Shown here: positions 1 through 35,246 of the stretch, in pieces
How the letters are laid out: every line of letters begins with the position of its first letter
Position numbering within the stretch: the first letter of the stretch is position 1
DNA from: a virus
DNA: 35,246 bases
Virus record (IMG/VR): IMGVR_UViG_3300037487_000790
Span: 1 to 35,246 of that record
Strand: one strand, 5' to 3'
Notes under the pieces: generated by a model
Seen by the model: the letters and a program-made list of their open reading frames with translations, nothing else
What the model was told of the DNA's origin: nothing
The model's database searches: none
Position numbers and translations under genes: made by a program

Positions 1-72
1 GGCGAGCTCGCCGGAACGCGACTGGATGTTCGTCGCGATGATATCGCTGATCGAACTGTTCGCGAACGCCAT
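1..72 (-). CDS. Major capsid protein, 5' fragment (same gene as 33876-34877)
   Basis: The ATG is the complement of 70-72, with AAGGAG eight bases upstream, and the frame runs off the left edge after 24 codons. The bases are identical to the start of the capsid gene at 34806-34877, so in the circular genome this is the same gene and not a second copy. It follows the scaffold gene after the usual short gap. Confidence 0.85.
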   Translation of the reverse strand, partial: MAFANSSISDIIATNIQSRSGELA

Positions 73-441
73 GAATGGCACTCCTTACAGAGGGTTGGGG
101 TCAGAGCCGGTCGGACATCCCGTCGAACTGCTCGGCGAGAAGGGACCGGCGGTCGGCTGCCTTGGCGGCGGGGGGCGCCCCGGGTGTGGAGGACCGAACC
201 GATACCGCGGCTGCCCTAGCGGCTTTCGCCGCCTTGTCTGCGGATGCCTTGCGCTGCGCTGCGGCTGCGGCCTGTTGGGCCTGCTGCGATGCCGCGAACA
301 GCTCGGGATCGAGACGAAGGGCCTTGTCGTATGCGTCTTCTAGCGTGGTCGCGACGCCGCTCTGTAAGAGCTGAATCATCGTCGGCCTCGCGGCCTCGAA
401 ATGCTCTGCCTTCGCGGAGAACTGCTGCACCTCGTCAAGAA
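1..441. repeat. Left copy of divergent terminal redundancy
   Basis: Bases 1-441 align without gaps to 34806-35246 (constant offset 34805). There are 14 substitutions, at 128, 172, 218, 340, 341, 367, 374, 386, 388, 393, 407, 425, 437 and 440. The first 127 bases are identical and 11 of the 14 differences fall in the last 102. The overlap covers the 5' end of the capsid gene and the 3' third of the scaffold gene. Most differences are silent in the scaffold frame. It reads as a circle-closing overlap between two related haplotypes; an exact packaging repeat would be identical. Confidence 0.9.
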
Positions 442-1132
442 GCACGGCATTGGCCGCCTCTTCCTGCGCCTGCTTCCAGCCGGTCACCTCGCCACGAATC
501 TTCACGAGTTCGTTTTGAAGCGCCACGAAGCTGGGATCGACCGGGGCCTGTGGGGCGGGCTGACCCTGCGCGGTCAAGTCTATGCCGTAGGACCGGGCGA
601 GGGAATGGAAATAGTTGAGCCTGTCCTGAGGGGGCGACGAGCGGAGGATGTTGTCCGCCTCCATGAGCGCGCGGATCGCCTGCGGCGGGTCGATGCCGAG
701 GCCGCGGATCGTGTCCATGTAGGGCGCGATCGCCTCGCTGACCTTGTCCGCGAACTCGGCCTTGGAGCGGATCGGCTCGATGCCGGCGCGCATCTGCTCC
801 TCGCGCTGGTACGCGTATTCCTGCAGCTTTGGGTCGGCCTTTGACCAGAAGTCGTGCATCTCCTTCTTCCACGACTGCGGCGGCCGGCGCCAGACGGGCT
901 CTTCGACGGCCTCGGGCGCCTCGCTCGCGGCGGCCTGCGGGCCAGCGCCGGCGCCCTTGGCAAAACGGCCCGAGGCGTCGCGCGCGCGGTCGCTGACCGG
1001 CTCGGCCTCGGCTGCCGGCTCGGGTGCGACTTCCGGGGCGGGCGCTGCGGCATCGGCCTCGATCGCGCTGAACTGCTCGGCCAGCAGCTCCTTGCGGCTG
1101 TCGCTGTCTACCTTTTGGATCTCGCCGTTCAT
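101..1132 (-). CDS. Head scaffolding protein
   Basis: The product is 343 residues, very acidic and Ala/Pro/Glu-rich at the N-terminus (about 1-85), followed by a mostly helical middle and a Gln/Ala/Lys-rich coiled-coil tail (about 275-320). This composition and its position between the portal side and the major capsid gene are typical of the internal scaffold that templates procapsid assembly and then leaves the head. P22 scaffold is of similar size (about 300 residues). The ATG at 1132 has GGAG seven bases upstream, inside the end of the preceding gene. The last third is repeated with four amino-acid differences at the right end of the window. Function is assigned from context and composition, not from a sequence motif. 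Confidence 0.8.
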   Translation of the reverse strand: MNGEIQKVDSDSRKELLAEQFSAIEADAAAPAPEVAPEPAAEAEPVSDRARDASGRFAKGAGAGPQAAASEAPEAVEEPVWRRPPQSWKKEMHDFWSKADPKLQEYAYQREEQMRAGIEPIRSKAEFADKVSEAIAPYMDTIRGLGIDPPQAIRALMEADNILRSSPPQDRLNYFHSLARSYGIDLTAQGQPAPQAPVDPSFVALQNELVKIRGEVTGWKQAQEEAANAVLLDEVQQFSAKAEHFEAARPTMIQLLQSGVATTLEDAYDKALRLDPELFAASQQAQQAAAAAQRKASADKAAKAARAAAVSVRSSTPGAPPAAKAADRRSLLAEQFDGMSDRL

Positions 1133-1133
1133 G

Positions 1134-1463
1134 TCATCTCCGGGTCTGCGACCGCAGGTCGGCCAGGATCTTGTCTGCCTGCCGATCGGTCATGTTCCAC
1201 AACTGTTCGCGCAGGCGCTTGATGCGCTGCTCGCGGTTCGTCGTGATCGGCTGCCTCGCCTTGGGCATCTCGTTGCCCACCTCGAAGCAGTTGTGCCTCT
1301 TCAGATGCTCGCGATGCTGCGAACGGCTGCTGATCCACGAGCCATCCGCCATCGACTTGTAGCCGCCGATGTCGGGGACGATCTGGATCTTGGGCTCGGC
1401 ACCGGGCGTGGCGACCGCGATCTCGATCATCTCGCCGTCGCGCCAGACGTATCGCGTCCTCAT
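1134..1463 (-). CDS. Conserved phage protein of unknown function between portal and scaffold
   Basis: The product is 109 residues. The middle (about 30-65) has the pattern of a family commonly found next to podophage portal genes: an IVPDIGGYKSM segment, then SRSQHREHLKRHNCFEVGNE. The C-terminal half is basic and helical. The ATG at 1463 overlaps the stop of the preceding gene (ATGA), and its own stop lies in the ribosome-binding region of the scaffold gene, so the three genes are translationally coupled. No biochemical role is known to me; a head or packaging accessory role is inferred from position. Confidence 0.75.
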   Translation of the reverse strand: MRTRYVWRDGEMIEIAVATPGAEPKIQIVPDIGGYKSMADGSWISSRSQHREHLKRHNCFEVGNEMPKARQPITTNREQRIKRLREQLWNMTDRQADKILADLRSQTRR

Positions 1464-1837
1464 AGCAGCAACATCACCTCCTCGTCGTCGGCCTCCAGTT
1501 GCATGTCGCGCTGGATTGCGGAGGCGCGCTCCAATCCAGCCATGATGCGGCCGAGGTCGATCCTCGGGGCCTTCAGTATGTCGGCGCGGGCCTCGACCCC
1601 TGCGGCCTCGACCGCGCGCGTGACGACGTATTCCGCGGCATCGGGCAGTGACTGCTTGCCCTCGACAATGCGCTCGTACAGAGCTAGAACGCGCTGCCGG
1701 CGCTGCTCCGTCGCATCCCGCTCCTCGCGCAGCTTCTTGGCGCGGTATTCGCCATCATGGGTGTCGTCGACGACGATGTACGGCGAGTCACCCCACGTCG
1801 CCTCGTCCCATCGCCCAGCGTCCCAGATGCCGATCAT
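1460..1837 (-). CDS. Hypothetical protein downstream of portal
   Basis: The product is 125 residues. The N-terminal 30 residues are Trp/Asp-rich (WDAGRWDEATWGDSPYIVVD) and the rest is a charged helical segment with an acidic C-terminus. ATGA overlap with the portal stop shows coupling to it. I do not recognise the family. The position suggests a virion or assembly accessory gene. Confidence 0.65.
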   Translation of the reverse strand: MIGIWDAGRWDEATWGDSPYIVVDDTHDGEYRAKKLREERDATEQRRQRVLALYERIVEGKQSLPDAAEYVVTRAVEAAGVEARADILKAPRIDLGRIMAGLERASAIQRDMQLEADDEEVMLLL

Positions 1838-4071
1838 GCGCCAACTTCAACGCCCATCGCCCTGCCATCCGGGCCGCGGACGATGCGCTTCGGGGCAGCC
1901 ATGGCCTGCATCAGCGCCTGCATGAGCCCCAGCAGCTGCTGCTCGCGCTGGGCGCTGTCCTGCGCCATCGCCTGAATCATCGAGCGCACGTCCTCGGACA
2001 TCCCGGTCGCCATGCGATTGCTTGCCTCGCTGACGAGGTCGAGCGCCGGCACATCCGCGCCAGCCGCACCGATGCGGGCGACGGTGATGCGCGTCTCGGC
2101 GTCAAGCTGGGCCTTGTAACGGTCGATCTCGGCCTGCTGCGCCAGCTCCTCAGCCTTCAGAGCGGCCTGGAACCTCTGGCGCTGCTCCTCCATCGCGGCC
2201 TCGTTCTGGGCCTTCATCTGCTCGATCTGCATCTCGGCCTGCAGCTTTGCCTGCTGGAGCTGGGCGTCGAGCTGGGCGCGCATCTGCTCGGCCTGCTGCT
2301 CGGCCTGCGCCTTGAGCAGCTCGGGATCGGGCGGTGGCGGCGCGGCGGCCTGCGCCTGCTGGCCCTGCGTGATCTGCTCCAGCATGCGGTCGAGCGTGCC
2401 CTCGATCGGCTCGGCCTGCTTGAACGCGCCGATGCCGTACCTCATCAGCTCGATGACGATCGACGCGGCCTGCGGCACCTGCTGGACGACCGGCAGCGCC
2501 TTTTCGAGGAAGCCGCCATAGGCCTGCACGAACTCCAGCCGGTCCTGCTTGTTCTGCGCCTCGTCAATCTGAACGAGGCTGTCGGACGCGACCTCGATGC
2601 GGAAGTTCCGCAGCGGTTTGTCGGCCAGCAGCTGCAGCGCCTGGGGGATTAGCTGCTGGTCGGCCGGCGACATCTGCTGCGCGGCGGCGTACTGCAGGAT
2701 CGTCTGCGGCTGGAAGAGCTGGCAGATGATCTGCGCCTTGAGGCGGATCAGCTCCGACGCGAAGAGGGCGACCTCCTCCTGCATCGAACGCAGCCGCAGG
2801 CCCGCGTACTGGCCCTTGATCTGCTGCGCGGTCGCGGTCTCAGACGCGGCGGTCTGGCCGCGGATGATGTCCGAAATGCCGGTGATCTCGTAGATCTGCG
2901 CCTTGATCTGTTCGCGCGCCGCGTAGCATTGCAGCAGGCACTGGGCGAGGGTGTCGAGCGGCAGGAGGTCGATTGAGCCCTTGAGGCCGCCCTTCTCGCC
3001 AAACGCCATCCACTTGTCGACCGGGATCAGCGCGTTGTTGTCGCCCTCGGTCAAGAGCCGCTGCAGGGCAGGCTGCGAGGCATCGTAGACGCCGCGCATG
3101 CGCAGCGCCTTCACGAGGCCGTCGATGCGATCGGACAGGATGTCCAGCTCGTTGGCCTGATCCTGATAGAGCAGGAAGTCGGGCACCGGGACGAGGGTGT
3201 CGGACGTCGTCGTGGCGTAGAGCGGGCGCGGGCAGGGGTAGAAGCCCTCCAGCTCCAGCGGGTCGTCGCGCTCGTCGACGAATTGCGCCATGCTCTTATT
3301 GATCCAGTAGACCTTCTGCGTCTCGCGGTCCCACAACTCGCAGATCTTTGCGCGCGTGCCCTCGCGCTGTTTGTTAGGGCCGTCGAGGTTGTCGGGTCCG
3401 CTGTCGAGCGGGATCTTGCGGCCCATCTCTTCGCCGAAGCGCTCGACCAGCGCCTCGCGGGTCATGTAGACCCATCGCCAGACTTGCGTGACCTCTTCCC
3501 ACGTTCTGGCGCTGCTGTGGCCAAAGTCCTTCCAGTGGACGTAGTCGACCGGCGCGCACTCGTACTCTATCTCCTCGGGCACGCCGGCGGGCTCGGGCAG
3601 GTTGCCGTCCTCGTCGACGTCTTCGGTGACCTGCGGGCCGTCCTCGGGCATGCCGAGTTCCTGCGCGCGGACGTGCGGCTCGTAGCGCACCCATGCGACG
3701 CCGCGCCCGCCGAGGAAGCGGTCCTCGACGGCGTACTTCATCGTCGCGCGGAAATCGGGGTAGTGCTCGATCTCATAGTCTAGGGCGCGCTCGATCAGCT
3801 GCGCCGCCACGCGACCGACCTGGTCGTTGTCACCGAAGCGCCGGGCCGCCGAGGCCTTTGGCAGCTTGGCGTAGACCGCGGGGATAAGCGTCTGGACGTT
3901 CGACCAGAGGATGTTGAACTTGACGGTCTCGTTGCCCGACTGCGTCCGCATGTCGTCGCGGTACCGCTTGATGATCTTGGTCGCACGCTTCTGCCAGCGC
4001 TCGAACTCGCGCTCGTAGGTCGAGATCGCCTGCAGGTACTTCTGCAGTCCGGTCGGCTGGGCGTCGGCCAT
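1834..4071 (-). CDS. Portal protein
   Basis: The product is 745 residues and forms the dodecameric ring at the DNA-packaging vertex. The N-terminal and central parts (about 10-480) resemble portals of short-tailed proteobacterial phages, beginning with a helical Tyr/Arg/Lys-rich segment. Residues about 560-680 form a Gln/Ala/Glu-rich coiled coil, as in long P22-type portals that carry a C-terminal barrel. P22 portal is 725 residues. I chose ATG 4071 because AGGAGG sits five bases upstream. A GTG directly before it (4074) would add one residue but leaves only two bases to that site. The ATG shares one base with the stop of the FkbM methyltransferase gene (TGATG). Confidence 0.88.
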   Translation of the reverse strand: MADAQPTGLQKYLQAISTYEREFERWQKRATKIIKRYRDDMRTQSGNETVKFNILWSNVQTLIPAVYAKLPKASAARRFGDNDQVGRVAAQLIERALDYEIEHYPDFRATMKYAVEDRFLGGRGVAWVRYEPHVRAQELGMPEDGPQVTEDVDEDGNLPEPAGVPEEIEYECAPVDYVHWKDFGHSSARTWEEVTQVWRWVYMTREALVERFGEEMGRKIPLDSGPDNLDGPNKQREGTRAKICELWDRETQKVYWINKSMAQFVDERDDPLELEGFYPCPRPLYATTTSDTLVPVPDFLLYQDQANELDILSDRIDGLVKALRMRGVYDASQPALQRLLTEGDNNALIPVDKWMAFGEKGGLKGSIDLLPLDTLAQCLLQCYAAREQIKAQIYEITGISDIIRGQTAASETATAQQIKGQYAGLRLRSMQEEVALFASELIRLKAQIICQLFQPQTILQYAAAQQMSPADQQLIPQALQLLADKPLRNFRIEVASDSLVQIDEAQNKQDRLEFVQAYGGFLEKALPVVQQVPQAASIVIELMRYGIGAFKQAEPIEGTLDRMLEQITQGQQAQAAAPPPPDPELLKAQAEQQAEQMRAQLDAQLQQAKLQAEMQIEQMKAQNEAAMEEQRQRFQAALKAEELAQQAEIDRYKAQLDAETRITVARIGAAGADVPALDLVSEASNRMATGMSEDVRSMIQAMAQDSAQREQQLLGLMQALMQAMAAPKRIVRGPDGRAMGVEVGA

Positions 4072-4706
4072 CACGGCCTCCTGCGGAAGATGACGTCGCG
4101 ATGGACATGCCCGGCGATCATATAGCCCCAGTCCGCCAGCATGGTGATGGTGTCGACGTCGGTCACGCCGTAGCGCTCGCCGAGGCCCTTGAGCTCCAGC
4201 ACGATGGTCGGCCAGGAGTGCTTGATCGTCCGCTCCGCGCCGAGGACCGCAGCGTGCTCGTAGCCCTCCACGTCGAGGCAGAGCAAGTCGCAGTCGTCGA
4301 TGTCGAGGCTGTCGATCCGCATGATCGAGAACTCGGAGCCGTCCTTGACCCTGTGCGCGCCGACGTTGTGCGGGTCAAAGCGGTCCATCGCGCCGGTGCC
4401 GGGCCGCGCGCCGAACGCGCCGCGATAGGCCCTGACCCGCGCCCGGTCAGCGCCCCCCAGGCGTTCATCGAGGTTCGCCATCAGCGCGGCGTGGTTGAAC
4501 TCGTCGGGCTCGGCGGTCACGACGCAGTCGAAATGCCGGGCGAGCACGACCGGCCAGATGCCGATGTTGCCGCCTGCCTGCACGACCGTGCGCCAGCCAT
4601 CGGTGCGCGGCAGGATGTCGGTGTAGAGATCCTCGACCTCGCGCAGGATGATCTCCAACGCGACTTGGTCCGCGTCGGGGACGAGCCAGCTTTCACGCCG
4701 CTGCAT
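4071..4706 (-). CDS. FkbM-family SAM-dependent methyltransferase
   Basis: The product is 211 residues. A SAM-binding loop VVQAGGNIG lies at residues 41-49, followed by an acidic strand end (TAEPDEFN). A later CLDVEGYEHAAVLGAE segment is characteristic of FkbM methyltransferases, which O-methylate sugars or small molecules. An upstream frame extension to 4904 lies entirely inside the glycosyltransferase gene in another frame and looks random. ATG 4706 has GAGGT upstream and overlaps the glycosyltransferase end by 14 bases. The pairing suggests a glycan is built and then methylated; the substrate is unknown. Confidence 0.8.
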   Translation of the reverse strand: MQRRESWLVPDADQVALEIILREVEDLYTDILPRTDGWRTVVQAGGNIGIWPVVLARHFDCVVTAEPDEFNHAALMANLDERLGGADRARVRAYRGAFGARPGTGAMDRFDPHNVGAHRVKDGSEFSIMRIDSLDIDDCDLLCLDVEGYEHAAVLGAERTIKHSWPTIVLELKGLGERYGVTDVDTITMLADWGYMIAGHVHRDVIFRRRP

Positions 4707-5307
4707 GGTACTCGACCTCGGTCTGCTGCCACGGGCGCGGCTGGCCGTGGAAGATGATGACGCGCTCGTTCTTGGTGCGCGGGCTAGCCTTGAAGCTGCC
4801 GATCGCGCGCGGCGCGACGTCCTGCCAAAACGCCAGCTCGCCGGCGTAATGCTGTTCCAACCATTCCTGGTCGCCGCCGAGGTAATACCGAGGGTCCGCC
4901 TCAAACTCTGCGGTCAGCCTCGACAGGTCGCCATCCCACCACATCATCGACGATTGCATGGCGTTGCGGTTGCTGCGGCCGCGGTAAAAGTCGCGCAGGA
5001 TCACGAATGCGTCGTGGCGCACTAGCTCGACCAGCGGCTGGATGTCGCGACAGAGCACGGTGTCGAGGTCAAAGTACAGGACCGGGCCGGGCAGCTCGAA
5101 CAACTCCATCTTCGCCCACCAGCCGGGCCAATCGCGGCGCAACGGCCGGGCCTCGATGTCGTCGTCCTCGGCGAACGCGTAGCAGGTGTCGGTCAGCACC
5201 ACGAAACGGTGCGCCGGCGCAAAACGCGCGCACATGTCGGCCAGGGCGCGGACATGCTCGGGGCGGTAATCTCCGCCGGATCGCAGGACGGTGGCGATGG
5301 TGATCAC
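4693..5307 (-). CDS. Glycosyltransferase (DxD, GT-A-like)
   Basis: The product is 204 residues. It has a short Rossmann-like start (ITIATVLRSGG), a DxD metal/nucleotide-sugar motif in VLYFDLDTVL at residues 80-82, and the late motifs GGDQEWL and FHGQPRPW typical of small phage glycosyltransferases. The GTG start at 5307 forms a GTGA overlap with the upstream stop, and the end overlaps the methyltransferase gene. It probably acts in the cytoplasm on a virion protein or host surface glycan; the acceptor cannot be read from sequence. Confidence 0.75.
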   Translation of the reverse strand: MITIATVLRSGGDYRPEHVRALADMCARFAPAHRFVVLTDTCYAFAEDDDIEARPLRRDWPGWWAKMELFELPGPVLYFDLDTVLCRDIQPLVELVRHDAFVILRDFYRGRSNRNAMQSSMMWWDGDLSRLTAEFEADPRYYLGGDQEWLEQHYAGELAFWQDVAPRAIGSFKASPRTKNERVIIFHGQPRPWQQTEVEYHAAA

Positions 5308-5981
5308 GGGGCTCGCACGCCGAAGCCGCGCTGGTTCAGGCGCTCGATATCCGCCGCGGTAAGCGGCTGCGCCCTCATGCCGGCGGCCCTTTCGCGCTCC
5401 ACCTGCAGCTGCAGGGCGCGCGCGAGATCCTGAGGGGCGCGCGGGCGCGGGTTCGCGGGCGGCGGTCCCATCGTATCGACAGGCGCCGCCATTACGGGCC
5501 GTGCGGGCGGATTGATCGGCGGCGCGACCTGCCCCATCGCGGCCATGTCTGCCGGAGAGACGCCGCCGAGGGTATCGGGGCGCGCGGGCGCGAACTGGCT
5601 TTCGTCGGTCGGCAGGCCCCGCATCACCGGCAGGCGCGGGCGGGGCGGGGAGGCGGGACGTGGCGGGGCCGGGATCGGGGCCGCCGCGCCACGCGGGTCG
5701 ATGCTGGGCATGTACGGGATCGACGGCGACGGCGCGTCGTAGTCGCCGGGCGGCGTCGGAGGAAGGGCGGCGTTGGGCAGGCGCTCGTACATCTGCGCGG
5801 CGTCGGTTGCCTCGGCGGGCGACATGGCCGGGCTACCGCCGAACCCGAGCATGCGGCGCAAGTCGCTGAAGCTGTAGCTGCGGACAGGGCCGCCCGCGGT
5901 GCCCTCGGGGCGCAGCATCGGGTCCATGATGCCCGCCATCCGGCGGTCGAAGGCGTCCTGTTCTTCGCGGCTCATCGCCAT
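5304..5981 (-). CDS. Proline-rich hypothetical protein
   Basis: The product is 225 residues. It has a short charged N-terminus, a long Pro/Ala/Met-rich low-complexity centre (about 70-185) and a helical C-terminus (about 185-225). ATG 5981 is preferred because AGGAG lies eight bases upstream; a GTG at 5990 in the same frame is directly abutted by that site. Proline-rich proteins in this position are often virion or assembly proteins, but I do not recognise a family. The far C-terminus (ADIERLNQRGFGVRAP) looks folded. Confidence 0.6.
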   Translation of the reverse strand: MAMSREEQDAFDRRMAGIMDPMLRPEGTAGGPVRSYSFSDLRRMLGFGGSPAMSPAEATDAAQMYERLPNAALPPTPPGDYDAPSPSIPYMPSIDPRGAAAPIPAPPRPASPPRPRLPVMRGLPTDESQFAPARPDTLGGVSPADMAAMGQVAPPINPPARPVMAAPVDTMGPPPANPRPRAPQDLARALQLQVERERAAGMRAQPLTAADIERLNQRGFGVRAP

Positions 5982-5986
5982 CGGCG

Positions 5987-6277
5987 TCACTCCTTGTTTC
6001 GCGCGCTAATGGCGCGGGCCTTGGCCTTCGCGTCGGCCTTCGAAGAGGCGCCCCATGCGCGCAGCGCGAGCGCAAGGCGGGTCGGCTTGCCGTTCTTCTC
6101 CATCGGCCCGGGCATGTTGCCCATGCGGGCGAGGAAGCTGGCACGGCGCGGGTTGTCACCGGACTTCACGGGCGGCTTGAGCGTGCCGCCGGTCTGGGCC
6201 TCGTAGCTGGCGCGGCCTTTGGCATTGAGGCCGCCGGCGGGGTTCTTCCCCTCCTTGCGCTGCCACGCCGCGCTCAT
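5987..6277 (-). CDS. DUF6321-like small basic phage protein
   Basis: The product is 96 residues, basic. The segments WQRKEGKNPAGGLNAKGRAS near the N-terminus and SFLARMGNMPGPMEKNGKPT near residues 45-70 match the pattern of a small family (DUF6321-like) widespread in cyanophages and pelagiphages. Function is unknown; the basic charge suggests nucleic-acid contact. ATGA overlap with the next gene upstream. Confidence 0.7.
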   Translation of the reverse strand: MSAAWQRKEGKNPAGGLNAKGRASYEAQTGGTLKPPVKSGDNPRRASFLARMGNMPGPMEKNGKPTRLALALRAWGASSKADAKAKARAISARNKE

Positions 6278-6432
6278 CGCTTGTTCTCCGGCTTTGCGGT
6301 CTTGGCCGCCTGTTTGAAGTCTGCCGCGGTCGGCCGGCCCTTCTCGCCAGGGCGCTTCATTTTCTCGCCGGAGCCCGCCTTGATGCGCTCTTGCTTGGCG
6401 AGGATGTTGGCATAGAGGCCGGGCTTGTTCAT
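6274..6432 (-). CDS. Small conserved Lys-rich phage protein
   Basis: The product is 52 residues, starting at ATG 6432. It contains GLYANILAKQERIKAGSGEK followed by a basic GRPTAADF segment, a pattern shared by small basic proteins adjacent to DUF6321-like genes in other marine phages. An in-frame upstream extension to 6471 overlaps the previous gene and looks spurious. No clear Shine-Dalgarno is present, so coupling to the upstream gene is likely. Confidence 0.6.
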   Translation of the reverse strand: MNKPGLYANILAKQERIKAGSGEKMKRPGEKGRPTAADFKQAAKTAKPENKR

Positions 6433-6436
6433 GACA

Positions 6437-6739
6437 CTACGCGAAGACGCCGACGCCGACAGCCGTGACATTCGATCCCGTGGTCACATTCCACGCGCCG
6501 TTTCTCGAGACAGCGTTGACCTCGATGCTGTAGACGCCGATCGGCGTTGCCGCGGGCGTCGTGAAGATGGTCGTGGAACCGTCCTTCAGCGTGACCGAGG
6601 CGGTCGATGCCGTCGTGACGGAAATCAGAAGGCGATGCAGGTAGTCGCCGGTCGCGCCGGTTGTGCCGAGCGCCTGATCCGTTTGCGAGGCCGCGACGGT
6701 CTCGTAGGCGTAGCGATACGGGTTGTTCACGCCGGCCAT
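6437..6739 (-). CDS. Conserved phage protein, probable virion beta-sandwich
   Basis: The product is 100 residues, Thr/Ala/Val/Ser-rich with alternating hydrophobic beta pattern and few charged residues. Start and core (ETVAASQTDQALGTTGATGD, SVTLKDGSTTIF) follow a small phage family usually annotated as hypothetical and found in head gene clusters. A surface or decoration role is inferred. GAGGAGG lies six bases before ATG 6739. Confidence 0.65.
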   Translation of the reverse strand: MAGVNNPYRYAYETVAASQTDQALGTTGATGDYLHRLLISVTTASTASVTLKDGSTTIFTTPAATPIGVYSIEVNAVSRNGAWNVTTGSNVTAVGVGVFA

Positions 6740-6749
6740 TCGGGCCTCC

Positions 6750-7139
6750 TCAGGACAGGAATCGGAGCTTGTAGATGGTGGCGTCGATCAGCGCGGCGAT
6801 CTCGTCAATCGCGTTCTGGAGCTCGCTGCGCTCGGGCAGCTTCTCGCGCTGCTTCTCGACGTAAGCTTTCACGTCATCGAAGTAGCTCGCCATCGCCTCG
6901 CCGCTCATGCCGCGCGGCGGGTCCATGCGGGCCGTGAACTTGCTGACGAGGCCGTAACAGCCCTGATACGCCTCGACCACGGTGTCCACGAGGCCCGGCA
7001 ACGCCTCGTAGTAGTCGCCCAGGGCCTTGTGCGCGGCGTAGGATTTCGTGCTCCAGTGCATGAACTGCGCGGCGATGCCGGTGCAAAGCACTCGGCCTGC
7101 GAACTCGCCCATCGCGGCGTGATATTCGGTGTCGCTCAT
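6750..7139 (-). CDS. DUF5856-like helical protein (ferritin/Dps-like fold suspected)
   Basis: The product is 129 residues and almost entirely helical. The pattern FMHWSTKSYAAHKALGDYYE (about 24-43) followed by VDTVVEAYQGCYG resembles DUF5856 proteins of T4-like cyanophages and also recalls the first helices of Dps/ferritin-like bundles. ATG 7139 overlaps the terminase stop (ATGA). Function is unknown to me. The fold suggestion rests on pattern only. Confidence 0.65.
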   Translation of the reverse strand: MSDTEYHAAMGEFAGRVLCTGIAAQFMHWSTKSYAAHKALGDYYEALPGLVDTVVEAYQGCYGLVSKFTARMDPPRGMSGEAMASYFDDVKAYVEKQREKLPERSELQNAIDEIAALIDATIYKLRFLS

Positions 7140-8485
7140 ATGCGCGCGCTCCGAGATCGGGCTGCCGACGCGGCCCACATGTCATTGAGGGTAGCCGAGT
7201 TGTCAGGCCCTATCAATAGTGGCCGATCACTGCGCGGCGGCTCGACCCGCGGCTCCTCGCGCCACGCGATCGCCATCATGCGGAACGCGTCTGCGCTGTG
7301 GCTCGTCCAGTCGTGGCGCGGCGCGGCGCGGAACGCGCGCTTGTCCTCGTCGTACTCGCGTTGGTACTGGCGCAGCGCCTCGATGCCTTCGTGGCACCGC
7401 TCGTCGTCGAACCAGACGCGCGGCAGCATGAGGCGCACGGCCTGGATGCCGTCCTGCACGCCGAGGTCTGGCACGATCTGGAACATCCCGATGCCGCCGA
7501 GGAGCGCCGCGAGCTGCTCGACCACGCTGCGGCCGCCCGAGGCCAGCGTCTTGGCGCGAGCGTCGTGCGGGAGGTAGTGCCTGCCGTACCGGTAGGGCCG
7601 CCCGGCGACGATCTCGGCCAGCTCCGCGATGGTCGAGCCGCTCGAGGCGTGGTGGTCAATGACGTGGATCTCGCCGCCCGCGACCTGCCACCACCAGATG
7701 GCGGTGTCGTCGCGCCAGCCGATGTCCCACGCGGTGTAGACCGGCAGCGCCGGGTCGTGCGGCACCGATCGGATGCGGCCAGCGTCGAGCGCCTCGCGCA
7801 TCTCGACGCCGTAGAACGCCCCGAGGATGGCCGCGTCGAAGCTGCACTCGTACTCCTGGTCGTACTGGTCCTGCGTCAGCTGCGCGCGAAGCGCGTGGAG
7901 CTCGGTTTCCGGCAGGATGCCGCTGTCGCTGGCCCGCAGGCGCAGGAAAAACCAGTCCGGAGATCTCTGCGCGACTTCTACGGCCTCGTGGAACTGATTG
8001 CGGCCCTTCGGCGTCCCGCCGATCACCGCCCAGCCCTGCCGGTCCGAGAGCGTCGGGCGGATAACGTTGCCCCAGACGCTCGGGCGGAAGTCGCCGTACT
8101 CGTCCAGATACGCGCCGTCGAACCCGAGGCCGCGCATCGCGTCGGCGTTGTCCGCGCCGAAAAGCTGGATCCTGGCCCCGGTGCGGGTCGTCAGCAGCAG
8201 CTCGGCCTCGTTGACGCCCGCGGTCGCTGGCTCGGCGTACCGTTTCAGATAGTCCCAAGCGACCGATTTGGCCTGCGATCGAAACGGCGCGACGTAGGCG
8301 TAGTGGGCATGCGGCTGGCGCGCGGTGATTGCGGCGCGGATCAGGTCGTTTATGGCGGCCACGGTCTTGCCCGCCCGGCGATGGGCCACAAGGCAGGACC
8401 ACCGCTGCGTCCGTTTGTGAAACGGCATGAACGCCTTGCGCGGGTTGTACGGCATCCGAACGCGCGCAGCGCGCAGCTCGGTCAC
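7136..8485 (-). CDS. terL: Terminase large subunit
   Basis: The product is 449 residues: the ATPase and nuclease that pump and cut DNA at the portal. The Walker A motif AHRRAGKT is at 34-41 and the Walker B motif AYLDE ends with D128-E129. A coupling-motif-like IGGTPKG is at 155-161. The RNase H-like nuclease domain starts at AWDIGWRDD with Asp254, with further acidic positions downstream. The GTG at 8485 overlaps the small-subunit stop (GTGA) and begins the plausible N-terminus. Further in-frame sequence upstream lies inside the small-subunit gene and looks random. The size is typical for phage large terminases. The type suggests headful packaging, which fits a circularly permuted genome, but this is inference. 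Confidence 0.92.
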   Translation of the reverse strand: MTELRAARVRMPYNPRKAFMPFHKRTQRWSCLVAHRRAGKTVAAINDLIRAAITARQPHAHYAYVAPFRSQAKSVAWDYLKRYAEPATAGVNEAELLLTTRTGARIQLFGADNADAMRGLGFDGAYLDEYGDFRPSVWGNVIRPTLSDRQGWAVIGGTPKGRNQFHEAVEVAQRSPDWFFLRLRASDSGILPETELHALRAQLTQDQYDQEYECSFDAAILGAFYGVEMREALDAGRIRSVPHDPALPVYTAWDIGWRDDTAIWWWQVAGGEIHVIDHHASSGSTIAELAEIVAGRPYRYGRHYLPHDARAKTLASGGRSVVEQLAALLGGIGMFQIVPDLGVQDGIQAVRLMLPRVWFDDERCHEGIEALRQYQREYDEDKRAFRAAPRHDWTSHSADAFRMMAIAWREEPRVEPPRSDRPLLIGPDNSATLNDMWAASAARSRSARI

Positions 8486-8775
8486 GTCGGCTCGCCCCAC
8501 TCGTAAATGATCTTCTGAGGCCCGCCATCCGCGCCGGTCACCTCGGTGCGCTGCAGCTTCGGCACATGATACTCGACCATGTCCTGGATGCACCGGAACG
8601 CCGCCAGTGGGCCTTCCTCGGCCTCGATGCGGTCTAGAAGATGACCAAGCCGGGGCGTCTGTTGCTCGACGAAAGCGGCGATGGCCTCGCGGGCGTTCGC
8701 GGTGGACTTGTTCGGCAGCCCTTTCGGGCGTCCCGGCCCCGGTTTCCCGCCTTTTTTGAAACTTGGGTTAGCCAT
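8482..8775 (-). CDS. terS: Terminase small subunit
   Basis: The product is 97 residues. It begins with a basic Gly/Pro/Lys motif (KPGPGRPKGLPNKSTANARE) of the kind that opens many small terminases, then helices AIAAFVEQQTPRLGHLLDRI and a C-terminal segment ending KIIYEWGEPT. It should bind the packaging site and regulate TerL. ATG 8775 is used; the site GGGG 12 or so bases upstream is weak. It is the first gene of the minus-strand late block. Two TTGACG hexamers (complements of 8805-8810 and 8821-8826) lie upstream but have no convincing -10. Confidence 0.8.
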   Translation of the reverse strand: MANPSFKKGGKPGPGRPKGLPNKSTANAREAIAAFVEQQTPRLGHLLDRIEAEEGPLAAFRCIQDMVEYHVPKLQRTEVTGADGGPQKIIYEWGEPT

Positions 8776-8853
8776 TGGTTCATGATGGCCCCTACCACTT
8801 CGACCGTCAAGCCACCCATGCGTCAAGCGCATACCGCCCCGCGTTCCTTGCAA

Positions 8854-8881
8854 TGGTCATCCTGCACCGGCGGTGTATGTT
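8854..8881 (+). promoter_or_regulatory. Rightward promoter P1 for the 8929-9650 cassette
   Basis: TGGTCA (8854-8859, four of six matches to TTGACA), a 16-base spacer, then TATGTT (8876-8881). The second rightward promoter at 13790-13817 has the same spacing, the same TATGTT and the same palindrome. The -35 is weak, so this unit may need activation or be intrinsically weaker. Confidence 0.6.
8863..8877. promoter_or_regulatory. Operator O1, TGCACC-GGC-GGTGTA
   Basis: A near-palindrome with half-sites TGCACC and GGTGTA around three bases, located between the -35 and -10 of P1. It shares the layout TRCACC-N3-SGTGTA with 13745-13759 and 13799-13813. Repressor binding here would block RNA polymerase. 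The helix-turn-helix protein at 13525-13728 is the obvious candidate ligand. Confidence 0.65.
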
Positions 8882-8928
8882 CCTCGCATCGCAACCGGCG
8901 CCGAGGCGCCAAACGACGGAGACGGCAA

Positions 8929-9144
8929 ATGAACGCAGAGACCCGCCTTAAGAACATCGAAGAGCGCATCACCCGCGCGGTGTGCAGCGTTCATGGCGTC
9001 ATCTGCAACGGCGAGGTCGAACTGCGAGACAAACTGCGCCGCCAGCTGGGCAAGAAGTGGGACGCCGTCAATTTCCGTTGGGAACTTCTTTCGCAGCAAG
9101 ACATCGAAGACATGGAATACGAAGCGTCCTGGGCTAGCGCCTGA
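8929..9144 (+). CDS. Hypothetical 71-residue protein, first gene of P1 cassette
   Basis: The product is 71 residues, helical and charged (RLKNIEERI, ELRDKLRRQLGKKWDAVNF), with an acidic Glu/Asp/Met segment at the end. GGAG lies seven bases before ATG 8929. It is the first gene behind promoter P1 and is transcribed opposite to the terminase genes beside it. No family recognised. Confidence 0.6.
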   Translation: MNAETRLKNIEERITRAVCSVHGVICNGEVELRDKLRRQLGKKWDAVNFRWELLSQQDIEDMEYEASWASA

Positions 9145-9155
9145 CGCATATCGGA

Positions 9156-9178
9156 GTTGAGGAAACGCACTCCTCAAC
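9156..9178 (+). other. Intergenic hairpin GTTGAGGA-N7-TCCTCAAC
   Basis: A perfect 8-bp inverted repeat with a 7-base loop lies between the first and second genes of the cassette. No T-run follows, so it is not a classical terminator. It could set relative expression or mRNA stability. Confidence 0.5.
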
Positions 9179-9231
9179 CCCGCTACCTTCCCGCAGTATC
9201 CCGACATCGCAACCAACCCACGGAGACAACG

Positions 9232-9450
9232 ATGATCTACGTCCTGACCAACACCACGAACCCAACTGGGTACTTCCGCACCATCAACCCGAGCCAAGCG
9301 GTGTCCGTCGCGCGCCGCTGGAATCAGCTCGGTCGCCTGCACGCAATTGAGGTCATGGTCGGTGGCGGCGATCACCCGCTCCGCACTATCCGCATCCCGC
9401 TCGGCAAGCAGCAGGCAACGGTGGCCGCTATCCGCGCGGCGATGGCCTGA
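9232..9450 (+). CDS. Hypothetical 72-residue protein
   Basis: The product is 72 residues: MIYVLTNTTNPTGYF, a helix with SVARRWNQLGRLHAIEV, and a C-terminal TVAAIRAAMA. The alternating beta/alpha pattern suggests a small folded domain. ATG 9232 has GGAG seven bases upstream. The frame is open back to 9157 but that extension overlaps the hairpin and lacks a ribosome-binding site. No family recognised. Confidence 0.6.
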   Translation: MIYVLTNTTNPTGYFRTINPSQAVSVARRWNQLGRLHAIEVMVGGGDHPLRTIRIPLGKQQATVAAIRAAMA

Positions 9451-9452
9451 CC

Positions 9453-9650
9453 ATGCGCGTCAACCCCGAAATGAGCCTCCCCCGCCTCCGCCACGCCATG
9501 GGCGAAGCCAGCCTCCTCGACGCCGAGCAGCTGCGCGAAGTCCTCCTGCGCCGAGGCGTCGCGGACACCGACCTGATGACCGCCGACGAGTGGGCGGATG
9601 CGGTCAGGACCGCCTACAAGCGCCTGCCGAGGCATCTCCGGCCGGAGTAA
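9453..9650 (+). CDS. Hypothetical 65-residue protein, last gene of P1 cassette
   Basis: The product is 65 residues, helical, Arg/Leu/Glu-rich (LLDAEQLREVLLRRGV, DEWADAVRTAYKRLP). The ATG lies two bases after the previous stop, without its own clear ribosome-binding site, so translation is probably coupled. A strong hairpin follows. No family recognised. Confidence 0.55.
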   Translation: MRVNPEMSLPRLRHAMGEASLLDAEQLREVLLRRGVADTDLMTADEWADAVRTAYKRLPRHLRPE

Positions 9651-9660
9651 GTCTAAATTC

Positions 9661-9696
9661 GCCGGTGACCTAATTCCCCGGGATTACGTCACCGGC
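9661..9696. terminator. Long hairpin between convergent genes, putative bidirectional terminator
   Basis: Outer arms GCCGGTGAC (9661-9669) and GTCACCGGC (9688-9696) pair perfectly. Inside, TAAT pairs with ATTA and CC with GG after one C-C mismatch. It separates the rightward cassette ending at 9650 from the leftward HNH gene, whose stop codon (9689-9691) lies in one arm. There is no long T-run on either side, so efficiency is uncertain. Confidence 0.6.
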
Positions 9697-10084
9697 CTAC
9701 ATCCGACTTTGGTTCCCGCACCGGCGCATGCCTTGCCCACTGGATGCGCTTCTCAATTTTAGCGCGCTGTTCGGCCGTCCGAACTATGATTGCCTGCAAG
9801 GATTTGCTGACCTCCAGCAACTCGTCTACGTCCCAAGTCGGAGAAGCGAGCAGCTTGGCGTGCCTTTTGGGCAACGATTCGGCGATGGCCTTTTTACGCT
9901 CAGTCACCGTTAGCAGCATGCGACTGCCAAGCCACGAATTGCAGTCGTGACACGCCGGAACCGTTTTTCCGGCATCCCGGCCGCCTTTTCTCAAGCGAGA
10001 AGGAAGGCCACCGGCGAAGCTGTAAGGGACCACATGATCTTTCGTTGTGGCTAGGTCTCCGCAGTAGACGCAAACTTTGGTCAT
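9689..10084 (-). CDS. HNH endonuclease
   Basis: The product is 131 residues. A treble-clef/HNH core is visible: C5-x2-C8, D16-H17 (KDHVVP), then C45-x2-C48-N49 (ACHDCNSW). The C-terminal half is helical and charged. Small HNH proteins in phages can be homing nucleases, packaging nucleases or recombination enzymes; here it ends the leftward early operon, 3' to replication genes. AGGAAG lies about nine bases upstream of ATG 10084. It might be a free-standing homing-type gene, but no flanking intron or split gene is seen. Confidence 0.82.
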   Translation of the reverse strand: MTKVCVYCGDLATTKDHVVPYSFAGGLPSRLRKGGRDAGKTVPACHDCNSWLGSRMLLTVTERKKAIAESLPKRHAKLLASPTWDVDELLEVSKSLQAIIVRTAEQRAKIEKRIQWARHAPVREPKSDVGR

Positions 10085-10147
10085 GCCAATTTCTTCCTAG
10101 GATCGCTCACGAACGTCGAAACGTTGCCGGCCGGTATCATGAGACCT

Positions 10148-10738
10148 TCAACGGGCTTCCGCGCTTCCTGCGCCATCCTCGGCGCTCCTAGAGGCATCCG
10201 AGGCGAACCGGGACCGGAACTTCGCCATCGTCGCCTCGAATTCCGCCTTCTGCTCGTCGGTCATCGCTGACCACTTCCCGACCGGCCTCGACCCCTCCGC
10301 CGGCAGCGCGATCGCCCGCCGCAGCTGGTGCCTCTGGGCCTTCGCCGCAGCGACCTCGGCCTCAAGGTGCTCGCAGACCTCGGCGTAGCTCGGGAACCAC
10401 CGAAACTTGCGCGCCGCCGCGTCGAGGCTTGCCCGGCTGAACGCTGACCCCGGATATTCCAGCATCGCCGCGTAGGCCCTGGCCTTGGCATCGCCATCGG
10501 CCTCGCCCGGCTTGGTCGCCGTCAGGGTGCCAAGCGCCGAGATCCAGCGCAGCGCCAGCGCCTGCGGCGCGGGCTGCAGGGCGGCCTCGATCGCGGCGAG
10601 GGCGCGCTCAGCCTCGGCCTTCTGGGTCGAAGAAATCGCCAGCGGGGCTCCCGGCTGCTCGGTCTGCATCCTCCCGAGCAAGGCGCTCAGCGAGAACGAT
10701 AAACCCGTTGCGGGACTGAGATCGAGATCCTGTGCCAT
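10148..10738 (-). CDS. Putative helicase-loader-like replication protein
   Basis: The product is 196 residues. The N-terminal 35 residues are low complexity; the helical core (about 37-150) includes RWISALGTLTA, a Tyr/Pro turn YAAMLEYPGSAF and WFPSYAEVCEHLEAEV, a pattern seen in phage proteins encoded after YdaU/O-type initiators. The C-terminus is charged and Ala/Ser-rich. AAGGA lies nine bases before ATG 10738. The first 131 bases overlap the end of the ydaU-like gene in another frame. The loader role is inferred mostly from position. Confidence 0.5.
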   Translation of the reverse strand: MAQDLDLSPATGLSFSLSALLGRMQTEQPGAPLAISSTQKAEAERALAAIEAALQPAPQALALRWISALGTLTATKPGEADGDAKARAYAAMLEYPGSAFSRASLDAAARKFRWFPSYAEVCEHLEAEVAAAKAQRHQLRRAIALPAEGSRPVGKWSAMTDEQKAEFEATMAKFRSRFASDASRSAEDGAGSAEAR

Positions 10739-11438
10739 TGCCCTGCTTCCTTTCCGATGTCCGGCGCACCCAGTTGCGCCAGGTTGCCGACCAGTTGGTC
10801 TTGCGCCCGTCCGCGCCGGGCTTGCTCGTCCAGTAATCGCGGAACGACGCCGCCTCGCGCTCGACCGCGACGCCGAGGCTCGCCGCGAACCCTCGGTCCT
10901 CCTCCGTCGGTGACCAATCCGCCGGCAGGCGCGTCCCGCGATCGGCGCGCTCTGCGCGCGTCCCCCCAGACCCCCCAGAACTAAGAGGGACTTCTACGGT
11001 ATCTCTTTCCGTAGGAAAGGGTGGTTGTGGTTGTCTCTGTGGTTGTGTCAACGTAACGTTGTTCGTTACGTCCGACGTAACGTTGGTCGTTACGTTGCGC
11101 GCAGCCCTCGCTGCGGTCGCCGCTTCGGTGCGCTTGCGGCGGGCCTCGTACATCGCGGCGGCCTCGGCCAGTTCGTGCTCGATCCGGCCATGGTGCAGCG
11201 CACCATCTTCCTGCCGAAAGAACGCCAGCACGACCCCGGCTGCCTCGGACCACTCGGTCGGCGTCATGCGAGCCGTGCGGGCAAGCGCGCCGTCGTCCAG
11301 CCGCAGAGGCCCGCCCGCGCGCCAGTAGGCCATGATGAGGTGCAGGTATGCGCCGCTCTGCGCGGCTGTCAGGTGCGCCGTGTCCGCGAGGTAGTCCGCG
11401 ACGTACAGCGGCATCCAGGTTGTCGGTCTTCCGGCCAT
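10608..11438 (-). CDS. YdaU/DUF1376-family replication protein
   Basis: The product is 276 residues. Residues 8-105 carry the DUF1376 pattern (WMPLYVADYLADTAHLTA, GAYLHLIMAYWRAGGPL, FFRQEDGALHHGRIEHEL). A Thr/Asn/Val repeat linker follows at about 114-130, then a Gln/Pro stretch. The C-terminal domain (about 185-245) includes FRDYWTSKPG and TNWSATWRNWVRR, typical of YdaU-type and O-like replication proteins. The start ATG 11438 begins the conserved domain; the frame extends to 11561 but the extension looks random and spans two hairpins. The DNA for the linker is a symmetric repeat array that could be the origin. The end overlaps the next gene by 131 bases. Confidence 0.75.
   Translation of the reverse strand: MAGRPTTWMPLYVADYLADTAHLTAAQSGAYLHLIMAYWRAGGPLRLDDGALARTARMTPTEWSEAAGVVLAFFRQEDGALHHGRIEHELAEAAAMYEARRKRTEAATAARAARNVTTNVTSDVTNNVTLTQPQRQPQPPFPTERDTVEVPLSSGGSGGTRAERADRGTRLPADWSPTEEDRGFAASLGVAVEREAASFRDYWTSKPGADGRKTNWSATWRNWVRRTSERKQGNGTGSRSQSRNGFIVLAERLAREDADRAAGSPAGDFFDPEGRG
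10994..11014. repeat. Inverted repeat CTACGG-N9-CCGTAG in ydaU
   Basis: A perfect 6-bp inverted repeat inside the ydaU coding region, just 3' (in gene direction) of the symmetric array at 11051-11095. The bases between them are strongly T/G-skewed on the plus strand. It may belong to a replication origin. Confidence 0.35.
11051..11095. repeat. Iteron-like array inside ydaU, candidate replication origin
   Basis: Two 21-bp units start at 11051 and 11075 (24-bp period) and differ at one base. Each consists of ACGTAACG, five bases, then CGTTACGT, a perfect 8-bp inverted repeat. They encode an Asn/Val/Thr repeat linker. The lambda origin likewise lies inside its initiator gene O as repeated inverted-repeat iterons; that comparison is the basis for the origin proposal. 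Confidence 0.55.
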
Positions 11439-11501
11439 GATCGTCCTTTCACAGGTTGATCCGGCCGACCTCGCGCGATAGGTTCGCGGTGCCATTGTGG
11501 C

Positions 11502-11556
11502 CGGACCAGTTGGGTGGTCCGCTGAGCCCCGGTCTGCTTGCAACAGGCCGGGGCTC
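11502..11556. other. Two adjacent hairpins in the ydaU leader
   Basis: CGGACCA (11502-11508) pairs with TGGTCCG (11515-11521). Next to it, GAGCCCCGG (11524-11532) pairs with CCGGGGCTC (11548-11556), with inner CTG/CAG pairing around a 7-base loop. They lie in the 233-base gap between the coiled-coil gene and ydaU, about 65 bases before the ydaU start on the minus strand. No T-run follows on that strand. A terminator/attenuator, mRNA leader structure or small RNA are all possible. Confidence 0.45.
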
Positions 11557-11630
11557 GTCATTTGTGCCGGGCGTCAGCGCTTCTGGTCAAGCAAGAACGC
11601 GATGTGAGCGGCTTGTGTAGCGTCTGTCGA

Positions 11631-11685
11631 ACGGGCGTTGAACGGACGTTGAGCGGGCGCTAGACCGGTGTTCAACGGGCGTTCA
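11631..11685. repeat. Five tandem 11-bp repeats, iteron-like
   Basis: Units ACGGGCGTTGA, ACGGACGTTGA, GCGGGCGCTAG, ACCGGTGTTCA and ACGGGCGTTCA follow each other without gaps. The period is close to one helical turn, so a protein could line up on one face. The array runs from the gap before ydaU into the last codons of the coiled-coil gene (stop at 11672). Confidence 0.6.
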
Positions 11686-12025
11686 GCTTCTCGTTCTTTC
11701 GCATCAGCGTTTCGTTGCGAAGTCGGAGCTTGTGCATTTCGTACTTGATGCTGCTGATCTCGTCGCGGAGCTTTTCGACGCGCTGGTCGCATCTGAATCT
11801 GTAGTCCCGCCTCATCTCCTCAATGTGCTCGCGGTGAGCGACTTCGCGATCTGCAGACGTGAGTTGATCGATAAGGCCCTGCAGATTTTCGATTTCCTCT
11901 CTTGACGCCTCAAGCGCCGCCTTTAGCACTCGGTTTTCGCGCAGTTGCGCAAACAGCGCTGTATCGGACATCTCCAGCTCTTTCGTGAGCCGAGTGACTG
12001 CGTCGGTCGACTCTTCTTCGCGCAT
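11672..12025 (-). CDS. Coiled-coil hypothetical protein
   Basis: The product is 117 residues, almost wholly a heptad-rich coiled coil with alternating Glu/Lys/Arg and Leu (RENRVLKAALEASREEIENL, VEKLRDEISSIKYEMHKLRL). GGGAG lies eight bases upstream of ATG 12025. An in-frame ATG at 12070 lacks a ribosome-binding site. It is encoded beside the 11-bp repeats. Function unknown. Confidence 0.6.
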   Translation of the reverse strand: MREEESTDAVTRLTKELEMSDTALFAQLRENRVLKAALEASREEIENLQGLIDQLTSADREVAHREHIEEMRRDYRFRCDQRVEKLRDEISSIKYEMHKLRLRNETLMRKNEKLNAR

Positions 12026-12177
12026 GTCGAACTCTCCCGTTTCATTGGTTGGTTGGCGGGTCCGATCCATCAGGTAAACGACCCGGCCAGGGGCCTGTTG
12101 ACGCGTCGCAACTCGCGCTGGATCGGTTTTAGGTTCCGCCGCCCGCCGGCGACGGCAAGGGAGGGCCCGGCCGGTTT

Positions 12178-12432
12178 CTAGAGCGCGAGGCCCAGCTGGA
12201 CCCCGAGCCGATCAGCGTAGAGCGCGACCGCCTGCAGCCGCTCCTGCTCCTTCGCCCGCTTGCGCTCGTCGCGGCGCAGCTGCACCACGCGCACCAGCGC
12301 AGCGGGGTCGTAGCCCGCGGACTTGATCTCGACGCGCAGCTGCTTGATGTCCTCGCGCGCTTCGTCGGCGGCGTCGAGCAGGCGGGTCAGGCGGTCGGCG
12401 TAGCTCGTCAGGTCATCGTTGATGCCGGTCAT
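12178..12432 (-). CDS. GapR-like (DUF2312) DNA-binding protein
   Basis: The product is 84 residues. It follows the DUF2312/GapR plan: an N-terminal coiled-coil helix (LTSYADRLTRLLDAADEARE), then DIKQLRVEIKSAGYDPAAL and VVQLRRDERKRAKEQERL. Caulobacter GapR is about 89 residues and binds overtwisted AT-rich DNA during replication. A role on phage replication or transcription supercoils is inferred. ATGA overlap with the RusA stop. Carriage of this family supports an alphaproteobacterial host. Confidence 0.75.
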   Translation of the reverse strand: MTGINDDLTSYADRLTRLLDAADEAREDIKQLRVEIKSAGYDPAALVRVVQLRRDERKRAKEQERLQAVALYADRLGVQLGLAL

Positions 12433-12794
12433 TCGTCGATCTCCTCTAGGTAGACCTCGGCCCGCGGCGTCGTGCGATCGAGGTGGTGATACAGGTGCAT
12501 TTCTCGCACCGCGCGGTCGTTGCGGTAGACGCGGCCCTGCAACGCGTCGAGGATTAGGCTTGGGTCAAGGTCGGGCCGGCGCGAAGCGTAATGGATGTGC
12601 GCGGTCATACGGATCGGCGCGCGAAGCTGGCGCTCCTCAGGCAACTCTGGAACCTGGCGCGCGAAGTTTTCGACATAGGCCAATGCCTTGGCGCTTTTGA
12701 TAACCCGCACCATACTGCCGAACTTGACGATCCGGCGGCTGTTGGCTTTGGAAACCGGCTCGCCCAGGATGATGCCCTGCCATTTGCGCTTCAC
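12429..12794 (-). CDS. rusA: RusA-like Holliday junction resolvase
   Basis: The product is 121 residues, matching RusA length (about 120). It starts GEPVSKANSRR after a short lead, and carries the acidic motif RRPDLDPSLILDALQGRVYR with Asp75 and Asp77, then Asp93 in NDRAV. These correspond to the three catalytic aspartates of E. coli RusA. The loop after DLD is about two residues shorter than in RusA. GTG 12794 overlaps the preceding stop (GTGA). It should resolve branched recombination or replication intermediates before packaging. Longer in-frame extension upstream lies inside the neighbouring gene and is not used. Confidence 0.85.
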   Translation of the reverse strand: MKRKWQGIILGEPVSKANSRRIVKFGSMVRVIKSAKALAYVENFARQVPELPEERQLRAPIRMTAHIHYASRRPDLDPSLILDALQGRVYRNDRAVREMHLYHHLDRTTPRAEVYLEEIDE

Positions 12795-13528
12795 GTCGAA
12801 GTCCCCACCGCGCTGCGGCTCTCGGCCAGCATGGCACCGCTCGACCCCGTCAGGCTCCGCGCCTCGACGCGCGGCGTCCAGCGCAAAACCTGCAGCGGCC
12901 TGATCAGGTGCGCCGGGATGTCCTCGAAGCGCCGACCGCCCATCAGCCGCGGCCAGAGGCGCTCGGCGCGCTCGACGCTCTGCTCGGGATCGGTGGATGG
13001 CTGCGCTTCGACCGGTTCGGCGTCCTCGAAATCCCGCAGTTGCGGCGGGTATGGCGCGACCTTGCGGCCGAGCGTGAGCGCCTTGTGGCCCGCTGGCGTC
13101 AGCGCGACGCGGTCGTGCGCCCATTCGGCCAAGCCGCGCTTGCGCAGCGAGTGAATAGCGCTGTTGAGCCGGATGCGGTTCTGTATGCCCGCGATCCAAG
13201 CCCGCCACGCCTCGATGCTGGCCTCGCCGCCCTGGCTGTCCATCCACTCGCAGATGACCCGGGTGAACCCCGCCGAAACCGCCGCGCGGTAGCGCGAGCC
13301 GCGCACGGGCCTCGTCGATGTGAACCAGTATGTCCAGCCGCACCCCGGCGGCCTCGTCGGGACGTAATTGCTCTCGACGACGCGCTTGCGCTTGAGGTGC
13401 GCCAGCGACCCGAGGATCGCGCCGCGGTCCATTTGCGGCAGCGCCGCGCACAGATCCGAGGTCGTGGCCCTACCTCCGGCAACGCGCAGGGCGTTGGTGA
13501 CCTGCTCGATCGCGGTGATCCGGTTCAT
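12791..13528 (-). CDS. Tandem winged-helix DNA-binding protein
   Basis: The product is 245 residues. Two similar helical/wing segments are visible: about 3-70 (EQVTNALRVAGGRATTSDLC, then LAHLKRKRVVESNY) and about 80-150 (TRVICEWMDSQGGEASIEAW, HSLRKRGLAEWAHDRVALTP). This is the pattern of two winged helices, each ending with a beta wing. The C-terminal part is charged and Pro-rich. ATG 13528 overlaps the helix-turn-helix gene stop (ATGA). It could be a transcription regulator or replication accessory protein. I do not recognise the family. Confidence 0.6.
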   Translation of the reverse strand: MNRITAIEQVTNALRVAGGRATTSDLCAALPQMDRGAILGSLAHLKRKRVVESNYVPTRPPGCGWTYWFTSTRPVRGSRYRAAVSAGFTRVICEWMDSQGGEASIEAWRAWIAGIQNRIRLNSAIHSLRKRGLAEWAHDRVALTPAGHKALTLGRKVAPYPPQLRDFEDAEPVEAQPSTDPEQSVERAERLWPRLMGGRRFEDIPAHLIRPLQVLRWTPRVEARSLTGSSGAMLAESRSAVGTST

Positions 13529-13728
13529 CGCCGCGCCTCGGGCTGCGTCGCCGCCACCGGATCGAACCGCAGGCGCTTCTTGCGCGCGATCTGCAGCGCC
13601 TGGAGCTGGCGCGCCGCCGGAAGCCGCTGCCGCCGCTTCCAATTGCTGATGGCCTGTGGCGAGGTCGCGAATGCGCGAGCCGCCGCGAGAGTGCCGCCGA
13701 TGGCGGCGAGGAACTGGTCTAGGTTCAT
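13525..13728 (-). CDS. Cro-like helix-turn-helix regulator
   Basis: The product is 67 residues. Residues about 12-33 form a helix-turn-helix of the Cro/YdaS type (TLAAARAFATSPQAISNWKR), followed by a basic tail. It has no dimerisation or cleavage domain of CI size, so it is Cro-like. The promoter region carries an operator (13745-13759) and the ATG has little leader and no good ribosome-binding site, which would fit a nearly leaderless message. It is the best candidate for binding the three matching palindromes; this is inference from position. Confidence 0.75.
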   Translation of the reverse strand: MNLDQFLAAIGGTLAAARAFATSPQAISNWKRRQRLPAARQLQALQIARKKRLRFDPVAATQPEARR

Positions 13729-13739
13729 AATTCGCCACG

Positions 13740-13767
13740 GCTACTACACCCTGCGTGTAGCCGTCAA
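13740..13767 (-). promoter_or_regulatory. Leftward early promoter with operator O2
   Basis: On the minus strand a TTGACG -35 (complement of 13762-13767) precedes the palindrome TACACC-CTG-CGTGTA (13745-13759; extended arms CTACAC/GTGTAG). The best -10, TAGTAG, is only a three-of-six match at 15-base spacing. A start there would give an almost leaderless helix-turn-helix mRNA. Operator placement implies autoregulation. Confidence 0.5.
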
Positions 13768-13789
13768 GCGGACTATTTGCACGAACCTG

Positions 13790-13817
13790 TTGACGGCATG
13801 CACCGCTGGTGTATGTT
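13790..13817 (+). promoter_or_regulatory. Rightward early promoter P2 with operator O3
   Basis: TTGACG (13790-13795), 16-base spacer, TATGTT (13812-13817). The spacer contains TGCACC-GCT-GGTGTA (13799-13813), extended to a 19-bp imperfect palindrome CATGCACC-N3-GGTGTATG. A hairpin GTCGCC-N6-GGCGAC (13824-13841) follows in the leader, then a ribosome-binding site before ATG 13861. It should drive the long rightward recombination operon. Confidence 0.7.
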
Positions 13818-13860
13818 CGCCCTGTCGCCACCGACGGCGACGCAACCGGGGAGACGGAAC

Positions 13861-14178
13861 ATGAATGGCATGATGACCTACCGCAGCGACGACCGCGGCG
13901 AGCACTACGGCCACGGCGGCTCGTTCATCGATGACTTCGAGAGCGCGCTGCGCCGCATCGACATCGCCAAGGCCAACGCCGAGCGCGACATCATCGCGGC
14001 GCTGACGCGGCTGCGCGACATCTGCAACGCGCAGATCGACCGCACCGTGCCGATGTCGGCCGAAGTCGCGAAGGCGTTCGACAGCGAGTACCAGACCAGC
14101 GTCGCTAGCGTGACCGACATGGTCAGCGAGATCGCGGTCCACGCCGAGAGCACCATCACCGCCGAGCTGGAGGGCTGA
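13861..14178 (+). CDS. Hypothetical 105-residue helical protein
   Basis: The product is 105 residues: a His/Gly/Tyr-rich start (about 1-20), then two long amphipathic helices with DDFESALRRIDIAKANAERD and TSVASVTDMVSEIAVHAEST. GGGGAGAC precedes ATG 13861. First gene behind P2, so probably the earliest rightward product. No family recognised; a coiled-coil or ligand-binding bundle is possible. Confidence 0.6.
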   Translation: MNGMMTYRSDDRGEHYGHGGSFIDDFESALRRIDIAKANAERDIIAALTRLRDICNAQIDRTVPMSAEVAKAFDSEYQTSVASVTDMVSEIAVHAESTITAELEG

Positions 14179-14180
14179 CC

Positions 14181-14243
14181 ATGCACCTCGTCTTCGCCGC
14201 CCTGATGGGCGCCACCATCGCCGCGATCATGGTGCTGGCATGA
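14181..14243 (+). CDS. Tiny hydrophobic membrane peptide (20 aa)
   Basis: ATG 14181 opens a 20-residue reading frame, MHLVFAALMGATIAAIMVLA, a single hydrophobic helix. The ATG is two bases after the previous stop and its stop overlaps the next start (ATGA), which fits the coupling seen throughout this operon. Small size alone cannot prove translation. Confidence 0.5.
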   Translation: MHLVFAALMGATIAAIMVLA

Positions 14244-14434
14244 TCCGCGACGTCGAGATCTCCTTCATGGGCGCGCAGAAGGTCGCCGCGCGGTCCTACG
14301 AGCACGGCGAAACGTTTCGCCGCGTGATCGTCGAGATCGACAGCCTGACCATCCGCCTCGATCCCAACGACGCGCAGCGCCTGCGCGACGCGCTTGACCG
14401 CGTGTTGAGCGAGCAGCCGCTAGAGGCAGCATGA
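14240..14434 (+). CDS. Hypothetical 64-residue protein
   Basis: The product is 64 residues with a beta-rich start (VEISFMGAQKVAARSYEHGE, RRVIVEIDSLTIRL) and a C-terminal helix (DAQRLRDALDRVLSE). ATGA overlaps on both sides. No family recognised. Confidence 0.6.
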   Translation: MIRDVEISFMGAQKVAARSYEHGETFRRVIVEIDSLTIRLDPNDAQRLRDALDRVLSEQPLEAA

Positions 14435-14613
14435 CCCGCCCCCTCCCCGCCGTCCGCGCCCTGCCGGACACCCCGGCGACACTCCGCGCGCGCATCCAGT
14501 TGCGCGTCGAGCTCGCCCGCGACCTCAACCCTGAGACGCTCGACTATCTGCTGGCGCACCAGCGCATCGCCGCGCTGGAGCACCAGCTCGCCGCGATGGA
14601 GGGCAAGCGATGA
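14431..14613 (+). CDS. Hypothetical 60-residue protein
   Basis: The product is 60 residues, two helices (LRARIQLRVELARDL, LAHQRIAALEHQLAAMEG). Coupled by ATGA overlaps to both neighbours. No family recognised. Confidence 0.55.
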   Translation: MTRPLPAVRALPDTPATLRARIQLRVELARDLNPETLDYLLAHQRIAALEHQLAAMEGKR

Positions 14614-14762
14614 CCAGCGAACGCCGCAAGCTGTTGCGGACCTACCGCAGCATGATCCGCAAGGCGGCTCACGCCCCGCGCGGCAAGAAGCAGTCCCGCA
14701 TGGCCGCGCTGCGCGGCTGGGTCCACCGCCAGCTCAAGAGGGAGACGACCAATGATCGATGA
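14610..14762 (+). CDS. Small basic protein (50 aa)
   Basis: ATG 14610 overlaps the previous stop (ATGA). The 50-residue product is strongly basic (about a third Arg/Lys) with helices RRKLLRTYRSMIRKAAHAPR and RMAALRGWVHRQLKRE. The stop lies 11 bases inside the next gene, whose ribosome-binding site (AGAGGGAGAC) is within this frame. DNA or RNA contact is possible from charge only. Confidence 0.5.
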   Translation: MTSERRKLLRTYRSMIRKAAHAPRGKKQSRMAALRGWVHRQLKRETTNDR

Positions 14763-15621
14763 AGGCATCCACCACGACGTTTCGTTCGACGCCTACCTGT
14801 CCGGCACCGGCATTCCGGCCCCGGCGGTCAGCGGCAGCGACCTCGTGGCCTACGAGACCGAGTGCCCGGCACACGCCTTCGCGTTCTGGCGCGGTAACCC
14901 GGATCGCATCCAGTCGGACAGCACGCCCGCGATGACGCTCGGCACCGCCGCGCACTGCTACATCCTGGAGGGCGCCGACGCCTTCCACGACCGCTACGCG
15001 ATCAAGCCCGAGGGCCTCAACTTCTCGACGCGCGAGGGCCGGGCGTGGCGCGACGCGCAGGAGGGCCGGTCAATCATCAGCTTCGACGCGCACATGCAGA
15101 TCATCTCGATGCGCGACGCGCTCATGGCCCAGCCCGACGCCCGCCGCCTCTTGGAGGCCGGCGGTCGAGCCGAGGTCACGATGGTCGCGAAAGACGAGGA
15201 AACCGGCCTGACGCTGTTGTGCAGGCCCGACCTATACATCGCCCGCGCCGGGCTGGCGGTGAACCTCAAGACCACCGCGAATCCCGCGCCGAACGCATGG
15301 CGGCGCACCTGCGCCAATCTCCGCTACGACCTGGGCGACGCGATGTCCCGCCTCGTCGCCGGGTTGCTCGGCGTCCAGCGACCCTCGCACGCCTTCATGG
15401 TCGTCGGCAGCAACGCCCCGCATCTAGGCTACGTCGCCGCGCTCAGCGCCGACGCCGCCAGCGCCGCCGACCAGCAGCTGCGCCAGATCCTGCGCCGCTT
15501 CGCGAAATCTGTTGCGGACAACGACTGGCCGGGTTACACCGCGGGTGTTCTCGAAATCGGCCTTCCGCAGTGGGCGGCCAACGAGATCGCAGCCAGCATC
15601 CAGAGGGAGTACGTCGCATGA
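14752..15621 (+). CDS. Exonuclease VIII/RecE-like PD-(D/E)XK nuclease
   Basis: The product is 289 residues. It has the RecB/RecE-type early motif LGTAAHCYILEG (63-74), Glu141 in AEVTMVAKDEETG, Asp160 in RPDLY and Lys173 in VNLKTT, followed by the Tyr/Asp segment NLRYDLGD. The acidic residue normally two positions before the lysine is Asn171 here. It is followed by a RecT-type annealase in the usual exonuclease-annealase pair. It should resect 5' strands at phage DNA ends to feed single-strand annealing, provided the Asn tolerates metal binding. Confidence 0.8.
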   Translation: MIDEGIHHDVSFDAYLSGTGIPAPAVSGSDLVAYETECPAHAFAFWRGNPDRIQSDSTPAMTLGTAAHCYILEGADAFHDRYAIKPEGLNFSTREGRAWRDAQEGRSIISFDAHMQIISMRDALMAQPDARRLLEAGGRAEVTMVAKDEETGLTLLCRPDLYIARAGLAVNLKTTANPAPNAWRRTCANLRYDLGDAMSRLVAGLLGVQRPSHAFMVVGSNAPHLGYVAALSADAASAADQQLRQILRRFAKSVADNDWPGYTAGVLEIGLPQWAANEIAASIQREYVA

Positions 15622-16562
15622 CCAACGTGACCAACCTGCCGACCGCCACCGCGCCGCGCGCGGTCTCGGTGGACTTCAACGACCCCGTCGCCGTCTATCT
15701 CGACAGCGACATCTTCGGCCAGCTGCAGCGTGTCGCGAAGCTGATGTCGTCGGCCTCGCTAGTCCCCGCGCACCTGCGCGGCGAGGGCAAGTTGGGCGAC
15801 TGCTTCCTCGTCGCCGCCCAGGCGTTCCGGTGGCGGATGGACCCGTTCGCGGTTGCGCAGCACACCTACGTCTTGTCGGGCAAGCTCGGCTACGAGGGCA
15901 AGCTGATCGCCGCGATCGTGAACGCCTCGGGCAAGCTGCAGGGCAGCCTCGACTACCGCTATAGCGGCGCGGGCGACCAGCGCAGCGTGACGGTGTCGGG
16001 CAAGCTCGTCGGTGACGCCGAGCCGCGCGAGGTCATCGGCACCGTCGCGGGCTGGAAGACCAGCAACGAGCAATGGAAGAAGAACACCGATCAGATGCTG
16101 GCGTACCGCGGCGCGCGCGAGTGGGCGCGCAGGTACATGCCCGAGGCGATCCTCGGCATCCACGCCGACGACGACCTCGCCGGCAGCGCGCCGACCAGCG
16201 TCACCATGCGCGACATCACCCCGCCCCCCGCCCAGTCGCCGCTCGCCGCGGTGACGCAGGCGATGGACGCCCTCCTCGATGCCACCGAACAAGAGGCCGA
16301 CAACACCGCGCCTGCCGCGTCGGATGCAGACTCCCCGGCTGCAGCGTCCTCGGACGCCCCGACAGGCGCACTCCCGCAGGAGCTGGCCGAGCGCGCTCGC
16401 GCCATCGTCGCGGCGATCCGCAAGGCCCAGACGGCCAAGGACATCGACCGCGTGCTGCTCGCGCAGCGCGGCAACCTGGACGACATCAGCGCCGCGTCGC
16501 CAGACGCGCACGAGCGCATCATGGAGGAGAGCCGCCGCCGGGTGGCCGAGGTGGCAGGGTGA
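15618..16562 (+). CDS. recT: RecT-family single-strand annealing protein
   Basis: The product is 314 residues. The core (about 25-195) has the RecT pattern: FGQLQRVAKLMSSASLVPAH, FLVAAQAFRWRMDPFAVAQH, LGYEGKLIAAIVNASGKL, GTVAGWKTSNEQWKKNTDQM and a Tyr/Arg motif YRGAREWARRYMPEAILGI. A long Ala/Pro/Asp linker (about 200-260) leads to a C-terminal helix pair. ATG 15618 overlaps the exonuclease stop (ATGA), with GAGGGAG upstream. It pairs complementary single strands for recombination, probably helped by RusA. The C-terminal extension is variable in the family. Confidence 0.85.
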   Translation: MTNVTNLPTATAPRAVSVDFNDPVAVYLDSDIFGQLQRVAKLMSSASLVPAHLRGEGKLGDCFLVAAQAFRWRMDPFAVAQHTYVLSGKLGYEGKLIAAIVNASGKLQGSLDYRYSGAGDQRSVTVSGKLVGDAEPREVIGTVAGWKTSNEQWKKNTDQMLAYRGAREWARRYMPEAILGIHADDDLAGSAPTSVTMRDITPPPAQSPLAAVTQAMDALLDATEQEADNTAPAASDADSPAAASSDAPTGALPQELAERARAIVAAIRKAQTAKDIDRVLLAQRGNLDDISAASPDAHERIMEESRRRVAEVAG

Positions 16563-16717
16563 GCGACGAGAATCCGCACATTCGCGCCGCCGGAGAGGCG
16601 TTCGGGTGGATGGAAGAGGACCGCTGGGCGAAAGGCCCGGCGGTCTACCTCATGGTCTCCGTGATCTTCGGCGCGATGACCGGCGGCGTCGTGATCGTGC
16701 TGGCGATGCTGCGATGA
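16559..16717 (+). CDS. Small membrane protein (52 aa)
   Basis: GTG 16559 overlaps the RecT stop (GTGA). The first 30 residues are soluble with FGWMEEDRWAKG; residues about 31-51 are one transmembrane helix (VYLMVSVIFGAMTGGVVIVL). The stop overlaps the methyltransferase start. An inner-membrane location is inferred. Function unknown; too few features for a family call. Confidence 0.55.
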   Translation: MSDENPHIRAAGEAFGWMEEDRWAKGPAVYLMVSVIFGAMTGGVVIVLAMLR

Positions 16718-17340
16718 CCCAGCTTCGCGTCCTCGTGGCCTGCGAGTATTCCGGCGTCGTGCGCCGCGCGTTCCTTGCGCGCGGCTGCGATGCGTGGTCG
16801 TGCGACCTGCTGCCGGCGGAGGACGGGTCGAACCGCCACATCCGCGGCGACGCGCGCGAGCTGCTCAAAGACGGCTGGGATCTGCTCATGGTCGCGCACC
16901 CGCCATGCACGCGGCTGTGCAACTCGGGCGTCCGGTGGCTCTCGACGCCGCCGCCGGGCAAGAGCGCGGCGCAGATGGAGCGTGAGCTGCGCGAGGGCGC
17001 GGCGTTGTTCAGCGCGTTTTGGAACGCGCCGATCTCGCGCGTCGCCGTGGAAAACCCGGTGATGCACCGGCATGCGAAGGCGCTGATCGAGAACTACGCG
17101 GAGCCCGCGCAGAGCATCCAACCGTGGCAGTTCGGTCATGGTGAGTGCAAGCGCACCTGCCTGTGGCTGCGCGGCCTGCCTCCGCTGAAGCCGACGAACG
17201 TCGTCGATGGCCGCGAGCAGCGGGTCCACCGAATGCCGCCGAGCCCGACGCGTTGGAAGGAGCGCAGCCGCTTCTATCCCGGCATCGCCGCGGCGATGGC
17301 CGATCAGTGGACCGAGCATGCGTGGAGGGCCGCAGCATGA
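16714..17340 (+). CDS. C5-cytosine DNA methyltransferase-like protein
   Basis: The product is 208 residues. A motif-I-like strand VLVACEYSGVVRRAF (7-20) and an acidic end of the second strand (WSCDLLP) are followed by the catalytic loop HPPCTRLCNSG with Cys65 and by VENPVM with Glu113, the equivalents of motifs IV and VI of C5 methyltransferases. Full-size enzymes are usually above 300 residues; the target-recognition region here is short. No restriction enzyme is nearby, so it is an orphan. It may protect phage DNA or modify cytosines in early transcription; motif I lacks the usual FxGxG glycines. Confidence 0.7.
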   Translation: MTQLRVLVACEYSGVVRRAFLARGCDAWSCDLLPAEDGSNRHIRGDARELLKDGWDLLMVAHPPCTRLCNSGVRWLSTPPPGKSAAQMERELREGAALFSAFWNAPISRVAVENPVMHRHAKALIENYAEPAQSIQPWQFGHGECKRTCLWLRGLPPLKPTNVVDGREQRVHRMPPSPTRWKERSRFYPGIAAAMADQWTEHAWRAAA

Positions 17341-17507
17341 CCGACCACCGCGCCCTGGCCGAGCGCCTCGCGGCCTCGGACTACGGAGACGGCTGGCTCG
17401 ACGCCGCCGAACGGGTGCGGCGGGTTCGCACGAACATCTGGATGGAGACGATCCGGGCAATCGAGGCCGCCGGGTTGGCAATTGTGGAAAGGGAGGATGG
17501 ACGATGA
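17337..17507 (+). CDS. Small hypothetical protein (56 aa), mosaic paralogue A
   Basis: The product is 56 residues, helical (RALAERLAASDYGDGWLDAA, NIWMETIRAIEAAG). Its last 15 residues, IEAAGLAIVEREDGR, recur with one change at the end of the gene at 17842-18069. ATGA overlap with both neighbours. Function unknown. Confidence 0.6.
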   Translation: MTDHRALAERLAASDYGDGWLDAAERVRRVRTNIWMETIRAIEAAGLAIVEREDGR

Positions 17508-17845
17508 GCGACGACAAGATCGCGGAGATCCGCGAGCGGCACGAAAGAGGGCGTCGCGCAATGCTGCCGCTCACGGGTTACGCCGAGGCGCATACTGACC
17601 GCGCCACGCTGCTGGCCGAGGTCGAGCGGCTGCGCGCTCGCGTAGAGCAGCTAGATCAAGTTCGTGAAGCGGCTTTGAATGCCAGCGCTGATTGGTATTT
17701 GAGCCTCCGCGTGGATCAACGCGACAGCATCGAATATGTCGAACCGAATATCGGCTTGATGGGCTCAATGAGTAAGCTGTTCGAGATTGCTTGGGATGCC
17801 ACGCCAGCGACACAGAATGCAACCGGCGCTAGAGGCAAGCCATGA
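17504..17845 (+). CDS. Hypothetical protein (113 aa), mosaic paralogue B
   Basis: The product is 113 residues. The first 10 residues MSDDKIAEIR and the following Arg/His/Gly pattern repeat at the start of the next gene. A Leu/Arg/Glu coiled coil (LLAEVERLRARVEQLDQV) follows, then a Tyr/Asp region unlike the neighbours, with lower GC codons (about 55-105). ATGA overlaps both sides. Similar short Lys/Asp starts with coiled coils are common in phage proteins of unknown function. Confidence 0.6.
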   Translation: MSDDKIAEIRERHERGRRAMLPLTGYAEAHTDRATLLAEVERLRARVEQLDQVREAALNASADWYLSLRVDQRDSIEYVEPNIGLMGSMSKLFEIAWDATPATQNATGARGKP

Positions 17846-18069
17846 GCGACGACAAGATCGAGGAGATCCGCACGCGTCACGACGCCGGGCCTCGCGGGCT
17901 GCTGCCAATACCGGCTCTTGCCGAGGCACTAGACGACCTCGCAACAGCTCTGGCCGAGATCGAGAAGCTGCGCGCGGACTACGAGCGGCTGACCCTCCAG
18001 CTTGACAAGGCGTGGGCCGAGATCGAGGCCGCCGGGTTGGCGGTCGTGGAGAGGGAGGACGGACGATGA
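17842..18069 (+). CDS. Hypothetical protein (75 aa), mosaic of A and B
   Basis: The product is 75 residues. The N-terminus (MSDDKIEEIRTRHDAGPRGL) matches paralogue B and the C-terminus (IEAAGLAVVEREDGR) matches paralogue A. A coiled coil (LATALAEIEKLRADYERLTL) links them. It is best explained by unequal recombination between short repeats around the start/stop junctions. ATGA overlap with B and with the following gene. Confidence 0.6.
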   Translation: MSDDKIEEIRTRHDAGPRGLLPIPALAEALDDLATALAEIEKLRADYERLTLQLDKAWAEIEAAGLAVVEREDGR

Positions 18070-18623
18070 GGACGACACTCAACAAGATCCGCGCGCACAG
18101 CCCCTGCCGAGACGGCTGGGAGAAACTGTTGCGGCACCTGGGGAAAAGCGCAGCCGACGACGAGCCGCTGTTGATCGAGACGATCCTTAATTCAAACGGT
18201 CTCGATGATGCGCTCTGGTGTCTGCGCGCCGTCGAGAACCAAGACCGAGATCTGCGGCTCTACGCCGTCTGGTGCGCGCGTCGGGTCCAGCATTTGATGC
18301 CCAATCCTGCCAGCGTCTCTGCGCTCGATGTCGCAGAGCGGTATGCGCGCGGACGCGCCACCTACGAGGAGCTAGGGGCTGCGCGGGAGGCGGCGTCGGC
18401 GGCGGCATGGGCGGCATGGGCGGCGTCGGCGGCGTCGGCGGCGGCATGGGCGGCATGGGCGGCGTCGGCGGCGGAGGCGGCGGAGGCGGCGTGGGCGTCG
18501 GCGGAGGCGGCGCGGGCGGCGGCGAGGAAAAAAGAGAAAGCCGCGCAAGCGAAAGAATTAGGCCGCATCTGCCGAGAGATCGAGGCGGGCAGAGACCCGT
18601 ATCCGGAGGAGGACGGACAATGA
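18066..18623 (+). CDS. Ala/Trp-rich repeat protein, Imm5-like region
   Basis: The product is 185 residues. The N-terminal domain (about 1-95) has SPCRDGWEKLLRHLGKS, GLDDALWCLRAVENQDRDLR and YAVWCARRVQHLM, then ALDVAERYARGRAT. This resembles a widespread phage and bacterial family ending in Ala-rich helices, sometimes labelled putative immunity protein (Imm5-like). Residues about 100-160 are a low-complexity Ala/Trp/Ser/Glu helix with a 13-residue repeat; the tail is Lys-rich. ATG 18066 is preceded by GGGAGGACGG. Function unverified; it could bind a partner through the repetitive helix. Confidence 0.65.
   Translation: MRTTLNKIRAHSPCRDGWEKLLRHLGKSAADDEPLLIETILNSNGLDDALWCLRAVENQDRDLRLYAVWCARRVQHLMPNPASVSALDVAERYARGRATYEELGAAREAASAAAWAAWAASAASAAAWAAWAASAAEAAEAAWASAEAARAAARKKEKAAQAKELGRICREIEAGRDPYPEEDGQ
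18394..18471 (+). repeat. Two 39-bp direct repeats in the Ala/Trp-rich gene
   Basis: A 39-bp unit beginning CGTCGGCGGCGGCATGGGCG occurs at 18394 and again at 18433, encoding a 13-residue Ser/Ala/Trp period. The plus strand has many GGG/GGCGG runs and could form a G-quadruplex. Copy number probably varies by slippage in steps of 13 codons. Confidence 0.75.
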
Positions 18624-18937
18624 GCGACGACCTTATCACCCTGCTTCGCGAACTCGCGGCGGCGAAACACGGCGATCTATCCGTCGCTGCGGATGCTGCC
18701 GACGAGGTCGAGCGGCTGCGCGCCGAACGCGATGCGTTGCGAAGCGCGGCCCGCGAATACTTGGAAACGCTTGGCGGCGCGATGAAGTCGGGCAAGTTTG
18801 AGATGGGTGGCACGGCCGAGATGGCACATTTCGTTCGGCAGGCGATGCAGAAGCTCGACAGCCTTGTCTTTAACCGCGATGGGCCTCGGCCCGCAGGGCT
18901 AGAGCGCCTGCACGAGACGCTCAAGAGGCCGTCATGA
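18620..18937 (+). CDS. Hypothetical protein (105 aa) with coiled coil
   Basis: The product is 105 residues. It begins MSDDLITLLRELAAAKHGDL, carries a coiled coil DEVERLRAERDALRSAAREY, then a Gly/Met/Lys stretch and a C-terminal helix. Start region resembles paralogues A/B upstream (ATGAGCGACGAC after a GGAGGACGG site). ATGA overlap with both neighbours. Function unknown. Confidence 0.6.
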   Translation: MSDDLITLLRELAAAKHGDLSVAADAADEVERLRAERDALRSAAREYLETLGGAMKSGKFEMGGTAEMAHFVRQAMQKLDSLVFNRDGPRPAGLERLHETLKRPS

Positions 18938-19017
18938 CCCGCCGCATCGCCGCCTGCGTCGCGGTCACGGCATACGTCGCGATGTGGCTGTGCGCGGCGT
19001 GGGAGGCGTTGTCGTGA
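18934..19017 (+). CDS. Tiny membrane peptide (27 aa)
   Basis: ATG 18934 overlaps the previous stop (ATGA) and the TGA at 19015 overlaps the next GTG (GTGA). The 27 residues start with two Arg and then form one hydrophobic helix (IAACVAVTAYVAMWLCAAW). Positive N-terminus suggests N-in orientation. Translation is inferred from its coupling pattern. Confidence 0.5.
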   Translation: MTRRIAACVAVTAYVAMWLCAAWEALS

Positions 19018-19562
19018 GCCTGTTCACCGCCAGCGGCAGCCTGCCGCGCCACCAGTACGTCTCGGTCAACGGCGCGTTCCTCGGCTACGAGGCCGACGAA
19101 TGGCTGCCGGCGGTCTGGTTCGGGCTGCACAGCCATCCTGGACGCGCGTGGGGCTGCACGGTGCTGCTGGAGTGCGGCGCGGTCTACCGCGACCTGCCGC
19201 CCCACGCGCTCGCGTTCTGCGACGACCCGCCGCCATGGACGATCAAGGACGCGCAGACTTGGGATTGCTACGGCTCGCAGTTCTCGCTGCACGTCTACGA
19301 TTACCTCGACGGCCTCGACGCGATTGTGCGGGCGGCTGATGACGAGCTGGCCGCCGACTACCTCTTCACGGCGATCCCGGTGGGCGATGCCTACACGCAC
19401 GCACCGGCGCAGGCCAAGGAGTTCATGTTCATGCGGACCCAGCACGGTCGCCTGACGATCCAGCCAACCAACCGGGTGCTGTTCCGCGACGCCTCGTTCA
19501 CGACCAAGTTGGAGTGGCGCAAGCTGCGCCGGTCTGAAACGGTCTATTCCTGCGAAGGGTGA
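19014..19562 (+). CDS. Conserved phage protein of unknown function (182 aa)
   Basis: The product is 182 residues starting at GTG 19014. It follows a conserved hypothetical family of phages and prophages: SLFTASGSLPRHQYVSVNGA, YEADEWLPAVWFGLHSHPGR, GAVYRDLPPHALAF, then AKEFMFMRTQHGRLTIQPTN near residues 140-160. The rich Trp/Tyr/Phe content and beta pattern suggest an enzyme-like or binding domain. The end overlaps the convergent lysozyme gene by 19 bases. Function is unknown to me. Confidence 0.7.
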   Translation: MSLFTASGSLPRHQYVSVNGAFLGYEADEWLPAVWFGLHSHPGRAWGCTVLLECGAVYRDLPPHALAFCDDPPPWTIKDAQTWDCYGSQFSLHVYDYLDGLDAIVRAADDELAADYLFTAIPVGDAYTHAPAQAKEFMFMRTQHGRLTIQPTNRVLFRDASFTTKLEWRKLRRSETVYSCEG

Positions 19563-20074
19563 CGCGCCAGAGACGACGCCTCCTTGCGCACGTTCTCGAC
19601 GCGAGCCCACCAGCCTTTGCCGAAGGTCGGCCAAGTTGGCAGCGATCGTAGGAACACGAGGCGCAGGTTGCAGATCTCGCCGATGACCGTCAGGGCGTCT
19701 GCGTCAGACACCGCCGCCAGCGTTTTCGGCCCAATTGACCCATCCGCAGCGATGCCGACGGCCTCCTGCAGTGCCTTCGCCGCGCGGCCCGGGCCGCTGT
19801 TTACCGCGTAGTCCATCACCGCCAGATCGATGCCGGCCGGCAGGTTGTCGCCGCGGATCTTGTCCCAGTACCGCTTGCGATAGAGCGGCTCCACCATCGC
19901 AGGTGTCAACGCGCGCATGGCGGCCTCGTCGACTGGGTGGCCGACCCACTCTTCCCAGACCCGCTGCGTGACGCCCAGATTGGTGCGGCCGCCGGGGTCG
20001 CTTGGATGGTTGACGTATCCGCCCTCGTGCTTGAGGAGCGAGGCAAAGGCCTGCGGCCACGTTGCCGCGGTCAC
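19544..20074 (-). CDS. GH108-family lysozyme (endolysin)
   Basis: The product is 176 residues: an N-acetylmuramidase that digests peptidoglycan at lysis. The GH108 signature LKHEGGYVNHPSDPGGRTNL is at 14-33 with catalytic Glu17, followed by GVT. The helical body continues to about 110, and a peptidoglycan-binding-like end includes VMDYAVNSGPGRAAKALQEA and ADGSIGPKTLAAV. There is no signal peptide, so release depends on a holin. GTG 20074 overlaps the upstream stop (GTGA), with GGGGG upstream. The 3' end overlaps the convergent gene without a terminator. Confidence 0.88.
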   Translation of the reverse strand: MTAATWPQAFASLLKHEGGYVNHPSDPGGRTNLGVTQRVWEEWVGHPVDEAAMRALTPAMVEPLYRKRYWDKIRGDNLPAGIDLAVMDYAVNSGPGRAAKALQEAVGIAADGSIGPKTLAAVSDADALTVIGEICNLRLVFLRSLPTWPTFGKGWWARVENVRKEASSLARHPSQE

Positions 20075-20592
20075 TGCTTGCCCCCGGCTAGCAGCTGCGT
20101 CTTCTGCTGCGACGAGCTTGACGAGCCGAAATAGTACGCCACAACCTGTTCGCATTTGGCGCTGACGAACCCGATCAGCGTGCCGACAGTAGTAGCCATC
20201 AACGGGTCCTTCATCCCATCGACGTACCCGAGCAACACGAGGAACACCGTCGCCATGAACCCGGCGACCACGACGAAAGCCAGCACGCGCGGCATCCAGT
20301 CTCGCACCTGCGCTTCGCGCCGCCTGGCGCTGTCGCGGTCCGACGCGGCGATCTTCTCAAGGTCGATGTCGAGTTCCCGCATGCGTACGGCGAAGTCTTG
20401 GTCAGCCTGCTTGAGCGCCAAAAGCTGGTCGGGCGTTGCCGCCGCCATCGCCTTCGATACGTCCTTCTCGCTGCTTTCCGCCGGCAGCCCGAGCACGTCG
20501 GCGACGACCTTCATCGCCATGCCGCCAAGCGGTCCGCCGATGGCGGTCGCGATGGTCGGCGCAACCGCACCAACGATCTTGAGCAGGTCCAT
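20071..20592 (-). CDS. 3TM holin (GTA_holin_3TM-like)
   Basis: The product is 173 residues. The N-terminus has a hydrophobic amphipathic stretch (LLKIVGAVAPTIATAIGGPL), the middle is a charged helix with LLALKQADQDFAVRMRELDI and SDRDSARRREAQVRDWMPR, and two transmembrane helices follow (LAFVVVAGFMATVFLVLLGY, then LMATTVGTLIGFVS to YYFG). This is the layout of the 3TM holin family common in alphaproteobacterial phages and gene transfer agents. ATG 20592 has AAGGG six bases upstream; ATG 20598, overlapping the previous stop, is possible. It would form the lysis pore or a supporting membrane protein. Confidence 0.75.
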   Translation of the reverse strand: MDLLKIVGAVAPTIATAIGGPLGGMAMKVVADVLGLPAESSEKDVSKAMAAATPDQLLALKQADQDFAVRMRELDIDLEKIAASDRDSARRREAQVRDWMPRVLAFVVVAGFMATVFLVLLGYVDGMKDPLMATTVGTLIGFVSAKCEQVVAYYFGSSSSSQQKTQLLAGGKQ

Positions 20593-20594
20593 GG

Positions 20595-20744
20595 TCATCC
20601 CTTCTTGTTCCAGAGGTCGAACAACGCCTTGACCTTCTCCTCTATGACCAGGACGCGCTGGTCTAGCTTGGCGAGCACGATCACGAGCGTGATGAACCCG
20701 ATCGCAAGCGGCCACAGCTTAAGGACAGCTTCAAGCGCTTCCAT
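20595..20744 (-). CDS. Small single-TM protein in lysis cassette (49 aa)
   Basis: The product is 49 residues, starting MEALEAVLKLW, then a transmembrane helix (PLAIGFITLVIVLAKL) and a basic/acidic coiled coil (QRVLVIEEKVKALFDLWNKK). It lies between two holin-like genes. Its layout resembles Rz/spanin-like or holin-regulator proteins, but no lipobox or Pro-rich region is visible. Role unassigned. Confidence 0.55.
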   Translation of the reverse strand: MEALEAVLKLWPLAIGFITLVIVLAKLDQRVLVIEEKVKALFDLWNKKG

Positions 20745-20747
20745 CGA

Positions 20748-20927
20748 TCACGCGTCGGGCTTTCGGAAGCGGCTGATGATGTGCTGAACGGTTTTCGTCT
20801 CGTAGATGCGGATGCCGGTCCAGATGATCGTGAAGATCGCCGCGAGCGAAGGGAGCCATCCAGCCACGGTAGCAACCGCAGTGCCAAACGATGCCGCGTC
20901 GATTGCGTGCTTTGTGGTCTCGTTCAC
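20748..20927 (-). CDS. Class II-like holin (59 aa)
   Basis: The product is 59 residues. It starts NETTKHAIDAASFGTAVATV, then hydrophobic WLPSLAAIFTIIWTGIRIYE and a basic tail (TVQHIISRFRK). This matches the small holins of T7-like marine phages, which often read KHxxD...TVV...WLPxIAxxFTIxWTGIRIYET. GTG 20927 has a perfect AGGAGGTGG site and overlaps the upstream stop (GTGA). It is the first gene of the lysis cassette. Confidence 0.75.
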   Translation of the reverse strand: MNETTKHAIDAASFGTAVATVAGWLPSLAAIFTIIWTGIRIYETKTVQHIISRFRKPDA

Positions 20928-21247
20928 GGTGCCACCTCCTGCTTGGGCGGACGCAGCGCAGAGATCTGCGCCTCGATGCCTTCAAGCCACGCCTTGCCTT
21001 CCGGCGTGAGGACAGCTTCGCGCAGTCGGCGGGGCGTAATCAGCGCCTCCAGGTTTCGAATCTCGTCGAACACCGTCGGGACATACGGCGTCACTGGCGG
21101 CTCGGGCTCCGGCAGCTCGACCGCGCCGAACGCCATGCGCTCGTCGTGGTTCATGGAGCGCAGCCAGTTGGACGGATACCGCACGCCGCCCATCTCGAAC
21201 TCCTGGTCGATGCGGACGGTCTGGCCGTCGGGGAGTGCGTATCTCAT
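20924..21247 (-). CDS. Hypothetical protein next to tail fibre (107 aa)
   Basis: The product is 107 residues. It has a start pattern (MRYALPDGQTVRIDQEFEMG, then YPSNWLRSMNHDERMAFGAV) like small proteins encoded after phage tail fibres that may help fibre assembly. The C-terminus is Pro/Glu-rich and helical. ATGA overlap with the fibre gene, GTGA with the holin gene. Assembly role is inferred from position. Confidence 0.55.
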   Translation of the reverse strand: MRYALPDGQTVRIDQEFEMGGVRYPSNWLRSMNHDERMAFGAVELPEPEPPVTPYVPTVFDEIRNLEALITPRRLREAVLTPEGKAWLEGIEAQISALRPPKQEVAP

Positions 21248-22863
21248 GGGTTCACCTGGGCGTTATTGGGTTTCTTGTTCTGCACGAAACGGTTGCCGGC
21301 AGTCGAGGTCCAATTATTGGTCCCGCTCGTGTTGTACGAGGCCGACGAGGTTCGCAGCTTGAAGCCGCCCGCCGTCTTGTCGGCATCCGTCCCGAACGTC
21401 ACGCCATTGCCGTTGATCGTCAGCGTGGCGGGGTTGCCATTGGTCCAGATGAATGGACCATCTGCAGCCGCGTTTCCGGTGAAGCTGCCGCTGAGCGTCA
21501 CGGATGTGCTGGTGACGTTCTGCGTGGACAGAGCCTTGAAGCCGCTGGGCGGCGTGTAGGCGAAGGCGCGCTGGCCGAAGTTGAAATCGCCGATGCCGCT
21601 AGATTCAGCCGACACCGCAAAGCGATATGGTCCCGTCAGCCCCGTAAAGGCAGCGTTTGTGCCCGCGACAGGATCACCGCTAGCCTGCACCGTGCCGTTC
21701 TTGGAGAAATAGAGCTTGCCGTTGTCGGCGTCGAGGATGATGCCGATGACATCTCCAGAGACGTAGCTGTTGCCGTATGCGCTGAACGAGGCCGAATTGA
21801 TCTTGCGCCCATCGTAGTAGTACGCATAGGTGAAGCTGTCCTGCCCGAGGTATCGATTGGCACCAGCATTTGCCGAACCAGCGATGATGCCCGGCACGAA
21901 CTCGGCAATGTCTGCGCCCATCGTCACTTCGCAGTACCATTTGCCGGACGCCATCGTGATGGAGCTGTAAGCCTGCGCGTTGCCTCCGGCGGCCTTCGTG
22001 TAGTTGAGATTGGCCGCTGAATAGGTTCCTGCCGTCCCGCTAAGATCCAGCGGGTTCAGAACCGAATAGTTCAGCGTCGGCGTATCGGTCATCTGGTCGA
22101 ACGTCGTACCGCTCGTCACCGAGATGCCGCTGGTCGTCCAGTTGTTGGCGTTGCCGCTGCTGTCGTTGCCGATGGTCGTGGTGGTCGTGGCGTCGGCGAA
22201 CTTCAGGTAGAAGCCGTTGGTGCCGTAGGTGCCAGAGTACTGTTTCGGCACCCACACGCCGGTCGTTGCGTCGGTCTGGCCGAAGCTGGAGGGCGTCAGG
22301 GCTTGGCCGTCTATCATGTGCGTTTCGGCCAGATATCCGTCGAGGTATGTGCCGTTGGCTTGATCGGACATTAAACGGCAGCCGGTCGAGGCCGCGTTCA
22401 GCGTACTGTTGGAGTTCTGCGTGGGGTAGGTGCCAGACAGGTACGTCATGGCCGTGCCGTTCCACCACACTTTGACGCGGTCAGCTGCCGTCGCCTGCGT
22501 CGTGTCGATGGCAACGACGATGTGCCCCCACGCAGTCGGGTCGCGGAACGCGCCGGTGAACTGAATGTCGTTCACGTTGTCGGATCTGATGAACAGGCGC
22601 CCGCTGTATGAGCTGATGTTCCAGGCTATCATGCCAGCATTTCCGGAGCCAAAACTCACCAACGCAACTTGAGCCGACGACGACAGCGATGGAGCCGCCT
22701 TCATCCACGCGGAGTAGGTAACCTTCTTCTGGTCGGTCGGAGATGCCCCGCTGGTACGCGACAGATACGCGCTGTTGCTCGCGCGAAACCGCAGCGAGTA
22801 GGGGATCTGGTAGCCCGCAAGCGAGGCCAGCAGCAGAGCGTTCGCGGAGCCGGGGACGATCAT
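21244..22863 (-). CDS. Tail fibre / receptor-binding protein with LamG-like and SPRY-like domains
   Basis: The product is 539 residues. Residues about 20-210 resemble a LamG/concanavalin-type lectin domain (YSLRFRASNSAYLSRTSG, FTGAFRDPTAWGHIVVAID, GYLAETHMIDGQALTPSSFG). Then comes SGTYGTNGFYLKFAD and DSSGNANNW, a common block in marine phage fibres. Residues about 300-440 are SPRY-like (GKWYCEVTM, GDVIGIILDADNGKLYFSKN). The Asn/Thr/Ser-rich composition fits an exposed fibre that binds host glycans. It probably binds the host surface. Gap of four bases to the upstream fibre gene. Confidence 0.75.
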   Translation of the reverse strand: MIVPGSANALLLASLAGYQIPYSLRFRASNSAYLSRTSGASPTDQKKVTYSAWMKAAPSLSSSAQVALVSFGSGNAGMIAWNISSYSGRLFIRSDNVNDIQFTGAFRDPTAWGHIVVAIDTTQATAADRVKVWWNGTAMTYLSGTYPTQNSNSTLNAASTGCRLMSDQANGTYLDGYLAETHMIDGQALTPSSFGQTDATTGVWVPKQYSGTYGTNGFYLKFADATTTTTIGNDSSGNANNWTTSGISVTSGTTFDQMTDTPTLNYSVLNPLDLSGTAGTYSAANLNYTKAAGGNAQAYSSITMASGKWYCEVTMGADIAEFVPGIIAGSANAGANRYLGQDSFTYAYYYDGRKINSASFSAYGNSYVSGDVIGIILDADNGKLYFSKNGTVQASGDPVAGTNAAFTGLTGPYRFAVSAESSGIGDFNFGQRAFAYTPPSGFKALSTQNVTSTSVTLSGSFTGNAAADGPFIWTNGNPATLTINGNGVTFGTDADKTAGGFKLRTSSASYNTSGTNNWTSTAGNRFVQNKKPNNAQVNP

Positions 22864-22867
22864 GGCG

Positions 22868-24109
22868 TCACTTCACGTCGTTGAGCATCGCCGCGGTGAT
22901 GCGGCTCGCGCTCTCGACGTAGTAGACCAGGACGTCGACGGCGCCGGCGGTGGTGGTCAAGACGGGCAGTGTGCCGCCGGCGAACTTCCAGTTCGTGCCG
23001 TAGGCCAGCGTGCGGCCGCCCGATCCGTCCTGGGTGATGACGATGGCGCCGCTTTGGCCTGCGGTCTGGTTGGACGGGTTCGCCAGAGTGCGAGCGCCGC
23101 CGATCGTCAGCGAGAAGTTGTTGGCGACCGCGAAGTCCGCGGTGATGGTGGCCGCATCGGTCAGGACAGACACCGCGCCGCGATTGCCGGCGGTGAAGGA
23201 ATTGACGTCGGCGAGCCCCGGGACGGCGAGCGCGCTACGAGCTGCCGAAGCGGTGGTGCTTCCAGTGCCGCCGTTGGCGATCGCGACCACGCCGATCGGC
23301 GAGCCGCTGAAGCGCTGGTACCACTCGCACCGCCAGTTGCCGGAACCCAGCGAGACGAAGCCGGCCGTGTCGCCCGCTGCGGTGGTGATCGAGGCGCCGC
23401 CCGGCAGGATGAGCGAGGTCGCGTTGTAGGTCAGCGTCAGGATGCCGTCGAACTTGAGCACCCGGTAGATGCCCGCCGTGACGGTGTCGAACGCGGTGAT
23501 CGTCGTCGTGCCAGAGACCGCGAGGTACTCCGCATTCGCCGCGCCGATGTTCGTCGTCGAGGCCGATGCGATGGTCGAGCTGGTCTGGATTGAGCGCGTG
23601 ATGGACAGGAGCTGGAACTGCGTGCCGTCGTAGACCACCAGCACGATCGCGCCGTTGATGATGTCGCCAGCCGCCAGCGCAGCAGTGCCGCGGGTGATGT
23701 TCTTGGCGCCCAGAGCGTCGATGTTGAGCGTGGTGGCGCCGGTGTTGGTGCCCGCGGCCACGAACCAGAACATCTGGCCGGTCGCGTAGCTGGTCAGGAC
23801 GGGATTGGCCGATGCCGCGATGGTATCGATGCCTGTGACGCCCAGCAGCGAGACGACCCCGCCCTGGACCTGCGAGAGCCTGGCGCTGTCGGCTGCTGCC
23901 GTGCCCGCCGCGAGGCCCGTGAGCTTGTTGCCGCCCATGGGGATGTTCGCGGTGACGGTCGTCTGGCCGTCCTTCGTGATGCATGTCGAGAGGCCGGTGG
24001 CGAGGTCGGCGGTGAGCGCGTTGAACGCGGTGGCCGTGATGACCGTGCCCGCGACGACCGGCTGGCCTGCGGTGTTGATCTGGAAGGTGCCGGAGCCGTT
24101 GAAGCTCAT
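22868..24109 (-). CDS. Tail fibre protein
   Basis: The product is 413 residues, Thr/Ala/Gly/Ser-rich with beta repeats. It opens with SFNGSGTFQINTAGQPVVAG, an N-terminal block common to virion-attached fibres, then FNALTADLATGLS and IPMGGNKLTGLAAGTAAADS, which is typical phage-fibre repeat sequence. It probably anchors to the tail and supports the lectin-like fibre encoded next. ATGA overlap with the upstream gene. Confidence 0.75.
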   Translation of the reverse strand: MSFNGSGTFQINTAGQPVVAGTVITATAFNALTADLATGLSTCITKDGQTTVTANIPMGGNKLTGLAAGTAAADSARLSQVQGGVVSLLGVTGIDTIAASANPVLTSYATGQMFWFVAAGTNTGATTLNIDALGAKNITRGTAALAAGDIINGAIVLVVYDGTQFQLLSITRSIQTSSTIASASTTNIGAANAEYLAVSGTTTITAFDTVTAGIYRVLKFDGILTLTYNATSLILPGGASITTAAGDTAGFVSLGSGNWRCEWYQRFSGSPIGVVAIANGGTGSTTASAARSALAVPGLADVNSFTAGNRGAVSVLTDAATITADFAVANNFSLTIGGARTLANPSNQTAGQSGAIVITQDGSGGRTLAYGTNWKFAGGTLPVLTTTAGAVDVLVYYVESASRITAAMLNDVK

Positions 24110-25701
24110 GGGGAGACCCCTTGCTGCAGGATGTTGATGAGCGCCGGGATGTTGCCACGCGGCGTCGAAGCGGGCGGAAGATTTGATGCGCGGTTGCCGG
24201 AAAGGATGAGGTCAAGGAGGCGCTGCGCTTTCTCGCGCTCCATTTGATCGGCAGCGCGCTTCGACAGATAGCCTGCCGCCGGAACGCCAATAGCACCAAC
24301 GGGACCAAGAACAGCGGCGCCGCCGCCGCCGCTGAGGATGCCGCTGACGATGCCAGTTGGCGCGGCCTTTCCGAAGAAACGCAGCGTGTTCTGAATAAGG
24401 TCGCCTTCCACCGCGCTCTTCAACGCCTTCATTTCATCCGGCGTGAAGTTTCGAGTGGCTTCCTTGTTCAGCATCACCGACTTCAGGGCTTGGCGCATCG
24501 TATTTTCGAGATTGGAGCCAGACCCGGCAGTTGCGGCATTTGCCTTTGCCCGCTCGATCGCGTCCGTGATCTCGCCGTGCTTCATCAGCCGCGACCATGC
24601 CGCCCGGGCTTCGGAGATCTGCTGCGCCGCAGTCTGCACATCTGCTTTGATGCCGATGGATTGCGCGACCGGGCCAGCGATCACATCGTGGTCCAAAATT
24701 GAGGTCCCGACGCGCGGAGACTTCACCAGATCGTCGATGGAGTTGACGATCTTGCGAGCGGCGGCGCGGTCGGACTCGTTCGCTAGTCCGCCAACCCGCA
24801 TAGCCTGCTTTCGGATGTTCTCAAGCTCCTTGAACGCGAAGACGTTGTCCTGGATGCGGTCGATTTCCTTTAGAACATTCGCGGTGCCCGGCTGGTTGCC
24901 CGGGTTGTAGCCGAAGTCCGAAAGCTGCTCGACAACATCCTCGCGCAGACGCTTGGCAGCGCCGGGAGTGAAGATGACGCCGGACTCCTCGGCGCTCTTG
25001 TAGGCCCTCTGCGCGGCCCTCTTCGTCTCTTCGGCGGTCGGAACGCCGGGCGCTGGCGCGACCGTGCCGAAGGTGCGGCGCGCAAGCCCAGCGGTCGCGG
25101 CAGGAATAACGCCACCGGCCAACCCGCCCGCGATCCCGGCGACGCCCTTGGCAACAGGCCCGGCCTCTTCGCCCACTGCTTCCTGCGCCACCTGAGAGCC
25201 GAGGCCGCCGGTTGTTCCCATAACAATTTGCTGGCCGGGGCTGGCCTGCAGGACCTGCGCGAGGCGCTGGGCGGCTGGCGCGGCCGCGGTTTGCAGGGCG
25301 CGACCGATGCCCATCGGGGTCAAGGCGCCAGCAGCGCCAGAAATGCCGGCGCCCATGAGGCGTTCTCCGGCGTCACGAGCTTCTGGCAGGCCCAGGTTGG
25401 TCATGAGGCCGCCGGAATCGACCCGCATGAAGCCCAGCCCCGGGATGCGCGAAAGCAGGTTCTGCGGGATGGCGGCGATGTCGTACAGCGGCGCTACGGT
25501 GCCCTCAAGCACGGCCCGGGTGCCAAGGCCCACCTGCTCGGCCATGGTGCGCGGTGGGGCAGCCTGCGGGGCCTGTGGGGCCTCCTGCGGGCCGGGGGCG
25601 GGTTGAGCGAACTGCAGGAACGGATTTGCCCCTTCCTGCGGCGCTGGTTGGGCGGGCGCGGCGGGCTGGACGTACTGCAGGAACGGGTTCGGCTCGGCCA
25701 C
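24106..25701 (-). CDS. Internal virion / DNA-ejection protein (531 aa)
   Basis: The product is 531 residues. Two short N-terminal repeats (NPFLQYVQPA, NPFLQFAQPA), each with Pro/Gln linkers, precede a hydrophobic Ala/Gly-rich middle (about 130-230) and helical charged segments (about 230-440). A second glycine-rich stretch (about 450-480) looks membrane-interactive. These properties, and its position after the tail hub, suit a protein ejected with the genome to form a conduit. No lytic transglycosylase motif is evident. Assignment is from composition and order. Confidence 0.6.
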   Translation of the reverse strand: MAEPNPFLQYVQPAAPAQPAPQEGANPFLQFAQPAPGPQEAPQAPQAAPPRTMAEQVGLGTRAVLEGTVAPLYDIAAIPQNLLSRIPGLGFMRVDSGGLMTNLGLPEARDAGERLMGAGISGAAGALTPMGIGRALQTAAAPAAQRLAQVLQASPGQQIVMGTTGGLGSQVAQEAVGEEAGPVAKGVAGIAGGLAGGVIPAATAGLARRTFGTVAPAPGVPTAEETKRAAQRAYKSAEESGVIFTPGAAKRLREDVVEQLSDFGYNPGNQPGTANVLKEIDRIQDNVFAFKELENIRKQAMRVGGLANESDRAAARKIVNSIDDLVKSPRVGTSILDHDVIAGPVAQSIGIKADVQTAAQQISEARAAWSRLMKHGEITDAIERAKANAATAGSGSNLENTMRQALKSVMLNKEATRNFTPDEMKALKSAVEGDLIQNTLRFFGKAAPTGIVSGILSGGGGAAVLGPVGAIGVPAAGYLSKRAADQMEREKAQRLLDLILSGNRASNLPPASTPRGNIPALINILQQGVSP

Positions 25702-25703
25702 CG

Positions 25704-26975
25704 CTACCTCCCCAGAACGCGCGCTGCCGCACCAGCGCCGAACGCCGCGTCAAACTGCTCGCGCGTCCCTCGTCCCGCGCGCAGGGCGTCGATCGCGGCC
25801 TGCGGTATGTTCGTTGCCGGGGCGCTAGGAGCCGCCGGTGCGGCGGGTGCGCGCGGAGCGCCGGGAGCGGCGGGAGCGGCGGGAGCGGCGGGTGCGGGCG
25901 GCTGAGCGCCTGCCGGCTGGCGATAGCTGCGCGTGAGGAGGCTTTCCCGCCGCTGCTCTGCGCCCTTGATCCGATCCTGCGCCAGCGCGATCGCGCGGTC
26001 GAGGATGGCCGCGCGCTGCTCGGGCGTCTTGCCGCTGCTGGCCTGCAGATCAAGCAGAACCTTGCGCTCGCCCTCGGTCGGGTTGCCGCCGAACGTTGAC
26101 TTGAGCTGGCCGAGCGCCTGCTCCTTGACGAGGTTGTCGTAGTTGATGAGCGCGTTGCTTTCCTCGCTTGGCGCCATGCCAACCAACGACCGCGCCTGCG
26201 ATTCGAGATAGGCCGTCGTTCCTGCGCCGGCTCCGCCGCGGAACTTGCCGCTGAGATCCCCTGCCTGAGCGAGAAGGGACAGCGTGCTCTGTCCAGCGTC
26301 GATCTGATCCTGCTGCTGGAAAACCTGACGCCGCTCTGCCTCCGACAGCTGTGCCGCGCGGCGCGCGTCTTCCTGACGTTGACGCTCCAGAGCTTCCGCG
26401 CGCAGCTGAAGGCCCTCTCGCTGGGCCTCAAGCCTGCCGCCCGCCAGGATCTGCGCGGTCTGCTGTTGCCCTGCCGCGATGGTGGCGCGCAGCTCGCGAT
26501 TGGCTTCCGCTATCTCGGCCCGCGCCAAGCGGTCATCGCGTGCCTTCTGCGTCGCCGCTTCGCGCGCTAGTTCTTTGTCCCGCGCGGTCTCCGCCATCGA
26601 GAACAGCGGTCCAGCCATCGCCTGCGCGCGCTGCCCGAGGGTTCCGCCGAGCGCCGTCGTCGCCAGCGCCTGCCGATCCTCCGGCGTCTTCGCGCCCTGC
26701 AGCGCCGCGGCGAACTCCTGGCCCTTCTTGATGTCGCCCTCGCGCAGCTCGCGCTGCTCGCGAGCGCCCTCTGCGCTCAAGTAGGCGCCGCCGAGGCCGG
26801 CCAGCACCTTGGCGAGCGAAGCAGTGACAGGGATCGGCGCCTGTATGCCCTGATACGAAAACGGCTCGGTCGGCTGGAATGCCTGCTGCTGGAGCGCCTC
26901 GGCGTATTTCTGCCGACGCGCGATGTCCTGCTTCTGGGCCTCGTAGGGGTCCGGCAGGTTGAAGGAGACGGCCAT
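25704..26975 (-). CDS. Internal virion protein with coiled coils (423 aa)
   Basis: The product is 423 residues, Ala/Gln/Arg/Glu-rich. Long helices run from about 10-50 and 70-260, then 260-350; a Pro/Ala repeat linker (about 356-390) precedes a small C-terminal domain (IPQAAIDALRAGRGTREQFD). AGGAAA precedes ATG 26975 by about ten bases. Structural/ejection role is inferred from its place between the two other ejection-type genes. Confidence 0.6.
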   Translation of the reverse strand: MAVSFNLPDPYEAQKQDIARRQKYAEALQQQAFQPTEPFSYQGIQAPIPVTASLAKVLAGLGGAYLSAEGAREQRELREGDIKKGQEFAAALQGAKTPEDRQALATTALGGTLGQRAQAMAGPLFSMAETARDKELAREAATQKARDDRLARAEIAEANRELRATIAAGQQQTAQILAGGRLEAQREGLQLRAEALERQRQEDARRAAQLSEAERRQVFQQQDQIDAGQSTLSLLAQAGDLSGKFRGGAGAGTTAYLESQARSLVGMAPSEESNALINYDNLVKEQALGQLKSTFGGNPTEGERKVLLDLQASSGKTPEQRAAILDRAIALAQDRIKGAEQRRESLLTRSYRQPAGAQPPAPAAPAAPAAPGAPRAPAAPAAPSAPATNIPQAAIDALRAGRGTREQFDAAFGAGAAARVLGR

Positions 26976-26987
26976 GTCTGCGTTTTC

Positions 26988-27896
26988 CTAGATCCGGGGG
27001 CGCATGAAATACAGGCCGCCGAGACCGGCGGCGCTTCCGAGCAGCTGGCCGAGGCCGGCAGTCTGCGCGTTCAGCCCGGCCTGCTGGATGCCGTACTGCT
27101 GCATCGCATTCTGCCCCGCCGCCTGCGCCGCGCCGAAGATCGGGGCGGGCGCGACCTGCTGGCCCTGATACGCGCCGAACTGCGGCATCTGGATCTGCGA
27201 GCCGCCCATCAGGCCGATGATCTCGTTCAGCGGGACCGACCGCAGCGCCAGCTCGCGCTGCAGCGCCTGCGCGCGCGCTTGGTTCTCGAAACCCATCGCC
27301 GCCTGCTGCTCCGACGCCGCCTGCGCGCGAGCCTGCGTGTCGAGGCCGATGCCCTGCAGCGCCGCCTGCGAGCGCAGGTCGTTCTCCTGCTGCTGCTGCT
27401 CGCGAATGGCGGCGCTGTACGCCTCGCCGCCGCGCGCCAGCCCCTGGTTGGCAAGCTGCGTCTCTAGCTGCGCGCGCGACCGCTGGATCTGGGGCTCCAG
27501 CCTCGCCATGATCGCTTCCTGCGCGGTCGTGCCGGCGTTGACCGGCGCGCGCGGAAGCCCCGACAGGTCAAATACGGTGTTGAGCTCTCCCGTGCCGGTC
27601 TGGAACGGGGTAGCCAGCGTCCTCTCGGCGGTTCCGACGCCCTGCAGTCCCAGCTCCGCGAGGCGGCGGTCCACCTGCTGCTGCGCCTGCAGCGTCGCCT
27701 GCGCCTCGGGCGTCAAAGTCTGCGTGACGGTCGGGATGTCGCCCTCGTACTTGACCGTCTGGCTGCCGAGCGGGCCGTAGATGTTGGGGTTCGACAGCAT
27801 GGCCGAGGCGCGCGCGGCCTCGACGTTCGCCGCGCCCTGCGCCTTCGCGGCTCCCGCGTAGTCAGGCTGCGGGGGAGCGGATGCCTTCTTGCCCAT
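26988..27896 (-). CDS. Internal virion protein (302 aa)
   Basis: The product is 302 residues. Its start (APPQPDYAGAAKAQGAANVE, then ARASAMLSNPNIYGPLGSQT) follows a family common in marine podophage virion clusters, with Gln-rich helices (about 70-235) and a Gly/Ala-rich end. ATG 27896 has GGAG six bases upstream. It overlaps the GNAT gene by 35 bases. Likely part of the ejectosome. Confidence 0.65.
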   Translation of the reverse strand: MGKKASAPPQPDYAGAAKAQGAANVEAARASAMLSNPNIYGPLGSQTVKYEGDIPTVTQTLTPEAQATLQAQQQVDRRLAELGLQGVGTAERTLATPFQTGTGELNTVFDLSGLPRAPVNAGTTAQEAIMARLEPQIQRSRAQLETQLANQGLARGGEAYSAAIREQQQQENDLRSQAALQGIGLDTQARAQAASEQQAAMGFENQARAQALQRELALRSVPLNEIIGLMGGSQIQMPQFGAYQGQQVAPAPIFGAAQAAGQNAMQQYGIQQAGLNAQTAGLGQLLGSAAGLGGLYFMRPRI

Positions 27897-28293
27897 GGCT
27901 GTCTCCAAGGAAGCGGCAGGTCTCCCGCCGCATGGTGTAGATGATCAGGTCGCCGCCAAGCGCGGCATCACGCAGGCAAGCTTCCTCGACAAAACCGAGG
28001 CGGCGCAGGAGTCGAATGCTGCGGATGTGGTCCGCGGAGGTCGTCGCGACGATCTTGCGCGCGCCCAACTGGCGAAACGGATAGTCAAAGATCGCCAACA
28101 GGAAGCCGCGCGTCAATGGCTTGTCGGCCGCAATCTGGCCCTCGACCGATGCGCCGTTCCAGTCACGGTACGAGGCGCCCGCGGTCAGCCGCCCATCGCT
28201 CTCCCAGCCTATTGCCGACATGCAAACCGGATCGAAGAATCCGCCAATGCGGTCCATGACCCAATGGCCGACAACCGGTCCAGCGACGATCAT
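27862..28293 (-). CDS. GNAT-family N-acetyltransferase
   Basis: The product is 143 residues. The GNAT fold shows in the beta strands (YRDWNGASVEGQIAADKPLT), the helix FLLAIFDYPFRQLGARKIVA, and the SADHIRSIRLLRRLGFVEEA motif that follows acetyl-CoA binding strands. ATG 28293 overlaps the gp10-like gene stop (ATGA). The family acetylates amines from acetyl-CoA; in virion clusters it may modify a structural or host protein. The classic Q/RxxGxG/A loop is not clearly visible, so activity is uncertain. Sequence upstream in the same frame lies in the neighbouring gene. Confidence 0.7.
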   Translation of the reverse strand: MIVAGPVVGHWVMDRIGGFFDPVCMSAIGWESDGRLTAGASYRDWNGASVEGQIAADKPLTRGFLLAIFDYPFRQLGARKIVATTSADHIRSIRLLRRLGFVEEACLRDAALGGDLIIYTMRRETCRFLGDSHGQEGIRSPAA

Positions 28294-29855
28294 ATGCCGT
28301 TCCAGCCCGGCATGAAGACGACGTCGGTTGCGGCCCATTCCAGCGACAGGCCCTTCGACGCCGAGCGGAAGTTGACCGACCCGCAGTAGCCGACGCCCGT
28401 GACACCCTGCCAGTTCACCGAAATGTTCTGCCCGGCGCCCCACGTTCCGTTGTCCCAGAGCGACGTATCCCAAACCGCGCTGGTTTGCGGCAGATAGGCC
28501 AGCGGCGCCGAGGTGTCGTTGACCTGAAAGTCGATGTTCATGCCGACAAAGACTGCCGGCTGGCCATCTGCGAACAGGTTCGGCCTCGCGCGGGTGAAGA
28601 TCTTCTTCTGGCCGCGCGACCCGAAGTAGTTGAACGCCTGCAGCGCGCCTGCCGAGATGGCGGCGCCGTCATCCGAATGGTCGTCGGTCCATGCCTTGGC
28701 GACGTAGTCCGTGCCGCCGAAGAACAGATCCTGCTTGTGCAGGCAGAACGTGTTGGCGTTCCAGCCGGTGAAGTTGCACCAGCTCTGGACGATGGTGTTC
28801 ATCACGTACTGCTGCTGCGACCCAACGCCGACCGGAATGTTGACGATCACGGCGTTGAACTTGGGCGCCACGCAGATTTCCCATCCGAACGAGCCGGAAT
28901 AGGCGGCCGTTGCAGCTGCGAAGGCGCCCTGGATCTTGTTGGTCAGCGCGACACTCTCGGGCGCCACGCGCGCGCTCTGTAGCGCCTGCGAGAGCGGGAA
29001 CAGGCCATCGAAGGCGATGTATGCCAGATCGCCGGCGAACTTCGCCAAGCACCGCTTGCCCATCGGCGAGCCCATCGCCCAGACGCCGACCAGCGACCAC
29101 GTCGAGATGTTCGACGGGTCGGTGCCGCGGTAGATGATGATTTCGCCCTGCGTCGTCACGAACACGAGGTTGTCGTCGAGGCCGAAGCCGGCGTCGATAG
29201 TCCAGACGCCCACGGCGAGCAGATACCCGCCCTTGCGCGCGACCGCCGAGAGGTCCAGCACCTGCGCCGCGCCGCCGACCGACTGGGTCGGCAGATACCA
29301 CGCTTTCAGCGTGTTGCGCTGGATGAACCAGAGCCTGTTCTTGAACAGGCAGACGTTGTCCAGCTCGCTCGTCGTGACGCCGGTGATCGCGGGCGTCGAA
29401 GCTCCGGTGATGGCCGTCCAGGTCGAGCCATCGTAGAGTAGCGGGTTGTTGCCGCCGCTGACCGCGTACAGGAAGTTGCCACCTGGCGTCGCGACGTTGG
29501 TGCTTTCCCATCGACTGTTGGTCAAGCCGCTGACCACCGCAGCGCCTACCGCGCCGGCGCTGGTGACGTTGTAGATCGAGTTGCTGGAGATCGCGAACAG
29601 CGACTGCGTCGTTGCGCCGTTGTACGGCATCAGCGTCTCGACCTGACCCGGCAGGCCGGTCGCGTGCTTCTGGTAACCGCCACGCAAGACGACGTTGGTG
29701 GCGGTCGGGAAGTAGTTGGTCAGCGTCACCGCATCGGTGGGCTTCATGTTCGCAAGGCTGTCGCGCGCATTCCACCCGCCGATCGGAGACGGGATCGACG
29801 CGACGCGCGCGCTCGCTTGCTTTGCGGCACGCAGGACTGGGGCGGGCCGGACCAT
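28290..29855 (-). CDS. Tail hub / DNA stabilisation protein, gp10-like
   Basis: The product is 521 residues from ATG 29855; an in-frame ATG at 29894 would add 13 and lacks a ribosome-binding site. Beta-rich repeats in the body (LFAISSNSIYNVTSAG, RLWFIQRNTLKAWYLPTQ, AVGVWTIDAGFGLDDNLVFV) suggest a propeller-like hub. In P22 the gp10 hub follows the gp4 adaptor, as here (29857-30765). It should close the portal channel and attach spikes. ATGA overlap with the GNAT gene. Confidence 0.7.
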   Translation of the reverse strand: MVRPAPVLRAAKQASARVASIPSPIGGWNARDSLANMKPTDAVTLTNYFPTATNVVLRGGYQKHATGLPGQVETLMPYNGATTQSLFAISSNSIYNVTSAGAVGAAVVSGLTNSRWESTNVATPGGNFLYAVSGGNNPLLYDGSTWTAITGASTPAITGVTTSELDNVCLFKNRLWFIQRNTLKAWYLPTQSVGGAAQVLDLSAVARKGGYLLAVGVWTIDAGFGLDDNLVFVTTQGEIIIYRGTDPSNISTWSLVGVWAMGSPMGKRCLAKFAGDLAYIAFDGLFPLSQALQSARVAPESVALTNKIQGAFAAATAAYSGSFGWEICVAPKFNAVIVNIPVGVGSQQQYVMNTIVQSWCNFTGWNANTFCLHKQDLFFGGTDYVAKAWTDDHSDDGAAISAGALQAFNYFGSRGQKKIFTRARPNLFADGQPAVFVGMNIDFQVNDTSAPLAYLPQTSAVWDTSLWDNGTWGAGQNISVNWQGVTGVGYCGSVNFRSASKGLSLEWAATDVVFMPGWNGI

Positions 29856-29856
29856 C

Positions 29857-30765
29857 TCAGGTCGACCCGTAACCGCTGTCCGGGATGTTGTCATAGCCGA
29901 TCAGCACCGTGCCCGGGCGCGGCGCGAAGGACAGGTTGGCGGCCGACATGTCCTGCGCCATCGCCGTCTCCAGCTCGCGCAGGAAGTCGCGATAGAGCGC
30001 CGTGGTATCGAAGCCCTTAGCCTCGAAATACTTCAGCTTCGTCATGAGGACCATGACGCGGTCCGGGTAGATGCAGGTGTCGTCGTCAGCGGTGAAGCTG
30101 TTCTTGATCGCGCCCGAGGACGACAGCGCCCAGCCCTTCGACCTGTACTCAAAGCCGAGGTATTCGGCGGTCGTGGTGGCCGGCCAGATCTGGAAGTACG
30201 CGCCGTAGAGGCGCCAGCGGATGCGCGGGCCAGTCGAGATGTAGCCCGACAGCAGCCATTCCCACTGCTGCGGGCTCTCTGGGCCAAGCATCTCCCATCG
30301 CTTTGACTTGTCCCACTGCGTGCGCGGGACTAGCGCATCGTAGTCGGCCGGCAGCGAATACTTGGTCTTGGCAAAGGTAATGCTCGCCGCGGTGCCCGGG
30401 CCGCCCGGGTTCTGGTTCAGCGTGACCTGCGTGCCGCTGTCGACGGTCTCTATGAACGTGTCCTGGTTGATGCCCGTGCCGACGGCCATGTAGGTCGAGT
30501 CGAGGCCCGTGGTGTCGGGGATGCCGGTCACCTGCGGCGACGAGGTCGTCCATGTGCCGGTCGTCGTCAGGTATTGGACGGTGAAGCGGTGCGGCCGGGT
30601 CAGCTCGCGCCAGTCGTGACGCTTGAGCAGCTCGTAGCCACTCGCGTTCATCAGCGCCAATGTCTGGATGACGTCCTGCGAGTTGTTCCCGGCCACGGTA
30701 GACGGCGAGACGAGGCCCAGCTCGTTGCAAACCTGCTGGACAAGCTGAACCATCGTCGAGCCCAT
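29857..30765 (-). CDS. Head-tail adaptor (gp4-like connector)
   Basis: The product is 302 residues. The N-terminus (VQLVQQVCNELGLVSPSTVA) with the following MNASGYELLKRHDWRELTRP resembles P22 gp4-type tail adaptors. The middle holds beta segments and the C-terminus has a helical end (about 240-285). AGGAG lies eight bases upstream of ATG 30765. It should bind the portal ring and receive the hub. Confidence 0.7.
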   Translation of the reverse strand: MGSTMVQLVQQVCNELGLVSPSTVAGNNSQDVIQTLALMNASGYELLKRHDWRELTRPHRFTVQYLTTTGTWTTSSPQVTGIPDTTGLDSTYMAVGTGINQDTFIETVDSGTQVTLNQNPGGPGTAASITFAKTKYSLPADYDALVPRTQWDKSKRWEMLGPESPQQWEWLLSGYISTGPRIRWRLYGAYFQIWPATTTAEYLGFEYRSKGWALSSSGAIKNSFTADDDTCIYPDRVMVLMTKLKYFEAKGFDTTALYRDFLRELETAMAQDMSAANLSFAPRPGTVLIGYDNIPDSGYGST

Positions 30766-30766
30766 G

Positions 30767-31303
30767 TCAGGTGCTCCTGTCCATCGGCGGACGCCCGCGA
30801 CGCGGCGCCTCGCCCTTGGCTTCGATCAGCTGCGCGACTTGGGCCTGCAGCGCCGCGAGCTGCGCCTTGGCCTCGGCCAGCTCCGCATTCGCGGTGCTTT
30901 CGCTCTTGAGCCGCAGGAACGCCTGCGCCTTGAGCCGAAGGCCGACGCCACCCATGCCGACCCGCATCACCTGCGCGTCGCTGGCCGTGGCCACCTGCTC
31001 CACGGTGCGGAACTTGAGGATCTGCAGCTCCGCGACCTGCCCGTCGGTGATGTCGCCGGGCGCGGCGTGGTGCCAGTCCTCCAGCTTCGTGCCGGGGATG
31101 TCGCCGTTCTCGTTCTGCATCTGGAAGTGAAGCCACTGGCGCGGAAACCGCTCCTTGTGGTCATCGCGCACCGGCTGGTCGATGATGTTTGTCGTGTCGC
31201 CGGGCACCATGATGCGGATGAACGGACGCCCCATCTCCTTGTGGGTATAGAACTCCACATGGAGCTTGGCGTCCGCGTTCGCGTCGTCGCTGTCGAGCGG
31301 CAT
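30767..31303 (-). CDS. Conserved virion-cluster protein (178 aa)
   Basis: The product is 178 residues: a beta-rich N-terminal part (KLHVEFYTHKEMGRPFIRIM, DTTNIIDQPVRDDHKERFPR) with several Trp/His residues, then a helix and a C-terminal coiled coil (ELAEAKAQLAALQAQVAQLI) with a basic end. Two bases after the preceding stop. I do not recognise a named family; it is probably structural. Confidence 0.6.
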   Translation of the reverse strand: MPLDSDDANADAKLHVEFYTHKEMGRPFIRIMVPGDTTNIIDQPVRDDHKERFPRQWLHFQMQNENGDIPGTKLEDWHHAAPGDITDGQVAELQILKFRTVEQVATASDAQVMRVGMGGVGLRLKAQAFLRLKSESTANAELAEAKAQLAALQAQVAQLIEAKGEAPRRGRPPMDRST

Positions 31304-31305
31304 GA

Positions 31306-31665
31306 TCAGGCGCCCGCGATGCTGATCCAGGTCGTCGCGGACGTCGCGATGAACAGGACGCGCGTGGTGGCGGTGACGCTGAGCGAGGACGCGCCGGCGT
31401 TGATCGTCGAGCCGGTGGCCGGATAGACGGTCAGCGTGCTGGCGCCCGCGTTGTAGACACAGACGACCGCGCCGGCTTCCGTCGGCGGCAACTTGACGCC
31501 CGTCGAGGCCGCGGTCGTGCCGACGGTGTTCCAGACGGCGGAGAGCTGCAGCGCGTCGGAGGCGGACGAGCCCGTGGCCGTCAGGCCGGTCGCGCCGTCG
31601 CCGCAGATGGAGGTCGTGGCGAGGCCCGAATTGCCCGAGGCCAGCACGCGAGAGGGGATCGGCAT
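31306..31665 (-). CDS. Head-fibre-like protein, short paralogue
   Basis: The product is 119 residues, Thr/Ser/Ala-rich. It shares its plan with the first 120 residues of the gene at 32453-33274: PSRVL, ICGDGA or ICGEGA, GVKLPP, SLTVYP or TLTVYP, INAGASSL or IGGASSL, then an aromatic end. AAGGAA lies eight bases before ATG 31665. A trimeric surface or fibre role is inferred. Confidence 0.65.
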   Translation of the reverse strand: MPIPSRVLASGNSGLATTSICGDGATGLTATGSSASDALQLSAVWNTVGTTAASTGVKLPPTEAGAVVCVYNAGASTLTVYPATGSTINAGASSLSVTATTRVLFIATSATTWISIAGA

Positions 31666-31667
31666 AG

Positions 31668-32456
31668 TCAGTTCCTTTCCTTGCCCATGAGGGCGGCAAC
31701 GGTCGGGAGAAGCCCCGTCCCGTGAACATACAACTCCGCATCGCCTTCGCACAATTGACGCGCGGCCGTCTGGTACTCCACCGCCTGCCGAACCATCCAT
31801 GGCGCAGCGATGAAGCGCCTGTCGCCGACCCGGTATTCCTGCCGATCGTCGTCATCGTTCAGCGCCTGGGCGTAGGCATGGCCGTCGCCGGCCTCGGAGT
31901 AGCTGCTGTCGAAGCCGAAAAGGTGGATCTTGCGGTGACCGAGCGCGTAGGCGATCGACAGGGCTTGCAGGCCGACCGTCGTGCCGCCGCCGATCAAGAC
32001 GGCCTCCTTGTGGCCGATCCACTCGTCGATTTCGGGGTAGGCCGGGTGCCAGAGCGTCGCCGGGTGGCCCGCGATGGCGCGGAACAGGTCGGGATGGCAC
32101 TGGGAGGCGATGAGGTAGTGCAGGGCCTTGGGTCCGGCGACGAACGCCACATTCTCGGGCCGGGCGTCCAGCAGGACCTGGTGATCCGAGGCGATCCCAG
32201 CTGCGTACAGGACCGGGACGGTGCCGTTGGTGGCGTAGACCTCGGCCCCGCCGTCGCGCAGCGCGCGGATCATCGGCAGCAGGGGCCGCATCGACGGGCC
32301 ACCGCCGACCACGATGGCGGGCCGCTCGTGAGCCTCGACCAGATCCAGCCACGGCAGCGGCAGCTTGCAGGCCGCTAGGACGTTCGCGCGGATGCGGTCG
32401 TCGGCGGTGTTGCAGACGATCGGCAGCGTCTGGTCGAGGTTGTCGGTCAGAATCAT
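31668..32456 (-). CDS. DUF115/MptE-like protein
   Basis: The product is 262 residues. Motifs PAIVVGGGPSMRPLLP (46-61), YATNGTVPVLYAAGIASDHQ, then IGGGTTVGLQALSIAYALGH and HLFGFDSSYSE fit the DUF115 (6-hydroxymethylpterin pyrophosphokinase MptE-like) fold. Related Maf proteins transfer nonulosonic sugars to flagellin; phage copies have no proven reaction. ATGA overlap with the upstream head-fibre gene, and two bases before the next. It lies in the virion operon, which suggests glycan modification of virion proteins. Confidence 0.7.
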   Translation of the reverse strand: MILTDNLDQTLPIVCNTADDRIRANVLAACKLPLPWLDLVEAHERPAIVVGGGPSMRPLLPMIRALRDGGAEVYATNGTVPVLYAAGIASDHQVLLDARPENVAFVAGPKALHYLIASQCHPDLFRAIAGHPATLWHPAYPEIDEWIGHKEAVLIGGGTTVGLQALSIAYALGHRKIHLFGFDSSYSEAGDGHAYAQALNDDDDRQEYRVGDRRFIAAPWMVRQAVEYQTAARQLCEGDAELYVHGTGLLPTVAALMGKERN

Positions 32457-33274
32457 CGAATCTGGGTTGCCGTGAAGATGACGGAGGGGATGGCAGGCAC
32501 CGGCGGAGACGCCGCGAAGCCCGCGATGAAGCAGTTGGTGTCGTCGGTTGACCAGACGAGCTCGAAATAGTCGCCTGCGTTCATCCGCTGGACGAAGTTC
32601 CATGCCGCGACGGTCTCGGCGTTGGAACCGTTGATCGAGACTTTCGTCGCGCTGTTGGCGATGTCGAGGCCGTTGACCCGGTACCAGATGTAGACCGCCG
32701 CGGTCGAGGCCGCGGTCTTGTCGAGCTGGATGCTGAACTGGAAATTGTAGACTCCGGCCTGCGAGCACACGACCCGCGAAGCCGGGCTGCCGATGCTGAC
32801 AAGGTACGCCTCGGAGGTCGTGTTGAGCGTTACGGGATAGGCGGTGTTGATCGCTGCCGCGTTCTGCGTAGCGGTCGACGAAAACGCGCCGTAGGCGGCC
32901 TGCGCCTGGGCGCCGCCGTAGCCCTGCAGATGCTCCCACCGCGTGTTGCTGACGGCAAAAAAGCACGCCGACGAATTGCTGACGACTGCAAGCGATGAAG
33001 CGCCGCCGATGGTCGTGCCGGCGTCGAACGGATAGACCGTGAGGGACGTTGCCGTCGGGTTTGTCACCCAGATCGTCGCGCCCATCTCGCAGGGCGGCAG
33101 CTTCACGCCAGAGCCAGCGGCGACGGTCGAGATCCGGTTGTAAATGCTGGTCAGCGCGGTCGCGTCGCTGGAGGTCGATCCGGCTGCCGACACCGCTGAC
33201 GCGCCCTCGCCGCAAATAGCGGCGGTGGTCAGCGAGGTGACGCCCGAGTTCAAGACGCGCGACGGCAGCGCCAT
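32453..33274 (-). CDS. Head-fibre-like protein with C1q-like domain
   Basis: The product is 273 residues. Residues 1-120 resemble the short paralogue (PSRVLNSGVTSLTTAAICGE, GVKLPPCEMGATIWV, SLTVYPFDAGTTIGGASSLA). Residues about 125-270 look like a C1q/TNF-type jelly roll: NFQFSIQLDKTAASTAAVYI, WYRVNGLDIANSATKVSING and FELVWSTDDTN. Such domains occur in marine phage structural proteins that decorate the head or tail. GGGAG lies seven bases before ATG 33274. It is the first gene after the terminator at 33289-33323. Confidence 0.65.
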   Translation of the reverse strand: MALPSRVLNSGVTSLTTAAICGEGASAVSAAGSTSSDATALTSIYNRISTVAAGSGVKLPPCEMGATIWVTNPTATSLTVYPFDAGTTIGGASSLAVVSNSSACFFAVSNTRWEHLQGYGGAQAQAAYGAFSSTATQNAAAINTAYPVTLNTTSEAYLVSIGSPASRVVCSQAGVYNFQFSIQLDKTAASTAAVYIWYRVNGLDIANSATKVSINGSNAETVAAWNFVQRMNAGDYFELVWSTDDTNCFIAGFAASPPVPAIPSVIFTATQIR

Positions 33275-33288
33275 GAATGCTCCCGAGG

Positions 33289-33323
33289 AAGAAAGGGGCG
33301 GCGAGCGTGAACCCGCCGCCCCC
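33289..33323 (-). terminator. Rho-independent terminator after decoration gene
   Basis: On the minus strand GGGGCGGCG and CGCCGCCCC form a perfect 9-bp stem (plus-strand arms 33295-33303 and 33314-33322, extra C at 33323) with a 10-base loop, followed by TTTCTT (complement of 33289-33294). It lies in the gap between the decoration-like gene and the next virion gene. It should boost the capsid/decoration transcripts relative to the tail genes. Confidence 0.8.
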
Positions 33324-33328
33324 AGTCG

Positions 33329-33862
33329 TCAGATGATCTGGCCCTGCTTGTGCGGACGGTTGATCGAGACGATCACCGTCGACACGCCGGACGCGACCGT
33401 CGCGAGGTTCGCGGCGCGAGCCCCGAGCAGCTGCTTGCCGGTGGCCACGGTCGGCATCACCCGGCCCGCCGTGGCGGACTGGTAGATGGCGACCTGCGGG
33501 TTCACGGCCACGGCGGTCTTCTTCATGACCGCGAGGCCGCCGATCTGGTACCAGCCGAAGGAGCCGGCGCCGTTGGCGGACATCGCGACCGCCACCGGGC
33601 CCGCGAGGTTCGCCGTGTTGGCGGCCAGCGCGGTCTGGAAGGTCGTCGCGTTGTACGACACGAGCGAGCCGACTTCGGTCGACGCCACGCCGAGGAGGAG
33701 GATGAACTCGCCCTCGCCGTAGGTCGGATCGTAGCCGCGCACGACCATGCCGAGCGTCGCCGGCGGGGTCGGAATGGCGGACGTGCCGTTCGCCATCGTT
33801 TCGCCGGCGTCGGTCTGGTCGATCGGCAGAAGGCCCAGACGGTTTTCGACGGAGTAGGTCAT
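33329..33862 (-). CDS. Head decoration-like protein
   Basis: The product is 177 residues, Ala/Val/Gly-rich with few charges. The pattern YSVENRLGLLPIDQTDAGET, then MVVRGYDPTYGEGEFILLLG and TEVGSLVSYNATTFQTALAA, is common directly after capsid genes of this phage type. It probably stabilises the capsid surface. AAGGAGG overlaps the capsid stop and lies eight to nine bases before ATG 33862. Composition and position support the call; the family name is not certain. Confidence 0.65.
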   Translation of the reverse strand: MTYSVENRLGLLPIDQTDAGETMANGTSAIPTPPATLGMVVRGYDPTYGEGEFILLLGVASTEVGSLVSYNATTFQTALAANTANLAGPVAVAMSANGAGSFGWYQIGGLAVMKKTAVAVNPQVAIYQSATAGRVMPTVATGKQLLGARAANLATVASGVSTVIVSINRPHKQGQII

Positions 33863-33875
33863 TTTCTGGCCCTCC

Positions 33876-34877
33876 TTAGGCGATCAGCACGCCGCTGAAC
33901 TGCGGCCCGCTGCTGGTGAGGTTGCCGGCCCAGCCGATCAGCTTGACGATGGCGTCCTGGTTGACCGCCTGACGCTCGCCCCCGATCGGCACGAAGTTCC
34001 GGTCGGCATGCGGGCGGAAGTGCAGGTACTTGGTGTTGAGGAACCACATGTGGTTCGCCGTCGCCGCCGCGCCGATGCCGCCGTCGAGGACGACATCGGA
34101 GGCCATGCCCGCGCCGTAGTACTTGAGCGACGCGAAGCCCGCGCCAGCCATGCTCGAACCGCTGTCCGAGATGCGCTGGATCGACTGCAGGGACTGCAGA
34201 TAGAGCCGGTAGTAGTTGTTGTCCGCGACGATCAGGTCGGGCTTGTCGGTGCCACGGATCAGCTGCACGGCGACCGAATCCATGTACTGCTGGATGTTGG
34301 ACGCCGTCGTGGCCGAGCCGCCGTTTGTCACGCCCGAGAAGGCGACCGAGCGCCAGAACGACCACGACACGCGGCTGATGCCGCCATACGTGCCGGTCGC
34401 CGGGCTGTCGGGCACCGCGGCCGCGAGGCCGGTGATGTTCTTGCCCGAGTTGCCGGTGCCATCGAGGTAGATGTCGCCGCCGATGCGGTTGGCGAGCTGC
34501 GCCTCCGCAACGGCCATGCGGCCATCCAGCAGGTCGATGATCGCCTCCTTGCCCGAGTTCTGGATCATCTCCAGGCCCGAGATCGAGACTGCCGAGGCGT
34601 ACTGCGTGATCGAGAACTGCGCCGCGGAGATCGGCGAGTTCTGCGAGACGTTGAGCACCTCGTAGCCCGAGTAGGAGTTCGTGTTGTTCGTCGAGGTGTC
34701 GTTGTACATGATCTCCTGGAGGATCACGTTACCACCCGAGAACGTCTTCACGTTGCCGCGCTCCTTGAGGCGACGCAGCAGCGCGTTGTTGTTCGTCACG
34801 TTGTCGGCGAGCTCGCCGGAACGCGACTGGATGTTCGTCGCGATGATATCGCTGATCGAACTGTTCGCGAACGCCAT
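33876..34877 (-). CDS. Major capsid protein
   Basis: The product is 333 residues and should have the HK97 fold. It starts with the family-typical helical N-terminus (ISDIIATNIQSRSGELADNV) and has FSITQYASAVSISGLEMIQN, SISGLEM-like conserved blocks, then KPDLIVADNNYYRLYLQSLQ and the C-terminal PIGGERQAVNQDAIVKLIGW. These match small capsid proteins of marine and proteobacterial podophages and are shorter than P22 coat (430 residues). ATG 34877 has AAGGAG eight bases upstream; a GTG at 34886 is too close to that site. It follows the scaffold gene in the circle. Confidence 0.9.
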   Translation of the reverse strand: MAFANSSISDIIATNIQSRSGELADNVTNNNALLRRLKERGNVKTFSGGNVILQEIMYNDTSTNNTNSYSGYEVLNVSQNSPISAAQFSITQYASAVSISGLEMIQNSGKEAIIDLLDGRMAVAEAQLANRIGGDIYLDGTGNSGKNITGLAAAVPDSPATGTYGGISRVSWSFWRSVAFSGVTNGGSATTASNIQQYMDSVAVQLIRGTDKPDLIVADNNYYRLYLQSLQSIQRISDSGSSMAGAGFASLKYYGAGMASDVVLDGGIGAAATANHMWFLNTKYLHFRPHADRNFVPIGGERQAVNQDAIVKLIGWAGNLTSSGPQFSGVLIA

Positions 34878-35246
34878 GAATGGCACTCCTTACAGAGGGT
34901 TGGGGTCAGAGCCGGTCGGACATCCCGTCGAATTGCTCGGCGAGAAGGGACCGGCGGTCGGCTGCCTTGGCGGCGGAGGGCGCCCCGGGTGTGGAGGACC
35001 GAACCGATACCGCGGCTGCCCTGGCGGCTTTCGCCGCCTTGTCTGCGGATGCCTTGCGCTGCGCTGCGGCTGCGGCCTGTTGGGCCTGCTGCGATGCCGC
35101 GAACAGCTCGGGATCGAGACGAAGGGCCTTGTCGTATGCGTCTTGGAGCGTGGTCGCGACGCCGCTCTGTAGGAGCTGGATCATCGTCGGACGCGCGTCC
35201 TCGAAATGCTCGGCCTTCGCGGAGAACTGGTGCACCTCGTCTAGGA
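34806..35246. repeat. Right copy of divergent terminal redundancy
   Basis: Partner of 1-441, offset 34805, no gaps, 14 substitutions. Differences concentrate toward the outer edge of this copy. Joining the copies gives a circular unit of about 34,805 bp. Confidence 0.9.
34906..35246 (-). CDS. Scaffolding protein, C-terminal fragment (second haplotype of 101-1132)
   Basis: The frame runs off the right edge and ends at the same stop as the scaffold gene at 101. Over the shared 113 or so codons four residues differ: Gln/His, Ala/Asp, Glu/Gln and Pro/Ser. The remaining substitutions are silent, including a double change that keeps Arg (AGG to CGT). In the circular genome this is the same gene and not a duplicate. 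Confidence 0.85.
   Translation of the reverse strand, partial: LDEVHQFSAKAEHFEDARPTMIQLLQSGVATTLQDAYDKALRLDPELFAASQQAQQAAAAAQRKASADKAAKAARAAAVSVRSSTPGAPSAAKAADRRSLLAEQFDGMSDRL

Follow-up and report, generated by a model that had tools for sequence, protein, structure and literature searches.

Can one small repressor control several transcription units of a phage through a single palindrome? The question arises in the window, by which we mean the whole 35,246-nucleotide stretch of viral record IMGVR_UViG_3300037487_000790 analysed here, where a first-pass annotation had noted three 15-mers of the layout TRCACC-N3-SGTGTA at the predicted promoters of a three-gene cassette, of a 67-residue helix-turn-helix (HTH) gene and of a recombination operon. 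Our comparison with related phages points to an orphan Cro that would damp transcription of the operon to which it belongs, of the recombination operon and of an exchangeable cassette, a reading to which we assign a probability of roughly 0.7.

Palindromes at the predicted promoters

All three 15-mers are present, at 8863-8877, 13745-13759 and 13799-13813 (Table 1), and the operator core is TACAC-N5-GTGTA. The pattern TRCACCN3SGTGTA, which was itself derived from the three sites it counts, matches the window exactly three times, against a mean of 0.003 and a maximum of 1 in 300 dinucleotide shuffles. With up to two mismatches there are eight matches over both strands, or four places, a non-significant number, given that 10 of 100 shuffles yield at least as many. 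These four places, the only such matches in the record, are the sites at the leftward promoter of the HTH gene (PL), at the rightward promoter of the recombination operon (PR) and at the cassette promoter, plus a copy with one mismatch at 15535-15549 that is supported by conservation. The initial set of three was thus incomplete, since a fourth conserved site lies inside a gene.

Table 1. Positions of the sites, promoters and genes considered in the window
Feature	Position	Strand	Basis or remark
Cassette promoter, TGGTCA-16-TATGTT	8854..8881	+	sequence
Cassette operator, TGCAC-N5-GTGTA	8863..8877	+	sequence; contexts in relatives
Cassette gene 1, 71 aa	8929..9144	+	no family match; replaced by other genes in relatives
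Cassette gene 2, 72 aa	9232..9450	+	no family match
Cassette gene 3, 65 aa	9453..9650	+	no family match
Primosomal/replication protein (DUF1376)	10608..11438	-	Pfam and PHROG; further downstream of cro, leftward strand
RusA-like endodeoxyribonuclease	12429..12803	-	Pfam; downstream of cro
Cro-family HTH repressor gene (predicted), 67 aa (P0001)	13525..13728	-	Pfam, PHROG, PDB profile, AF2 and Foldseek
PL operator, TACAC-N5-GTGTA, perfect	13745..13759	-	predicted autoregulatory promoter; conserved in relatives
PL -35, TTGACG	13762..13767	-	read 13767 to 13762; good match by sequence
PR, TTGACG-16-TATGTT	13790..13817	+	consensus scan
PR operator, TGCAC-N5-GTGTA	13799..13813	+	sequence; left half conserved in subclade
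First gene of recombination operon, 105 aa	13861..14178	+	no family match
Exonuclease VIII-like gene (DUF3799, PD-(D/E)XK)	14752..15621	+	Pfam and PHROG
TTGCGG, possible weak -35 of an internal recT promoter	15512..15517	+	17 bp ahead of intragenic site
Fourth operator, TACACC-GCG-GGTGTT	15535..15549	+	intragenic, codons Y T A G V; codon-level conservation
RecT-like annealing protein gene	15618..16562	+	Pfam and PHROG scan from 15621; start codon read from sequence

The annotation had placed every site between a -35 and a -10 element and had described the two rightward promoters as alike. The first statement holds at PR, the sole one of the three promoters to pass a consensus scan (-35 TTGACG at 13790-13795, -10 TATGTT at 13812-13817), where the operator overlaps the -10 box by 2 bp, but the cassette site has a weak -35, and at PL the -10 box is poor or not recognisable. 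The TATGTT box is indeed identical at the cassette (8876-8881) and at PR, whereas the cassette -35 at the 16-base spacing is merely TGGTCA.

In relatives, every readable locus (51 of 51) has the PL palindrome ahead of the HTH gene, 43 of them exactly and eight with one mismatch; here and below, the compared sequences are related by descent, so that the counts are not independent events. The palindromes have eight different centres, and one locus without upstream sequence (L020) was left out. The centres of the PL and PR sites lie 54 bp apart in 15 loci and 55 bp apart in 35. The idea of one operator at three promoters applies fully within the window's subclade, where all 15 loci have TGCAC as the left half of the PR site. 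Outside it, 34 of 35 readable loci have this half altered to TAAAG or GTCAC; the exception, the outlying relative L055, has TACAC and with it a perfect palindrome at PR, and L022, whose PR is cut off, was not counted. At the cassette promoter the left half is TGCAC in 13 of 21 distinct contexts, gathered with the search pattern TTGCAATG...GTGTATGTT, but differs in the other eight (GAAAC in seven, TTCAC in one).

These altered left halves, together with a 45-nt stretch of 76% identity that is common to the cassette promoter and PR and extends beyond the operator, would fit a reading in which just the PL and intragenic sites are true operators, the rightward promoters are copies of one promoter-leader segment, and GGTGTATGTT is a promoter element. 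Since the right half of both rightward sites, which is conserved, shares bases with the -10 box, its retention could be due to promoter function alone. We consider this reading rather unlikely, however, as the retention of TGCAC throughout the subclade and in the 13 cassette contexts argues against it, as does the perfect palindrome of L055.

The string TGCACCN3GGTGTATGTT occurs in 40 stretches of viral contigs. We rejected a general promoter element as its explanation; stretches outside the phage group have unrelated context and no HTH-profile match, and were taken as chance.

None of nine cassette proteins has a Pfam match, and a single one matches a PHROG family of unknown function, weakly (E 0.013). 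The first cassette genes form seven groups, defined as not linked by blastp at E 1e-4. The proteins of L069 and of the L036 group, two of the seven, resemble each other at the C-terminal end, and some groups may therefore be distantly related.

The Cro-like protein, the palindrome and lysogeny

In Pfam, the 67-residue protein matches YdaS_toxin (6.2e-5) and P22_Cro (2.9e-4), both under the gathering score (for YdaS_toxin, 23.2 bits against 30), and in PHROG it matches a transcriptional regulator/repressor. A PDB profile search returned Xfaso 1 Cro from a Xylella prophage (3bd1, E 0.0016), which is the closest solved structure by sequence and fold, with a similar recognition helix (SAISNWR against QAISNWK) and about 26-30% identity in structural alignments; we found no operator reported for it in open-licence PMC text. 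The AF2 model (pLDDT 85.6) has Cro proteins or a Cro hybrid as its top nine PDB matches (Foldseek E 0.003 to 0.34, none reaching 0.001). The Foldseek matches include the Cro proteins of lambda, P22 and N15 (structures 6on0, 2hin and 1rzs), alike in their small HTH fold, and, low in rank, the N-terminal domain of YdaS (8co2, E 2.8), a protein of the Rac and CP-933P prophages. On these profile and model comparisons the protein is a member of the Cro family: an HTH protein within the range of about 60-80 aa, related to known Cro proteins with modest scores, and encoded behind a predicted palindromic operator at its own promoter.

Whether this protein is the one that binds the palindrome can be approached through loci at which the regulator differs. 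In a forward test, protein similarity yielded 11 distant HTH loci, several of which encode other kinds of HTH protein. The palindrome occurs at one, L122, whose Cro-like gene (38% identity) has TACAC-N5-GTGTA just upstream; L120 has CTACAG-N5-CTGTAG in its place. In the reverse direction, 27 of 48 distinct palindrome sites precede a Cro-like gene, 23 of these genes being orthologues of the window's. The non-orthologous sites before a Cro-like gene number four of 25 (L131, L144, L173 and L175, located by palindrome search), against one of 44 for a single control palindrome (p = 0.054), which is suggestive only. At that one control site, too, the gene is Cro-like, with a different palindrome.

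The remaining 21 non-orthologous sites and the ten distant HTH loci that lack the palindrome would be expected if a host regulator or another phage protein bound it. We regard this as improbable: five non-orthologous Cro-like genes do have the palindrome directly upstream, albeit four were found because of it, and it is absent from the loci of related phages with a different regulator. The loci L280 and L281, whose best match to the Cro profile is no better than E 0.2, lie in records with no copy at up to one mismatch. L280 instead has another palindrome in the same kind of arrangement, GGGAC-N4-GTCCC, exactly twice and 41 bp apart in the divergent control region; there is no further copy at up to one mismatch, so L280 lacks a counterpart of the cassette and intragenic sites. 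The five sister loci L243-L247 all have a CI-like gene (two of them cut by contig ends), accompanied in four by a different Cro-like HTH gene, and in none of the five did we find the palindrome or a convincing exonuclease or RecT match.

The sister loci suggest a CI/Cro switch as the ancestor or the exchange partner of the module, and they lend some weight to the lambda-type immunity circuit of a temperate phage that the annotation had invoked, as does the contig G006, one end of which has a window-type Cro and the opposite end a CI-like gene. We nevertheless disfavour lambda-type lysogeny as quite improbable. Integrase, resolvase and CI domains were not found in the window; among seven records searched, Phage_integrase (PF00589) and Resolvase (PF00239) occur in none and CI-type domains (HTH_3, Peptidase_S24) in one, which is not the window. 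PL and PR have one site each rather than several in the lambda style, and the HTH protein has just five matches, partial and weak, among 84,980 species genomes. The HTH gene also heads the replication-gene strand, where a repressor that maintains a prophage would presumably silence its own gene and the replication genes alike. The tail of G006, finally, may belong to another phage: its CI gene lies within the last 1.9 kb, a stretch without blastn match to the near relative G005, the last 1.5 kb have no blastn match to the window, and a stretch ending about 1.9 kb before the other end is a 94% match to the first 355 bases. The sister locus L243 is the same contig end as the G006 CI gene.

In the phages collection, window bases 1-25000 have no megablast match and the HTH protein no tblastn match. 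The window terminase is at best 44.7% identical to that of Rhodoferax phage P26218, described as lytic (PMC4657236). The annotation of that phage, in which many genes are hypothetical, has no gene named repressor or exonuclease.

A fourth site within the exonuclease gene

The intragenic site lies 68 bases ahead of the recT start codon. TACACC-NNN-[G/A]GTGT[T/A] is kept in 29 of 29 distinct exonuclease orthologues of the clade, including the partial orthologue L014, which was excluded from the 28 used in codon analyses. It is missing in the more distant outgroup orthologues L280 and L281 and in L093, a 26%-identical protein on a MAG contig that was excluded from the counts. Its codons, TAC ACC NNN [G/A]GT GT[T/A], are otherwise avoided or uncommon in the gene. 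In these exonuclease genes 84% of Val codons are GTC or GTG, neither of which any clade member uses at the site. No other adjacent pair in the alignment has codons as uncommon as those of the site's Gly-Val pair. The choice between GTT and GTA has changed at least three times on the tree.

That the site is a by-product of the conserved residues Y-T-x-G-V, which persist in part in the outgroups (Y-A-D-G-V), is scarcely credible, given codon choice against the gene's usage at two diagnostic positions in every clade member, the use of GGC with GTT or GTC at this place in the outgroups, and a single Gly-to-Ser member that uses AGT and so retains GTGTA. Judged by this codon pattern, the site is held at the DNA level. 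Within the possible upstream -35, a Val codon GTT is fixed in 28 of 28 clade orthologues, and both outgroups have ATC.

We found no report of an intragenic operator for a phage repressor in open-licence PMC text. The predicted site would resemble the stoperators of Cluster A mycobacteriophages in being a repressor site that elongating polymerase would meet away from promoters. As described in PMC9283540, however, stoperators are asymmetric, monomer-bound 13-mers aligned with transcription, present more than twenty times per genome in short intergenic spaces, whereas the window's intragenic site is a palindrome, in one copy, inside coding sequence.

A proposed Cro circuit and its significance

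In the model we propose, the 67-residue protein is an orphan Cro that lacks a CI partner, presumably forms a dimer and binds TACAC-N5-GTGTA. At the best-kept site, which follows its own PL -35, it would keep down both its own production and the expression of the replication genes that follow. In the subclade, the site with the TGCAC left half would allow it to block the promoters of the recombination operon and the cassette, and the intragenic site may serve as an auxiliary operator that blocks an internal recT promoter, blocks elongation or loops to the promoter region. The likely role of such a circuit would be to damp or shut off early transcription in a lytic infection. It is tempting to go further, tentatively and with less than even confidence, and to see a clade of lytic phages whose early genes are globally regulated by a CI-less Cro, with newcomers to the cassette placed under the same control and the hidden operator setting the ratio of exonuclease to RecT through a block to elongation or to an internal recT promoter.

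Cro is known as one half of the CI/Cro switch, and the OR region of lambda, P22 and N15 has, like the window, palindromic promoter-region sites, divergent early promoters and a site before the regulator's own gene. In contrast to those phages, no CI was found in the window, each promoter has one site instead of three, cro heads the replication-gene strand and one site lies inside a gene. Another arrangement is that of phiKO2, whose Cro, according to PMC4997575, binds a single 16-bp operator, only upstream of the prophage repressor gene, and was suggested not to repress itself; the window has four predicted sites, the best of them before cro. Among the open-licence PMC papers listed, no title concerns a Cro without CI.

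A Cro-only clade beside relatives with both CI and Cro would show what Cro does alone, and one relative, in which regulator and operator both appear to have been exchanged, would illustrate how control modules pass between phages. An operator kept in coding sequence by codon choice would exemplify overlapping codes clearly, and a search for neighbouring uncommon codons that relatives share without change would offer a way to find more such operators. The cassette, with differing small genes behind one conserved operator-promoter, would be a promising place to seek early host-takeover or anti-defence genes.

The operator set and its probable Cro-family protein

Three palindromic sites, which the first-pass annotation had placed inside predicted promoters, were found exactly where it reported them. 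The window contains three exact matches to the underlying pattern, TRCACC-N3-SGTGTA, where 300 shuffled sequences averaged 0.003; when up to two mismatches were allowed, the count was not significant against shuffled sequence. As the pattern was derived from the sites themselves, conservation is the better test. A search with the 67-residue helix-turn-helix (HTH) protein encoded at the leftward promoter yielded 52 viral loci, among them a subclade closely related to the window (L004-L018, with 88-99% identity across the whole protein), L019 (91%), a larger group (76-78%) and the outlier L055 (66%). With L020 omitted as a cut-off fragment lacking its upstream region, the palindrome is present at the leftward promoter in all 51 readable loci, which bears out the idea that the motif recurs upstream of the HTH gene in related phages. 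The sequence is exactly TACAC-N5-GTGTA in 43 loci, with a left half of TAAAC in five and a right half of GTGAA in three, and the five central bases occur in eight forms. Fixed halves around a varying centre are what should be expected of an operator with two half-sites.

Pfam and PHROG matches of the HTH protein were weak and pointed towards Cro and phage repressors, and a profile search of the PDB identified Xfaso 1 Cro (3bd1, E 0.0016). When its AlphaFold model (mean pLDDT 85.6) was compared with the PDB, the first nine matches, at Foldseek E-values of 0.003 to 0.34, were to Xfaso 1 Cro, the hybrid XPH1, N15 Cro and P22 Cro. The sites and their conservation are evident from sequence comparison, and the set appears to be a real, conserved operator set, most likely that of an orphan Cro. 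Very little sequence separates the leftward promoter from the start codon of cro, whose transcript may have almost no leader.

Features of the window discussed in the text
Feature	Position	Remarks
Direct terminal repeat	1-441 and 34806-35246	441 bases, 14 mismatches
Second palindrome	8818-8832	ATGCG-N5-CGCAT, overlaps leftward TTGACG
Cassette-promoter site	8863-8877	
Small-gene cassette	8929-9650	+ strand
Inverted repeat	9156-9178	GTTGAGGA-N7-TCCTCAAC, between cassette genes 1 and 2
HTH (cro) gene	13525-13728	- strand
Leftward promoter to cro start codon	13729-13745	
Leftward-promoter site	13745-13759	
Rightward-promoter site	13799-13813	
Inverted repeat in 5' leader of rightward operon	13818-13860	GC-rich, GTCGCC...GGCGAC, by eye
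Fourth site	15535-15549	inside exonuclease gene, in frame Tyr-Thr-x-Gly-Val; 68 bases before recT start codon
GGC-rich repeats in rightward region	18368-18538	steps of 9 and 12 bases

Rightward and cassette promoters

The rightward promoter was readable in 50 loci, and GTGTA lies beside its -10 box in all of them, a motif that the search itself included. On the left side, the half-site reads TAAAG in 25 loci, TGCAC in 15, GTCAC in nine and TACAC in one; TGCAC occurs in all 15 subclade loci, and TACAC gives L055 a perfect palindrome. The full rightward site claimed earlier thus stands for the subclade and L055, and its left half is altered in most relatives, which, together with the overlap of the conserved half with the -10 box, counts against the operator reading. 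From centre to centre, the leftward and rightward sites lie 54 bp apart in 15 loci and 55 bp apart in 35, about five helical turns. In minimum-energy folds of 15 leaders of the rightward operon, taken only from relatives that do not belong to the window's subclade, a hairpin of 4 to 8 pairs with varying stem bases occurs at the same place in 13.

Searching with TTGCAATG...GTGTATGTT gathered 21 distinct cassette-promoter contexts, in which the left half of the site is TGCAC (13), GAAAC (7) or TTCAC (1). The first cassette gene in these contexts falls into seven groups without a blastp link at E 1e-4, so one operator-promoter precedes exchangeable small genes. A Pfam scan matched none of nine cassette proteins, and a PHROG scan of the nine gave one weak match, to an uncharacterised PHROG; the cassette is possibly an accessory or anti-defence locus. 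The second palindrome is present in all 21 contexts and could be the site of another regulator.

A site within the exonuclease gene

A fourth candidate site, with one mismatch to the pattern, extends the operator set beyond the three first described, and a like site lies 1.5 to 1.9 kb from the rightward promoter in 6/6 relatives examined. All 29 distinct clade orthologues keep its codons as TAC ACC NNN GGT GTT/GTA, with AGT replacing GGT once. These exonuclease genes usually choose GGC for Gly and GTC or GTG for Val; GGT accounts for 14% of their Gly codons, and GTT plus GTA for 16% of their Val codons. A synonymous choice exists in 190 conserved columns, and four of these are A/T-ending in at least 95% of cases: two hold the neighbouring Gly and Val codons of the site, the others Lys and Val codons lying 11-14 codons upstream. 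Within the gene, uncommon codons are most marked at the Gly-Val pair, the next separate peaks being the 3' end, with the recT ribosome-binding site, and the upstream Val codon. The site Val codon has switched between GTT and GTA in at least three changes on the tree, and neither GTC nor GTG occurs there among the clade orthologues. The upstream Val codon supplies a TTG that precedes the site by 17 bp. An internal promoter of the form TTGCGG-17-TACACC is conceivable but weak.

Loci with other regulators and a proposed circuit

Two exonuclease orthologues, L280 (65%) and L281 (64%), carry TAC GCC GAT GGC GTT and TAC GCC GAT GGC GTC at the site codons. The palindrome is absent, at up to one mismatch, from both whole records, and the Cro profile found nothing better than E 0.2 (an HTH-like reading frame in L280) in the stretches of these records that it scanned. 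In L280, a distant relative, the divergent control region holds two copies of GGGAC-N4-GTCCC at a distance of 41 bp, and the record has no other at up to one mismatch; regulator and operator have apparently both been swapped. This region (4226-4280) has a window-like divergent layout with another palindrome and an HTH protein at most weakly similar. Loci L243-L247 match the window in parts, for instance around RusA (L244-L246) or in the endolysin region (L243, L244, L245 and L247). A CI-like gene occurs in each of these loci (partial in L246 and L247). In four of them it stands next to a Cro-like HTH that differs from the window's (E 1e-8 to 3e-7), and the palindrome is seen in none of the five. 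L243 comes from one end of contig G006, and the window-type Cro and palindrome are at the opposite end. In these few cases, operator and HTH tend to change together. A CI-like gene (HTH_3 plus S24) lies in L240 (13404-14911), at the end of IMGVR_UViG_3300042906_001042; the tail bearing it is without match to a near relative of that contig, which is perhaps a joined contig.

Among more distant HTH loci the palindrome occurs in one of 11. Non-orthologous sites of the palindrome precede a Cro-like gene in 4/25 cases, against 1/44 for one control palindrome (p = 0.054). Both results only hint at a link between the palindrome and Cro genes that are not orthologues of the window's gene. As the sequences compared are related to one another, the counts given here do not represent independent events.

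The near-identical ends of the 35,246-base record indicate a genome of about 34.8 kb, probably complete; with this repeat it is circular or terminally redundant. Against the lambda-type immunity first envisaged, the window shows no sign of lysogeny: searches there for integrase, resolvase and CI domains gave no match. The phage carrying the best-ranked named terminase relative, at only 44.7% identity, is described as lytic (PMC4657236). We infer a lytic lifestyle and a circuit in which binding, filling order and timing would be as follows. The early promoters would be active on phage entry, and Cro would build up from the leftward operon, filling its best site first and so limiting itself and the replication genes behind cro. 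With more Cro, the recombination operon and the cassette would be limited too, and the intragenic site may add control of recT.

Follow-up and report, generated by a model that had tools for sequence, protein, structure and literature searches.

The window, a virus record of 35,246 bases that was analysed over its whole length, is a linear viral contig carrying terminase, portal, RecE/RecT-like recombination and lysis genes. On its minus strand lies a gene whose product belongs to the DUF1376/YdaU family, the curated Pfam cut-off having been passed; DUF1376 is officially a domain of unknown function. The following features were delineated in and around this gene:

10608-11438, minus strand: DUF1376/YdaU-like putative initiator gene (276 aa), with the likely ATG at 11438, after AAAGGA
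11166-11417, minus strand: DUF1376 domain, proposed to be origin-binding and winged-helix-like (Pfam PF07120 and AF2 model)
11049-11097, no strand assigned: iteron array of four 12-bp units (repeats, octamer search, codon-shuffle test, relatives)
11011-11048, minus strand: tract of strand-asymmetric composition whose coding strand is poor in G and resembles (CAACCA)n, a proposed unwinding/ssDNA-capture element
10994-11019, no strand assigned: a pair of small, overlapping inverted repeats on the tract's far edge, read from the sequence
10731-10931, minus strand: C-terminal DnaT-like ssDNA-binding domain (PF17948)
10148-10738, minus strand: syntenic downstream gene encoding an all-helical protein of 196 aa, kept beside the DUF1376 gene in relatives

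The open reading frame of the gene extends over 10608-11561 (317 aa), and the domain starts just past the ATG at 11438, as it does in relatives. The PF07120 match covers residues 49-132 of the 317-aa frame (E 3.6e-22, 79 bits versus the cut-off of 30.1). The AF2 model of the DUF1376 domain (pLDDT 93) consists of four helices, a beta hairpin and a long helix. Its structural matches are weak (best Z 6.0), with ORC2, plasmid initiators and the DnaD N-domain on top; those to the RepA_N/DnaD-type winged helices 4pql, 4pt7, 4pta and 2vn2 are weak as well, at Z 5.0-5.8, all below 8. Foldseek yielded no match in the PDB at E<=0.001, and no convincing relative came out of PDB searches by sequence, whether run with the whole protein or with profiles of its C- and N-domains. 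DUF1376 was the only domain detected in the Pfam scan of the protein (E<=0.001), with neither lambda-O nor RepA_N found. The C-terminal domain of the window protein matches PF17948, the DnaT DNA-binding domain, at E 0.0013, under the gathering cut-off; of 24 family members, 18 match the same Pfam family, the best of them at E 1.2e-7. Among the PHROGs, the gene matches 'primosomal' and 'replication initiation' families.

For the product of the downstream gene, there was no Pfam or PHROG match and no informative fold match; it is a candidate helicase loader or adaptor. In other phages, the DUF1376 gene follows Cro/CII-like genes, or precedes genes for a helicase loader, DnaB, a DnaA-like protein or P.

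The repeats first noticed in the sequence-only reading lie, as was claimed there, inside the ydaU-like gene. Their positions are as follows:

11052-11058, 11064-11070, 11076-11082 and 11088-11094: iteron cores CGTWACG
11051-11058 (plus), 11064-11071 (minus), 11075-11082 (plus) and 11088-11095 (minus): copies of ACGTAACG

Four copies of the octamer ACGTAACG are present in the 35-kb window, all of them within the array, compared with 0.42 expected, and four copies were reached in none of 100 dinucleotide shuffles. The sequence-only reading had described these copies as 8-bp inverted repeats arranged in two 24-bp units. The four copies stand, and the 24-bp repeat itself was recovered (family D3, 95%), but four units of 12 bp fit better than two of 24 bp: the natural repeat unit is 12 bp x 4, with the palindromic core CGT-W-ACG. 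CGTAACG and CGTTACG are mutually reverse-complementary, and the alternation of GTA and GTT valine codons thus produces the apparent inverted repeats. In relatives L006-L016, there are five copies in direct orientation at 12-bp spacing, so that the 12-bp register is retained.

The array encodes the linker N-V-T-T-N-V-T-S-D-V-T-N-N-V-T, which joins the DUF1376 and DnaT-like domains, in agreement with the repetitive Asn/Val/Thr linker proposed from the sequence. The repeats could accordingly be a by-product of protein-level selection on a low-complexity linker (N-V-T or Q-P), given that the segment does encode a repetitive linker and that its 12-bp period is in frame. The codons argue otherwise. 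When synonymous codons of the gene were shuffled with the protein kept, none of 20,000 shuffles yielded four copies of ACGTAACG (mean 0.42). In 10 distinct linkers of type A, all 46 valine codons of the [N/D]VT motifs are GTA or GTT (39 of them GTA) and all 46 threonine codons are ACG, whereas elsewhere in the type A genes GTA and GTT together account for 18 of 93 valine codons, and GTA for two. Octamer count, codon-shuffle test and valine codon usage all point to constraint on the array at the DNA level. Together with the out-of-frame 11-bp period found in most relatives (see below), the shuffle nulls and the abnormal valine codons make selection on the linker the least credible of the explanations considered here.

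A second array, with an 11-bp period of GAACGGRCGTT, is located at 11620-11684 of the window, where it straddles the end of the upstream open reading frame. GAACGGRCGTT is the reverse complement of the type B iteron GTTCAACG, and the array was found in few relatives only (L022 and L029). It was set aside as a part of the origin because most relatives are without it.

On the side of the iterons proximal to the DnaT-like domain, the coding strand reads CAACCACAGAGACAACCACAACCACCC. The longest C-less run of the window on the plus strand is located here, at 11011-11034 (24 nt), consistent with the T/G-skewed plus-strand neighbour reported earlier, and by computed stability the weakest 100 bp of the window, 10976-11075, include the tract. 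In the G-less-run test, the window reached p 0.02; in a plain tandem-repeat test of the hexanucleotide tract, it was not significant (p 0.70), and across the family this test, with 19 of 129 clusters at p<=0.01, was weaker than the iteron test. The additional inverted repeat noted earlier was also found, as one of two that overlap:

11005-11019: inverted repeat CTTTCC-GTA-GGAAAG, retained with loop changes in type A relatives
10994-11014: inverted repeat CTACGG/CCGTAG

The suggestion that iterons inside the initiator gene lie beside an unwinding region thus held up in all computational tests except cumulative GC skew. The skew is deepest near 16 kb, with a shallow local minimum near 11 kb, and is uninformative on the origin.

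To place these features in the family, 378 DUF1376 genes were grouped into 129 clusters (75% identity over domain plus linker), and a repeat-density score, from which short-period repeats were left out, was compared with the codon-shuffle null. Repeat density exceeded the null in 63 of the 129 clusters at p<=0.01 and in 87 at p<=0.05, the relatives being partly dependent on one another; among control open reading frames from the same loci, the corresponding counts were 3 and 7 of 114. Under stricter clustering, 35 of 70 and 12 of 26 clusters passed p<=0.01, and under the strictest (45%), 4 of 17 passed p<=0.01 and 9 of 17 passed 0.05. About half of the relatives miss individual significance at 0.01; the individually assessed AH02 and Azospirillum phage Cd were among the non-significant ones. 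A p of 0.001 was obtained both for the positive control, lambda O, where the annotated iterons were picked up, and for ydaU of E. coli K-12, whereas cro, cII, P, ydaT and ydaV were not significant in the same test.

The layout is shared along with the repeats. The best repeat window starts directly after the DUF1376 domain in 90 of the 129 clusters, against an expectation of 21.5; in 96, against 26.4, the repeats are followed by the longest run free of G or of C. Over all clusters, this run lacks G on the coding strand in 91 of 129. An 8-mer recurs exactly 11 bp apart in 88 of the 129 linkers (null mean 24, maximum 33), with further spacing peaks at 12, 22-23, 25 and 33-35 bp, near multiples of 11-12. 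A period of 11 bp shifts the reading frame and is therefore a property of the DNA, not one caused by protein repeats. The iteron words vary by lineage and include ACGTAACG, GTTCAACG, TCCGTWACGGA, AGCAWTGC, TGCAAATG, CAATCGAA and others.

Neutral tandem duplication by slippage in an unconstrained linker could also generate repeats at this place, and the length and sequence of the linker do change fast between relatives. However, the cores are conserved while the spacers vary, A/T exchanges affect the centre of symmetry, both orientations are represented among the copies, and a period of 11-12 bp persists across unrelated motif words. We consider slippage very improbable, ranking it barely above selection on the linker.

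The word AGCAWTGC is shared by DUF1376 genes from viral contigs and from bacterial groups that are far apart (L283, L305, L306, L327, L377, L391 and L404), a recurrence that suggests a common specificity class or the spread of a cassette.

Natural chimeras connect the iterons with one of the two protein domains. In chimeric relatives whose C-termini are 93-96% identical, the N-domains share 22-31% identity, and each N-domain type comes with iterons and a tract of its own; close to nt 450 of the gene, immediately past the tract, the DNA changes from about 33-75% identity to values mostly of 77-100%. Conversely, Rac-SA53 and 683R6, which share 96% identity in the N-domain and 26% in the C-domain, have the same iteron type. 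K-12 ydaU was also compared with E. coli, where 1,492 genomes matched: among the partial matches listed, matching ends at nt 495 or starts at nt 497 or about 601, so that E. coli ydaU alleles diverge at about nt 495-497, beyond the repeats. Two of the partially matching genes combine the YdaU C-domain with an unrelated N-domain and have other palindromic repeats, GGTAACGCTGCCAGCGTTAC, along with a GAGGAA-type tract:

L418, 568-1362: E. coli prophage gene, YdaU C-domain with an unrelated N-domain, own palindromic repeats and GAGGAA linker tract
L419, 670-1458: E. coli prophage gene of the same composition

Judged from these alignments, iteron type tracks the N-terminal domain, not the C-terminal domain, as expected if the N-domain recognises the iterons. 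A precedent is known from plasmids, where pPR9 Rep represents a natural swap of N-domain and origin (PMC5703833).

Taken together, these observations indicate that the segment is, very probably, the core of an intragenic replication origin, predicted to be bound by the DUF1376 domain. We infer the following sequence of binding, melting, helicase loading and initiation at the array. The DUF1376 domain would bind the four 12-bp palindromic iterons (RACGTWACG) within its own gene, which also encode the flexible linker between the two domains of the protein. With protein bound at about one turn per iteron, a compact nucleoprotein array would form and melt the weak tract next to it, which lacks G (about 11011-11048). 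Once opened, the coding strand, predicted to fold poorly, would be captured by the DnaT-like C-domain, which, together with the next gene's protein or with factors of the host, might then load the replicative helicase.

Comparable arrangements have been described. In lambda and Stx-phage O, the initiator gene has dyad-symmetric iterons at its centre, adjacent to a tract that melts readily, and the O gene follows cro/cII and precedes P (PMC7466680). In pSK41 Rep, of the RepA_N type, four boxes inside rep are bound by the N-terminal winged helix, the origin encodes the linker, and the C-domain contacts the host, namely DnaG (PMC5703833). The window resembles lambda in having iterons inside the putative initiator gene adjoining a tract computed to be of low stability, and the repeat-density test picks up lambda O as well as E. 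coli ydaU, but the lambda iterons are 18-19 bp long and 20-24 bp apart, next to an AT-rich tract, whereas the window has 12-bp spacing, short cores, a G-less hexanucleotide tract and a DnaT-like C-domain. The lambda-like logic proposed in the sequence-only reading thus applies as a likeness of mechanism only, because there is no lambda-O Pfam match. Plasmid initiator structures are among the top fold matches, albeit weak ones (Z 4.9-5.8); unlike the RepA_N initiators, however, this gene belongs to a phage rather than a plasmid, and neither a RepA_N Pfam match nor such a chain in the PDB profile search was found. YdaU of the E. coli Rac prophage is of the DUF1376 family and has linker iterons, TGTTCAAAC / GTTTGAACA, but differs from the window in iteron word, C-domain and downstream gene. 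Under the best explanation, the candidate origin would work like lambda ori and pSK41 ori, a likeness claimed for the mechanism and not for ancestry.

An array of this kind might instead be an autoregulatory or incompatibility (handcuffing) site, or the operator of another phage protein, with replication beginning elsewhere. Sequence alone cannot tell a binding array from an origin, and the same phage has the second 11-bp array upstream, at 11620-11684. Yet the array adjoins the least stable stretch of the window, a strand-asymmetric tract follows the array family-wide, the layout matches that of lambda O, whose array is the origin, and the upstream array is missing from most relatives. A regulatory site is therefore unlikely, if clearly less so than selection on the linker or slippage, and an intragenic origin remains the preferred reading.

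At the level of the gene, replication annotation already exists, in PHROGs and in a RefSeq record named 'phage replication initiator YdaU family protein'. Among the titles and abstract openings of the searched papers on DUF1376/YdaU, no origin study was found, which leaves novelty unproven; what appears to be new is the origin within the gene, the 11-12-bp iteron rule, the asymmetric tract and the cassette exchange. More tentatively, and as a possibility we would not yet favour, DUF1376 proteins may constitute a large group of initiators that has gone unrecognised, its N-domain, 11-12-bp iterons and strand-asymmetric hexanucleotide tract forming an exchangeable replicon-specificity cassette, with the tract as a kind of unwinding/ssDNA-capture element distinct from an ordinary AT-rich region. 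On this reading, the two E. coli prophage genes, with their unrelated N-domain and own repeats, are cases in which even the whole cassette was replaced. The natural chimeras show exchange of domain and iterons as a unit, by which temperate phages could alter their replication specificity and still keep the C-terminal half. The proposal gives a widespread but functionally uncharacterised domain a testable role, and it locates origins at single-base precision, as predictions, in many phages and prophages, Rac of E. coli K-12 among them. Rac is reported to hold an active origin, oriJ (PMC3945230), which could be sought inside ydaU. How helicases are loaded at such origins becomes a new question in view of the strand-asymmetric hexanucleotide tract that recurs there.

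Several other genes were recorded in the course of the analysis. Two genes upstream of the putative initiator, at 12178-12432, the window encodes a GapR-like DNA-binding protein (PF10073, E 1.7e-10); DUF2312/UPF0335 genes are also located near DUF1376 genes in Acetobacter and Bradyrhizobium phages. At 14752-17340, exonuclease VIII-like and RecT-like genes are followed by a DNA methyltransferase gene, on the strand opposite to the replication genes. The DUF1376 gene of Pseudomonas phage PfAn1 (L255, 1201-1889) is unannotated in the public record.
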